Assembly: GCA_903872565.1 (NCBI GenBank)
Contig: CAIQLG010000172.1
Coordinates: 1-42,896, forward strand
DNA length: 42,896 nucleotides
Origin: an uncultured Lentisphaerota bacterium
GTDB taxonomy: Bacteria; Verrucomicrobiota; Lentisphaeria; Victivallales; GWF2-50-93
Direction: 5' to 3'
Notes under the pieces: model-generated
Seen by the model: only the letters and a program-made list of their open reading frames with translations
What the model was told of the DNA's origin: nothing
Database searches by the model: none
Made by a program: the position numbers and the translations under genes
Shown: piece after piece, positions 1-42,896 of the stretch
Position numbering within the stretch: position 1 is the stretch's first letter
Layout of the letters: every line of letters starts with the position of its first letter

Positions 1-59
1 ATTTGTTCGAGCATTTCGCGTTCTTCCTTCGTCAGAGTAACCCTATATCTCGGTGCCAT
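1..59 (-). CDS. IS630-family transposase, N-terminal fragment (cut by window edge)
   Basis: Reading leftwards from the ATG at 59-57, the frame is open to the edge and encodes 19 residues beginning MAPRYRVTLTKEEREM. This matches the usual start of the helix-turn-helix domain of IS630-type DDE transposases. A perfect AGGAGG ribosome binding site lies at 65-70, five bases before the ATG, so the start is secure. The catalytic DDE domain lies outside the window. The call rests on the N-terminal motif only; another IS-encoded HTH protein is possible. Confidence 0.7.
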   Translation of the reverse strand, partial: MAPRYRVTLTKEEREMLEQ

Positions 60-137
60 ATATACCTCCTGTTTTTATTATGGAAGTAATATAGCACTGA
101 ATTAATATAATACGAATATTTAAGATTTACATTGTAC
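1..137 (-). mobile_element. End of an IS630-like insertion sequence
   Basis: The paralogous genes at 120-743 and 929-2143 are alignable at a constant offset of 1400 bases, but similarity stops abruptly at 137 (CTAG at 137-140, matching 1537-1540). To the left lies AT-rich DNA leading into a transposase start. IS630/Tc1-type elements insert at TA, and a TA sits exactly at 138-139, so the element probably ends at about 137. The terminal inverted repeat cannot be confirmed because the other end is outside the window. Confidence 0.6.
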
Positions 138-743
138 TAGGGCTGTGTTTCCGACACCGTTTGGCGAAGTCGCGTAAGTCTCTAAAAGAGCTTCGACTCC
201 AACCGCCGTGTTTTCGTTGCTTTGATTCTTTGCAAGAGCTTTGTAGCCATAGGCAGTGTTGTTGACGCCTGCCGTGTTGACACATAATGCCTGATAACCA
301 CTGGCCGTATTGTTGTATCCGGTAGTATTGACATATAGTGACTGATATCCAATGGCGGTATTCTTATTGCCAGCGGAATCGGAAATGCCGGAAATAAGTA
401 AAATCCAGTTTGGAGTCGAGGTCGCGCTGGTGTTATAGTAATAACCTTGCGTACCGTCAGTCTGATATACGAGAAGTCCCTGTGCTGCGCCACCACGGAG
501 TTCGTTTGCATCATTCAAAAGTCCTCCTGCCAAAGCTGTCTGTGCAGTAGTCCTTTGAGCCAGCGAAATTCGCGGGATCAGCATTCCCTTTCCGTTGCCG
601 GTGGCCGGCGAGGCGACATCTAGCATCGCATTCGCATTCGGAGCCGAACCATCAGCGTTGATTCCTACATTCTGGGAGTAAATTTTCGACCCACATCCCA
701 AAATCAGGGCTCCGACGAATGCCGCGCACAGAAATCTTTTCAT
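120..743 (-). pseudogene. Truncated beta-roll surface lipoprotein (3' half lost to an IS)
   Basis: The 207-residue product starts with a signal peptide and lipobox (LILGC, Cys17) and is a close paralogue of the neighbouring 404-residue protein. It shares the N-terminal domain and the first Asn-Thr-Ala-x-Gly-Tyr-x-Ala-Leu type repeats. Identity ends at GNTAL; the last five residues (VQCKS) and the stop codon come from the insertion sequence end. The rest of the beta-roll, the S74-like C-terminal domain and the terminal coiled coil are missing, so a trimeric fibre probably could not fold. The start is supported by GGAGG about eight bases upstream. Confidence 0.8.
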
Positions 744-2330
744 GATAAAACCTCCAAAGATTTATTTTAAGTAAGCAGTTATCAGTGAACAGCGAACAGT
801 CCAGTTCCTATTCATTTTAAAATATATGTGATAAATCCAATATCTTCAAAGAATGCGCACATTTTTATATCACCTTCTTTTCTTCTTGCTTTTCACTGTT
901 CGCTGTCAACTGTTCGCTGTTCACTTCTTCATTCCATTCCCAGCCTTAATTTAATTTCCCTGATGTCTGCCTTCAATATTTCATTCTCCGATTTCAATTC
1001 TTCATTTTCAGCCTTGAGTTTTTTCATTTCTTCAAGCATTAGAACAGACAGAATCGGATATTTGACGGCATCCGGGACAAGTTCGTCGTCGGTTCTTCCT
1101 GGGATGACATCGCTGGCTTTTGCGAATTCCGCAAGTTCAGGGATTGTCGCTGCGACTTCCTCTGCGATGAGTCCAAAATAGCGTTCGCCATTGTTCTTGC
1201 TGGTGAAAGAAACCGGACGAAGCTGGTAGATTTTAGATGTGTCAACCTCGATGTCAACGATGTCCTTTTTATATCTCGCGGAGGAAGTAGAACGCATTAT
1301 TTGTCCATCTGAATTAACAAACATATTCGCAGTTGATGCAGTTTCCGCAGCGTATGCCCCTTGACAATATAGGGACGTGGTGAAAACATTCCCAATCATT
1401 ACTTGGTTCGAAGCGGTCACAAATGCTCCATACCCGATTGCTGTGGCATTCGTAAAATTAGAAGAAGAGGCATCAGCAGTATATCCTATAAAAGTGTTGT
1501 AATAGCCTGTAATATTGTTATCGCCGGCCTGACAACCTAGGGCTGTGTTTCCGATGCCGTATGGAGAAGTCCCGTTAGTCTCTAAAAGAGCTTCGGCTCC
1601 GATCGCCGTGTTAAAGTTATTATTGTTATCTCTAAGAGCTGAGTAACCATAGGCAGTGTTGCTGAAGCCAGTCGTGTTGGAATATAGTGCCCTATAACCA
1701 CTGGCCGTATTGTGATATCCTTCCGTGTTGGAATTTAATGCCTGATATCCAATGCCGGTGTTATTGTTGCCAGCGGAATCGGAAATGCCGGGAATAAGTA
1801 AAATCCAGGTTGGGGTCGAGGTTGCGCTGGTGTTGTAATAAAAACCTTGCGTGTTGTTGGTCTGATAGACGAGGAGTCCCTGGCACGCTCCGCCGCGCAA
1901 GTTCCCGGAGCCATCGAGAAGACCGCCAGCGAGTGCGGCGCTGGCTGTAGTCCTTTGCGCCTCGGTCATTCTCGGGATCAGCATTCCCTTTCCGTTGCCG
2001 GTGGCTGGTGATGCGACATCTAGCATCGCGTTCGCATTAGGAGCCGAACCATCGGAATTGATTCCTACATTCTGGGAGTAAATTTTCGACCCGCAACCCA
2101 AAATCAGGGTTCCGACGATTGCCGTGCAGAGAAATCCTTTCATGATAAAACCTCCAAAGATTTATTTTAAGTAAGCAGTTATCAGTAAACAGCGAACAGT
2201 CCAATTCCTATTAATTTTAAGATATGCTACACATCCAATATCTTCAAAGGACACACTCATTCTTATTTCACCTTTTTCTTCTTCTTACTGTTCACTGTTC
2301 GCTGTCAACTGTTCGCTTTTAACTTCTTCT
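137..2330. repeat. Tandem segmental duplication carrying the two surface-protein genes and their leaders
   Basis: The segment 137 to about 925 matches 1537 to about 2325 at an offset of 1400 bases. The match covers the 5' half of each gene, the ribosome binding site and the upstream leader. Each leader ends in a cluster of TGTTCGCTGT-type words. In the first copy AGTGAACAGCGAACAGT at 784-800 is exactly complementary to 909-925 (17-base inverted repeat); in the second copy the left arm at 2184-2200 has one mismatch. The non-coding stretch 744-928 holds only this leader, and 2144-2362 holds its copy. Confidence 0.8.
929..2143 (-). CDS. Beta-roll surface lipoprotein with S74-type intramolecular chaperone domain
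   Basis: The 404-residue protein begins with a lipoprotein signal peptide (lipobox LILGC, Cys17). Residues 40-120 form a region typical of bacterial tail-fibre-like proteins. Residues 125-255 carry repeated NTAxGYxAL motifs, which in YadA-head and phage-fibre proteins stack into a left-handed beta-roll. From about 287 (SARYKKDI) an S74 endosialidase-chaperone-like domain follows; this family drives trimer assembly and often cleaves itself off. The last 35 residues (EEMKKLKAENEEL onward) are a leucine-heptad coiled coil. The ATG is preceded by GGAGG. It is likely an outer-membrane-anchored or surface fibre; the ligand is unknown. Confidence 0.75.
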   Translation of the reverse strand: MKGFLCTAIVGTLILGCGSKIYSQNVGINSDGSAPNANAMLDVASPATGNGKGMLIPRMTEAQRTTASAALAGGLLDGSGNLRGGACQGLLVYQTNNTQGFYYNTSATSTPTWILLIPGISDSAGNNNTGIGYQALNSNTEGYHNTASGYRALYSNTTGFSNTAYGYSALRDNNNNFNTAIGAEALLETNGTSPYGIGNTALGCQAGDNNITGYYNTFIGYTADASSSNFTNATAIGYGAFVTASNQVMIGNVFTTSLYCQGAYAAETASTANMFVNSDGQIMRSTSSARYKKDIVDIEVDTSKIYQLRPVSFTSKNNGERYFGLIAEEVAATIPELAEFAKASDVIPGRTDDELVPDAVKYPILSVLMLEEMKKLKAENEELKSENEILKADIREIKLRLGME

Positions 2331-2362
2331 TCCCATTCCCAATTTTTCCTTTCATACCAGCA

Positions 2363-3697
2363 TCACAGAGATTTCATTGATTTTATAATGATATTGGAAA
2401 GTTCATCCAGGACTTTTGGCGGAGTGTTAAGTGGGGGAAGGATATAGACGGTGTCGCCGAGGGGACGCAGGAAGGCCCCATTCTTCATTGCTATTCTGAA
2501 AAATTCAAATCCCGCGCGTTTGTCTTTTTCAAAAGGTTTTCCGGTATGCGGATCCACAATGTCCGCCGCCGCGATAAAACCAAGGCTTCTTATGTTTCGG
2601 AGCGCTCCGGTTTCTGCCGCCACATTCTCCAGGATTCTGCGAATTTCGCAGGAACGTTTTTCCACCTGTTCGCATATTTTTTCTTCTTCGAAAATTTTAA
2701 GTGTTTCAAGGGCGGCCGCGGCGCCGATCGCATATCCGCAATAAGTGCTCGAATGTAGAAAAGCCCTGCCTTCCGAATAATCTCCGTAAAAAGCATTGTA
2801 GAAGGGAGTTCCGCAAAGCACTGCTGACATTGGAGCCCAGCCGGCTGTAAGTCCTTTCGAGAGACATGCGAGATCCGGCGTAATTCCGGCGTGTTCGCAG
2901 GCAAGCATTTTTCCCGTCCTTCCGAATCCGGTCATGATTTCATCGGCGATGAGATGGACATTGTTTTCTATTGTCCACTTGCGCAGTTTTTTCAATAGTT
3001 CAGGACTGTATATTTTCATTCCGCCCGCGCCCTGGACGATAGGTTCAAAGATTATAGCCGAAAGTTTGTCTTTCAGTTTATCGAGCTGTTTTTCAGTCTT
3101 TTTCCACATCAACTCAGGCATCGAATTCCATTTGGGATCACCTTTTCCGGAGACGTATGGAATTCCCGCGATTTTCGCAAATTCTGTCATGATTGGGCGG
3201 AATGGCTCGGAATAGATTCCACAATCTCCTGCGGAAAGAGCAAGTATTGTTTCACCATGGTATCCGTTCTTGAATGACGCAAACTTGGTCTTCCGCTGAT
3301 TTCGCATATTTTTGTGATATTGAAGGCTCATTTTAAGTGCTATCTCAACTGCGGCGGAACCATTGTCAGCGTAGAAAACCTTGTCGAGCCCGGGGCAAAT
3401 GTTGCAAAGCCTTTCCGAAAGTTCGGAGAGGGTTCTGTTGCAGGTGTTGGCGGAAATTATGTGCTCGAAATTGTCAATCTGTCTTTTTACTGCCTTTTTG
3501 ATTCTCGGATGCGAATGTCCGAGGGACTTGCACCACCAGGAACTTATGGCGTCCATGATTTTCTCCCCGTCCGTGGTGTAGAGATACGAGCCTCTCGCCT
3601 TTTCCACCGTGATGGGGGGAAAGATCTCATAGTCCTTCATCTGTGAGCACGGATGCCAGAAGTATTTCAAATCCTTGGATATTATCTCGGAACCCAA
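2363..3697 (-). CDS. bioA: Adenosylmethionine-8-amino-7-oxononanoate aminotransferase
   Basis: This PLP-dependent class III aminotransferase of biotin synthesis uses S-adenosylmethionine as amino donor to convert 7-keto-8-aminopelargonate to 7,8-diaminopelargonate in the cytoplasm. BioA hallmarks are WHPCSQMKD (residues 14-22), SSWW (52-55), DNGSAAVE (111-118), YHGET (146-150), the PLP-binding Asp252 in ADEIMTGFGRTG, and Lys281 in LSKGLTAGW as the Schiff-base lysine. The length of 444 residues is normal. The start is a TTG at 3697-3695, favoured by GAGGTG at 3702-3707. No other biotin genes are nearby, so it appears to be a stand-alone gene. Confidence 0.92.
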   Translation of the reverse strand: MGSEIISKDLKYFWHPCSQMKDYEIFPPITVEKARGSYLYTTDGEKIMDAISSWWCKSLGHSHPRIKKAVKRQIDNFEHIISANTCNRTLSELSERLCNICPGLDKVFYADNGSAAVEIALKMSLQYHKNMRNQRKTKFASFKNGYHGETILALSAGDCGIYSEPFRPIMTEFAKIAGIPYVSGKGDPKWNSMPELMWKKTEKQLDKLKDKLSAIIFEPIVQGAGGMKIYSPELLKKLRKWTIENNVHLIADEIMTGFGRTGKMLACEHAGITPDLACLSKGLTAGWAPMSAVLCGTPFYNAFYGDYSEGRAFLHSSTYCGYAIGAAAALETLKIFEEEKICEQVEKRSCEIRRILENVAAETGALRNIRSLGFIAAADIVDPHTGKPFEKDKRAGFEFFRIAMKNGAFLRPLGDTVYILPPLNTPPKVLDELSNIIIKSMKSL

Positions 3698-3723
3698 TAT
3701 TCACCTCAATCAATATTTTTTCA

Positions 3724-4190
3724 GCCACAAAGAGGCACAAGAGACACAAAAGTTAAATCCGTACAATTATAATTTAAACTTTTTAATTTCAAGTTTTGGA
3801 CTTCCAAAATTTATCAGCAAACCATGTCTTATCTTACTAGCTCTGAGGTAGCCAAGAATCTGAGCGACATGATCATCAGACAGATTTTTACAAGCTTTAA
3901 GTTCGATAATGAGTGAATCTTTAACAAATATGTCAGCAGAATATTCTCCTAGCACCGTCCCGTCTTCATCATATACAGTCAAAGGGAATTGAGGTTCGCA
4001 TGAAATACCCGACTTTCTGAGCCGGTGGACTAAACCATTTTCATATACCTTCTCAAGATGACCATTTCTAAGATATTGATGGAGGCTAAATGCCGTTTCA
4101 CGAATCTTATCGCATAAATCGAAAATTTCTTCATCGGGCATAAAATATTTCTCCTCTGATTTTTTTGTGAATTTTGTGCCTTTTTGTGGC
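3724..4190. repeat. Imperfect inverted repeats bracketing the GxxExxY gene
   Basis: The left arm at 3724-3752 reads GCCACAAAGAGGCACAAGAG then ACACAAAA. The right arm at 4161-4190 is the inverse, ending TGCCTTTTTGTGGC. The two arms match over about 30 bases with a few differences and face each other around a single gene. A gene-less version of the same arrangement occurs at 15329-15395 and a lone arm near 9325-9352. Confidence 0.65.
3767..4141 (-). CDS. GxxExxY protein (PD-(D/E)XK nuclease-like fold)
   Basis: The 124-residue product contains the family signature as GHLEKVY, then LRKSGI, a GEYSADIFVKDSLIIELKA stretch that resembles a PD-(D/E)XK core (Asp-x-x-x...Glu-x-Lys), and LGYLRASKIRHGLLINFG near the end. 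Members are often multicopy in PVC and related genomes; their function is not established. The frame is open further upstream, but ATG 4141 is preferred because AGGAG lies nine bases before it and the upstream codons are only the translation of a CACAAA-rich repeat. The gene sits between inverted copies of that repeat (3724-3752 and 4161-4190). Confidence 0.8.
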   Translation of the reverse strand: MPDEEIFDLCDKIRETAFSLHQYLRNGHLEKVYENGLVHRLRKSGISCEPQFPLTVYDEDGTVLGEYSADIFVKDSLIIELKACKNLSDDHVAQILGYLRASKIRHGLLINFGSPKLEIKKFKL

Positions 4191-4203
4191 GAACTATTCC
4201 GGT

Positions 4204-5883
4204 TCACATTCTTCCATGGCGGAGGATCGAGATCAGCAGTATTCCACCCATGACGGCGGAGAATATGAATGTGAAGACTCCTATGAATGAGATGCCGTAT
4301 ATTCTGGGTGGAATGTTGGCGCGCATTATCAGGGCAGAACCTATTATCAGCGCGGCGGTTATGATCGAAAAAGCTATTCTGTTGCTTATCTGGTCGTGTT
4401 TTTTGAGCATAGGTTCTAGTCCCTTGTGCTCGAACTGTATCTTGAAGTTCTTGTTCTTGAGCTGGTTCATCAGCTCGCGCATCTCGGAGGGGAAATCGTA
4501 GATGAGCTGGGCGTAGTCCGCGACGGAATCCATCACATTCTTGAAGATTTTTTTCGGGCTCATCGTCTCGTATGCGAGTTTCTTGACGAATGGCTCGACG
4601 TGCTCGACCATGTTGAAGTCGGGGCAGAATTTCCGTGCGGCGCCCTCTATCGAAATCAGCGCCTTCATCAGCAAAACCAGGTCCGGCGGGGGTGTCATGC
4701 GGTATTTTATCACAAGCTTGATAAGTTCGTTGAGGAAATTCCCGATGTTTATGTTCTTGAGCGGCAGATAGGAATATTTCTCCATCATCTTGAGGACATC
4801 ATATTCAAGTGCCTCCTTGTCTTCAATCTCGGTTTGAGGCGAAAGTTTCATAACCAGATTGGCTATTTTCCTAGAGTCGTGCTTGACCAGGGCTATTATG
4901 ATTGATCCGAGCAGTTCCTTGTGTTTGGGAAGGAGGGTTCCCATGAGCCCGAGATCAATGAAACATATGACATTGTTCTCCTTGATGATGATGTTCCCCA
5001 TATGTGGATCGGCATGGAAGAAGCCGAGCTCGAAAATCTGTTTGAGGACAAGGTCGGTCATCCTGTCGCATATCTGCTTGATGTCTTCCTCGCTCCTGTT
5101 TGCGCTGGAAAGATCCTTCAGCTGCTCCCCGTTGATGAATTCCATCACAAGCACGTTTTTCGTGCATAATTCCCGGTAGAGGGTTGATATGTATATCCTG
5201 TTGTCGCCCTCGAAATATTCCTTGAAACGCTGGATGTTGTTGGCCTCGTTAGTGTAGTCGAGTTCGTTGAGAATAGCTTCCCTGAACTCCTCAACAATGC
5301 CTTTGGGATTAAGGGATTTGGTTCCCGGAGCGTATTTTTCCAGTAGCACTGCAAGGTTAAGCATTATGTCAAGGTCGGCTTCAATCACCTTCCTGATTCC
5401 CGGTCTGCGGACTTTCACGGCGACCACAGTGCCATCGTAGAGCACGGCCTTGTGTACCTGGCCTATGGAAGCGGAGGCGATGGGTTTCTCCGAGAATTCC
5501 TTGAATATCTCATCTATGGGCGCCTGTAGTTCCTTCTCTATAAGGCGTATTGCGTCCCTTGAATCGAATGGAGCGACCGAGTCGAGCAGATTCTTGAGTT
5601 CGAGGCAAAGGTCGCTGGGGAGCAGATCCGGGCGGTCGCTGACGAACTGGCCGAGCTTGACAAATGCGGGGCCAAGCTCCTCTATTATGACCCTGATTTT
5701 ACGCCAGGTGGTCTGCCTGGTTATAGGTTCGGGGGGGTGTTCCAGATTCTTTAGCATCTTCTTCTTGCTGAAGATAAGATACTTCGAGAGATTGCTCTTC
5801 ATCACGAATTCGTGGAATCCGTTCCGGATGAGAATGCTGGAGATCGCCTGGTACCGCTTGAAAGTCTTGTATCGTCTGAACAT
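4204..5883 (-). CDS. ABC1/UbiB-family atypical protein kinase-like protein
   Basis: The 559-residue protein has the full UbiB/AarF/ADCK motif set: KLGQ (76-79, the family KxGQ motif) in FVKLGQFVSDRPDLLP, the alanine/serine loop ASIGQVH (138-144) that replaces a glycine-rich loop, Lys157 in AVKV, HADPHMGN (290-297) as catalytic loop and IDLG (309-312, metal-binding Asp310). Two hydrophobic helices near residues 505-525 and 530-552 anchor it in the membrane. Family members support ubiquinone or other isoprenoid-lipid metabolism and have ATPase activity; no quinone genes are near, so the substrate is unknown. Its ATG directly follows the TAA of the phasin-like gene, implying one transcript. Confidence 0.9.
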   Translation of the reverse strand: MFRRYKTFKRYQAISSILIRNGFHEFVMKSNLSKYLIFSKKKMLKNLEHPPEPITRQTTWRKIRVIIEELGPAFVKLGQFVSDRPDLLPSDLCLELKNLLDSVAPFDSRDAIRLIEKELQAPIDEIFKEFSEKPIASASIGQVHKAVLYDGTVVAVKVRRPGIRKVIEADLDIMLNLAVLLEKYAPGTKSLNPKGIVEEFREAILNELDYTNEANNIQRFKEYFEGDNRIYISTLYRELCTKNVLVMEFINGEQLKDLSSANRSEEDIKQICDRMTDLVLKQIFELGFFHADPHMGNIIIKENNVICFIDLGLMGTLLPKHKELLGSIIIALVKHDSRKIANLVMKLSPQTEIEDKEALEYDVLKMMEKYSYLPLKNINIGNFLNELIKLVIKYRMTPPPDLVLLMKALISIEGAARKFCPDFNMVEHVEPFVKKLAYETMSPKKIFKNVMDSVADYAQLIYDFPSEMRELMNQLKNKNFKIQFEHKGLEPMLKKHDQISNRIAFSIITAALIIGSALIMRANIPPRIYGISFIGVFTFIFSAVMGGILLISILRHGRM

Positions 5884-6207
5884 TTATTTTTTCTTCGAAA
5901 CTTTTTCCTCAAGCCTGGCTACGGCCTCCTGAAGCTTCTTGATTTCCTTCTCAATGTTCTCAAAGCCTGTGGTACAGGGAAGCTTCATGGAAGTCACGGT
6001 CTTCTCGACAATCTTGGAGACCTGCGCCTGAAGGCTGGCCTTGCTCTCATCCGCCTGCTTCATAAGTTCCTCCATGAATTTTTTACCTTCCTCCTCGGAC
6101 AGCTTGCTCTCTTCGGCTAACTTCTTGCCGACTTCCGCGATTTTGTCCTTGGTCATGGAAACCAGGCCAAGCCCGACATAGAGGTTCTTCTTCAGCAGAT
6201 CAATCAT
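5884..6207 (-). CDS. Phasin-like / coiled-coil polypeptide
   Basis: This 107-residue, lysine- and glutamate-rich protein is nearly all helical. Its N-terminal hydrophobic segment (LYVGLGLVSMTKDKIAEV) is followed by a kinked helix and a C-terminal leucine-heptad coiled coil (EKEIKKLQEAVARLEEKV). This is the pattern of PhaF/phasin-superfamily proteins, which coat polyhydroxyalkanoate granules or associate with membranes; similar small proteins are commonly encoded beside ABC1 kinases. No PHA synthase is in the window, so a granule role is not implied. GGAGGAG lies a few bases before the ATG, and the gene is the first of the two-gene operon with the kinase. Confidence 0.65.
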   Translation of the reverse strand: MIDLLKKNLYVGLGLVSMTKDKIAEVGKKLAEESKLSEEEGKKFMEELMKQADESKASLQAQVSKIVEKTVTSMKLPCTTGFENIEKEIKKLQEAVARLEEKVSKKK

Positions 6208-6379
6208 TTTCTCCTCCTTTTTCGTTGTTTGAGAATCACATATTGTTAAACTACAATTGTTTGGGTGATATTCAATGGCTCTTCCTCAAATAAACGACAA
6301 ATGACATGAAAATATCCGCGCCCATGATATCTTTTTCATTATAATTTTCATTTTTTTTAATTTTATATGTAGGGAATCC

Positions 6380-6412
6380 GTTTCTCCGGTTTCTATATTT
6401 ATGGAAGAAACG
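6380..6412 (+). promoter_or_regulatory. Conserved leader/promoter motif upstream of an ECF sigma gene
   Basis: The 33 bases before the sigma gene at 6434 align with 22377-22411 upstream of the sigma gene at 22430. Shared blocks in order are TTTC, CGGTT, CTATAT, GG and AGAAACG, with a single two-base gap. The remaining divergent spacer (6208-6379) is AT-rich and must also contain the promoter of the leftward phasin/kinase operon. The motif could be a promoter of either sigma factor or a regulator site; the mechanism is not visible. Confidence 0.45.
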
Positions 6413-6433
6413 GAAAAGAGGAGACTTGATTAA

Positions 6434-9007
6434 ATGACGGAACAGGTTCAAAAATCCGATGCGGAACTGCTGGCCGGCTTCATCCGGAACACGGATGAAA
6501 CCGCATTGGACGAACTGGTGAAACGTTATGGTCCGATGGTGTTCCGCACGGGATACCGCGTCCTTCACGATGTCCATGAGGCGGAAGATGTGGCACAGGC
6601 CACCTTCATCGTCATGGTCAGGAAGATGGACAGCTTGAAAACAGTTTCAAATCTGCCCGCATGGCTCCACTCCGTGGCTAAAAACGCTGCAATAAACGCT
6701 CTGCGGACTAAAATCCGTAGAAAAACAAGGGAGCGACAGAGCATGGAAAACTATTCGATCCAGTCTCACGATGGCATGGACAGCTTGCGGGAACTCCTGC
6801 ACCAGTCTCTTGACCTGGAACTCGAAAGACTCACCGGCAACCAGCGACAGGCTGTGATCCTACGCTATCTGCAGGGATACAGCGAAAAAGAGGCCGCTGA
6901 AATTGCCGGCTCTGTTGACGCCCTGAGCCGCCGCGCGAATTTCGGGCTGATCATGCTGAGAAAACGTCTCGGAAAAATCAGCCCGGCACTCGGCATCTCG
7001 ATGATTCCGCTTCTGGACTCGGAAGCGAAAGCGCAGGTTTCCCCGACACTCCTTTCTTCCATAAAATCCGCTGTCCTGTCAGCCAAGGCCGGAACCTTGG
7101 CGGTCAGCGGAACAACCGCCTATCTCATGGCAAAAGGAGTATTGGAAATTATGTTCTGGAACAAAGTCAAAGTCGTAGCCGTGGCCACAATCGTAGTCCT
7201 GGCTATCCCGTCAACAGTCATTGTAATAAATGCGCGGGAAAAACCGCCCGCCAGCGCAGAAAAAATCGTCAATTCCATTCCACCGCCAGCTAAAAATCCA
7301 GTGGTCTCCCAGGCAGGACAAATTCCGAAGGACTCAAAAAGACACGTGGCTGCAAAGAAGAGGGATTATGAGTCTGAAATAAAAAAACGTCTTCTTGAAC
7401 TTGCACCACAGGGTGAAGAATTAGAGTCTTATCGTGCGACTCTAAATATACTCGGAGAATTCTTTGATGAAGATCAGTCCTCTCTGATTGAATGGGCCAG
7501 GAAATCATGTGAAACACAGATATGGGGGGGGCACCTGCTTCCATTTATAGTCGAAATATGGGCTGAAAAAGACCCCAAAGCCGCAATTGAGTGGATTGCC
7601 ACCCAATCGGAATGGATTACGATAAGACCGGGACGGGAAACCTGTTATTGTGGTGTGGCACGGGGCTGGGCAAAAAAAGATCCTACGGCCGCTATCGAAT
7701 GGATAAGAACAAGACCTGAGTCAGAGCAAGGAACTTTATATTATAGCGCTCTCATGGGCTGGGGAACGAAAGATCCTGAAGCCGCGTTAAAGTGGGCTGG
7801 GCAAAATCCAAAATTGGTACATCAGCATGCATTGGCTTTTGTAATTGGGGAATACTCCAATAATAATCCTGAAGAAGCGGCAAAATTGGCTTTGCAAATT
7901 TCTGCTGATAATACGGCGGACATGCCTGTGAACAATCCGGAAGCGAAGAAAAGAGCATTGGCTTTGGCACTTTGTAAGACATTTGGATATATTGCCAATA
8001 ACTGGGCTATGAAAGATCCCAAGGCGGCGGCAGAATGGGCTATGCAACTGTCTGAAGGCGAGGCACGTGACACGGCATTGGTGGCAGTAGCTAAAAAATG
8101 GTATTTAACGGAACCGAATGCCGCATTGCAGTGGATTACGCAACTGCCTAACCGAGACAACGCATTGTCGGCAATTGCCACAGCTTCAGCTATTAATAAT
8201 CCGGATGCGGCAATAAAACTTGCCATGGAAATTCCAGAAGGCAACCTCCGTGAAAAGACATTGATGGATGTTGCCAAGGTTTGGTCTATGAAAGATCCAA
8301 CGGCGGCAGCGCAATGGGCTATGCAGTTACCTGAAGGTCAACTCAAAGACAAAGTTTTAGCCCAAGTGGTTGGATCTTTGGCTTGTGAAGATCCAGATGC
8401 GGCGGAAAACCTCACCATGCAAGCATCTGATGGTAAAGGAAAGGATGAAGCTTTATCAAAAAGGGCTGACTCTTTGTCTTTTAAAGATCCGGAAAAGGCG
8501 GCAAAACTGGTAATGCAAATTCCTGAAGGCGACCTCCGATACAATACACTAGTGGGTGTCGCATACAATTGGACCATGAAAGATCCTAAGGCGGCAGCAG
8601 AATGGGCCGTGCAATTGCCTGAAGGTCAAACCAAAGACAAAATTTTACTCCGAATGGTTGAACCTTTGGCTTACAAAGATCCGGATGCGGCGCTAAACCT
8701 CGCCAGACAAGCTTCTAAAGGTAAAGGAAAGGATGAAATTTTATTCGCAGTGGCCAGAGGCTTGGCTTCTAAAGATCCGGAAAGGGCGGCAAAACTTGCC
8801 ATGGAAATGTCGGATGACAAAGAACAGTCCATCTTCGGTCACAAGTCCATGGCATTGATGGACGTGGCCTGCTACTTGAATTTGAAAGACAGCACGAAGG
8901 CAAACGAATGGGTTAATAACCTGAAAATTCCCGATCCAATAAGAAAAATAATCCTGCAAAATATGAAAAAATTCAAGGCGGATAACGAGGCTGCCAAGAA
9001 GCAATAA
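6434..9007 (+). CDS. ECF sigma factor fused to a membrane anchor and alpha-solenoid repeat tail
   Basis: The 857-residue protein starts with a complete ECF sigma-70 core: region 2 at about 20-92 (ALDELVKRYGPMV, EAEDVAQATFIV, LPAWLHSVAKNAAINALR) and region 4 at about 125-180 (ERLTGNQRQAVILRYLQGYS, then a recognition helix). A hydrophobic segment at 244-266 (VKVVAVATIVVLAIP) follows, then a Pro-rich linker. From about 370 to 835 there are at least twelve helical repeats of some 30-35 residues with the motif (K/x)DPxAAxxWAxQLPEG or DPxxAAKLAMQ. The predicted topology puts sigma inside and the repeats outside the inner membrane. GAGGAG lies upstream of the ATG. Such C-terminally extended ECFs are known in PVC bacteria; the tail may sense a ligand or be cleaved. 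Confidence 0.85.
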   Translation: MTEQVQKSDAELLAGFIRNTDETALDELVKRYGPMVFRTGYRVLHDVHEAEDVAQATFIVMVRKMDSLKTVSNLPAWLHSVAKNAAINALRTKIRRKTRERQSMENYSIQSHDGMDSLRELLHQSLDLELERLTGNQRQAVILRYLQGYSEKEAAEIAGSVDALSRRANFGLIMLRKRLGKISPALGISMIPLLDSEAKAQVSPTLLSSIKSAVLSAKAGTLAVSGTTAYLMAKGVLEIMFWNKVKVVAVATIVVLAIPSTVIVINAREKPPASAEKIVNSIPPPAKNPVVSQAGQIPKDSKRHVAAKKRDYESEIKKRLLELAPQGEELESYRATLNILGEFFDEDQSSLIEWARKSCETQIWGGHLLPFIVEIWAEKDPKAAIEWIATQSEWITIRPGRETCYCGVARGWAKKDPTAAIEWIRTRPESEQGTLYYSALMGWGTKDPEAALKWAGQNPKLVHQHALAFVIGEYSNNNPEEAAKLALQISADNTADMPVNNPEAKKRALALALCKTFGYIANNWAMKDPKAAAEWAMQLSEGEARDTALVAVAKKWYLTEPNAALQWITQLPNRDNALSAIATASAINNPDAAIKLAMEIPEGNLREKTLMDVAKVWSMKDPTAAAQWAMQLPEGQLKDKVLAQVVGSLACEDPDAAENLTMQASDGKGKDEALSKRADSLSFKDPEKAAKLVMQIPEGDLRYNTLVGVAYNWTMKDPKAAAEWAVQLPEGQTKDKILLRMVEPLAYKDPDAALNLARQASKGKGKDEILFAVARGLASKDPERAAKLAMEMSDDKEQSIFGHKSMALMDVACYLNLKDSTKANEWVNNLKIPDPIRKIILQNMKKFKADNEAAKKQ

Positions 9008-9034
9008 TGAGGAATTCCGCAGTTTGATTCCAAT

Positions 9035-9163
9035 GTCTTTTAGACAGGATTTGCAGGATCATCAGGATATTTTATAAGACCAAATGAGAGATTTTAGATC
9101 CAGTTTATCCTGCATGCCACGCCATAGATTGTACTCAAAGGCGGAGTATCCTGTCTAAAAGAC
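9035..9163. repeat. MITE-like element bounded by a 16-base perfect inverted repeat
   Basis: GTCTTTTAGACAGGAT at 9035-9050 is the exact reverse complement of ATCCTGTCTAAAAGAC at 9148-9163. The interior contains further CAGGAT/ATCCTG words and GCATGCCACGCC. A partial copy of the right half lies at 38738-38808. The element starts 28 bases after the stop codon of the sigma fusion gene and might also act as its transcription terminator. Confidence 0.7.
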
Positions 9164-9320
9164 AATTTCCCTATACGATTGAATTAACAGTCTGCGCCGG
9201 AACCAATGTAGACGCCTCCATGTTGGAGGCGTCTGCACGGCCAACATGGCCGTGGCTACAAAATTCCAACCATTCAAGCATCCTGCCAAAATACAATTTC
9301 CCTGTACGATCAAATTATAA
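9164..9320. repeat. Double-hairpin palindromic repeat (family A) with flanking words
   Basis: GACGCCTCCA at 9211-9220 pairs with TGGAGGCGTC at 9224-9233 across a TGT loop (10-base stem). CACGGCCA at 9236-9243 pairs with TGGCCGTG at 9247-9254 across ACA. The pair is flanked by two direct copies of a CAATTTCCCTxTACGAT word (about 9164-9180 and 9295-9311). Related copies lie at 14014-14094 and 37416-37468. These resemble REP-type bacterial palindromes, function unknown. Confidence 0.75.
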
Positions 9321-9480
9321 TATTTTTTGTGCTTTATGTGCTTTTTTGATAATGCGTCTTTTTCGGCAGATTGGCATTTTTGGAGGGACGCGCTCTGCCT
9401 GCCCTGCGTAGCTCTCTTGGCGTAGAAGGGTCGCGTCCGCCTACGGCCACGACGGAGCGTGCCCCTCCACCAACAAAGAC
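9321..9480. repeat. Repeat-rich spacer: lone CACAAA arm and a GC-rich family C repeat
   Basis: About 9325-9352 resembles one arm of the GTGC/TTTTTTGTG element seen around the GxxExxY gene. About 9391-9470 is a GC-rich block starting GGAGGGACGCGCTCTG and ending ACGGAGCGTGCCCCTCC, so its two ends are roughly complementary. Parts of it (GTCGCGTCCG, GGCCACGAC) recur inverted at 26271-26318. Taken together, 9008-9580 contains no convincing gene. Confidence 0.55.
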
Positions 9481-9515
9481 GCATTACCTTTTTATGGCTA
9501 AAGAATTCCAACTGC

Positions 9516-9575
9516 TTGCATAAAGTGCAATCATATTGTATGTTAATAGTGCAATCTATATTTGTATATGGAGGT
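9516..9575 (+). promoter_or_regulatory. Putative vapBC promoter, operator repeats and ribosome binding site
   Basis: AGTGCAATC occurs twice as a direct repeat at 9524-9532 and 9548-9556, 24 bases apart start to start, just upstream of the antitoxin gene. TTGCAT (9516-9521) and TATGTT (9539-9544) with a 17-base spacer could be a weak sigma-70 promoter that the repeats overlap. GGAGGT at 9570-9575 fixes the start at 9581. VapB-type antitoxins usually repress their own promoter through such repeats; binding here is inferred. Confidence 0.4.
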
Positions 9576-9580
9576 TCACG

Positions 9581-9838
9581 ATGAAGACAATCACAATACG
9601 CGGGATCGAGCCTGAACTTGAAAAAACGATCAAATTCAATGCGTCCAGGGAAAGCCTCAGCATCAACCAATGGGTGCTGAAAGCATTGAAACATTCTGCA
9701 GGACTTGACAAGGAAAAAATATTCAGAAAATACGATGACTTGAATTCGTTTGCCGGGGGATGGAGCAAAAAAGAAACTAAAACCTTTCTTGAGAACATAA
9801 AGATTTTCGACAGGATTGACGAGGAGATCTGGAAATGA
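9581..9838 (+). CDS. vapB: VapB-type ribbon-helix-helix antitoxin
   Basis: The 85-residue protein starts MKTITIRGIEPELEKTIKF, a beta strand followed by LSINQWVLKALK, the ribbon-helix-helix DNA-binding pattern. The acidic/aromatic C-terminus (DDLNSFAGGWSKKE, DRIDEEIWK) is the kind of tail that wraps a PIN toxin. The frame is open 15 codons further upstream, but GGAGGT at 9570-9575 selects ATG 9581. Its stop overlaps the toxin start (ATGA, 9835-9838), indicating translational coupling. Confidence 0.8.
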   Translation: MKTITIRGIEPELEKTIKFNASRESLSINQWVLKALKHSAGLDKEKIFRKYDDLNSFAGGWSKKETKTFLENIKIFDRIDEEIWK

Positions 9839-10224
9839 GGAGAATTGCAATTGACACCAACATTTATGCGGCTTTTAAAAGCAATGACATGGTTGTGGTT
9901 GAAGCTCTGGGAAGTTGCGATCACATAGGAGTTGATGTCACTGTCGTGGCAGAACTTCTTTCAGGCTTTAAAATGGGGAACAGGGAAAAGCTTAACAGGG
10001 CGGAGCTTGAAAAATTCCTCGACACACCAAGAATTGACATTTTGCATCACAACATGGAGACTGCCGAATATTACTCCATAATCGTTAGGAGGCTAAAAAC
10101 CAAGGGACGCCCAATTCCTGTCAACGACATATGGATCGCCTCAAATGCAATGAGAGATGGACTGGCACTCTATTCTCTTGATACGCATTTCCATGAAATA
10201 GACGGATTGGTATTGGTAAAATAA
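9835..10224 (+). CDS. vapC: VapC-type PIN-domain ribonuclease toxin
   Basis: This 129-residue PIN-domain protein has the expected acidic residues: Asp7 in AIDTNIY, Glu40 in VAELLSGF, Asp98 in PVNDIWIA and Asp116 in SLDTHF. Together these bind Mg2+ and cleave RNA in the VapC/FitB family. It overlaps the antitoxin gene by four bases and is intact. The pair may stabilise this repeat-rich accessory stretch. The RNA target cannot be inferred from sequence. Confidence 0.85.
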   Translation: MRRIAIDTNIYAAFKSNDMVVVEALGSCDHIGVDVTVVAELLSGFKMGNREKLNRAELEKFLDTPRIDILHHNMETAEYYSIIVRRLKTKGRPIPVNDIWIASNAMRDGLALYSLDTHFHEIDGLVLVK

Positions 10225-10275
10225 ACAAATTGCACAACACATTTATCGGACAGACCCAGCTTGTGTCATCATGTC

Positions 10276-10303
10276 TTGACTTTATTAAAGAATATGGTAT
10301 TTT
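10276..10303 (+). promoter_or_regulatory. Putative sigma-70 promoter for the DUF4143 ATPase gene
   Basis: TTGACT at 10276-10281 and TATTTT at 10298-10303 are separated by 16 bases and lie 41 bases before the ATG at 10344. AAAGGA lies a few bases before that ATG. Confidence 0.4.
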
Positions 10304-10343
10304 AAAATTGGATTTTAAATTACCCTTACATAAAGGATGAAAC

Positions 10344-11552
10344 ATGTACATTGCTCGTAACATCGAAAAACACTTTAAGTCCTCCAGTCATTTTTTCCCG
10401 GTAATGCTGCTAACCGGAGCCAGACAAGTTGGGAAAACGACGTTTTTACGTCACATTGCAGGTAAAAAACGCAAATATGTCACGCTTGATGATCCTCTTA
10501 ACTGCCAGAATGCGAAGAACGATCCCCGCAGTTTTCTGCAAAACTTTTCACCTCCTGTCATGATTGATGAAATTCAATATGCTCCGGAACTTCTGCCTTA
10601 TATAAAAATGATTGTGGACGAAGATCGCAGTCCCGGGTCGTTCTGGCTGACGGGGTCACAGCAATTTCACATGATGAAAGGTGTAAGTGAATCGCTTGCC
10701 GGCCGAGTTGGCATTGTTGATCTGATGGGCTTGTCCAATCGTGAATGCCAGAGCTTGAGCTCATCACCCTTTTTGCCCGAAACATTTACATGTTCCTCCA
10801 AAATGAAACAATTGTCTGTTCCGGAATTTTATGCGCGGATATGGCAGGGATCATTTCCACAGATTGCCTTGGGATCCGCTGCGCACTGGCAGTCATTTTA
10901 TTCATCTTATGTCCAAACATATCTTGAACGTGATGTCCGGGCATTGACGCAGGTTGGAGATATTAATCGGTTTCTTAATTTTCTCAGGGCGGCGGCGGCA
11001 CGTACTGGAAGCCTGTTGAACTATTCAGATCTGTCTCGCGATGCGGACATATCTGTTCCGACAGCGAAAAGCTGGCTCAGCATTCTGCAGGCGTCAGGAC
11101 TTGTCTATCTCCTGCACCCATATTACCGTAATATTACCAGGAGAATCGTACAGACTCCCAAATTATATTTTATGGATACGGGACTTTGCGCATACCTTAC
11201 GGAGTGGAAAACACCGGATGTGCTTGCTGCCGGAGCGATGGCAGGAGCTTTTTTTGAAAGCTGGTGTTTTGCCGAAATAATGAAAAGCTACTGTCACAAT
11301 GGACAACAAGCACCCTTCTATTTCTACCGTGATCACAACTTGCGCGAGGTAGATCTTATTATAGAACAAAACGGCACGCTCTATCCGGTGGAATTCAAAA
11401 AGACAGCCTCCCCGAAATCCGACGATGCCAAAAATTTCATTGCTCTCAAACAATTGAAAATGCCAATAGGAATGGGAGCAGTCGTCTGCCTTTATCCAAA
11501 AATTACCAAACTTCGCGATGATTGCCGCATCATTCCGGCTCCAATGTTGTAA
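10344..11552 (+). CDS. AAA_14 / DUF4143 ATPase
   Basis: The 402-residue protein has an N-terminal P-loop ATPase domain: Walker A GARQVGKTT (25-33), Walker B VMIDEIQ (72-78) and LTGSQQF as sensor region. A C-terminal DUF4143 follows, including YLERDVRALTQVGD, a winged-helix-like part (SDLSRDADISVPTAKSWL) and a PD-(D/E)XK-like end (REVDLIIEQNG...YPVEFKK). This family is very common and multicopy in anaerobes and PVC bacteria; the physiological role is unknown. It follows vapBC by 119 bases with its own likely promoter. Length is normal and the gene looks intact. Confidence 0.9.
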   Translation: MYIARNIEKHFKSSSHFFPVMLLTGARQVGKTTFLRHIAGKKRKYVTLDDPLNCQNAKNDPRSFLQNFSPPVMIDEIQYAPELLPYIKMIVDEDRSPGSFWLTGSQQFHMMKGVSESLAGRVGIVDLMGLSNRECQSLSSSPFLPETFTCSSKMKQLSVPEFYARIWQGSFPQIALGSAAHWQSFYSSYVQTYLERDVRALTQVGDINRFLNFLRAAAARTGSLLNYSDLSRDADISVPTAKSWLSILQASGLVYLLHPYYRNITRRIVQTPKLYFMDTGLCAYLTEWKTPDVLAAGAMAGAFFESWCFAEIMKSYCHNGQQAPFYFYRDHNLREVDLIIEQNGTLYPVEFKKTASPKSDDAKNFIALKQLKMPIGMGAVVCLYPKITKLRDDCRIIPAPML

Positions 11553-11637
11553 GATATTTTCAATTATATTGTTTTTTTACAAATATCATCAAAGATTTTC
11601 GTTTCTGCCTGCTCTAATATTGTAAGGAAGAAATTTA

Positions 11638-12186
11638 ATGAACGATGTTGCGGACGAAAAACTGGTGGAGATGTTCACGGAATCCGGCGAAATGCGGCAT
11701 TTCGATGAGCTTGTCCGGAGATATACAGGCAAGGCGAGAACCATGATATACCATATGGTGTTAAATGATGCCGATGCGGATGATCTGACACAGGAAGTGT
11801 TTGTGAGGATTGTCAACAACATTCACCGTTTCAGAAGAGAAAGTCTGTTTTCCACATGGTTCTATCGGATTGCCATGAACACCACACGCGGATACCTTAT
11901 GAAGAAATCAAGGGCTCCCGTCGTTTTCCACGAAGATCTTCCTGAATATCCCGATCATTCGCTGTCCCCGGACAGGAGTCTCATTTCCAGTGAAACTGTG
12001 TCGCAAGTAGGCGAAGCACTGGCGGAACTGTCTCCCTCCCTGCGGTCGGCAATCACATTAACGGTGATGCAGGAAATGAGCATCAAGGAGGCGGCAAAAG
12101 TGGAAGGGTGCCTTGTGGCAACGATGTATTGGCGGGTTCACGAAGCCAGGAAATTCTTAAAGAAGAAACTACAAAAAAGGAGTTAG
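11638..12186 (+). CDS. ECF RNA polymerase sigma factor
   Basis: The 182-residue protein has region 2 (FDELVRRYTGKARTM, ADADDLTQEVFVRIV, FSTWFYRIAMNTTRGYL) and region 4 (ELSPSLRSAITLTVMQEMSI then KEAAKVEGCLVATMYWRVHEARKFLKKKL). It is normal length for the family. AAGGAAG lies about seven bases before the ATG. The next gene starts five bases after the stop and encodes a single-pass membrane protein, so this looks like a sigma/anti-sigma unit. The 85-base upstream spacer ends CTCTAATATTGTAAGGAAGAAA, only weakly like the motif of the other two sigma genes. Confidence 0.9.
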   Translation: MNDVADEKLVEMFTESGEMRHFDELVRRYTGKARTMIYHMVLNDADADDLTQEVFVRIVNNIHRFRRESLFSTWFYRIAMNTTRGYLMKKSRAPVVFHEDLPEYPDHSLSPDRSLISSETVSQVGEALAELSPSLRSAITLTVMQEMSIKEAAKVEGCLVATMYWRVHEARKFLKKKLQKRS

Positions 12187-12191
12187 CAGTC

Positions 12192-12974
12192 ATGAATAAT
12201 GAAGAACTTGACAGGACGCTGAAGGAATGGGTGGTTTTGAACAAACCTGCTCCTGAAGATACGGATGCTCTTATTCGCCGGATTACTTTGGAGGCACGGC
12301 GAGTCGCTCACGAGAACAGATTTTCCGAGGCTTGGAGCGAGCCAGTCACCATTTGGAGCAAACTTTCTTATGCGTCTCTTGGCGCAATGATCGCGATTTC
12401 AGTCTGCATCGTGTTCATGCGGATGTCCGGGTCATCCACACAGACGGCTGGCAAGGAGATAGTACCTGCCAGCATGGCCGGCATTTCTGCAGAACAATTG
12501 CAGTCAAACTCAAAATTGTTCGGAGAAATGAAAAGATTGTTCCCGGATGGTTTGCGATGGATCGCACAATCCGATGAGGAAGTTGGACTCGGCATAGAAG
12601 AGACCCGCCAGGACGAAACTGCTGCAAAGTCTTCACCTATGATGGTCAAGGTTACTGTTCTATCCAGAAAAACTGGCGATACGGTCTGGCATCAGGCCTG
12701 GAATGCAGATTTGATTCTGCACGGGCAGGATATGGTGGAGATTGTTCCCGATCGGAAACTGGCTGACAACAAGCTGTCGCTCTGGGTGTATCCGTTGGAC
12801 GACGGGAAACTTGCCGTGGATTCTTCCATTTCACTTCGTCTTCCTGTAACGATAGCTTCGCGGTTAAATGCGGTCGTCACGCCTGGGGAACCTGCCGAAA
12901 TGGCGTCGCTCCTGCTAGATGGCGTCGAATACCGGATATTTCAGACTGTCGAAATCATAAAAGGAAAGATATGA
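12192..12974 (+). CDS. Single-pass membrane protein, probable anti-sigma factor
   Basis: The 260-residue protein has an acidic cytoplasmic N-terminus of about 58 residues (MNNEELDRTLKEWVVLNKPAPEDT), one membrane helix (about 60-78, LSYASLGAMIAISVCIVFM) and a periplasmic domain of about 180 residues without a recognised motif. Position directly after an ECF sigma gene and the topology suggest an anti-sigma factor; no zinc-binding HxxxCxxC is present. AAGGAG at 12177-12182, inside the end of the sigma gene, sets the start at 12192 although the frame is open further upstream. It overlaps the next gene by four bases. Confidence 0.6.
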   Translation: MNNEELDRTLKEWVVLNKPAPEDTDALIRRITLEARRVAHENRFSEAWSEPVTIWSKLSYASLGAMIAISVCIVFMRMSGSSTQTAGKEIVPASMAGISAEQLQSNSKLFGEMKRLFPDGLRWIAQSDEEVGLGIEETRQDETAAKSSPMMVKVTVLSRKTGDTVWHQAWNADLILHGQDMVEIVPDRKLADNKLSLWVYPLDDGKLAVDSSISLRLPVTIASRLNAVVTPGEPAEMASLLLDGVEYRIFQTVEIIKGKI

Positions 12975-13978
12975 AAATGAGAATCTGGACATTATTGGGT
13001 TTTATATCGGTATTTATTGGTTTTGTTTCGATGGTGTCCGCCGGAGAGCTGGAAACTGGACTTAATATGCAAGAACAGTGGGGCGATGTGTTTGGCGGCA
13101 AGGAGGCGGTGTTTCATGTTGCTGTGACTTCGGCAAAACCGGCCACCGGAACAGTCTCCTGGCAGTTTTCCTGTGAAGGCCATACCATTGCCAGAGGAGA
13201 AAAAGCAGTTGAAGCGTCTCCGACAAATCGCCCAGCGGTAGAGATCAAACTTGCAGTTCCTTCTGTCAAAGATGGAGTGATTATGCCGGCATCCTTGACG
13301 GTGGAGTTTGCCGAACAAAAGGCGGAAAAAATACCGGCAAACTTGGTCAAGCAGCTTTATATATTTCCGGAAAATCCATTTGCCGACAGGTCGGACTGGC
13401 TGAAAAAGCTGAACATAATTCTGTTTGATCCGGCAGGAAAAACCGCCGAACTTTTCACCAAGAATGAAATTCCATTCAAGCAAGTAAACACCATTGGCGC
13501 GTTGTCCGACAGCAAAGATTCGGTCTTGATCGTGGGAGAGTCTGTCTCTTTCAAGGAATCTCGCAGTCTGGCAGATATTCTGGTAAAAACAGCCGCCGCC
13601 GGAATTCCAGTATTATGCCTGGCACCTTCCGAAGGTGAGATTCAGATGCCGGGAGTCGAGGGAAGCAATCAGCCATTCCCCTTGCAGATCGCATTCAGAC
13701 AGAACAACATCATAGCGGAACTGGACAAGCGGCTTGACGATAAAGGTTGGGCTCCGGATGGCAGCATTGTGTCAAACATTATGGTGCTTCAGTCGGACCG
13801 CAAAGGCATTTTGCTGGCAGTTGCAAACACTGGCGCGGGATGGTCTTGGGTTGATCTACGTTTTCCCGCAGGCAAAGGATGCCTTATTATGTGCGGTTTT
13901 AAAATCGTAGAAAAATGGAATGAAAGCCCCGCACCCAGGTTCCTTTTGGAAAGAATATTGAATGATATGACGAAATAA
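12971..13978 (+). CDS. Exported protein of unknown function, third gene of sigma operon
   Basis: The 335-residue protein has a Sec signal peptide (IWTLLGFISVFIGFVSMVSAG) and no membrane segments after it. Residues 30-135 look like a beta-sandwich (alternating hydrophobics, TGTVSWQFSCEG). Residues 140-335 alternate strands and helices (SVLIVGESVSF, GIPVLCLAPSEG, GKGCLIMCGF), resembling glutamine-amidotransferase or Rossmann-like domains of large exported proteins, without a catalytic Cys-His-Glu that I can identify. The ATG overlaps the preceding TGA (ATGA). It could be the envelope component sensed by, or controlled by, the sigma pair. Confidence 0.6.
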   Translation: MKMRIWTLLGFISVFIGFVSMVSAGELETGLNMQEQWGDVFGGKEAVFHVAVTSAKPATGTVSWQFSCEGHTIARGEKAVEASPTNRPAVEIKLAVPSVKDGVIMPASLTVEFAEQKAEKIPANLVKQLYIFPENPFADRSDWLKKLNIILFDPAGKTAELFTKNEIPFKQVNTIGALSDSKDSVLIVGESVSFKESRSLADILVKTAAAGIPVLCLAPSEGEIQMPGVEGSNQPFPLQIAFRQNNIIAELDKRLDDKGWAPDGSIVSNIMVLQSDRKGILLAVANTGAGWSWVDLRFPAGKGCLIMCGFKIVEKWNESPAPRFLLERILNDMTK

Positions 13979-14363
13979 TGATTATCATAAGTCTGCTTGA
14001 TCGTAAATAAGATGTAGCCGCCTCCACCTGTCCCCCGTAGCTTCCTTGCGAAGGAGGATGTTGGAGGCGACACGGCCAACATGGCCGTGGCTACAAGTTT
14101 CAAGCCATACGGCATTCCTTAGGAAAATACAATTTCCTATACGATCAAGTTAAAAGGCTGTATACTATACGCATTTTGCTTTAAGGGAATGTAACCGTTT
14201 GTAGATAGAGTTAAAATGGCTAAGCACATGTCAATCCTAGTTTAGCTTTATAAGTAAATTCAATATTTATAAAAATTACACCAAAGATTCATGTGCAGAA
14301 TATATCTAATATGTGTAAGAACGATTTTAATGTGAGTAAAAATATAACAATTAGGAGATGAAG
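13979..14363. repeat. Spacer with an expanded family A palindromic repeat
   Basis: GCCTCCA (14020-14026) and TGGAGGC (14062-14068) are here separated by a 35-base insert that itself contains TTCCTTGCGAAGGA. CACGGCCA (14071-14078) pairs with TGGCCGTG (14082-14089). The CAATTTCC-TATACGATCAA word follows at about 14130-14148, as at 9164 and 9295. The remaining 200 bases before the next gene are AT-rich and presumably carry its promoter; no gene is seen. Confidence 0.65.
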
Positions 14364-15308
14364 ATGAAAAAAGCGATGGTGATGATGGTGATGTGCGTGG
14401 TGGTTCTCATGGGTCGAGCGCTTTTCGCTGAAGATGTTCCAAGTGTCTGTCCGACGGCAATCTTCCCGTTTGAGGAACGCGGGGAAGGAATAAAGGGTTT
14501 CGGAGCGAAAGTGGCCGACATCATGTTCGCAAAGATGGTGGTAAATCCCGCTCTTTATCTGGTGGATCGCCAGGAAATGCAGAAAACTTTTCAAGAATAT
14601 GAGTTAACCCTTTCAGGAATAGTCAAACCTGACGAGGCTGTGAAAGTGGGCAAACTTACTGGTGCCAAGGTGCTTGTGACCGGTTCGGTGATCGAGGCTG
14701 ACAAGTCATTGTATCTCGTCGCAAAAGTCATTGGCACCGAGAGCGGCCGTGTACTGGGCGAATCAGTGAAAGGCAAAATCAGCGATCCTATTGAGACACT
14801 CGTGGAGCAATTGGCGGAAAAGGTCACGGCCCTGATCGTGAAGGATTCGGAAAAGCTTGTCGTAAAAGAACCCAAAATGGAAGATCGTATCGCGGCATTG
14901 AACAAACTGCTCGGCAATGCCAAACGCCCCATTGTAATGGTTCGTATAACAGAACGTCACGTCGGCCAAGCCACAGTTGATCCGGCGGCGGAAACAGAAA
15001 TAACCCTGGTCTGCAAGGAAACTGGCTTCGAAGTGCTTGACCCGAAATCAGCTGCCGATAAAAAGGCAGACATAATGATTGAGGGCGAAGGTTTCAGCGA
15101 ATTCGCATTGCGCAAAGGCAACATAGTCAGTGTCAAGGCACGTCTTGAAGTCAAGGCTGTTGACCGGAGCACGGACAAGATAATCGCAGTTGATCGCCAG
15201 ACATCCGTAGAAGTGGATCTTACCGAACAGATCGCCGGAAAGAAGGCTCTTCAAAATGCAGCAATGGCAATAGCCGAACGTATGCTTCCTAAACTGGTGA
15301 ACAAATAA
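14364..15308 (+). CDS. CsgG/LpoB-fold exported protein
   Basis: The 314-residue protein has a signal peptide (MKKAMVMMVMCVVVLMGRALFAED). Residues 30-150 resemble the CsgG/FlgO-like fold (AIFPFEERGEG, KVADIMFAKMV, YLVDRQEMQKTFQEYEL, GKLTGAKVLVTGSVIE, LYLVAKVIGTESGRVLGE), and a second alpha/beta domain covers 190-314. Proteins of this fold form curli-type export channels or periplasmic assembly factors. There is no lipobox Cys, so it is probably periplasmic. ATG 14364 is preferred over 14358 because AGGAG at 14353-14357 abuts the earlier codon. It heads a run of three CsgG-fold genes. Confidence 0.7.
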   Translation: MKKAMVMMVMCVVVLMGRALFAEDVPSVCPTAIFPFEERGEGIKGFGAKVADIMFAKMVVNPALYLVDRQEMQKTFQEYELTLSGIVKPDEAVKVGKLTGAKVLVTGSVIEADKSLYLVAKVIGTESGRVLGESVKGKISDPIETLVEQLAEKVTALIVKDSEKLVVKEPKMEDRIAALNKLLGNAKRPIVMVRITERHVGQATVDPAAETEITLVCKETGFEVLDPKSAADKKADIMIEGEGFSEFALRKGNIVSVKARLEVKAVDRSTDKIIAVDRQTSVEVDLTEQIAGKKALQNAAMAIAERMLPKLVNK

Positions 15309-15328
15309 TCAGATCAAATCATATTTTT

Positions 15329-15395
15329 GCCATAATAAGGCACAAAAGTCACAAAACAGAAAATTATTTTTGTTTTTTATGTGCTTTTTTGTGGC
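15329..15395. repeat. Gene-less inverted repeat of the GxxExxY-flanking type
   Basis: The left arm (15329-15356, AAGGCACAAAAGTCACAAAA) and the right arm (15367-15395, TATGTGCTTTTTTGTGGC) are imperfect inverse copies separated by about ten bases. Both match the arms that flank the GxxExxY gene at 3724-4190. It occupies most of the space between two CsgG-fold genes. Confidence 0.6.
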
Positions 15396-15420
15396 TAAAA
15401 AAAATTAAAGTTGAGTCAAA

Positions 15421-18400
15421 ATGAAAAAAATCTGCATCTCATTATTTTTTCTTTTCGCGAGTTTTATAGCTTTTGCAGGCGATAACCCTGTCAAGATTGC
15501 GATTATAGGTGAAACTGACAAATTCCAACCAGAGATTGATGCCCTAACCATAGAGCTTTCAAAGAAGCACAATCTCATCATCCTTGAGCGATCAGACATA
15601 GACAAGATACTCGAAGAGCAGTCCATTATTCTCTCGGACATATCAAAGAGCAGCATCAGGATCGGTAAACTCCTCGGAGCGGACGGTATCATCCTGATCA
15701 AAGGATTTGAATCTGGTGGAAATAAATATGTTGGAGCACGCCTCGTTGCAGTTCGTCCAGGGGCCATTGTAGATGCATGTGTCATACCAACAAACACAAA
15801 GAGTGAAGTCTATGACTTGAACAAGGCAATCATTACACATTTGTCACCACTGTTCGACAAACTTAAGATCTCGCGGGAAGATGCAGTTCCAATTTCACTT
15901 CTCAACTTCAGGGCCAGCAGTCCAGATCCGGCATTGGTCAAGGTTGAAAAAGAACTCAACCTCATAGCGGCCCACCGCCTAATGATGGAAAAGAATATCT
16001 TCGTGAATGAAAGATGGAACATGGGGCAGGTCGAGTTCGAGAAGTCTCTCGACGAAGAAGATTTATCTTTTTGGACAGGCTCCTATATCCTGGAAGGTAA
16101 TATAAGCGGCAGCAATGATGCGCTTAAGGTTTCAATAATTGTCCGCAAAAAAGACGGAGGCAAGCACGAATCCTTTGTAGAAGGCAAAGCATCTGACCTT
16201 GCCGATCTCTATGGAAGGATTGTAACGAAAATCATTTCCGAGCTTAAACTGGAAGGCCAGGCGATGGAATGGGACATGGGTAAGGAGGCTAAAGAATATT
16301 ACGACGAGGGAATCTGGGCTCTCAACAATGGGCTCTATGATTTCTCCCAGTCCGCCCTAGACTCCGCCTGGGCTCTCGGATGTAAAACAACCGACTGTTC
16401 CATAGCAAGAATAAAGGCACATTGTGACAGCATGTATCTAAAAGCCAATTTCCCAAAAGAGGATAAATGGATATCCATCAATATGACATTTGGTATTCCA
16501 ATAATTAAAATTCCTCCTGAACAATTTATCGATCCTCTTATTTATGCTCTCCAAATGTATAGTCAAGTAGTCAGAGAAAGCCCAAAAGAAAAAGATAAGA
16601 TTTTAAGAACAGGTGTCGGTCTTTTAAGATTTTCTTCCGTAATTCTACATTCTGCGTATGAAAAAAATCTTCAAAAAGATAATAAGTATGGTCTAAAACT
16701 TAGAGAGATCAGGTCATTGACTAGGGAATGTTTCAATCTAACACTAACACTTATTGGTGGAACGAGAAAGTTAAATAATGACTCAACATTTTTGTATACA
16801 ATATTTGTCAATTATGCCCAGTTCTGGCATGAGGACATCAATCAGACCGTAGATGTCTATAGGAAAATAATAAACGGAACGTACCCAGGGACAGAAGAAG
16901 ATAAAAGGAGTGGAACAAAAATAAGGAACTGTTTCATCTACAACTATAACTACGACATTCCAAGGGCAATGGATTGGCAATTTCCAGAGGATTATGATAG
17001 GATTAGAAAAATATGGGCTGAATTCTTGGATTCCTTAGTCAAATCAGATAATGACCTCGAAAGGATTGCAGGCATTATTATGCGTTCAAATGACAATAAG
17101 CGTAATAGCCTCTCCAGTGAAATAAAAGATGTCGTCTGGAATTCAAGGGAAATAGTCGTAAAAGAAAACACAGGAGGCCTCACTTCCCCTTACTCTGTAA
17201 TTGTCGAACTTATAAAAAATCCTGAACTAATGCTCGAACTGTTTCATGATTTTATAAGATTCTACATCCAGAAATATAAGGAGAATCCAGAACAATATTT
17301 ATTTTGGCAATTCCTCGAGACTTTTAATATCAGCATCACAAAATATGGTGATTCGAGTAGGAAGGTGAATATTGAAAAGCTTTCAGCAATATATGATACT
17401 TTAACGGAGTTCAAATCCGGATATCCTGATTATTTTGCTTCAAACCGCGTTTTGGACGGGATCTACAGGAAAATCGAAGATGCAATGCGTTCTTTTAAAA
17501 GTATCGAATCAAATTCCGATGTGATCAAACCAACCCGTTTCATCCTAGTTAAAGATTCACTAAAGCTCAATAATGTTCAACCGACCAAAATTTATAATAC
17601 AAAGATGAGGGCAGGGAAAATCTGGTGTGTCACAAAGGAAGTTAGCCATTCGGAAAAATCTTATAGCATAGTAGGCTTCTCTCCACCGACTCTCGAATGT
17701 GAGAGGTATGAAATCCCAAAAAAAATTGATAACCATATTATTTGGGAACCTAAATTTGAATTCCGTGGTAATTCATTCTTACAAATAACAGATTCAGATG
17801 AATACCACATTATTCTTGTCCTTTCAGACAACAAAATAATATCTTATAGCAAGGTAACGAATTCATGGAGATTTATAGCCAAGGACTCTAATAGAAATAT
17901 TCAGTCCATATGTTATGATAAGAAAACTCTTTTTGCAGGATTTTCTCCGGATTCGAAATTCAAAACTGATACCAGCCTTGATTCAGGAGTGATATCTTTA
18001 GATTTAGCAACAGGGACTGAAACCATAATCGCTTCCACGCGCCGCAAGCCACCGGTCACCCCCCTTGATGAAATTTACGGGATGAATGTCCTATCCGTCT
18101 TTATTAAGGATTCAACATTGTTTGTGGAATACAATGTCGAGGTTGATAACAAACTCGTGTTTAAGGCCTGTTTATATTCGCATAAAATTGGTGCTGATGA
18201 ATGGAATCTTGTCACAACAGGTGACCATCATGTGGGGTTAATGAATGGATATAGGAATATTGTCTCTAGAACAAATGATGGAATAAAAATATGCAATTTT
18301 GATAGGACTGGGATCAAGGAAATGATTTTCCAGACAAAATGCCCTATTGGATTTATACTTGGCAGCTTAATTTATGATGGAGGCTATGTTTACATCACTC

Positions 18401-18669
18401 CACTTCAAAATCCGGATTCTCTATCGAATACATCAACTGTTTTAAGTGTAATTGATAGAAATGGACAGCAATATACGATACCAATATATTATGAAAATTC
18501 CGAAAAAACGACTTATTGCAACTTTCTAGCAGGCCTGACTGATAACTACATCGTCTTTACTGGAGAATCAGGGATCTTTGATAACGAATTTATCGCCGTG
18601 GTTTCAAAGGAGAAAATACTCGAGAATATCAAGAAGCAGAATTCAGATAAAGAAACACCTAAAAAATGA
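15421..18669 (+). CDS. Large exported CsgG-fold protein with helical-repeat and beta-propeller-like regions
   Basis: The 1082-residue protein has a signal peptide (ISLFFLFASFIAFAG). A CsgG-like domain at about 24-130 reads KIAIIGETD, LIILERSDIDKILEEQ, GKLLGADGIILIKGF, and a related second domain at about 155-280 contains NIFVNERW and FWTGSYILEGNI. A helical TPR-like middle begins EAKEYYDEGIWALNNGLYDF, and the C-terminal 400 residues are strand-rich with blade-like units (KIISYSKVTNSWRFI, GVISLDLATGTETII). The start is ATG 15421 and the gene is intact. A paralogue follows at 19011. The likely location is the periplasm or outer membrane; possible roles in envelope assembly or secretion are inference only. 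Confidence 0.65.
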   Translation: MKKICISLFFLFASFIAFAGDNPVKIAIIGETDKFQPEIDALTIELSKKHNLIILERSDIDKILEEQSIILSDISKSSIRIGKLLGADGIILIKGFESGGNKYVGARLVAVRPGAIVDACVIPTNTKSEVYDLNKAIITHLSPLFDKLKISREDAVPISLLNFRASSPDPALVKVEKELNLIAAHRLMMEKNIFVNERWNMGQVEFEKSLDEEDLSFWTGSYILEGNISGSNDALKVSIIVRKKDGGKHESFVEGKASDLADLYGRIVTKIISELKLEGQAMEWDMGKEAKEYYDEGIWALNNGLYDFSQSALDSAWALGCKTTDCSIARIKAHCDSMYLKANFPKEDKWISINMTFGIPIIKIPPEQFIDPLIYALQMYSQVVRESPKEKDKILRTGVGLLRFSSVILHSAYEKNLQKDNKYGLKLREIRSLTRECFNLTLTLIGGTRKLNNDSTFLYTIFVNYAQFWHEDINQTVDVYRKIINGTYPGTEEDKRSGTKIRNCFIYNYNYDIPRAMDWQFPEDYDRIRKIWAEFLDSLVKSDNDLERIAGIIMRSNDNKRNSLSSEIKDVVWNSREIVVKENTGGLTSPYSVIVELIKNPELMLELFHDFIRFYIQKYKENPEQYLFWQFLETFNISITKYGDSSRKVNIEKLSAIYDTLTEFKSGYPDYFASNRVLDGIYRKIEDAMRSFKSIESNSDVIKPTRFILVKDSLKLNNVQPTKIYNTKMRAGKIWCVTKEVSHSEKSYSIVGFSPPTLECERYEIPKKIDNHIIWEPKFEFRGNSFLQITDSDEYHIILVLSDNKIISYSKVTNSWRFIAKDSNRNIQSICYDKKTLFAGFSPDSKFKTDTSLDSGVISLDLATGTETIIASTRRKPPVTPLDEIYGMNVLSVFIKDSTLFVEYNVEVDNKLVFKACLYSHKIGADEWNLVTTGDHHVGLMNGYRNIVSRTNDGIKICNFDRTGIKEMIFQTKCPIGFILGSLIYDGGYVYITPLQNPDSLSNTSTVLSVIDRNGQQYTIPIYYENSEKTTYCNFLAGLTDNYIVFTGESGIFDNEFIAVVSKEKILENIKKQNSDKETPKK

Positions 18670-19010
18670 TCATAAAAAAATCTCAGACCGTTTACCCTAA
18701 TCCTCGCCGCAAGCGGGCCTTGACTAAACGTGCAAACTGGTTACTATTACAGTAACCTATATGTATGAAATCTAAAATTTTTGCAATTTAAATTAACATT
18801 ATTCGTTGATATTATGCGTATTTTCTCACATTATATCAATGAATACTTGACATTTTTTATCCTGCAATTGAAAATTATGTTGTGCAGGAGCTTGTCGGCA
18901 ATGATGCAATCTCTTGAATCTGATAAAAGGAGATAAAAAGGAGATAAAACGGTTAATATCCCTCTCTATGCAATTCCATTAATTGGAAAACTGCCAAAAA
19001 TCGGGTGTAA
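18670..19010. other. Non-coding spacer with a hairpin and a possible promoter
   Basis: GGTTACT (18739-18745) and AGTAACC (18751-18757) form a 7-base inverted repeat with a 5-base loop and no T-run, so it is more like an operator than a terminator. TTGACA at 18847-18852 with GAAAAT at 18870-18875 (17-base spacer) is a candidate promoter for the 19011 gene. Two tandem AAGGAGATAAAA words occur near 18926-18948 but are not followed by a usable start. No gene is seen. Confidence 0.4.
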
Positions 19011-22000
19011 ATGAAAATTATCTGCATATCAATGTTTTTCTTTAATCTGCTCTTCGCGAATTTCGCATCATGCCATGGGGATGGGAATATTCCCTCTGGC
19101 GAAGCTCCTGTCAAAATTGCGATAATCGCAGATGAAAGTCTGCGCGAATATGCCGACATCCTGACCGTAGAACTCTCGAAAGATAAAGACTTGGTGCTTC
19201 TTGAGCGTTCCAAGATAGACAAGATTTTCAAGGAACAGCAGATCTCAGTGGAAAACTTGGGCGCAAAATCCATTGAACTAGGGAAATTACTCGGTGCAGA
19301 TGGCCTCATAATTCTGAAAAAGATCAATTTTGACAAGAAAGAGTTTGTCGTATCAAGACTGGTCGCTGTGAATACCGGGGTGATACTCGGAGCCACATTC
19401 CAGCCATTCCCGCCGGAAAAGTCGGATGAATGGCTTAAAGGCATTCAAACAAGATTCCTCCTTCTTTTGCCCAAATTAAAAGTCCAATCGAAAGATTCTG
19501 TTCCCATATCAATCCTAAATATTCGAGCACCGATTGATACTTCGGAATTGAAACTGCTTGAAAAAGAATTTACTCTTGCACTTGCATTCCGACTTGTTCA
19601 GGAAAAGGAAATATTTGTCCTTGAACGCTGGAAGATGGAAAAACTCGATTGGGAAAAAGACCTCGGATCTGCGGAAAACAATCCTTTCTGGACAGGGAGT
19701 TATCTCCTCGATGGAAGTATTGAACTTGTCGGGGATGATTCCATAAAAGTCGTAGTTCGTCTGAGAAAGCCATCTGGAGAGGAACTACGACTTGAAGAGA
19801 CCGGAAAAAAAGACAAGCTCAACGAAGTTACAGACAGATTGACCAAAAAAATTCTTCAAGAACTCGGCAAAAGCTCGGAGAATATAAGCTGGGACACAAA
19901 AGCCGAGGCGGAATAATATTTAAAAGAGGCCGAATGGGCATATGATGCAGGTCTTTTCGAGAATGCGGTTTCAAGTATTCAAAACTCAGTGGCTTTAGGA
20001 GAGAAATCCTTGAAATCGCTATTCTTAGAAGTGAAGGCAAATTCCAACTGTGCGTATCCTTCGAAACAAACAAATATCTGGGTATGGGAAGGATGTGGCT
20101 ATAATCCAAAATCTATTGATGTATCAAAGGATTCATATAACATCGAACATGCAATTACATCTTTGGAATTACTAAACCGAAACATTCTAAACAATTTTGT
20201 AGAACTTAGGAAATCGTCAACACTTCTAGTGCAGGTATACGAAATAGTGGATCACTCCATGTTGAATGCATCTATTGTGTTAAGGGCATATTATGACCAG
20301 GCCTGTTCAGATAAGGATATGGACAAGAAGATAATATTGAGGAAAACTTTGAGAGATACATACAATAGGATCGAACAGATTTACTGCACTTATGGATTGA
20401 ACTTGAACATTTTCAACATAAAGGCAGCATATGTCCCTTTTTGGTATGAAAGCAAGGAAGAATCTCTGAAAGCCTGCTACGAGTTATTTGAGGAACAACA
20501 AATTAAAAATGAGAGAGAACATTTTTATGTTACAAAGAAATGGCTGACATTTCAAGGAATACTTGAGGAAATGACTCTTTTTAGGGGGGCAGGGCGAGTC
20601 ATTCATAAAAACATTGATGATCCAAATCGAACACCATTTCTTGTTGACTGGACAAACAAGGAGGGCAAGTCAACACTGGACCAGCAGTGGATGAATTTTA
20701 TTGAGAAATTATGTTTGTCTGACAATTTAAAATTAAAATATGCTGGGTTATTTATTAAATCTTGGTATTTCGACGCAACAGGAAAGGAAGGGGAGAATAC
20801 TGCATTAAATGAACTATTGCAACTTTCCTGGGATGAAAGGGAGAATATTGCAGATGGGAAAAGTGATTTCCCTCCGTTTTATGCAAATCAGTTTGAAGTC
20901 AAATGTCCTAAAGACAAGGAGAAATTGTCGGAATATTATTTCAAATACACAAGGTTCTGGCTAGATGAGTATCCTAAAAAGAGCAATTTCCAGTTCTATT
21001 ATCGCTATCCTGAAATATTCAATAGCTGGTTAAAGGATTCAAATTTAGACCAAGCTTTGTTAATTTATCCATTACTGATCAACTACAAGGCGGCAATTAA
21101 AAACAAAACAAATTATGACTATACAAACAATCTTATCAAATGTTTGCTTCAAAAATATCCTGAACTGATAAAATCTGAGGAAAAATCATTAAAAGTCTCC
21201 AGAATATGGACACCATTTGAGTCTGATAAAAACCATGATGGCTGGAATTTCTCAATTAACCATATTGCAGAGTGCAATTCAAATTTATGCGTAATAGCAT
21301 CTCTTCATATTTTCCTGATAAAATCAGATCTGTCGTCAGAAACCATTGATTTCCCACCAAAAAAATATGGTTATTCTTTTTTTGACGTGTCAAACCGATT
21401 TGTTATTGGACTCAACGGCAATAATGGGAAAATTATAATATACGACATGGTCGAAAAAAAATGGAATGAATATGAAATCACCCAAAAGGATTACAAATCC
21501 ATCAAAATTATTAAGGGAAATGTTTTCATTGCCTTCGTATCTGGCGAAAAAAATGAAAATCCGGACAGCGGAATCATTAAGTTAAACCTAGAAAACGGCC
21601 AGTCTGATATCATTGCTGATTCTCGGAGAAAACCACCCCAGTCTCCACTTGACAACATCCAACCATATAATATTGACAACATGCTGCAAATTGAACCTGA
21701 TATTGTATTGTTCTCCATCATTCACCGGGAAAAACCTTTGAGTCCGGATTATCTGGCATATGATGTTTCAAACAATAAATGGACGGAGCTATTATCTCTC
21801 GATGAAAAAATCCTCAAAAAAATATTCAGACACAAAATTACATTGGAATACTTTACAGAGAGCAAGGATATCTATGAGAGATATGTATATGGTGGCTGTA
21901 TATTGCCAATCTTTGCAATGAACCAAAATAAAACAATTTGTCTTCATTATAATGATACCAAGGATATTTCTCCAAAATTGGCGAATTTGGAGGAGTGGAA

Positions 22001-22352
22001 AAGCTCAGGAAAGTATCTCAAACCGTTTAATAAAAACTATTTTTACAACAGTAAAAGCGGCTTATTTCTTACGGAAAATGCTGAGAGCCCATCCACCAAT
22101 ATATGCCTCCTTATATTCAATAACAATAAGACGGATGGAGTAGAAATCCCACTTGAGTTTGAAATGAACAAGGAAAAGTATGAATTGCTTGCAGACAAAT
22201 TTAAACTTAGCAAAAGGGAAGATTATTCCAAGGGGATTACATATTCCAATGACTGCGTATGGCTTGAAGGCACAGGGTTGTTCGTAAAAAACAATGATTC
22301 TAAAATCCTCTGGTTCATCCCCCAGTCGGATTTAGAGGAATATCTGAAATGA
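19011..22352 (+). pseudogene. CsgG-fold/propeller protein interrupted by one in-frame TAA
   Basis: Two adjacent open frames, 19011-19916 (301 residues) and 19917 onward to 22352, are in the same phase and are split only by TAA at 19914-19916. Across the stop, the translation (KAEAE, stop, YLKEAEWAYDAGLFENA) aligns with KEAKEYYDEGIWALNNGLYDF of the intact paralogue at 15421, so a sense codon (perhaps GAA) was expected. The joined protein would have about 1113 residues: signal peptide, two CsgG-like domains, helical middle, beta-propeller-like C-terminus. The downstream part shows no decay. Options are a recent nonsense mutation, translational readthrough, or a sequencing error. The second half alone lacks a signal peptide. 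Confidence 0.8.
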
Positions 22353-22376
22353 GTTCCTTTTTCCTTTTGATGTAAC

Positions 22377-22411
22377 TTTTCAGCGGTTCCGGCTATATAT
22401 TGGTAGAAACG
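22377..22411 (+). promoter_or_regulatory. Second copy of the sigma-gene leader motif
   Basis: These 35 bases carry TTTC, CGGTT, CTATAT, TGG and AGAAACG in the same order as 6380-6412. TGTAAC occurs just upstream at 22371-22376. AAGGAAG at 22415-22421 then serves the start at 22430. An autoregulated ECF-type promoter is possible, but the spacing between blocks differs by two bases. Confidence 0.45.
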
Positions 22412-22429
22412 CAAAAGGAAGATGCGAAA

Positions 22430-23017
22430 ATGGATGCCAATGCAATATCTGAAACAATCGAGACCGTCAAAAATGGCGACAAAAATGCCTTCCTGCATGT
22501 CGTCGAACATTTCGAGCCCAGAATGAGGGCTTTCATCGCAGTCAGATGCTATGACAGGGCCACAGTTGACGATCTTGTCCAAGAAGTCTTCATCTTCGCC
22601 TACAATCATCTTGGAGACTTCCGTGAAGGCACCAATTTCCAGGCCTGGCTCTATGCGATTGCGAAAAACAAAACACTCGAAGAGCTGAAAAAGAAGATGC
22701 GCTTCGCAAAGGCTCACAACAACTATATAGACTATATACTTTCCTTGAGGGCCGAGGAGAACTTCCTGGGTGAAAGCGCCCTGGACTCCAAGCTCGCCGC
22801 CCTGTCCCAATGCTTGAGGAAGGCCGGAAACAAGGTCGCGGAGTTCCTCAGGCTCCGCTATAAGGACAATATGAGCCACAGGGAAATTGCCGAGGTCTAT
22901 GGGCGCAACGAAAACTGGGCCAAGATCTTTTTCTTCCGCTCGAAGAACCTGCTCAAGAAATGCCTCGAGGATTCAAATCCTCCAATAAACAAAGGAGAAT
23001 ACAGTGAGAACGCCTGA
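22430..23017 (+). CDS. ECF RNA polymerase sigma factor at head of the pilus-like cluster
   Basis: The 195-residue protein has region 2 (HVVEHFEPRMRAFIAV, TVDDLVQEVFIFAYN, FQAWLYAIAKNKTLEELKKK) and region 4 (LSQCLRKAGNKVAEFLRLRY then HREIAEVYGRNENWAKIFFFRSKNLLKKCL). It resembles the Rhodopirellula/Planctomycete-type ECFs. ATG 22430 is preferred over the TTG at 22400 because AAGGAAG lies eight bases before it. It overlaps the next gene by 14 bases, so the two are co-translated. Confidence 0.88.
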   Translation: MDANAISETIETVKNGDKNAFLHVVEHFEPRMRAFIAVRCYDRATVDDLVQEVFIFAYNHLGDFREGTNFQAWLYAIAKNKTLEELKKKMRFAKAHNNYIDYILSLRAEENFLGESALDSKLAALSQCLRKAGNKVAEFLRLRYKDNMSHREIAEVYGRNENWAKIFFFRSKNLLKKCLEDSNPPINKGEYSENA

Positions 23018-23636
23018 AGATAATATTGAACATTCAACATACGATGAACTCATCGAAAAATATATGGAAGGAATACTTTCCGAGACCGAGGAGAAAAAAC
23101 TCGCCTGCTGGCTTGAGGAATCGGAGGAAAACAAGTCTATACTCTGTGATACGGTGTTTTTCGATTCGCTTCTTTCGGCGGTGGTCAAACAGGATGCTCC
23201 CGACATCGCGGCTATACGGCAAGTTGGTGAGAGACTCGGCCTTGAAAGCGAATCTAGAAGACGGCAAAAGTCGGCTGTCCTGGAAGGGGTCGGGAAATAC
23301 ATTGCCGAATCTGAACAGACACCTGTGAGAATTGCGAATTTTGCAGAGTTTGAAAAGAGGGTGAAAATTGCGGAATTCGCAAATTTCTTCCTCAAAACTG
23401 CCGCTGCCGTTGTCCTGATGCTTTTTGCATATCTCTTCTACACCATTACTCCATTGCCATCGCAATCCAAATCAAGATCCGCAGTAAGTCCGACCGAACT
23501 TCCAGACATGGCGGACAGTAAAATACTCGACATCGGCAAGACAACCTACAACGGAACACTTGTCGCAAAAAACATAATCAACAGCGAAGATTTTAACTAT
23601 ATAAGCCAATTGCAAAATTTTGGTTTTAAGAAGTAG
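23004..23636 (+). CDS. Membrane-anchored probable anti-sigma factor
   Basis: The 210-residue protein starts at GTG 23004 with AAAGGAG at 22991-22997. The cytoplasmic N-terminus (YDELIEKYMEGILSETEEKKLACWLEE) matches the helical start of FecR/PVC-type anti-sigma factors, which bind ECF sigma. One membrane helix (about 132-152, AAAVVLMLFAYLFYTI) is followed by a periplasmic tail of only about 55 residues. Overlap with the sigma gene makes an anti-sigma role likely. The short tail leaves little room for a sensor domain. Confidence 0.65.
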   Translation: MRTPEDNIEHSTYDELIEKYMEGILSETEEKKLACWLEESEENKSILCDTVFFDSLLSAVVKQDAPDIAAIRQVGERLGLESESRRRQKSAVLEGVGKYIAESEQTPVRIANFAEFEKRVKIAEFANFFLKTAAAVVLMLFAYLFYTITPLPSQSKSRSAVSPTELPDMADSKILDIGKTTYNGTLVAKNIINSEDFNYISQLQNFGFKK

Positions 23637-23638
23637 CG

Positions 23639-23676
23639 CAAGCCTCCGGCTTGCAGGCAAACAAGCCGGAGGCTTG
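23639..23676 (+). terminator. Perfect 15-base hairpin between anti-sigma and gspF-like genes
   Basis: CAAGCCTCCGGCTTG (23639-23653) is the exact reverse complement of 23662-23676 with an 8-base loop. It starts right after the stop codon. The following bases (TTCTACATC) are not a T-run, so it may be a dispersed REP-like hairpin that attenuates or protects mRNA rather than a full terminator. Confidence 0.5.
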
Positions 23677-23708
23677 TTCTACATCAAATACAACAAAGGA
23701 TGACGACA

Positions 23709-24761
23709 ATGAAAACCAGGAATTCGGACATTATTGATTTTTACAGGCAACTTTCTCTCCTGCTCGAGTCGAATCTGCCACTTCCAGAAAGCCTCAGACA
23801 GCTCGCGGAAAACTTCCAGAGACAGGATTTCAAGGAAGTTTTATCAAAACTTTCCGATAAGACCGCCATCGGGACGCCACTGTCCAACGCGATGAAGAAT
23901 TTCCCTGAACAATTCCAGCCGTTCCATATAAAGATGATAGAGGGGGGCGAGAAAAGCGGGAATCTGCCGGAAATCCTCCGAGAGGTCGCCTACATCTCAC
24001 ACATAGATTCGCAACTTGTCTCGATGGTCAAATCAATCGCGGCATATCCGATCTTCGTGCTTCTATTCTCGGCATCACTGATGCTTCTTATTTACACTTT
24101 TATCGTACCGAATTTTGACAATATGTTTATGGAAATGCTTGGAGGCATGCCACTTCCTGCATTGACAGAACTGACAATTTTGATCTCCAGATTCTCTGTT
24201 GCCTATTTTCCAGTCCTGTCTATCATTCTCGGCATTCTGATCATCTTTTCATTCTGGCTTTTCCTTTCCGGCTCGACATTCGCAATAAAATGTTTTATGA
24301 AGATCATAAGGCGTCTCCCTCTGTCATATTCCATATTCAACAATCTCATGATGGCGAGGATCTGCTCGATGTGGTCGGTCCTTATGAGACAGAAAATCCC
24401 GGCCGATCAGGCATTCCAGACAATTGCGGGTTTTATGGACGATACTGCAGTGTCAAGCGCTCTGCGGAATCTCTCGAGAAAAGCCTTCGAGGGCAAATCG
24501 CTTGCTGAAAGCCTCGAAGAAGAGGGAGTCATTTCCAAAATGATCTCGCTCACGGTCAAGCATAGTCCGGAGCGGGAACTGCCGAATGAACTTGCGACCC
24601 TCGCAAATGTCTATAAGGACCGTGCGGCGACAGCCATAAGAAACACAGGAATGGTCTGGGAGGCGCTTCTCATAATCATAATGGCGGCCCAGGTCGGACT
24701 TATAGTTATGAGTCTTTTTATGCCGCTGATAAGAATAATTGACTGCCTTGGAGGGTCATAA
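23709..24761 (+). CDS. GspF/PilC-type inner-membrane platform protein
   Basis: The 350-residue protein has the two-lobed T2SSF architecture. Helical domain 1 (FYRQLSLLLESNLPLPESLRQL ... MIEGGEKSGNLPEILREVA) is followed by a membrane pair at about 115-145 and 170-200. Domain 2 (MARICSMWSVLMRQKIPADQAFQTI ... LVKHSPERELPNELATLA-like) and a final membrane helix (LLIIIMAAQVGLIVMSLFMPLI) complete it. It would form the assembly platform on which a GspE-type ATPase extrudes pilins. ATG 23709 is preferred over 23700, which directly abuts AAAGGA. It is two bases upstream of a second platform gene. Confidence 0.85.
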   Translation: MKTRNSDIIDFYRQLSLLLESNLPLPESLRQLAENFQRQDFKEVLSKLSDKTAIGTPLSNAMKNFPEQFQPFHIKMIEGGEKSGNLPEILREVAYISHIDSQLVSMVKSIAAYPIFVLLFSASLMLLIYTFIVPNFDNMFMEMLGGMPLPALTELTILISRFSVAYFPVLSIILGILIIFSFWLFLSGSTFAIKCFMKIIRRLPLSYSIFNNLMMARICSMWSVLMRQKIPADQAFQTIAGFMDDTAVSSALRNLSRKAFEGKSLAESLEEEGVISKMISLTVKHSPERELPNELATLANVYKDRAATAIRNTGMVWEALLIIIMAAQVGLIVMSLFMPLIRIIDCLGGS

Positions 24762-24763
24762 AA

Positions 24764-26221
24764 ATGCAAAATGTTCTAATAAATAACGAATATGGCATTC
24801 CTGTATCCTTGTTGGGATTTCCGAACAGTTCCAGGTCTGCTGGAAGGGAAGGCGAGATAGCAACGCTTCTTGGATGGGCTGTCCAGAGAAATATTCCCTT
24901 CCAGAATGCGCTTGCCTGCATTGCCTACAAAAAACCAGGAACAATAGGTAATTTCCTTGTCTTATTTTCCAGATCATACGAAACTCATATCATCGCAGCC
25001 ATCATTGAACTTGAAAAGGGAAAGCCACTGTCCTTCGCTCTTAAAAAATATCTTTCAAAATATCTTTCTCCATATTATCTTGCCGCTGTGGAGAAGGCGG
25101 AGAAAGAGGGCAAGCTTGCGGAAATCCTTCCACAGCTTGCGGAAAACATAAGATTCACTTCCGGTGTCAAGGATCAGTTCAAGGCATCTGTTGCTTACCC
25201 TATATCACAGTTAATAATAGCATTAATGGTTTTTTCAGGTCTATTTGTCTTGATAATTCCAAAATTCCAAAAAATCTTCGCGGAACTTATAGAAAATATG
25301 CAGTTTCCTCCATTAATGCAATTTATAATTGGAATATCGAATTCCTTTCTTGCCAACTTCATCTTTGGAATACTAAAATTTTTCGTAGGTTTAATTTTTA
25401 TTCCGATAATTGTCCTGAATGAAATGAAAATAAATACTTTTGCTCTGTCCAATTCATTTTTTGATTTCATTCAAATCACATTCATTGTCATAATTCCATA
25501 TCTGTCTTATCGTTTCATATCAAAATGGTACAACTCCAGTTCCAGTTCAAATAAGAACGTGTGGCTTTACATCTTTTTTACTGGACTTGGGATAGCCACT
25601 ATGGTTATGGCTTCATTTCTTGTTCATAATGGAAGCACCGGGATTATATCCATAACTTTTTTTGGTATTCTACAGATATTGTTTATTTTTATTGTCCCTT
25701 ATCTTTATTTCAGAATCATATATGCCTTTGGCAAATTTGTCATAGTTCATTCTGTAGATATCCTGGTTCATATCCCATTCTTTGGAAAACAGGTGAAGAA
25801 AATTGGTTTGCTCGAGCTTTCCGGCGCGATGGCGACACTTACAGGCGCAGGATACGATGTTCTTGAAGCCGCGAAATGGAATTCAGACACGGTTTCCGGC
25901 TACTGGCTGAAAAAAAGGCTCAGGAATTTTATGAAATCCGTGGAAAGCGGTAAAAACTGGTCGGACGCCTGGGAGGAGATGCATCTCGGATCACCTGCCC
26001 AGAACTGGATCGTCCGCAATGCAGCCTCGCGAGAAAATCCCTATGAAGGCTTCAGAATGCTCTCCGAATGGCTCAGAACCGAAATAAACAGTCAGACAAA
26101 CATCTCCATGAGATTTTTCGAGGTTTTCTGTATTTTTTTCAATGCAACATTCATAGGGATCACGATTTTCGCGATCTGGCAGTGCCTCTGGAAATTGATT
26201 TACTACTCGGTTGAATTTTAA
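24764..26221 (+). CDS. Second GspF-like platform protein with extra membrane segments
   Basis: The 485-residue protein has GspF-type half-domains at both ends: residues 30-140 (GWAVQRNIPFQNALACIA, AVEKAEKEGKLAEILPQLAENI) and 350-485 (LLELSGAMATLTGAGYDVLEAAKWN ... SGKNWSDAWEEM). Between them lie about 200 residues with roughly seven hydrophobic helices instead of the usual two (for example LIIALMVFSGLFVLIIP, FFVGLIFIPIIVL, FIVIIPYLSYRFI, IFFTGLGIATMVMASFLV, ILQILFIFIVPYLYF). This is about 80-140 residues longer than ordinary GspF. It follows the first platform gene by two bases, so the two may form a heteromeric platform. Confidence 0.75.
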   Translation: MQNVLINNEYGIPVSLLGFPNSSRSAGREGEIATLLGWAVQRNIPFQNALACIAYKKPGTIGNFLVLFSRSYETHIIAAIIELEKGKPLSFALKKYLSKYLSPYYLAAVEKAEKEGKLAEILPQLAENIRFTSGVKDQFKASVAYPISQLIIALMVFSGLFVLIIPKFQKIFAELIENMQFPPLMQFIIGISNSFLANFIFGILKFFVGLIFIPIIVLNEMKINTFALSNSFFDFIQITFIVIIPYLSYRFISKWYNSSSSSNKNVWLYIFFTGLGIATMVMASFLVHNGSTGIISITFFGILQILFIFIVPYLYFRIIYAFGKFVIVHSVDILVHIPFFGKQVKKIGLLELSGAMATLTGAGYDVLEAAKWNSDTVSGYWLKKRLRNFMKSVESGKNWSDAWEEMHLGSPAQNWIVRNAASRENPYEGFRMLSEWLRTEINSQTNISMRFFEVFCIFFNATFIGITIFAIWQCLWKLIYYSVEF

Positions 26222-26235
26222 AGGAGATATAAATA

Positions 26236-26343
26236 ATGGATGCAAAAAAACAAACGTGTAATGTGTCAGTGGAGAGCCACGCTCTGTCGTGGCCGGACGC
26301 GACGAAGCGTGTCCCTCCATTAATGCCAATTACCAATAAATAG
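26236..26343 (+). CDS. Short ORF (35 residues) built from a dispersed repeat
   Basis: An excellent AAGGAG at 26221-26226, with spacing of nine bases, precedes ATG 26236. The ORF starts MDAKKQTCNVSV and then runs through a GC-rich repeat (SHALSWPDATKRVPP). Such repeat-derived peptides are seen in other genomes of this kind and are probably not functional proteins. The strong ribosome binding site may be what remains of the original start of the ATPase gene, now displaced downstream; the frames differ. Confidence 0.3.
   Translation: MDAKKQTCNVSVESHALSWPDATKRVPPLMPITNK
26271..26318. repeat. GC-rich dispersed repeat (family C)
   Basis: The block starts GGAGAGCCACGCTCTGTCG, continues GGCCGGACGCGAC and ends AGCGTGTCCCTCC. 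Its parts recur, inverted, at 9391-9470. Internal complementarity (CACGCTCTGTCGTG and the outer GGAG...CTCC) allows a hairpin. It lies between two genes of the pilus-like operon without an obvious terminator. Confidence 0.55.
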
Positions 26344-26374
26344 TGGCTGATGCCAATCAATATGAAAGACAATT

Positions 26375-27439
26375 ATGAAGAACAACAATGACATAAACGG
26401 AAGCGATGCTGTGAAGGTGGTTGATGCCATTCTCTCTGATGCGCTTGAACAGAAGGCCAGCGATGTCTATTGGATTCCAGGCGCGGAATCGTGCGACGTC
26501 AGATTCAGGATAAATGGTGTCCAGAAAAAAATTCTCGAACTCGGCAACCGTGAACTTGCGGCCCAGTGCGCGTCACGGATCAAGGTGCTTTCTGGAATGC
26601 TCACATACAAGAGCAAGACATCGCAGGATGGTTCGATCAAGGGAGTTGCGAATTTCGCAGGCGCAGAGCTCAGAGTCGCTGCAATGCCTACAATCCACGG
26701 CGAACGGATAAGCATAAGGATTCTCGGGGCGGGCGGCGGACCGAAATATCTCGAGGAACTCGGATTTCAAAGCTCCGTCCAGGAAGGGCTGCGGTCAATG
26801 CTCGTACCGTCCTGCGGACTCATCGTGCTGACAGGTCCCACCGGATGCGGAAAGACAACCACCATCTATGCTATGATAAGGGAGCTTCTGCGAAATTCGC
26901 AGGATCCCGCCTCCATAATTTGCATAGAAGATCCCGTCGAGAAAGTGATGCCAGAAATATCGCAGGTGTCGCTCACGAGGAGCGGCGACGACTGGGGCTA
27001 CGAGGAGGCGCTCAGGGCAGCACTTCGCCAAGATGTTAAAACTCTGATTATTGGCGAGATAAGAGACTACGGAGTGTCGAAAGTGGTTCTGAATGCGGCA
27101 CTTAGCGGACACCGCGTTATAACCACACTTCATGCCGGCGATATACCTTCCGTATATGCGCGGCTTCTCCACCAGGGCTTCGAACCCTTCCTGGTGGCAT
27201 CCGCGATAACCGGGGTCGTGACACAGCGGCTTGCATCGTCAAAGGATGGAGGCGAAAGGAAACCTGTGGCCGCCTTTCTTTCACCTGACGACAAGTGGAA
27301 GGATTTTATCATAGCGAATCCCGGAATTTCTGATATGCGGCGCAAGATACTGGAATATCCGGATGCGGACCTGAAGTCTGTCGCCAATAAACTGGCCGAA
27401 AAGGGAATAATCTCCAAAAAGGATGCGATGCTGATATGA
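26375..27439 (+). CDS. GspE/PilT-type secretion ATPase, short form
   Basis: The 354-residue hexameric motor ATPase has an N2-like domain (residues 15-118, DALEQKASDVYWIPG, VRFRINGVQ, SQDGSIKG, RVAAMPTIHGERISIRIL). Then come Walker A GPTGCGKTT (154-162), Asp box IEDPVE (184-189), Walker B LIIGEIRD (224-231) and His box TTLHAGD (250-256). It lacks the N1 domain of full GspE/PilB and the tetracysteine zinc motif, so it is PilT-sized, although PilT-specific AIRNLIRE is absent. The start is weakly supported (only GAAAG upstream). It overlaps the next gene by four bases. It would power pseudopilus extension or retraction. Confidence 0.85.
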   Translation: MKNNNDINGSDAVKVVDAILSDALEQKASDVYWIPGAESCDVRFRINGVQKKILELGNRELAAQCASRIKVLSGMLTYKSKTSQDGSIKGVANFAGAELRVAAMPTIHGERISIRILGAGGGPKYLEELGFQSSVQEGLRSMLVPSCGLIVLTGPTGCGKTTTIYAMIRELLRNSQDPASIICIEDPVEKVMPEISQVSLTRSGDDWGYEEALRAALRQDVKTLIIGEIRDYGVSKVVLNAALSGHRVITTLHAGDIPSVYARLLHQGFEPFLVASAITGVVTQRLASSKDGGERKPVAAFLSPDDKWKDFIIANPGISDMRRKILEYPDADLKSVANKLAEKGIISKKDAMLI

Positions 27440-27840
27440 AAAAGAGAAATAAAAAAATGATTGTCAGGCACTTTCTTCTGATGGAGCTTGTGATAGCGTT
27501 CGCTATATTCGTGTTCATCGCAGGAAGTTTCTACACATTAAATTCTTCGATGGCAAAATATCGCGGACAACTCGAGAACCAGACCGAGGCTCTTTCCGTG
27601 GTGGACAATTTTCTCGAGAGGCTTTCCGCTGTGAAAAGCCCGACCACTGGCGTCGCGGGAAAAATATTCAGGATCGAATTTGACAGAAGCCAGCTCAAAG
27701 ACAAGGAAGGAATAAGCACAGTCTTCCAGGAAAAAGACGGACTTTTTATAGTCGAAATAAAAAATGCTAAAGGAAATATTCTGGCAAAGGCGGAGATTAA
27801 ACAAAAGAAAGCCATAGAGGGCCCGGGAAAAAATCAATAA
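27436..27840 (+). CDS. Pilin-like protein without Gly at -1
   Basis: The 134-residue protein starts with a basic leader (MKKRNKKMIVRH) followed by FLLMELVIAFAIFVFIAG, the type IV pilin/pseudopilin helix with Glu at +5 if Phe is +1. The residue before the cleavage site is His, where Gly is nearly invariant. A globular C-terminal domain of about 95 residues follows. The start overlaps the ATPase stop (ATGA). It may be a minor pseudopilin, an uncleaved pilin, or adapted to an unusual peptidase. Confidence 0.65.
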   Translation: MKKRNKKMIVRHFLLMELVIAFAIFVFIAGSFYTLNSSMAKYRGQLENQTEALSVVDNFLERLSAVKSPTTGVAGKIFRIEFDRSQLKDKEGISTVFQEKDGLFIVEIKNAKGNILAKAEIKQKKAIEGPGKNQ

Positions 27841-27943
27841 TCCGGGAATCAGAAAATATGAATATTATAACCACAGAATACACGGAAAAAGAAATAGAAT
27901 ATTTGCCTGCGAAACACGCGAATTTCGCGAAAAGAGGAAAACA

Positions 27944-28372
27944 ATGAGAACAAAAAAATATTACACTCTGATTGAGATGCTCACTGTGATTGCCTTGATT
28001 GTAGTCTTCATGACTGCGGTGACGGGTTTTTTCTATGACGGCTCTAAAAACTGCCGCACAGCACTTAAGGAGGCCTATCTGAACAGCGATGCAACAATGC
28101 TCAGAAAACAATGGAGGACGTTCATTGGCGGATGCCCTGGAAGTTTCGAGATCCGCGACGGAGTCCTTCGTTCCGGTGCGAATTTCGCAAAATCCGAAAA
28201 GGAGACCCTTGTGCTATCTTCTGACGGGAAGGAAAGAAAGTTCGTATTCCCTGTGAACGCGTCTTTCAATTTCAGTATTGAGAAGGACGATGCACTTCCA
28301 GAATCCGTCGTTGTCGAGATAAAATCTCCGGAACAACATAAAATAAGGATAGTAGCCTGTGAAAAGAAATAA
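27944..28372 (+). CDS. Second pilin-like protein without Gly at -1
   Basis: The 142-residue protein reads MRTKKYYTLIEMLTVIALIVVF: a short basic leader and a pilin helix with Glu at +5 (YTLIE), preceded by Tyr rather than Gly. The remaining 110 residues look like a small GspH-like beta domain (VLSSDGKERKFVFPVN). AGAGGAAAA lies before the ATG. It is separated from the previous gene by 103 bases containing a CGCGAATTTCGCG palindrome, and overlaps the next gene by 14 bases. Confidence 0.65.
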   Translation: MRTKKYYTLIEMLTVIALIVVFMTAVTGFFYDGSKNCRTALKEAYLNSDATMLRKQWRTFIGGCPGSFEIRDGVLRSGANFAKSEKETLVLSSDGKERKFVFPVNASFNFSIEKDDALPESVVVEIKSPEQHKIRIVACEKK

Positions 28373-28544
28373 TAAAAAAGATGAAGGTTTCGCGATGATA
28401 ATGGTTCTGGTCTTCGCTTCCATACTGTTCATCCTAGTGGCGGTGACGCTGAACGGATATTTCGCCTGGCAGAAGATGAACAGGAAATTTGCCGAAGACA
28501 ACAGCAGAACCGCGGAAAAGATCATAGTTCTACCCGACAAGTAA
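28359..28544 (+). CDS. Very short pilin-like/GspK-type N-terminus, possibly frameshifted
   Basis: From GTG 28359 the 61-residue frame gives KKDEGFAMIMVLVFASILF, with the Gly-Phe cleavage site and no Glu at +5, as in GspK or PilX minor pilins, but the protein ends after about 35 further residues. GspK is normally over 250 residues. In the -1 frame the reading continues past the stop as NQTWAIPQDDGEEVAARVSP and ends at 28612, so a frameshift near the AAAA run at about 28516 may have occurred. It is either a genuine tiny membrane component or a remnant. Confidence 0.45.
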   Translation: MKRNNKKDEGFAMIMVLVFASILFILVAVTLNGYFAWQKMNRKFAEDNSRTAEKIIVLPDK

Positions 28545-28612
28545 ATCAGACCTGGGCCATCCCGCAAGATGACGGAGAGGAAGTGGCGGCAAGAGTAAGT
28601 CCACATTGCTAA

Positions 28613-28821
28613 GAAATCCCTGTCTGAATTATTTTCACTATACTGCTTTAAAATTGATGCTAATCCTGTATATTCTGAATTCCAATTTCAATTCAGAGTT
28701 ATTTCGATAGAAACCAGTTGCCAATGCCGATATTTTTTATGTCAAACATCATTATTCTTGCGGAAAGTCCAGTTATCTTGGATTTAATCAGAGGCCAATA
28801 TTCACCGATGGACGGTATTAG
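28613..28821. other. Spacer after the pilin-like operon
   Basis: The stretch is AT-rich with GAATTCCAATTTCAATTC, a near-palindrome at about 28677-28694. It lacks a clear T-run terminator. It must separate the pilin-like operon from the helicase gene; nothing else was recognised. Confidence 0.3.
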
Positions 28822-31359
28822 GTGAATATTTGCAAGGAAAAGGAAAAAATCCGCTTCTTCTACGAGGAGGGAGCCAAGCTGTGGAAAGCCGCCCCGGAAC
28901 GTGTGATTAGCCGCGAATTCTACGAACTCTGGGAAGAGGTTCAACAGCCCAAGCCTTTCATACTGCCCGAAGGTCCCCTTAAGATTCTCGATCAGACTTT
29001 TGAACTCCCCGAGGACGAATCGGGAAAAATCGGTTATTTCCAATGGGATTGTGATGAAGCCTGCCCGTCCCTGGTGATCGAAGGTGAAAACACTGTCCAA
29101 AAACTTCTTTTCTCATTTGACGACGGGGCGCCGATGATCCAGGAGACGGATCCGATTTTCCTGGAAAATACCGATCTGTCGTTCGGCGAGCGGCTGGATC
29201 TGATTTACGATGTGATCGCATACACAAAAAAGAATTTCCCGGCACGAGACGTATTGTCAATGACAAAAAAGGAATTTATTGAATCTCTGGACGGCATTTC
29301 AGGAGATCATGACCCGGATGCGATAAGCGCCATGCGCCGATCTTCAGCTCATTTCATAAAATTCATGCTTAAAAATGCGGCGGAAGACATGGCGACAGAC
29401 GAACTGAGCGATCAGCTTAGTCTGGCGCTGGGCGGAAATTATTCTGCAACGGGAGGAATTGATACTCAAGCTGAAGGCAAGCAGACGCCCACAGGGCAGA
29501 AAAACATGGAAATAGAAATCCCGAGGAGAAGCAGATGGGCGATTCAGAACGATCTTGAATTCTTGTCGCTTGCGACCTGGAAGTCGTTCGAGACGGAAAA
29601 AGAGTTTGTTCTGAGTCTGGAAGGACTCAGGGTCTTGAAACTGGACAAGCATGAGGCCGTGATCGAATTGCCTGCGAAACCTTCCATGCCATTGTCGGAA
29701 GGCGACATCCTCAATGTTTTCGAACGAGGTGTTTCCGAGAAGGCCGGAACTTTCAAGATAGATCTTTTCGATGGATGGAGAGTATATGGCCGTCTCCGGA
29801 TGGACGGCATAAATGAGGAAAATAATTTTGGGAAGCGCCTTTTTGCGCGGCCTGTCAAAAGCGCAAGGTCACTTCTTGCCGCAGCATTTGACGTACTGAT
29901 GGACGACTATAAGAAGGAATATTTCTCCAGGAACAAGACAGTAGTTAATTTTCTGCTTGGAATGGAACCATTCAAATATGTGCAAGGTATCTGCGAGGGT
30001 GCACCTGAAAAACTCGATTACTCACAGAAGCTAGCCTGGAGCACAGCTACCAATCCGGAAAATAGAATCGTCTTGATCCAGGGGCCGCCTGGGACGGGAA
30101 AGACATGTGTCATGGAATCTGTGCTGAGGACTTTGTGCGAGAAGGGACTGCGGATTCTTGTCACGGCTCCTTCGAATACGGCGCTTGACAATATCTGTCG
30201 CCGTGCCGAAGGGCTTCCGGTCCTTCGTTTTGGCGCTTTTGCCGATGCGATCGCTCCTGACATTCTTGAAAGATATTGGATCAACGAGAATAAGAACATC
30301 AAAAAATTCACTGTGCTCAGAGATGAGTTCAAGGGTGGCGGGATTTATGCGGGAACCCATGTCGGTCTCATAAAGAATTCTCTCATAGACAAGGATGTCG
30401 CGCAGAACGGCCTCTTTGATGTGATACTTTTCGACGAGGCCGGAATGTCCCGCATGGAGGAGTTTGTCCTCTGTGCGCGTTTCGCAGGGAAGGCTGTTCT
30501 TTTCGGAGATCATCAGCAGCTTCCTCCTTTTCCTATGCCGGATCAGGTAATGAAGACAATCAAGGAAAACTATGGAGCAATGAACCGACACCTGCATTCT
30601 CTTATTTCTGTGAGTGCCCTGGAATGGCTCGTGACCGAACGGAAATTTCCGATCATAATGCTCCAGAAATCCTACCGTTGCCAGAACCCGAGGCTTTTCC
30701 GTTTCGCCTCGACTCTTTTTTATGATGCCACTGTCAAAACAAGCGAACAGGCTGAATACTACCGCCTTCCATACGCAGAGCGTCAGCGCATTTATCCGCC
30801 TTCGACTGTCCGGCTCTACCGTACAAGCAAGCTTCCGGCCGAATTAAGACATGAAAAACTTATTCTAGAGGGAAACAAGCCTGGTCTGGAAAATCAGCTC
30901 GAGGCCAGGATCTGCGCAAATATCCTATACGAAAATCTGGTCAGATATCCTTTGTCTGAAATAACGGTAATCGCTCCATACCGCCGCCAGATCCGCCTTT
31001 TGCGCTCAATGCTCGACTTCAAGAGGGCGCGAGGAAAAAAGCCCGATCTAAACAGGGAGGAATGGGAAAGATTCCTTCAGACCAGAATAGCTACTGTGGA
31101 CAGCTTTCAGGGAGGCGAAAGCGATCTCGTTATAATAAGTTATGTCAGAAGCAACGATGGTGGCGGAATCGGTTTTGTGGATGATCCCAACAGGGTGAAC
31201 GTTGCCCATACTCGCTGTCGCCGCGAAATGATCATAGTCGGCGATACCGAATGCCTGAAAAAATATGCAAAAAACAATGTCTTCCAAAGAATGGAGCGCG
31301 CCATTGGCAGGGACGGCGAGATAATTGATGTCGATTCACAAATGACAATAAATCTGTAA
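28822..31359 (+). CDS. Superfamily 1 DNA/RNA helicase (DNA2/NAM7, IGHMBP2-like)
   Basis: The 845-residue protein has a 380-residue N-terminal region and an SF1B helicase core. Motif I is GPPGTGKT near 420, Ia VTAPSNTALDNI, II VILFDEAGM near 537, III LFGDHQQLPPF, IV QKSYRCQNP, V IATVDSFQGGESDLVIISYVR and VI RVNVAHTRCRREMIIVGD. The order is as in IGHMBP2/Upf1-type enzymes, which unwind RNA or DNA 5' to 3'. The GTG start has only a weak ribosome binding site, so the exact N-terminus is uncertain. It ends seven bases from a convergent operon, with no room for a dedicated terminator. Confidence 0.88.
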   Translation: MNICKEKEKIRFFYEEGAKLWKAAPERVISREFYELWEEVQQPKPFILPEGPLKILDQTFELPEDESGKIGYFQWDCDEACPSLVIEGENTVQKLLFSFDDGAPMIQETDPIFLENTDLSFGERLDLIYDVIAYTKKNFPARDVLSMTKKEFIESLDGISGDHDPDAISAMRRSSAHFIKFMLKNAAEDMATDELSDQLSLALGGNYSATGGIDTQAEGKQTPTGQKNMEIEIPRRSRWAIQNDLEFLSLATWKSFETEKEFVLSLEGLRVLKLDKHEAVIELPAKPSMPLSEGDILNVFERGVSEKAGTFKIDLFDGWRVYGRLRMDGINEENNFGKRLFARPVKSARSLLAAAFDVLMDDYKKEYFSRNKTVVNFLLGMEPFKYVQGICEGAPEKLDYSQKLAWSTATNPENRIVLIQGPPGTGKTCVMESVLRTLCEKGLRILVTAPSNTALDNICRRAEGLPVLRFGAFADAIAPDILERYWINENKNIKKFTVLRDEFKGGGIYAGTHVGLIKNSLIDKDVAQNGLFDVILFDEAGMSRMEEFVLCARFAGKAVLFGDHQQLPPFPMPDQVMKTIKENYGAMNRHLHSLISVSALEWLVTERKFPIIMLQKSYRCQNPRLFRFASTLFYDATVKTSEQAEYYRLPYAERQRIYPPSTVRLYRTSKLPAELRHEKLILEGNKPGLENQLEARICANILYENLVRYPLSEITVIAPYRRQIRLLRSMLDFKRARGKKPDLNREEWERFLQTRIATVDSFQGGESDLVIISYVRSNDGGGIGFVDDPNRVNVAHTRCRREMIIVGDTECLKKYAKNNVFQRMERAIGRDGEIIDVDSQMTINL

Positions 31360-31366
31360 CAAGCTC

Positions 31367-32197
31367 TTAATTGCGTGGAGGTATTGTAATTTCCTGCCCC
31401 AGTTGAAGATCCGTGGGACTTTTAACCTTGTCCTTGTTTGCCTCGAGAATCAGTTTGACGTATTTTGTGTCCCCATAGAATTTCTTTGAGATTTTGATGA
31501 GAGTGTCACCGGTCTGCACATGATACGTGACATTTCGTGGCTGGGGATTGACTTCAGATTTTGATACTATTGGCCCGGGGGTCAGCGTGGCGGTATCCAC
31601 ATTTCCTTCCGGAGCGGTTTTGCCGGAGGAATCTGGTGTTAGTGGGAGATTTTCATCTTTATTCGTCGCCAGAGAGGAAGATTCTGGTGAAATTTTCATT
31701 TTCAGGTATTTGTTTTCCTTGAGGAGCTTTTCGATCGCCTTGATGTATTTCTCCTCTCTTGTCTGGAGTTCCATTATTTTTTTTATATTGTCACCGTCAT
31801 TGGCGAACCTGTCCCGGTTCCTGTCAAAATATTTTTTCTCGGCCTGCTCGAGCCACATTCTTGCGTTCTCCCTGTCCAAGGAATCCGGAACAAGCTCAAG
31901 ATATGTCCGGTAATAGTAGATCGCAATCAGCGGGTCGTCCAGGACATCGTCGTATAGGACTGCGAGTTCATAATGGGCGGAAGGTGAGTTGGGATTGATC
32001 TGGATATATTCCTTGAAGGCCTTTGCCGCCTCGCTATAGTCTTTTGTTTCGACAAGCTTTTTGGCCTTGACGAACATGGGGTGTTTGCCTTCCTCTAGCT
32101 TGCCCTCGCAAGAACACAGCATCATGATGGCACAAACGCAAAAAAGACTGACAAGGAAAGTCCTATTATTCAGTCTTGGGAAGCGGAATTCAATCAT
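31367..32197 (-). CDS. TPR and LysM lipoprotein
   Basis: The 276-residue protein has a signal peptide ending MMLCSC (lipobox-like, Cys near 30). Two tetratricopeptide units at about 40-115 (FVKAKKLVETKDYSEAAKAF, PNSPSAHYELAVLYDDVLDD), a charged coiled coil at 120-168, a Ser/Pro-rich linker and a C-terminal LysM domain (228-274, YHVQTGDTLIKISKKFYGD ... LQLGQEITIPP) follow. LysM binds peptidoglycan, so the protein likely bridges outer membrane and cell wall. It is last in a three-gene operon with pal, overlapping the upstream gene by eight bases, reminiscent of the pal-cpoB arrangement. Confidence 0.8.
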   Translation of the reverse strand: MIEFRFPRLNNRTFLVSLFCVCAIMMLCSCEGKLEEGKHPMFVKAKKLVETKDYSEAAKAFKEYIQINPNSPSAHYELAVLYDDVLDDPLIAIYYYRTYLELVPDSLDRENARMWLEQAEKKYFDRNRDRFANDGDNIKKIMELQTREEKYIKAIEKLLKENKYLKMKISPESSSLATNKDENLPLTPDSSGKTAPEGNVDTATLTPGPIVSKSEVNPQPRNVTYHVQTGDTLIKISKKFYGDTKYVKLILEANKDKVKSPTDLQLGQEITIPPRN

Positions 32198-32708
32198 TTT
32201 TTTCGGTTTTCAGTTTTTTGAAGAAGCCAGAATCGTCAAGTTTCCTTATTATGTTTTTCAATCCCTGTTTCACGGCGTTGCTGGTGAAAGTCGCCCCTGT
32301 GACAGTCTCACACTCGGCCTCGCCCAATTTCTTGTTCTTCCATTTTTCCGTCTTGAAGCCATTTTGAAACTTCTTCAAGGAAGCCGGGGTCTCCCTGTTT
32401 TCGCCAACGAATATGGAGAGGACTCTGCCTTTCGGATCACATACAAGTATGACTTCGACCATTCCCTGGTATCCTTTGGTCGAGATACCGAGTTCCTTCG
32501 AGGAGAAGAGATATGCGACAGTCTCTCCCCCTTCCTGTTTGATCACTTCTATGAACTTGATCGGAGTCGTGTTTTTTTTCAGATTGACCTTGCCGCCAAT
32601 GCACTTCTGGAGCTCGGCCTTGTACATGTCATCCTGGTCGGCACCATATGCAGAATGGAAAAACAGCGCAGTGATACCAATCAAGATGCAGACGGCGACG
32701 TTTTTCAT
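32190..32708 (-). CDS. Exported FMN-binding domain protein
   Basis: The 172-residue protein has a Sec signal peptide (VAVCILIGITALFFHSAYGA) and an FMN-binding domain as in RnfG/NqrC: a GYQGMVEVILVCDPKGRVLSI core and TGATFTS near residue 140, where a Thr/Ser normally carries covalently bound FMN through a phosphodiester link. It lacks the membrane anchor of RnfG and sits between pal and a LysM lipoprotein, an unusual context. A role in extracytoplasmic electron transfer or as an FMN carrier is inferred; no ApbE flavin transferase is in the window. Confidence 0.75.
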   Translation of the reverse strand: MKNVAVCILIGITALFFHSAYGADQDDMYKAELQKCIGGKVNLKKNTTPIKFIEVIKQEGGETVAYLFSSKELGISTKGYQGMVEVILVCDPKGRVLSIFVGENRETPASLKKFQNGFKTEKWKNKKLGEAECETVTGATFTSNAVKQGLKNIIRKLDDSGFFKKLKTEKND

Positions 32709-32726
32709 TTTCTGAAATCCCGAAAC

Positions 32727-33269
32727 TTATTTTGCCGGGATGAGCTCGCCTCTTCTGTTCTTGGCCCATGCTGCTTCATTGTCGCCCTGTACTGCGGGTT
32801 TTTCCTCGCCGTAGCTGACGGTCTGCATGCGATTGTCCGCCACGCCAAGCCCTACAAGGGCATCCCTGATCGAGATAGCTCTTCTTTCGCCGAGAGCCCT
32901 GTTATACTCGAGGCTTCCCCTGTTGTCGCAATGCCCCTCTATTATCAGACAATGGTCGGGGTTCTTCGCAAGATGATCGGCGGCAGCCTTTATTTTTGCA
33001 TATTCGGAAGTTCCCACATTTGACTGGTCATAGGCAAAATACACTGCAGGAAGGCTGACACCTGGAATCGGAGTCCACTGGTCGGGCGACTTGACACCTG
33101 CTCCTGCGTCTCCAAAAGCACCGGGCGTCGTCGTGCCGTCGCCGTTGGCATTGATACCGCTGATGTCGTCAGGATTTTCCCCATCGCCAGTTTTTGATTT
33201 GCAACCCGACAGGAAAGCCATTGCCGACATGAACAGAACACATAATGCAACACGGGAAAACAACTTCAT
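32727..33269 (-). CDS. pal: Peptidoglycan-associated lipoprotein (OmpA-C domain)
   Basis: The 180-residue protein has a lipoprotein signal (FLSGC, Cys23), a low-complexity Gly/Thr/Asp linker and a C-terminal OmpA-like domain. This includes VYFAYDQSNVG, IIEGHCDNRGSLEYNRALGERRA and ISIRDALVGLGVADNRMQTVSYGEEKP, with the Asp and Arg that contact diaminopimelate. Pal ties the outer membrane to peptidoglycan. GAGGAGA lies before the ATG. It is the first gene of the leftward operon; tolB and tolQRA are not in the window. Confidence 0.88.
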   Translation of the reverse strand: MKLFSRVALCVLFMSAMAFLSGCKSKTGDGENPDDISGINANGDGTTTPGAFGDAGAGVKSPDQWTPIPGVSLPAVYFAYDQSNVGTSEYAKIKAAADHLAKNPDHCLIIEGHCDNRGSLEYNRALGERRAISIRDALVGLGVADNRMQTVSYGEEKPAVQGDNEAAWAKNRRGELIPAK

Positions 33270-33474
33270 TTTTTTTCTCCTCTTTTTGAATTTTGTTTTT
33301 CTCGAGATTCTCTTTTTAAAAATCCTCTTATTCTATTAATCTAAATTAAGCCTGCAAAAAACAAGATGGAAAACAATAAAAATTCGAATTATTTTGCGTA
33401 TTTTGCCATTTGTATCATCTGAATCCGGATATTATTGTACATTCCTGAAACGGAACCAGGAGACAATTACCGAT

Positions 33475-34494
33475 ATGACTGCAAATAAAAAAAATATTGA
33501 CTGGGGTGGCCTCGGCTTCAATTACATGCCCGTTGACAGGCACATCAGATACACATGGGAGAGCGGGAAGTGGAATTCCGGGAGACTGCTGAAAAAGGAT
33601 GAGATCACTCTCCCCATAGCCGCCACCTGCCTGCATTATGGCCAAGCCTGTTTCGAGGGGCTCAAGGCATTCTGCTGGCGGGATGGCACCGTGCGCGTAT
33701 TCAGACCCGAGGAAAATTCCAGAAGAATCAATAGCACTGCGGATCACATACAATGCCCGGAAATACCGGAGAAGCTTTTTCTTGACGCCATAAAAAGGGT
33801 GATAAAAGCCAATTTGGACTATGTGCCGCCATACGGGACAAAAGGGTCGCTCTACATAAGACCCCTGCTCATAGGCACAGGAGCCGGAATAGGCGTGGGG
33901 CCGAGCAACAGATACGACTTCATTGTACTAGTCGTTCCGGTCGGCAATTACTACAAGGAAGGGATCTCTCCGGTGAGGGCTATCATTTCCGAGGACTATG
34001 ACCGGGCCGCTCCGAAGGGGACGGGACACATAAAGATGAGCGGCAACTATGCGGCAAGCCTCAAACAGGCGGCGTTGGCGAAAAAACAGGGGTTCCCGAT
34101 CGTGCTCTATCCAGACGCGAAAACAAGAAGCTGCGTGGACGAGTTTGGTACAAGCAATTTCATTGGCATAACAAGGAGCGGAGTCTATGTGACTCCATCT
34201 TCGGACACTATATTGCCGAGCGTGACGAACAAATCGCTCATGCAGATTGCCGCGGATCTGGGGATTCCGGTCGAAAGACGCGAAATCAGCCTCGAGGAAC
34301 TGCCGGAATTCGCGGAGATCGGCGCCTGCGGAACTGCTGTGATCATAACCCCCATCGGCGAGCTTGTTTTCAAAACCAGGATTTTCAAGTACGGGAACGA
34401 ATGCGGCCATGTTCTTAGAAGGCTCTATGACAGACTTACCGGCATCCAATTTGGAGAAGAGCCTGACACGCACAAGTGGCTCAGAAAGATATGA
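33475..34494 (+). CDS. ilvE: Branched-chain amino acid aminotransferase
   Basis: The 339-residue class IV PLP aminotransferase interconverts valine, leucine and isoleucine with their 2-oxo acids, using 2-oxoglutarate/glutamate. Motifs include YGQACFEGLKAF, RPLLIGTG, the Schiff-base lysine in HIKMSGNYAASL, DEFGTSNFIGI and EIGACGTAVIITPI. It resembles the longer, BCAT2-like subgroup. The frame is open upstream to 33394, but ATG 33475 with AGGAGA at 33458-33463 is preferred and fits the family N-terminus (NIDWGGLGFNYMP). It directly precedes the polyglutamate genes and its product couples to glutamate pools, though co-regulation is only inferred. Confidence 0.9.
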   Translation: MTANKKNIDWGGLGFNYMPVDRHIRYTWESGKWNSGRLLKKDEITLPIAATCLHYGQACFEGLKAFCWRDGTVRVFRPEENSRRINSTADHIQCPEIPEKLFLDAIKRVIKANLDYVPPYGTKGSLYIRPLLIGTGAGIGVGPSNRYDFIVLVVPVGNYYKEGISPVRAIISEDYDRAAPKGTGHIKMSGNYAASLKQAALAKKQGFPIVLYPDAKTRSCVDEFGTSNFIGITRSGVYVTPSSDTILPSVTNKSLMQIAADLGIPVERREISLEELPEFAEIGACGTAVIITPIGELVFKTRIFKYGNECGHVLRRLYDRLTGIQFGEEPDTHKWLRKI

Positions 34495-34546
34495 CGGAGT
34501 CGCACATTTTCCATTTTACAACTCTTTTATACTGAAGGACGTCCGT

Positions 34547-35779
34547 ATGGATCCCTTAAGCTTTCTCGCATGCCTTACTGCCGGGATCACAGGTTTGGGA
34601 ATGGCTGAATCACTTCATCACAAGTGCAAACTTAAAAGAATACGCCACAGGATCCACGTCAGCGGTACAAGAGGCAAGACTAGTCTGACGCGGCTGATAT
34701 GCGCGGGACTTAACAACAATGGAATCAGGACTGCCGCAAAAACAACTGGAACACTCCCCAGAATGATAATCCCGGACGGACGCGAGGTTCCAGTGTTCAG
34801 ACCCGTGGGCGCGAACATAATGGAGCAGATGAGAATCGTCTCTGCGGCATCGGATCTCGGGGTTGATGCTCTGGTACTCGAATGTATGGCGCTTCAGCCC
34901 GAACTCCATTGGATAAGCGAGAATAAGTTCATCAAAGCCACGCACGGAGTCATAACAAATATCCGACCCGATCACCTAGATGTAATGGGGCCGACAACGA
35001 AGGATGCGGCCATGGCCATATCAGGAATGATCCCTGTCAGGGGAAAACTTTATACCGCAGAGCATGTGAATCGTGAGATCTTGAAAAAAGTTTGCGATGA
35101 CAGGGAAACTGAACTTATAGGAGTTTTAAAAGAAGAAGTGGACTCTGTGACTGACGATGAACTCGCGGGCTTCTCGTATATAGAACATAGGGACAATGTT
35201 GCTCTCTCCATCAAATTTCTGGAGGACTTCGGAATTCTCAGGAAAAATGCGGTGGAGGCGATGTGGAATGTACTGCCGGATCCGGGCGTGCTCACCGAAC
35301 ACAGACTCAATTTCTTCGGACGGGAAATAATTTTTGTGAATGCGTTCGCCGCGAATGACCCCGAATCAACCGAGATGATATGGAACATGATGCGGAAGAA
35401 ATACTCCGAAGTTGAGAACTTCGTAGTAGTCTTCAATCTTAGGGAAGATCGCCCACTCAGAACTCTGCAGTTTGTGAACGAAACAGAATTCTGGAAAAAT
35501 GCCGAAAGAGTCGTCCTCATGGGAAGCGGATCATATCTTTTCTCTAGGATAGCATCCAAGAAAACCGACTATTCGGTAAGCAGGTTCGTATATACCGAGC
35601 AGGATTCAGTCGAGGAGATTTTTGAGAAGATAATTGACGTGAGCGGCAGTTCGGCTCTGATAGTCGGAGTCGGAAACATTGGAGGCCTCGGGATTCCTCT
35701 GACAAGATATTTCAAGAACAGGGGATGTCTGGACACCAGGCGGATTCCACACGAATTAACAGGAACAAGTGCAATATAA
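34547..35779 (+). CDS. pgsB: Poly-gamma-glutamate synthase subunit PgsB/CapB
   Basis: The 410-residue Mur-ligase-like amide ligase uses ATP to join glutamate through the gamma carboxyl. P-loop SGTRGKTSLTR (39-49), GANIMEQ, LVLECMALQPE, ITNIRPDHLDVMGPT and FVNAFAANDPEST are characteristic of PgsB. A hydrophobic N-terminus (MDPLSFLACLTAGITGLGM) anchors it. The frame runs upstream into ilvE, but GAAGGA at 34534-34539 supports ATG 34547. It is followed at 12 bases by pgsC. Confidence 0.9.
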   Translation: MDPLSFLACLTAGITGLGMAESLHHKCKLKRIRHRIHVSGTRGKTSLTRLICAGLNNNGIRTAAKTTGTLPRMIIPDGREVPVFRPVGANIMEQMRIVSAASDLGVDALVLECMALQPELHWISENKFIKATHGVITNIRPDHLDVMGPTTKDAAMAISGMIPVRGKLYTAEHVNREILKKVCDDRETELIGVLKEEVDSVTDDELAGFSYIEHRDNVALSIKFLEDFGILRKNAVEAMWNVLPDPGVLTEHRLNFFGREIIFVNAFAANDPESTEMIWNMMRKKYSEVENFVVVFNLREDRPLRTLQFVNETEFWKNAERVVLMGSGSYLFSRIASKKTDYSVSRFVYTEQDSVEEIFEKIIDVSGSSALIVGVGNIGGLGIPLTRYFKNRGCLDTRRIPHELTGTSAI

Positions 35780-35791
35780 AGGATTTGAATC

Positions 35792-36244
35792 ATGTCTGAA
35801 GTTCTTGCCCTTTCAATAGGAGTAGGTCTTGTTGTAGGCCTGCTCTTCACCGAGTTTTTCGGGATAAGCTCCGGAGGGCTGGTCGTTCCCGGATACATAG
35901 CCCTGTTCCTTGACAGGCCGATAGATATCATCGTCACGTTTCTCGTGGCCTTCCTCGCATTTTCCATTGTCAGGGTCATGTCTCTCTTCCTTATCGTGTA
36001 TGGAAAACGGAGGACGGCACTGATGATACTTGTCGGATATCTTCTCGGAATGCTTCTCAAGGAGAATTCCAGTTTCTTCATGAACGTTGACAATTCGCTT
36101 TCGATCATAGGCTTCATAATTCCGGGGCTGATAGCCACCTGGATGGACAGGCAGGGAACTGTGCAGACTATCGCCTCGACGCTCACCATCGCCATCATTG
36201 TCAAACTCATAATTATTATGCTGGGAATAGAGGTGGTACTATGA
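35792..36244 (+). CDS. pgsC: Poly-gamma-glutamate synthesis membrane protein PgsC/CapC
   Basis: The 150-residue protein is almost wholly hydrophobic, with four to five helices, and contains the conserved start LSIGVGLVVGLLFTEFFGIS and SGGLVVPGYIALFLDRP. PgsC forms the membrane synthase complex with PgsB. It overlaps the next gene by four bases (ATGA). The length matches the family. Confidence 0.9.
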   Translation: MSEVLALSIGVGLVVGLLFTEFFGISSGGLVVPGYIALFLDRPIDIIVTFLVAFLAFSIVRVMSLFLIVYGKRRTALMILVGYLLGMLLKENSSFFMNVDNSLSIIGFIIPGLIATWMDRQGTVQTIASTLTIAIIVKLIIIMLGIEVVL

Positions 36245-37383
36245 AAAAAATCTACTGGCGTCCTCAGAAAATCTCATCGAGAGTACTTTTCCTCATATTT
36301 CTGACTTCCGTGGTCTGCTACATCACAGTACTAAGATTCGATGTGAAGAAAAAGCTTCCGCATTTCAAGGACAAGATTGCTGCGGCCAAACTTGCGCAGA
36401 ACGCATTCGAGCTGGTCAAGGAGGAGCGTCTCAGAAAAAATATTCCGATAGATTCCGAGTCGGACCCCGGCGAGACCGGCCTCATCGGGACCATATCGTC
36501 GCCTGTAACCACAAATTCGGGATATCTTCCTGCAAAAAGAACTTCCGTCAACCCGAATTTTGCCGCCGTGGTCGTACAGTACCTCAAATCGCTGGGAATA
36601 AAGAAGGATGATGTCGTGGCCGTCGGCATCTCGGGATCATTCCCAGCAATGAACATCGCAGTTTATTCGGCGATCGAAACACTCGGTGCCAAGGCCATCG
36701 TTGTCTCGAGCGCGGGATCGTCGCAGTGGGGTGCCAACACCCCAGGCTTTTTGTGGCCCGACATTGAAAATTTGCTCTTCAGCAAGAAGGTCTTCTCCAT
36801 AAGGGCGGATGGCGTCACGCTCGGAGGAATAGACGATAAGGCATTGGGTCTGTCTGCCGACGGGAAAAAAATAATGGAGGATTCCATCACATCCAACGGA
36901 TACAACTTTCTCAAGGTCAAGAACTATCCCGACAGCCTTGAGAAAAAAATGACTCTCTACAGGGAACTTGCAGGGGACAGGCCCATCAAGGCGTATGTAA
37001 ATGTTGGAGGTGGAACAACTTCTGTCGGAACAAAACTCGGCAAATTCAAATTCCATTCCGGAATCAACAAGAAACTTCCGATCGGCACATCAGGAATAGA
37101 TTCCGTAATGACCCGCCTGGTACAGGAAGGGGTACCGGTCATACATCTGACAAAAGTGGATGAACTTTCCACCCGCTACGGATTCCCCGAACAGCCGAAG
37201 ACCATGCCCAAGGTTGGCGAAGGGAAAATCTACACCACCGAAGAGCCCAACAAACTTCTCGCAGCCATCGCTCTCGTGGTCATATTCTCCGTCCTCTATG
37301 TCCTCGTCAGACTTGACTGGGGGTTCAGGCTCTTCGGTGTCTCGTCCCCAAAGAAAAATTCCTATCCCGAACAGATGGTCTGA
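36241..37383 (+). CDS. pgsW: Poly-gamma-glutamate system protein PgsW-type
   Basis: The 380-residue protein is anchored by an N-terminal helix (VLFLIFLTSVVCYITVL) and a C-terminal one (LLAAIALVVIFSVLYVLVRL), with a large extracytoplasmic domain between them. That domain includes GLIGTISSPVTTNSGYL, VGISGSFPAMNIAVYSA, VVSSAGSSQWGANTPGF, YVNVGGGTTSVGT and GVPVIHL. These match the family that replaces or accompanies PgsA in many Gram-negative pgs loci. No pgsA or PGA hydrolase is in the window. A family A hairpin repeat follows about 30 bases after the stop. Confidence 0.85.
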   Translation: MKKIYWRPQKISSRVLFLIFLTSVVCYITVLRFDVKKKLPHFKDKIAAAKLAQNAFELVKEERLRKNIPIDSESDPGETGLIGTISSPVTTNSGYLPAKRTSVNPNFAAVVVQYLKSLGIKKDDVVAVGISGSFPAMNIAVYSAIETLGAKAIVVSSAGSSQWGANTPGFLWPDIENLLFSKKVFSIRADGVTLGGIDDKALGLSADGKKIMEDSITSNGYNFLKVKNYPDSLEKKMTLYRELAGDRPIKAYVNVGGGTTSVGTKLGKFKFHSGINKKLPIGTSGIDSVMTRLVQEGVPVIHLTKVDELSTRYGFPEQPKTMPKVGEGKIYTTEEPNKLLAAIALVVIFSVLYVLVRLDWGFRLFGVSSPKKNSYPEQMV

Positions 37384-37415
37384 TACTAAGTGGCGTCCTA
37401 TTGGCAAGTAATTGT

Positions 37416-37468
37416 GTAGCCACGGCCATGTTGGCCGTGTGTAGCCTCCATGTTGGAGGCGACTACAT
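37416..37468. repeat. Double-hairpin palindromic repeat (family A)
   Basis: CACGGCCA (37421-37428) pairs with TGGCCGTG (37432-37439) and GCCTCCA (37444-37450) with TGGAGGC (37454-37460), both with TGT loops. The order of the two hairpins is reversed relative to 9211-9254. It lies between convergent pgsW and nspC and may serve as a shared terminator. Confidence 0.75.
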
Positions 37469-37537
37469 TTATGAGAGCATTACTAGCCCATTGATTGCAA
37501 CTCGTTATGAGATCACAGATGGAGAAACTAACTTGTC

Positions 37538-38644
37538 TTAAGACAGATTGTATTTGAAATCTTCATAGGTGAATTTGCGTATTTTCTCCACTTTTCCATC
37601 AAGTCTGCGGACAACAATGGATGGCATTTGGATTCCGTTGAACCAGTTCTTCTTGACCATTGTGTAGCCCGCCGCGTCGGCGATGCGGACTTCGTCTCCG
37701 GGCTTCAGTTTCTTTTTAAGCCCGTAAGTTCCAAACACATCACCAGCCAAACAGGAGCACCCGGCTATGATGAACTTGTGCGGACCAGATTTAGGAGATG
37801 CTATTTTCGCATTTTGACGGTATATGAGAAGATCCAGCATATGCGGTTCTATTGATGCATCCACAATCGCGATGTCCATCTTATTATGAACAACATCAAG
37901 GACTGTGGTGACCAGCTCTGTGCACTGGGTTATTGCCGCCTCTCCGGGTTCAAGATATATTTGTACACCATATTTCCCGGCAAAGTCCTTTAATTTTGCA
38001 CAGAATTCCCTGACCAGATAGCCTCCCTTGGTAAAGAAAAGTCCACCACCCAAGCTGATCCACTCCATTTTCTTGAGCAGGGAACCGTATTTTTCACCTA
38101 TGTAATCAAGAGATTTTGCGAGATTCGCAAAGTCATCATTCTCGCAGTTGAAATGGAACATAAGACCGCTTACAAGTGGAGCAATCTTTTCAATTTCTTT
38201 TTTATCAATTACTCCAAGTCTGGAATATTTTCTTGCCGGATTCGCCAGATCGAAATGTGAATAGCTGATCCCTGGATTGACTCTGATCCCGAGCTTAAGT
38301 CCTTTGACATCCTTGTGAAACATATTGAGTTGTGACACGGAATTGAAAATCACTTTGTCTGCGAATTTTGCAAGTTCGATTATGTCTTTCCTAGAATATC
38401 CTACGCTGAAAGCATGAGTTTCCTTGCCGAATTTCTCATGGCCGAGTCTGGCCTCGAAAAGGGAACTGCTAGTGGTTCCATCCATATATTTCTGCATGAG
38501 AGGAAATACGCACCAGGTTGAAAAACATTTGAGGGCGAGGACTGATTTTGCGCCAGAAGTTTCGCGGATATGACTGATTATCTTCAGATTTTTCAGAAGT
38601 TTCTTTTCATCTATCAGGTAATATGGTGTCGAAAGATTGGTCAT
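37538..38644 (-). CDS. nspC: Carboxynorspermidine/carboxyspermidine decarboxylase
   Basis: The 368-residue fold-III PLP decarboxylase makes norspermidine or spermidine from the carboxy precursor. Motifs include STPYYLIDE, the PLP lysine in LALKCFSTW (Lys39), SSLFEARLG, FHFNCENDDF, SLGGGLFFTK, YLEPGEA and the catalytic cysteine region GCSCLAGDVFG. The length is normal and ATG 38644 has AGGGTAAG just upstream. The partner carboxynorspermidine dehydrogenase is not in the window. It has no operon partner in the same direction closer than the DUF1015 gene. Confidence 0.92.
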   Translation of the reverse strand: MTNLSTPYYLIDEKKLLKNLKIISHIRETSGAKSVLALKCFSTWCVFPLMQKYMDGTTSSSLFEARLGHEKFGKETHAFSVGYSRKDIIELAKFADKVIFNSVSQLNMFHKDVKGLKLGIRVNPGISYSHFDLANPARKYSRLGVIDKKEIEKIAPLVSGLMFHFNCENDDFANLAKSLDYIGEKYGSLLKKMEWISLGGGLFFTKGGYLVREFCAKLKDFAGKYGVQIYLEPGEAAITQCTELVTTVLDVVHNKMDIAIVDASIEPHMLDLLIYRQNAKIASPKSGPHKFIIAGCSCLAGDVFGTYGLKKKLKPGDEVRIADAAGYTMVKKNWFNGIQMPSIVVRRLDGKVEKIRKFTYEDFKYNLS

Positions 38645-38737
38645 ATCTTACCCTGGAAAATTAAACCACCTATGCTGGAACCAATACAATATTTTCCCCG
38701 CTAAACACGCCAAATACGCGAAAAACACAATTTTCTA

Positions 38738-38808
38738 TTCTATCCAGTTAATCCTGCATGCCACGCCGTAAATTATTTGGAATCGAAGGCGGGGTATCAT
38801 GTCTAAAA
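38738..38808. repeat. Partial copy of the 9035-type element, forming the end of the DUF1015 gene
   Basis: It shares TAATCCTGCATGCCACGCC, AAGGCGG and TGTCTAAAA with 9095-9163. Its last bases on this side provide the TAG stop and the final residues (HTF) of the leftward DUF1015 gene, so the element was inserted at, or grew into, that gene's 3' end. Confidence 0.65.
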
Positions 38809-40032
38809 TGTATGGCAGACCATTCCATCTCGTAGCTTAGGTTCAAACCAAGTTGATTTAGGTGGCATTATTCCGCCGGCATCGGACACCGCCATAACTT
38901 GAGCAACTGTTGTCGGAAACATTGAGAACGCTACGACATGCTTCCCTGTATTAACAAGTTTTTCGAGTTCCTTTGTTCCTCGTATTCCGCCTACAAAATC
39001 AATTCTCTTGCTTGTTTTCGGATCATCAATTCCGAGAAGTGGCGCAAGAATATTGTCCTGTAGTATGCTTACATCGAGCTGTTCGATGGGGCCAAGATCA
39101 GAAAGACTAAATTTTGGTGTAAGTTTCTGCCATTTCCCATCGAAAAACATGCATATTTCGGCAGGTTTTGAAGGAGAAGGGCTGGATGCTGGCAAAATTT
39201 CGAACTTTTTGCGAATTTCACGGAGAAAATTATCTTTTGAGAGACCATTCAAATCCTTGACCACTCTGTTGTATGGAAGAACTTTAAGTTGTGAAGCCGG
39301 AAAGACGACCGCGAGAAAATAATTATAGTCTTCTTTTTCTGTGTGTTTTGGATTGTTTTTTCTCATTTCCGCGGCGGTTCTCGATGCGGCGGCAGCTCGG
39401 TGGTGGCCGTCTGCTATATAGAGATTCTCAACATTTTTAAAGAGTTTGGAAATTTTCAAACTCCTATTTTCACCCGCTTTCCAGAAACTGTGATATATTC
39501 CATCAGGTGCAGTGAACTCGAAATAAGGTTTTTCGGACATTGTTTCCGCGACTAGCGCATCAATTTCCGGTCTATCCCTGTAAGTCAGGAAAACAGGACC
39601 TGTATGCGACTTCAAGGTAACTATGTGACGTGTCCTGTCGTCCTCTTTGTCTTTTCTGGTCTTCTCGTGTTTTTTTATAATATCCTTGTCGTATTCGTCC
39701 GTGGAAAAAACTGCTGCGAGGCCGGTCTGAATATGATCTCCCATTTTAAGGGAATACACATAGATATTTTTTTCTTTATCCTTTTTCAGCGGCGCTGCTT
39801 CAATAAGCCTTTTGAAGTTTGTCTTGGCTTTTTCATAGACTTCCGGCCTGTAGAGGTCAATACCCGCTTCCATTTCGATTTCCGGACGCGATATTCGCAG
39901 AAAACTCAAGTTGTTTCCTTTGGCGAGAACTGCGGCCTCTTCGCTGTTGACTACATCGTATGGTACGGCCGCTACAAGATGCGCCTTTTCCGGTTCCGGC
40001 AGAAGCCCGTTGAATCCTAAAACAATAGCCAT
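38803..40032 (-). CDS. DUF1015 family protein
   Basis: The 409-residue cytoplasmic protein has the family marks VAAVPYDVVNSEEA, FLRISRPEIE, DIIKKHEKTRKDKEDDR, HTGPVFLTY, LYIADGHHRAAAA, LPYNRVVKDL and QDNILAPLLGI. DUF1015 proteins are widespread and related to ParB/sulfiredoxin-like small-molecule kinases; a serine or metabolite kinase role has been suggested for relatives but is not shown here. AAGGAT lies before the ATG. The stop codon derives from a dispersed repeat. Confidence 0.88.
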   Translation of the reverse strand: MAIVLGFNGLLPEPEKAHLVAAVPYDVVNSEEAAVLAKGNNLSFLRISRPEIEMEAGIDLYRPEVYEKAKTNFKRLIEAAPLKKDKEKNIYVYSLKMGDHIQTGLAAVFSTDEYDKDIIKKHEKTRKDKEDDRTRHIVTLKSHTGPVFLTYRDRPEIDALVAETMSEKPYFEFTAPDGIYHSFWKAGENRSLKISKLFKNVENLYIADGHHRAAAASRTAAEMRKNNPKHTEKEDYNYFLAVVFPASQLKVLPYNRVVKDLNGLSKDNFLREIRKKFEILPASSPSPSKPAEICMFFDGKWQKLTPKFSLSDLGPIEQLDVSILQDNILAPLLGIDDPKTSKRIDFVGGIRGTKELEKLVNTGKHVVAFSMFPTTVAQVMAVSDAGGIMPPKSTWFEPKLRDGMVCHTF

Positions 40033-40474
40033 ATTATTATCCTTGCATTATTTACAGTTTTTCTTTTCTATTTCGAAGTTTAGAGTTTAGTGTGGTTTCC
40101 GAAAGCGAAGTTTTAACCGTAATAGTGGAACTCAAATTTTCAATGCTCATATTATCAAAAATTTCTTTTTTGAATGGGTTTTCCTCCTGTCCGTTGTTTT
40201 TCCTGATTCCAGCGACCCAGATTGCTCTTCCAATTTAATGCCGGTTTATTGGCAGATTTTTTCACAGGCGGAATTATATACCTCAATATTTTTCTTCTTC
40301 ATGCTGGCATATATGGAATTTCCCCTGAGTTTTTCCAGGTTGATTCTGACTATCATATTTGTCTTTGCGGGAAAACTTCCGAGAATGCCGCCAAATTATC
40401 TTGAACTTCAGTATAAACTCTGACCCCTTTTCGCATAACGTCAGAGTGTCAACAGTCGGAAAACATGCTGCACG
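40033..40474 (-). other. Spacer with possible decayed leftward coding sequence
   Basis: On the minus strand two short open stretches in different phases, 40246-40356 (36 residues, MIVRINLEKLRG start) and 40052-40234 (60 codons without a good start, GRAIWVAGIRKNNG), have ordinary amino-acid composition and could be remnants of a frameshifted gene. CTTCAGTATAAACTCTGAC at about 40406-40424 resembles words often seen beside REP-associated transposases. No intact gene is supported. Confidence 0.25.
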
Positions 40475-41515
40475 TCAATGATCCCGTCTCAAGACACCTG
40501 TGAGACAACGCGGACCACTGCCATATTTTATGGTTGCGTCAAAAGGCAGAGTTATCACCTTCATGCTCCGCTTGCGGTATTCTGCGGCTATCCGTTCATA
40601 CTGCTCCGGCACCACTATGGTATTTTCGTCAATGCAAAGGTTATTGGCACCGGCCACCTCGTCCGGATTTACCTTTATCTTGTCCCAGGAAAGTAAGGGT
40701 TCCGGTAGTTCACCGATGATGGCTTCCGGGCAGTAAGTAAGAAGCCCAGGTCTGTTCAAGCCTAACACCCAGTCCAGATGGAATCTGTCGGGCTTGAGTC
40801 TTATCACCCAGACTTTGTATTTCGGCCCTAGAAACTGCTGTAGCCATTCGACACCGGCCTCGCTCGATGCGTTGCCGGACATGCCCACGTAAATGTTAAA
40901 ACCGTCCATGGCTATGTCTCCGTTCTCGAGATAGATATCGTCCTTCAAATAGTGCGGCGACGGAGGGGGTGTTGCGCAGTATCTGACATTTCTGCCTTTA
41001 AGGACAGGTTCGAGAGCCGGCCTGACCACCCACACCTGCTTGCGCCTGAAAGGAAGTCTGAAGGAATTCAGCAGGAGGACGTTGTCGGATATCACCCTGA
41101 AGAAATCAGCGCCGCCGAAGAGCATGTTGCCTTTCTGTATTCCGGTGAGGAAATCTTTCTCTTCCGGATATTGCATCGGCTTGAGTCGGTGGACTATTAC
41201 GCCTTCTTTTTCCAAGACTGACGCGAGACCGTCTATCTGCAACTTGACTGCGTCCATTACATCGGGGAAGAACTCGTGCGAACTTTTGCCCGCGTATTTT
41301 TTTAAGGCCTCCTTGCCGTCGTCCGGAATCCACACTAGGCTGGACACGTAATCTGGCTCGATAGTATCATCCTCGATGCCGAGAAACACCTCTTTCAGTT
41401 TTCCCCATTCATTGTAGACGCCTATAGTATTATCATTTTCCTGTGTGTATCCACCGCATATTCCGAGTGATAACAGCGCCACAACAGTCATTGCGACAAT
41501 TGCCATACTCTTCAT
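40475..41515 (-). CDS. Exported amidinotransferase / deiminase-fold protein
   Basis: The 346-residue protein has a Sec signal peptide (AIVAMTVVALLSLGICGGY) and then the guanidino-group-modifying fold. Visible are GVYNEWGKLKEVFLG (33-46), LENGD (196-200), FHLDWVLGL (His246) and GPRCLTG (Cys337), matching the Asp/Glu-His-Cys catalytic set of glycine amidinotransferase and related enzymes that act on arginine through a thioester-like amidino intermediate. This family is normally cytoplasmic, so the signal peptide is unusual. The substrate is unknown. GGGGG precedes the ATG. It is the only gene on its transcript. Confidence 0.75.
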   Translation of the reverse strand: MKSMAIVAMTVVALLSLGICGGYTQENDNTIGVYNEWGKLKEVFLGIEDDTIEPDYVSSLVWIPDDGKEALKKYAGKSSHEFFPDVMDAVKLQIDGLASVLEKEGVIVHRLKPMQYPEEKDFLTGIQKGNMLFGGADFFRVISDNVLLLNSFRLPFRRKQVWVVRPALEPVLKGRNVRYCATPPPSPHYLKDDIYLENGDIAMDGFNIYVGMSGNASSEAGVEWLQQFLGPKYKVWVIRLKPDRFHLDWVLGLNRPGLLTYCPEAIIGELPEPLLSWDKIKVNPDEVAGANNLCIDENTIVVPEQYERIAAEYRKRSMKVITLPFDATIKYGSGPRCLTGVLRRDH

Positions 41516-41628
41516 ATTCCCCCCCTTAACTGATAGGAATTTTAATTTTTATCATGGAGAATAATAAGCCGGGAGGATTGAAGATTCAATTAGGAAAATA
41601 CTGAAAAACAAAACTCCTATCCGTATTT

Positions 41629-42675
41629 TCACTTCTGAGATTCGCTGTTTTCGGCGATTTTTTTCAATGTTGCTATTCTCTCGCGCAAGGGTGGATGCGA
41701 ATAGTTGATGGCGGAATACAGAGGATGTGGGTGGATATTTGTAAGGTTGTTCCGATGAAGTTTGAGAAGAGAACTTATTAAAGGATGCGCACTGCCAGTC
41801 AATTGACAGGCGAACAAGTCGGCTTCACGCTCGAATTTTCTCGATATAATACTCATGATTGGAGAAAATGGATATAATACTATTGACATTATAAATCCGG
41901 CAAGGATTATTTTTGTGAGAAATGTTTGCAGTGGAAGCATATCTGGAGGGAACGAGAATGCGTTATTGAGGAAGTCGCTTCCGATAAGGCGATATATACA
42001 GAAGGCGACGACAAATGACAAGGTTTCAAATACTAGCAGGTTTTTGAAGACATGCCTTTTCTTCCAATGCCCGGCCTCATGGGCTAGAATTGACGCTATC
42101 TCATTTTTCTCCATTTCTGACAAAAGCGTGTCGAAAAGAACAATCCTCTTCACATTTCCTATTCCGGTGAAATATGCATTGCTGTGCCCGGTTCTTTTCG
42201 ATGCGTCCATCTTGAACACCCTGTCTATGCGCAGTCCCACCTTTGACATAAGTGAACTAAGTTCCTGCACAAGTTCCTCGTCATTGACAGGCTCGAATTT
42301 GTGGAAGAGCGGTTCTATTACATACGGCGATATGAACATTATGAACAGACTGAAAATCAGAAAGAAGATCCAGGCGAAAAGCCACCAGCAGTTTGGAAAG
42401 AACTGGACCAATGCGAAAAATGCCGAAAAAATTATTCCGGAAAGAATTCCGGAAATCAAAATTGACTTGATAAAATCCTTAATCCACAATCCTGCTGTCA
42501 TTTTGTTGAAGCCATATTTTTTTTCTATCTTGAAATTGGAATACAGGCTGAAGGGAATGCCTATAAAAGTGCTTGCACAGGCAATTATCAACATGCATAA
42601 TGTGCCTGAAACTATGAAAGGAAGATTTAGACCGACATTATAGTGATGTTTTTTACTTAACTCCTTAATGGTCAA
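41629..42675 (-). CDS. M48 (Ste24/CAAX-type) membrane metalloprotease, N-terminus missing
   Basis: The frame encodes 348 residues with IPFSLYSNFKIEKKYGFNK, LFHKFEPVNDEELVQEL, SNAYFTGIG, LAHEAGHWKKRH (HExxH zinc motif), FEREADLFACQ (third ligand Glu) and SHPPLRERI. Family members have about 410 residues, with roughly 110 before the GIPFSLY motif; here there are only about 40. The nearest start (TTG 42675) has no ribosome binding site, no in-frame ATG exists, and the frame stays open (FYWLPFDIIFAVIS) up to GTG 42791, next to an insertion sequence. The gene probably lost its 5' end to that element. Confidence 0.75.
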   Translation of the reverse strand: MTIKELSKKHHYNVGLNLPFIVSGTLCMLIIACASTFIGIPFSLYSNFKIEKKYGFNKMTAGLWIKDFIKSILISGILSGIIFSAFFALVQFFPNCWWLFAWIFFLIFSLFIMFISPYVIEPLFHKFEPVNDEELVQELSSLMSKVGLRIDRVFKMDASKRTGHSNAYFTGIGNVKRIVLFDTLLSEMEKNEIASILAHEAGHWKKRHVFKNLLVFETLSFVVAFCIYRLIGSDFLNNAFSFPPDMLPLQTFLTKIILAGFIMSIVLYPFSPIMSIISRKFEREADLFACQLTGSAHPLISSLLKLHRNNLTNIHPHPLYSAINYSHPPLRERIATLKKIAENSESQK

Positions 42676-42745
42676 TGATATAACTGCAAATATTATGTCA
42701 AAAGGTAGCCAGTAAAATGAAATTGAATATATTTTATATAATCTC

Positions 42746-42773
42746 TTGACAGATATGATAATTGCAATATATT
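42746..42773 (+). promoter_or_regulatory. Strong sigma-70-like promoter facing the right-edge transposase
   Basis: TTGACA at 42746-42751 and TATATT at 42768-42773 (16-base spacer) lie 33 bases before the transposase ATG at 42806, with AAGGG at 42793-42797 as ribosome binding site. Confidence 0.55.
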
Positions 42774-42805
42774 TTTAAATAAATATATCACTAAGGGTAG
42801 CCACA

Positions 42806-42896
42806 ATGTATGTTGAGGAAATAAAAAATAAGCAAGGCAAGAAACTCTATCGGACGGTTTTAATCAGGGAAAGCTACAAGGAAAAGGGGAAGGTCA
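42806..42896 (+). CDS. IS1634-like transposase, N-terminal fragment (cut by window edge)
   Basis: The open frame encodes 30 residues starting MYVEEIKNKQGKKLYRTV and continuing LIRESYKEKGKV. This resembles the conserved beginning of IS1634/IS4-type transposases (a Lys-rich start, then a VLVESYR-like strand). The catalytic domain lies beyond the window. The element lies immediately upstream of the N-terminally truncated M48 gene. Confidence 0.65.
   Translation, partial: MYVEEIKNKQGKKLYRTVLIRESYKEKGKV

Follow-up and report, generated by a model that had tools for sequence, protein, structure and literature searches.

A generic type IV filament system is defined by an ATPase, an inner-membrane platform, and a major pilin (Denise et al. 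2019, PMC6668835). In the type II secretion system (T2SS), the pseudopilus is tipped by the minor pseudopilins, which prime its assembly (PMC7248040), and in type IVa prepilins a glycine at position −1 (Gly-1) is standard (PMC3584216). The locus described here encodes a homologous ATPase, a platform, and pilins with class III signal peptides, which places it in the type IV filament superfamily, but it has no major pilin and lies outside the generic definition, so that a survey built on ATPase, platform, and major pilin would miss it. Its six core genes, F1, F2, ATPase, pilA, pilB, and pilC (hereafter the module), occur together in a fixed order, have their own ATPase and F1 clades, and are under purifying selection. 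The module is thus a real and selected, new lineage-specific variant of the superfamily; few gene sets conserved in the family appear to be as small, and literature searches found no description of it.

The analysed stretch of 42,896 nucleotides (the window) is contig C172 (42.9 kb), which belongs to a draft genome of 6.56 Mb, and the cluster occupies positions 22430–28544 of its plus strand. The genes encode, in order, an ECF sigma factor, an anti-sigma-like protein, the two platform proteins F1 and F2, a short GspE/PilB-type ATPase, and the three small pilin-like proteins pilA, pilB, and pilC (Table 1), which is the content and order given by the first-pass annotation of this DNA. Pfam profiles match Sigma70_r2 in the first gene, T2SSF in F1 (E = 2e-33) and F2 (E = 5e-20), and T2SSE in the ATPase (E = 1e-64). 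As that annotation also stated, neither the cluster nor the scanned neighbours include a secretin, a prepilin peptidase, or a major pilin, and a GspL/M-type docking protein is absent from the cluster. Rfam yields no match in the window, and a defence library yields no meaningful match to the platform proteins or the ATPase.

Table 1. Features of the cluster in the window, and alpha-2-macroglobulin (A2M)-like genes at related loci.
Feature	Position	Strand	Basis or property
ECF sigma factor, 195 aa, Rhodopirellula/Verrucomicrobium-type	22430..23017	+	Pfam Sigma70_r2, E = 3e-12
Anti-sigma-like single-pass membrane protein, 210 aa, GTG start	23004..23636	+	Position, overlap, one hydrophobic segment
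Hairpin, two perfect 15-bp arms, loop of 8 bases	23639..23676	+	−39.2 kcal/mol, z −8.6 vs shuffles
F1, GspF/PilC-type inner-membrane platform protein, 353 aa	23700..24761	+	Pfam T2SSF, 115 bits
F2, second platform protein, 485 aa	24764..26221	+	Pfam T2SSF, 72 bits
Dispersed short repeat	26269..26340	.	31 matches in own genome, including itself
GspE/PilB-type assembly ATPase, 354 aa	26375..27439	+	T2SSE; PDB and NCBIfam matches
pilA, minor pilin-like, 134 aa, Glu5 kept, His at −1	27436..27840	+	GspI/ComGE-like N-terminus
pilB, minor pilin-like, 142 aa, Glu5 kept, Tyr at −1	27944..28372	+	Model; GspH profile match
pilC, pilin-like, 61 aa, little beyond the helix	28359..28544	+	GspK/PilX-type N-terminus
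A2M-like genes or truncated forms 5′ of F1, four relatives	L045 11569-16818; L046 11525-16777; L135 6883-9348; L050 7583-8515	−; −; +; +	

F1 and F2 each contain two T2SSF domains. F1, a clear homologue of GspF, scores 166.6 bits against the NCBIfam GspF model (TIGR02120, cut-off 424) and lacks the first ~55–60 N-terminal residues of GspF. Hydropathy places six hydrophobic segments in F2 versus three in F1, bearing out the extra membrane helices first claimed for the second platform protein; the additional segments are carried by an insertion between the two T2SSF domains of F2, with segments at residues ~200–218, 226–244, 269–287, and 293–311. Such extras vary among relatives, being absent from G025 and G012 and N-terminal in one G005 copy, and the insertion in the window is therefore a local elaboration. 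The platform genes also vary in number and linkage: G005 and G006 each carry two F1–F2 pairs, G012 carries two F1 genes, and a single frame of 742 aa in G279 (L136 10241–12466, plus strand) naturally joins F2 to the ATPase.

Among PDB entries, the ATPase matches GspE with 171 bits over residues 10–289 and PilT with 80 bits. Its NCBIfam scores are 221 bits for GspE, 211 for PilB, 192 for ComGA, and 118 for PilT, all below the respective cut-offs; the GspE, TfpB, and PilB models together span 211–221 bits, versus 43 bits for the TadA model. By these scores, the ATPase is closer to GspE/PilB than to PilT. It lacks the N1 domain, the GspE alignment beginning at residue 109 of the 486-residue model, and direct reading shows that the Cys-rich zinc segment is missing. 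The N1 domain of such ATPases normally docks on GspL or PilM; because it is missing here, the ATPase would have to couple directly to the platform, and the F2–ATPase fusion in G279 fits such an arrangement.

The pilin-like proteins are weakly matched by family models. In NCBIfam, pilA matches gspI (TIGR01707, 2.8e-5) and ComGE (1.7e-5), both below cut-off. In Pfam, pilA is unmatched, pilC has no pilin match, and pilB has only a sub-threshold N_methyl match; N_methyl matches 8/14 pilA and 9/14 pilB homologues, and Glu5 is present in all of them. The N-terminal region of pilB, and no other part of the protein, weakly resembles the Verru_Chthon cassette pilin-like proteins of the same phylum, at 16.9 bits far below the cut-off of 70 (TIGR02596). 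AlphaFold models of pilA (pLDDT 87) and pilB (pLDDT 88) are both confident and pilin-like, with a long helix followed in pilA by a helix and three strands and in pilB by eight strands. Searching the PDB with these models by Foldseek gave no match with E below 0.35, GspI- and GspJ-containing entries being among the weak ones. Profile comparison with the T2SS pseudopilins of the host relates pilA to J and then I, pilB to H, and pilC to K. We tentatively treat all three proteins as minor-pilin-like and leave their class unfixed, as the assignments conflict (GspI by NCBIfam versus J by profile for pilA).

The smallest of the three, pilC, retains Gly-1 and lacks Glu5. It had been read as a pilin cut short, a reading at odds with its 12 homologues, which share the short form (~56–70 aa nearly throughout, with one annotated at 105 aa) and all carry Gly-1; pilC is full length for its family, and a frameshifted or cut gene is ruled out. 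The first reading that the other two pilins lack Gly-1 is correct, the residue there being His for pilA and Tyr for pilB, and glycine occupies position −1 in just 1/14 pilA and 2/14 pilB homologues versus 12/12 for pilC. The trait is not special to the cluster, since GspI and GspJ of the host are alike in this respect: the host T2SS (contig C207) has Gly-1 in G and K and other residues in H, I, and J. Across the host genome, 65/85 matches to the prepilin N-terminal model begin at model position 4 or beyond, past the Gly position, and direct reading of the best 30 of the 85, a set biased towards Gly by its high scores, finds Gly-1 in 12/30. Loss of Gly-1 is thus a trait of the genome and perhaps of the clade; as a hallmark of the machine it was rejected, being typical of pilins in the window's genome.

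A single prepilin peptidase was found in the host genome (PilD, contig C46), with CxxC pairs. The ~85 prepilin-type N-termini, mostly without Gly-1, thus coexist with one detected peptidase, and the widespread absence of Gly-1 alongside a lone, ordinary-looking enzyme makes the rules of cleavage in the clade a question that can be put to the test.

Most of the named relatives retrieved by F1 are metagenome-assembled members of the Lentisphaeria, Victivallales, and Kiritimatiellota, and the host would accordingly belong to the Lentisphaeria group. The F2 search covered 41 relatives, whose loci were then read. The order F1–F2–ATPase–pilA–pilB–pilC is identical in G001, G004, G005, G006, G012, and G030; pilC was not detected in G019, at a contig end, or in G025, the rest of the order being kept, and the module of G022 is cut off by a contig end. 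Whole or partial modules, recognised by F1, occur in 15/137 genomes and 13/48 genera of the order. Outside it, a single module was found in another part of the phylum (G183), with the ATPase gene on the opposite strand. Matches from Bdellovibrionales, WOR-1, Elusimicrobia, Deltaproteobacteria, and Omnitrophica were set aside; none pairs two platform proteins with a short ATPase, and full-length GspF/PilC is present in most.

Trees and profile scores separate the module from ordinary machines. Against the F1 profile, module members among 388 genomes of the phylum score at least 302 bits, versus at most 237 for ordinary PilC. The module ATPases form their own clade (support 100/100), apart from PilB, PilT, GspE, and TadA of the phylum, and the F1 proteins likewise (100/99), while the F2 grouping receives 94/96; the window sequences fall within the module family in the ATPase and F1 trees. 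Selection was measured between G005 and G006, sister species of a sister genus rather than the window's own genes, and there dN/dS is 0.04–0.24 for all ten genes, including the regulator and A2M, and 0.10 for pilC. The module genes of this pair are under purifying selection.

The regulators are more loosely attached. The sigma factor scores 101 bits against NCBIfam TIGR02989 (cut-off 124.55); the anti-sigma-like gene overlaps it by 14 bases, and its product has no match in Pfam or NCBIfam. Only the window and G005/G006, the latter from one sister genus, have an ECF gene next to the module. In G001, the frame of a sigma N-terminus meets a stop just before F1 (L042 11399–11644), about 350 bases from a contig end, with 21/38 residues identical to the window's when counted by eye; the break reflects either decay of the gene or an error of assembly. 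In the window, the very stable hairpin, which like the repeat between F2 and the ATPase is not in the first-pass annotation, lies between the anti-sigma-like gene and F1, and may serve as an attenuator or a processing site. The first-pass annotation had proposed direct coupling of the machine to the ECF pair, a proposal not supported as a property of the machine, given that most relatives are without an adjacent ECF gene, the copy in G001 is broken, and the hairpin intervenes in the window. The pair does not belong to the conserved module; in the window genome it would be a local, replaceable regulator.

A further neighbour, an alpha-2-macroglobulin (A2M) gene or part of one, appears in some relatives. 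In G005/G006 the order is ECF sigma, A2M, two F1–F2 pairs, ATPase, and pilins, the A2M protein being an inner-membrane protein of 1730–1750 aa with MG2, bait-region, A2M, and thioester domains. Immediately upstream of F1, G334 encodes an 821-aa homologue of the N-terminal and membrane parts of A2M, and G022 a 310-aa homologue of its membrane part. The A2M-like genes before F1 contain an internal multi-span membrane segment, the end of which resembles the F1 C-terminus (FMPLI..I.KLGG). The window genome has one TED-domain gene, on a different contig from the module, and at most module loci A2M and ECF are both missing; the association of A2M with the module is patchy.

By NCBIfam score, the module ATPase and F1 are nearest to GspE and GspF, and, as in a T2SS, three minor-pilin-like genes follow one another, the third beginning like GspK, with Gly-1 and without Glu5. 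In contrast to a T2SS, the module has two platform proteins, an ATPase without N1 and the Cys-rich segment, and a GspK-like protein of only ~60 aa; GspC, D, G, L, M, and O are absent from the cluster, none of the three pilin-like genes being a GspG, and all scores are far under the equivalog cut-offs. The Com pilus of the Gram-positive comG operon shares the short ATPase, the GspF-type platform, several tiny pilins, and the lack of a secretin, but the module platform is doubled, a ComGC-like major pilin is missing, the hosts are diderm, and the scores for ComGA (192/300 bits) and ComGB (88/240 bits) are below the curated cut-offs. The Tad/Flp pilus also has two platform proteins; however, F1 and F2 carry two T2SSF domains each, versus one each in the Tad-like platform genes on contig C217, the ATPase is far from TadA, and there is no Flp pilin.

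Parts missing from the cluster are encoded elsewhere in the host. The secretin and the peptidase, whose absence from view had been noted at first, are found on contigs C207 and C46 of the window genome: a T2SS-like locus on C207 combines the secretin, GspE, and GspF with five pseudopilin-like genes, and contig C94 carries PilB/PilT/PilC genes. A prepilin peptidase is present in 14/14 module genomes and a strong T2SS secretin match in 11/14, with weak matches in G012 and G183 and none in G340, an incomplete genome. Borrowing of resident T2SS or type IV pilus (T4P) parts is possible in most hosts; sharing with the T2SS cannot be universal, because of the weak or missing secretin matches in these three genomes.

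We consider it probable that the module encodes a compact machine of the superfamily, specific to its lineage, that moves a minor-pilin complex, assembles a tip complex or a short pseudopilus, and takes its missing parts from the resident T2SS or T4P. F1 and F2 would form a two-subunit inner-membrane platform, powered by the short assembly-type ATPase coupled directly to it. The motor would lift pilA, pilB, and pilC as one small complex, in which pilC would supply a GspK/PilX-like cap helix, and the lifted complex would either prime a resident major pseudopilin or act as a short piston. The cell's own T2SS or T4P would supply the peptidase and, where needed, the secretin and major pilin, and the likely role would be to export an envelope or extracellular protein or to display it.

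The lack of secretin, major pilin, and assembly proteins could also be taken for decay of an ordinary T2SS/T4P operon, as could the sigma remnant in G001 and the inserted repeat, one of ~30 genomic copies, that separates F2 from the ATPase in the window, two genes that abut or overlap in relatives; copies of the repeat also flank the T2SS genes on C207. This reading is scarcely credible: the six genes keep their order in many genomes, dN/dS is low, the clades are separate from the resident GspE, PilB, PilT, and PilC, and full T2SS/T4P genes stand elsewhere in the window genome. The module is therefore not a decaying fragment, and the fixed gene order in related genomes, the separate clades, and purifying selection support the specialised compact machine proposed by the first-pass annotation. 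A dedicated DNA-uptake machine, the analogue of a Com pilus in a diderm with short ATPase, GspF-type platform, and small pilins like those of comG, is improbable. The ATPase without N1 resembles ComGA over nearly the whole 267-residue model, pilA matches ComGE, and F1 matches ComGB nearly full length, but F1 and the ATPase score higher with GspF and GspE (all below cut-off), no ComGC-like major pilin or competence gene occurs among the neighbours scanned, and the platform proteins are paired, which is not a known feature of comG.

The module might instead be an accessory platform feeding the resident T2SS; it would build an alternative tip complex and pass it on to GspG, the secretin, and the peptidase of the host, thereby selecting other cargo. 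The exclusively minor-type pilins, the secretin in most module genomes, and the −1 pattern shared with the host T2SS (I and J non-Gly, K Gly) speak for it; we rate it as rather unlikely, as G012, G183, and G340 have no clear T2SS secretin and a mere tip variant would not need its own ATPase and two platform proteins. The gene order in G005/G006 and the A2M-like N-terminal or membrane parts before F1 in G334 and G022 suggest an envelope-stress device, in which an ECF sigma factor with a membrane anti-sigma or A2M sensor controls a machine that exports or displays a protease trap. This is quite improbable for a module that lacks an adjacent A2M in the window, stands apart from both A2M and ECF at most loci, and in the window is separated from its regulator by the hairpin. 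Finally, it is possible, though on balance unlikely, that no dedicated major pilin takes part at all: the two-subunit platform and stripped ATPase would move only the three-protein tip in the inner membrane, the tip ending in the 60-residue GspK-like helix and being teamed, in part of the clade, with an ECF-controlled, thioester-bearing A2M in the envelope. If the module does work without its own major pilin, it would isolate what a platform, a motor, and minor pilins do alone.

The surroundings of the cluster in the window hold several other genes of note. An 857-aa protein (6434–9007, plus strand) has an ECF sigma factor at its N-terminus (Sigma70_r2 and r4_2), its remaining ~650 residues having no family match. 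Shortly upstream of the cluster lie two CsgG-like proteins (14358–15308 and 19011–19916, plus strand), with a 1082-aa protein without family matches between them. Downstream, a Superfamily 1 helicase (28822–31359, plus strand) resembles the C-terminal part of MkoA-type proteins, scoring 222 bits in the defence library.
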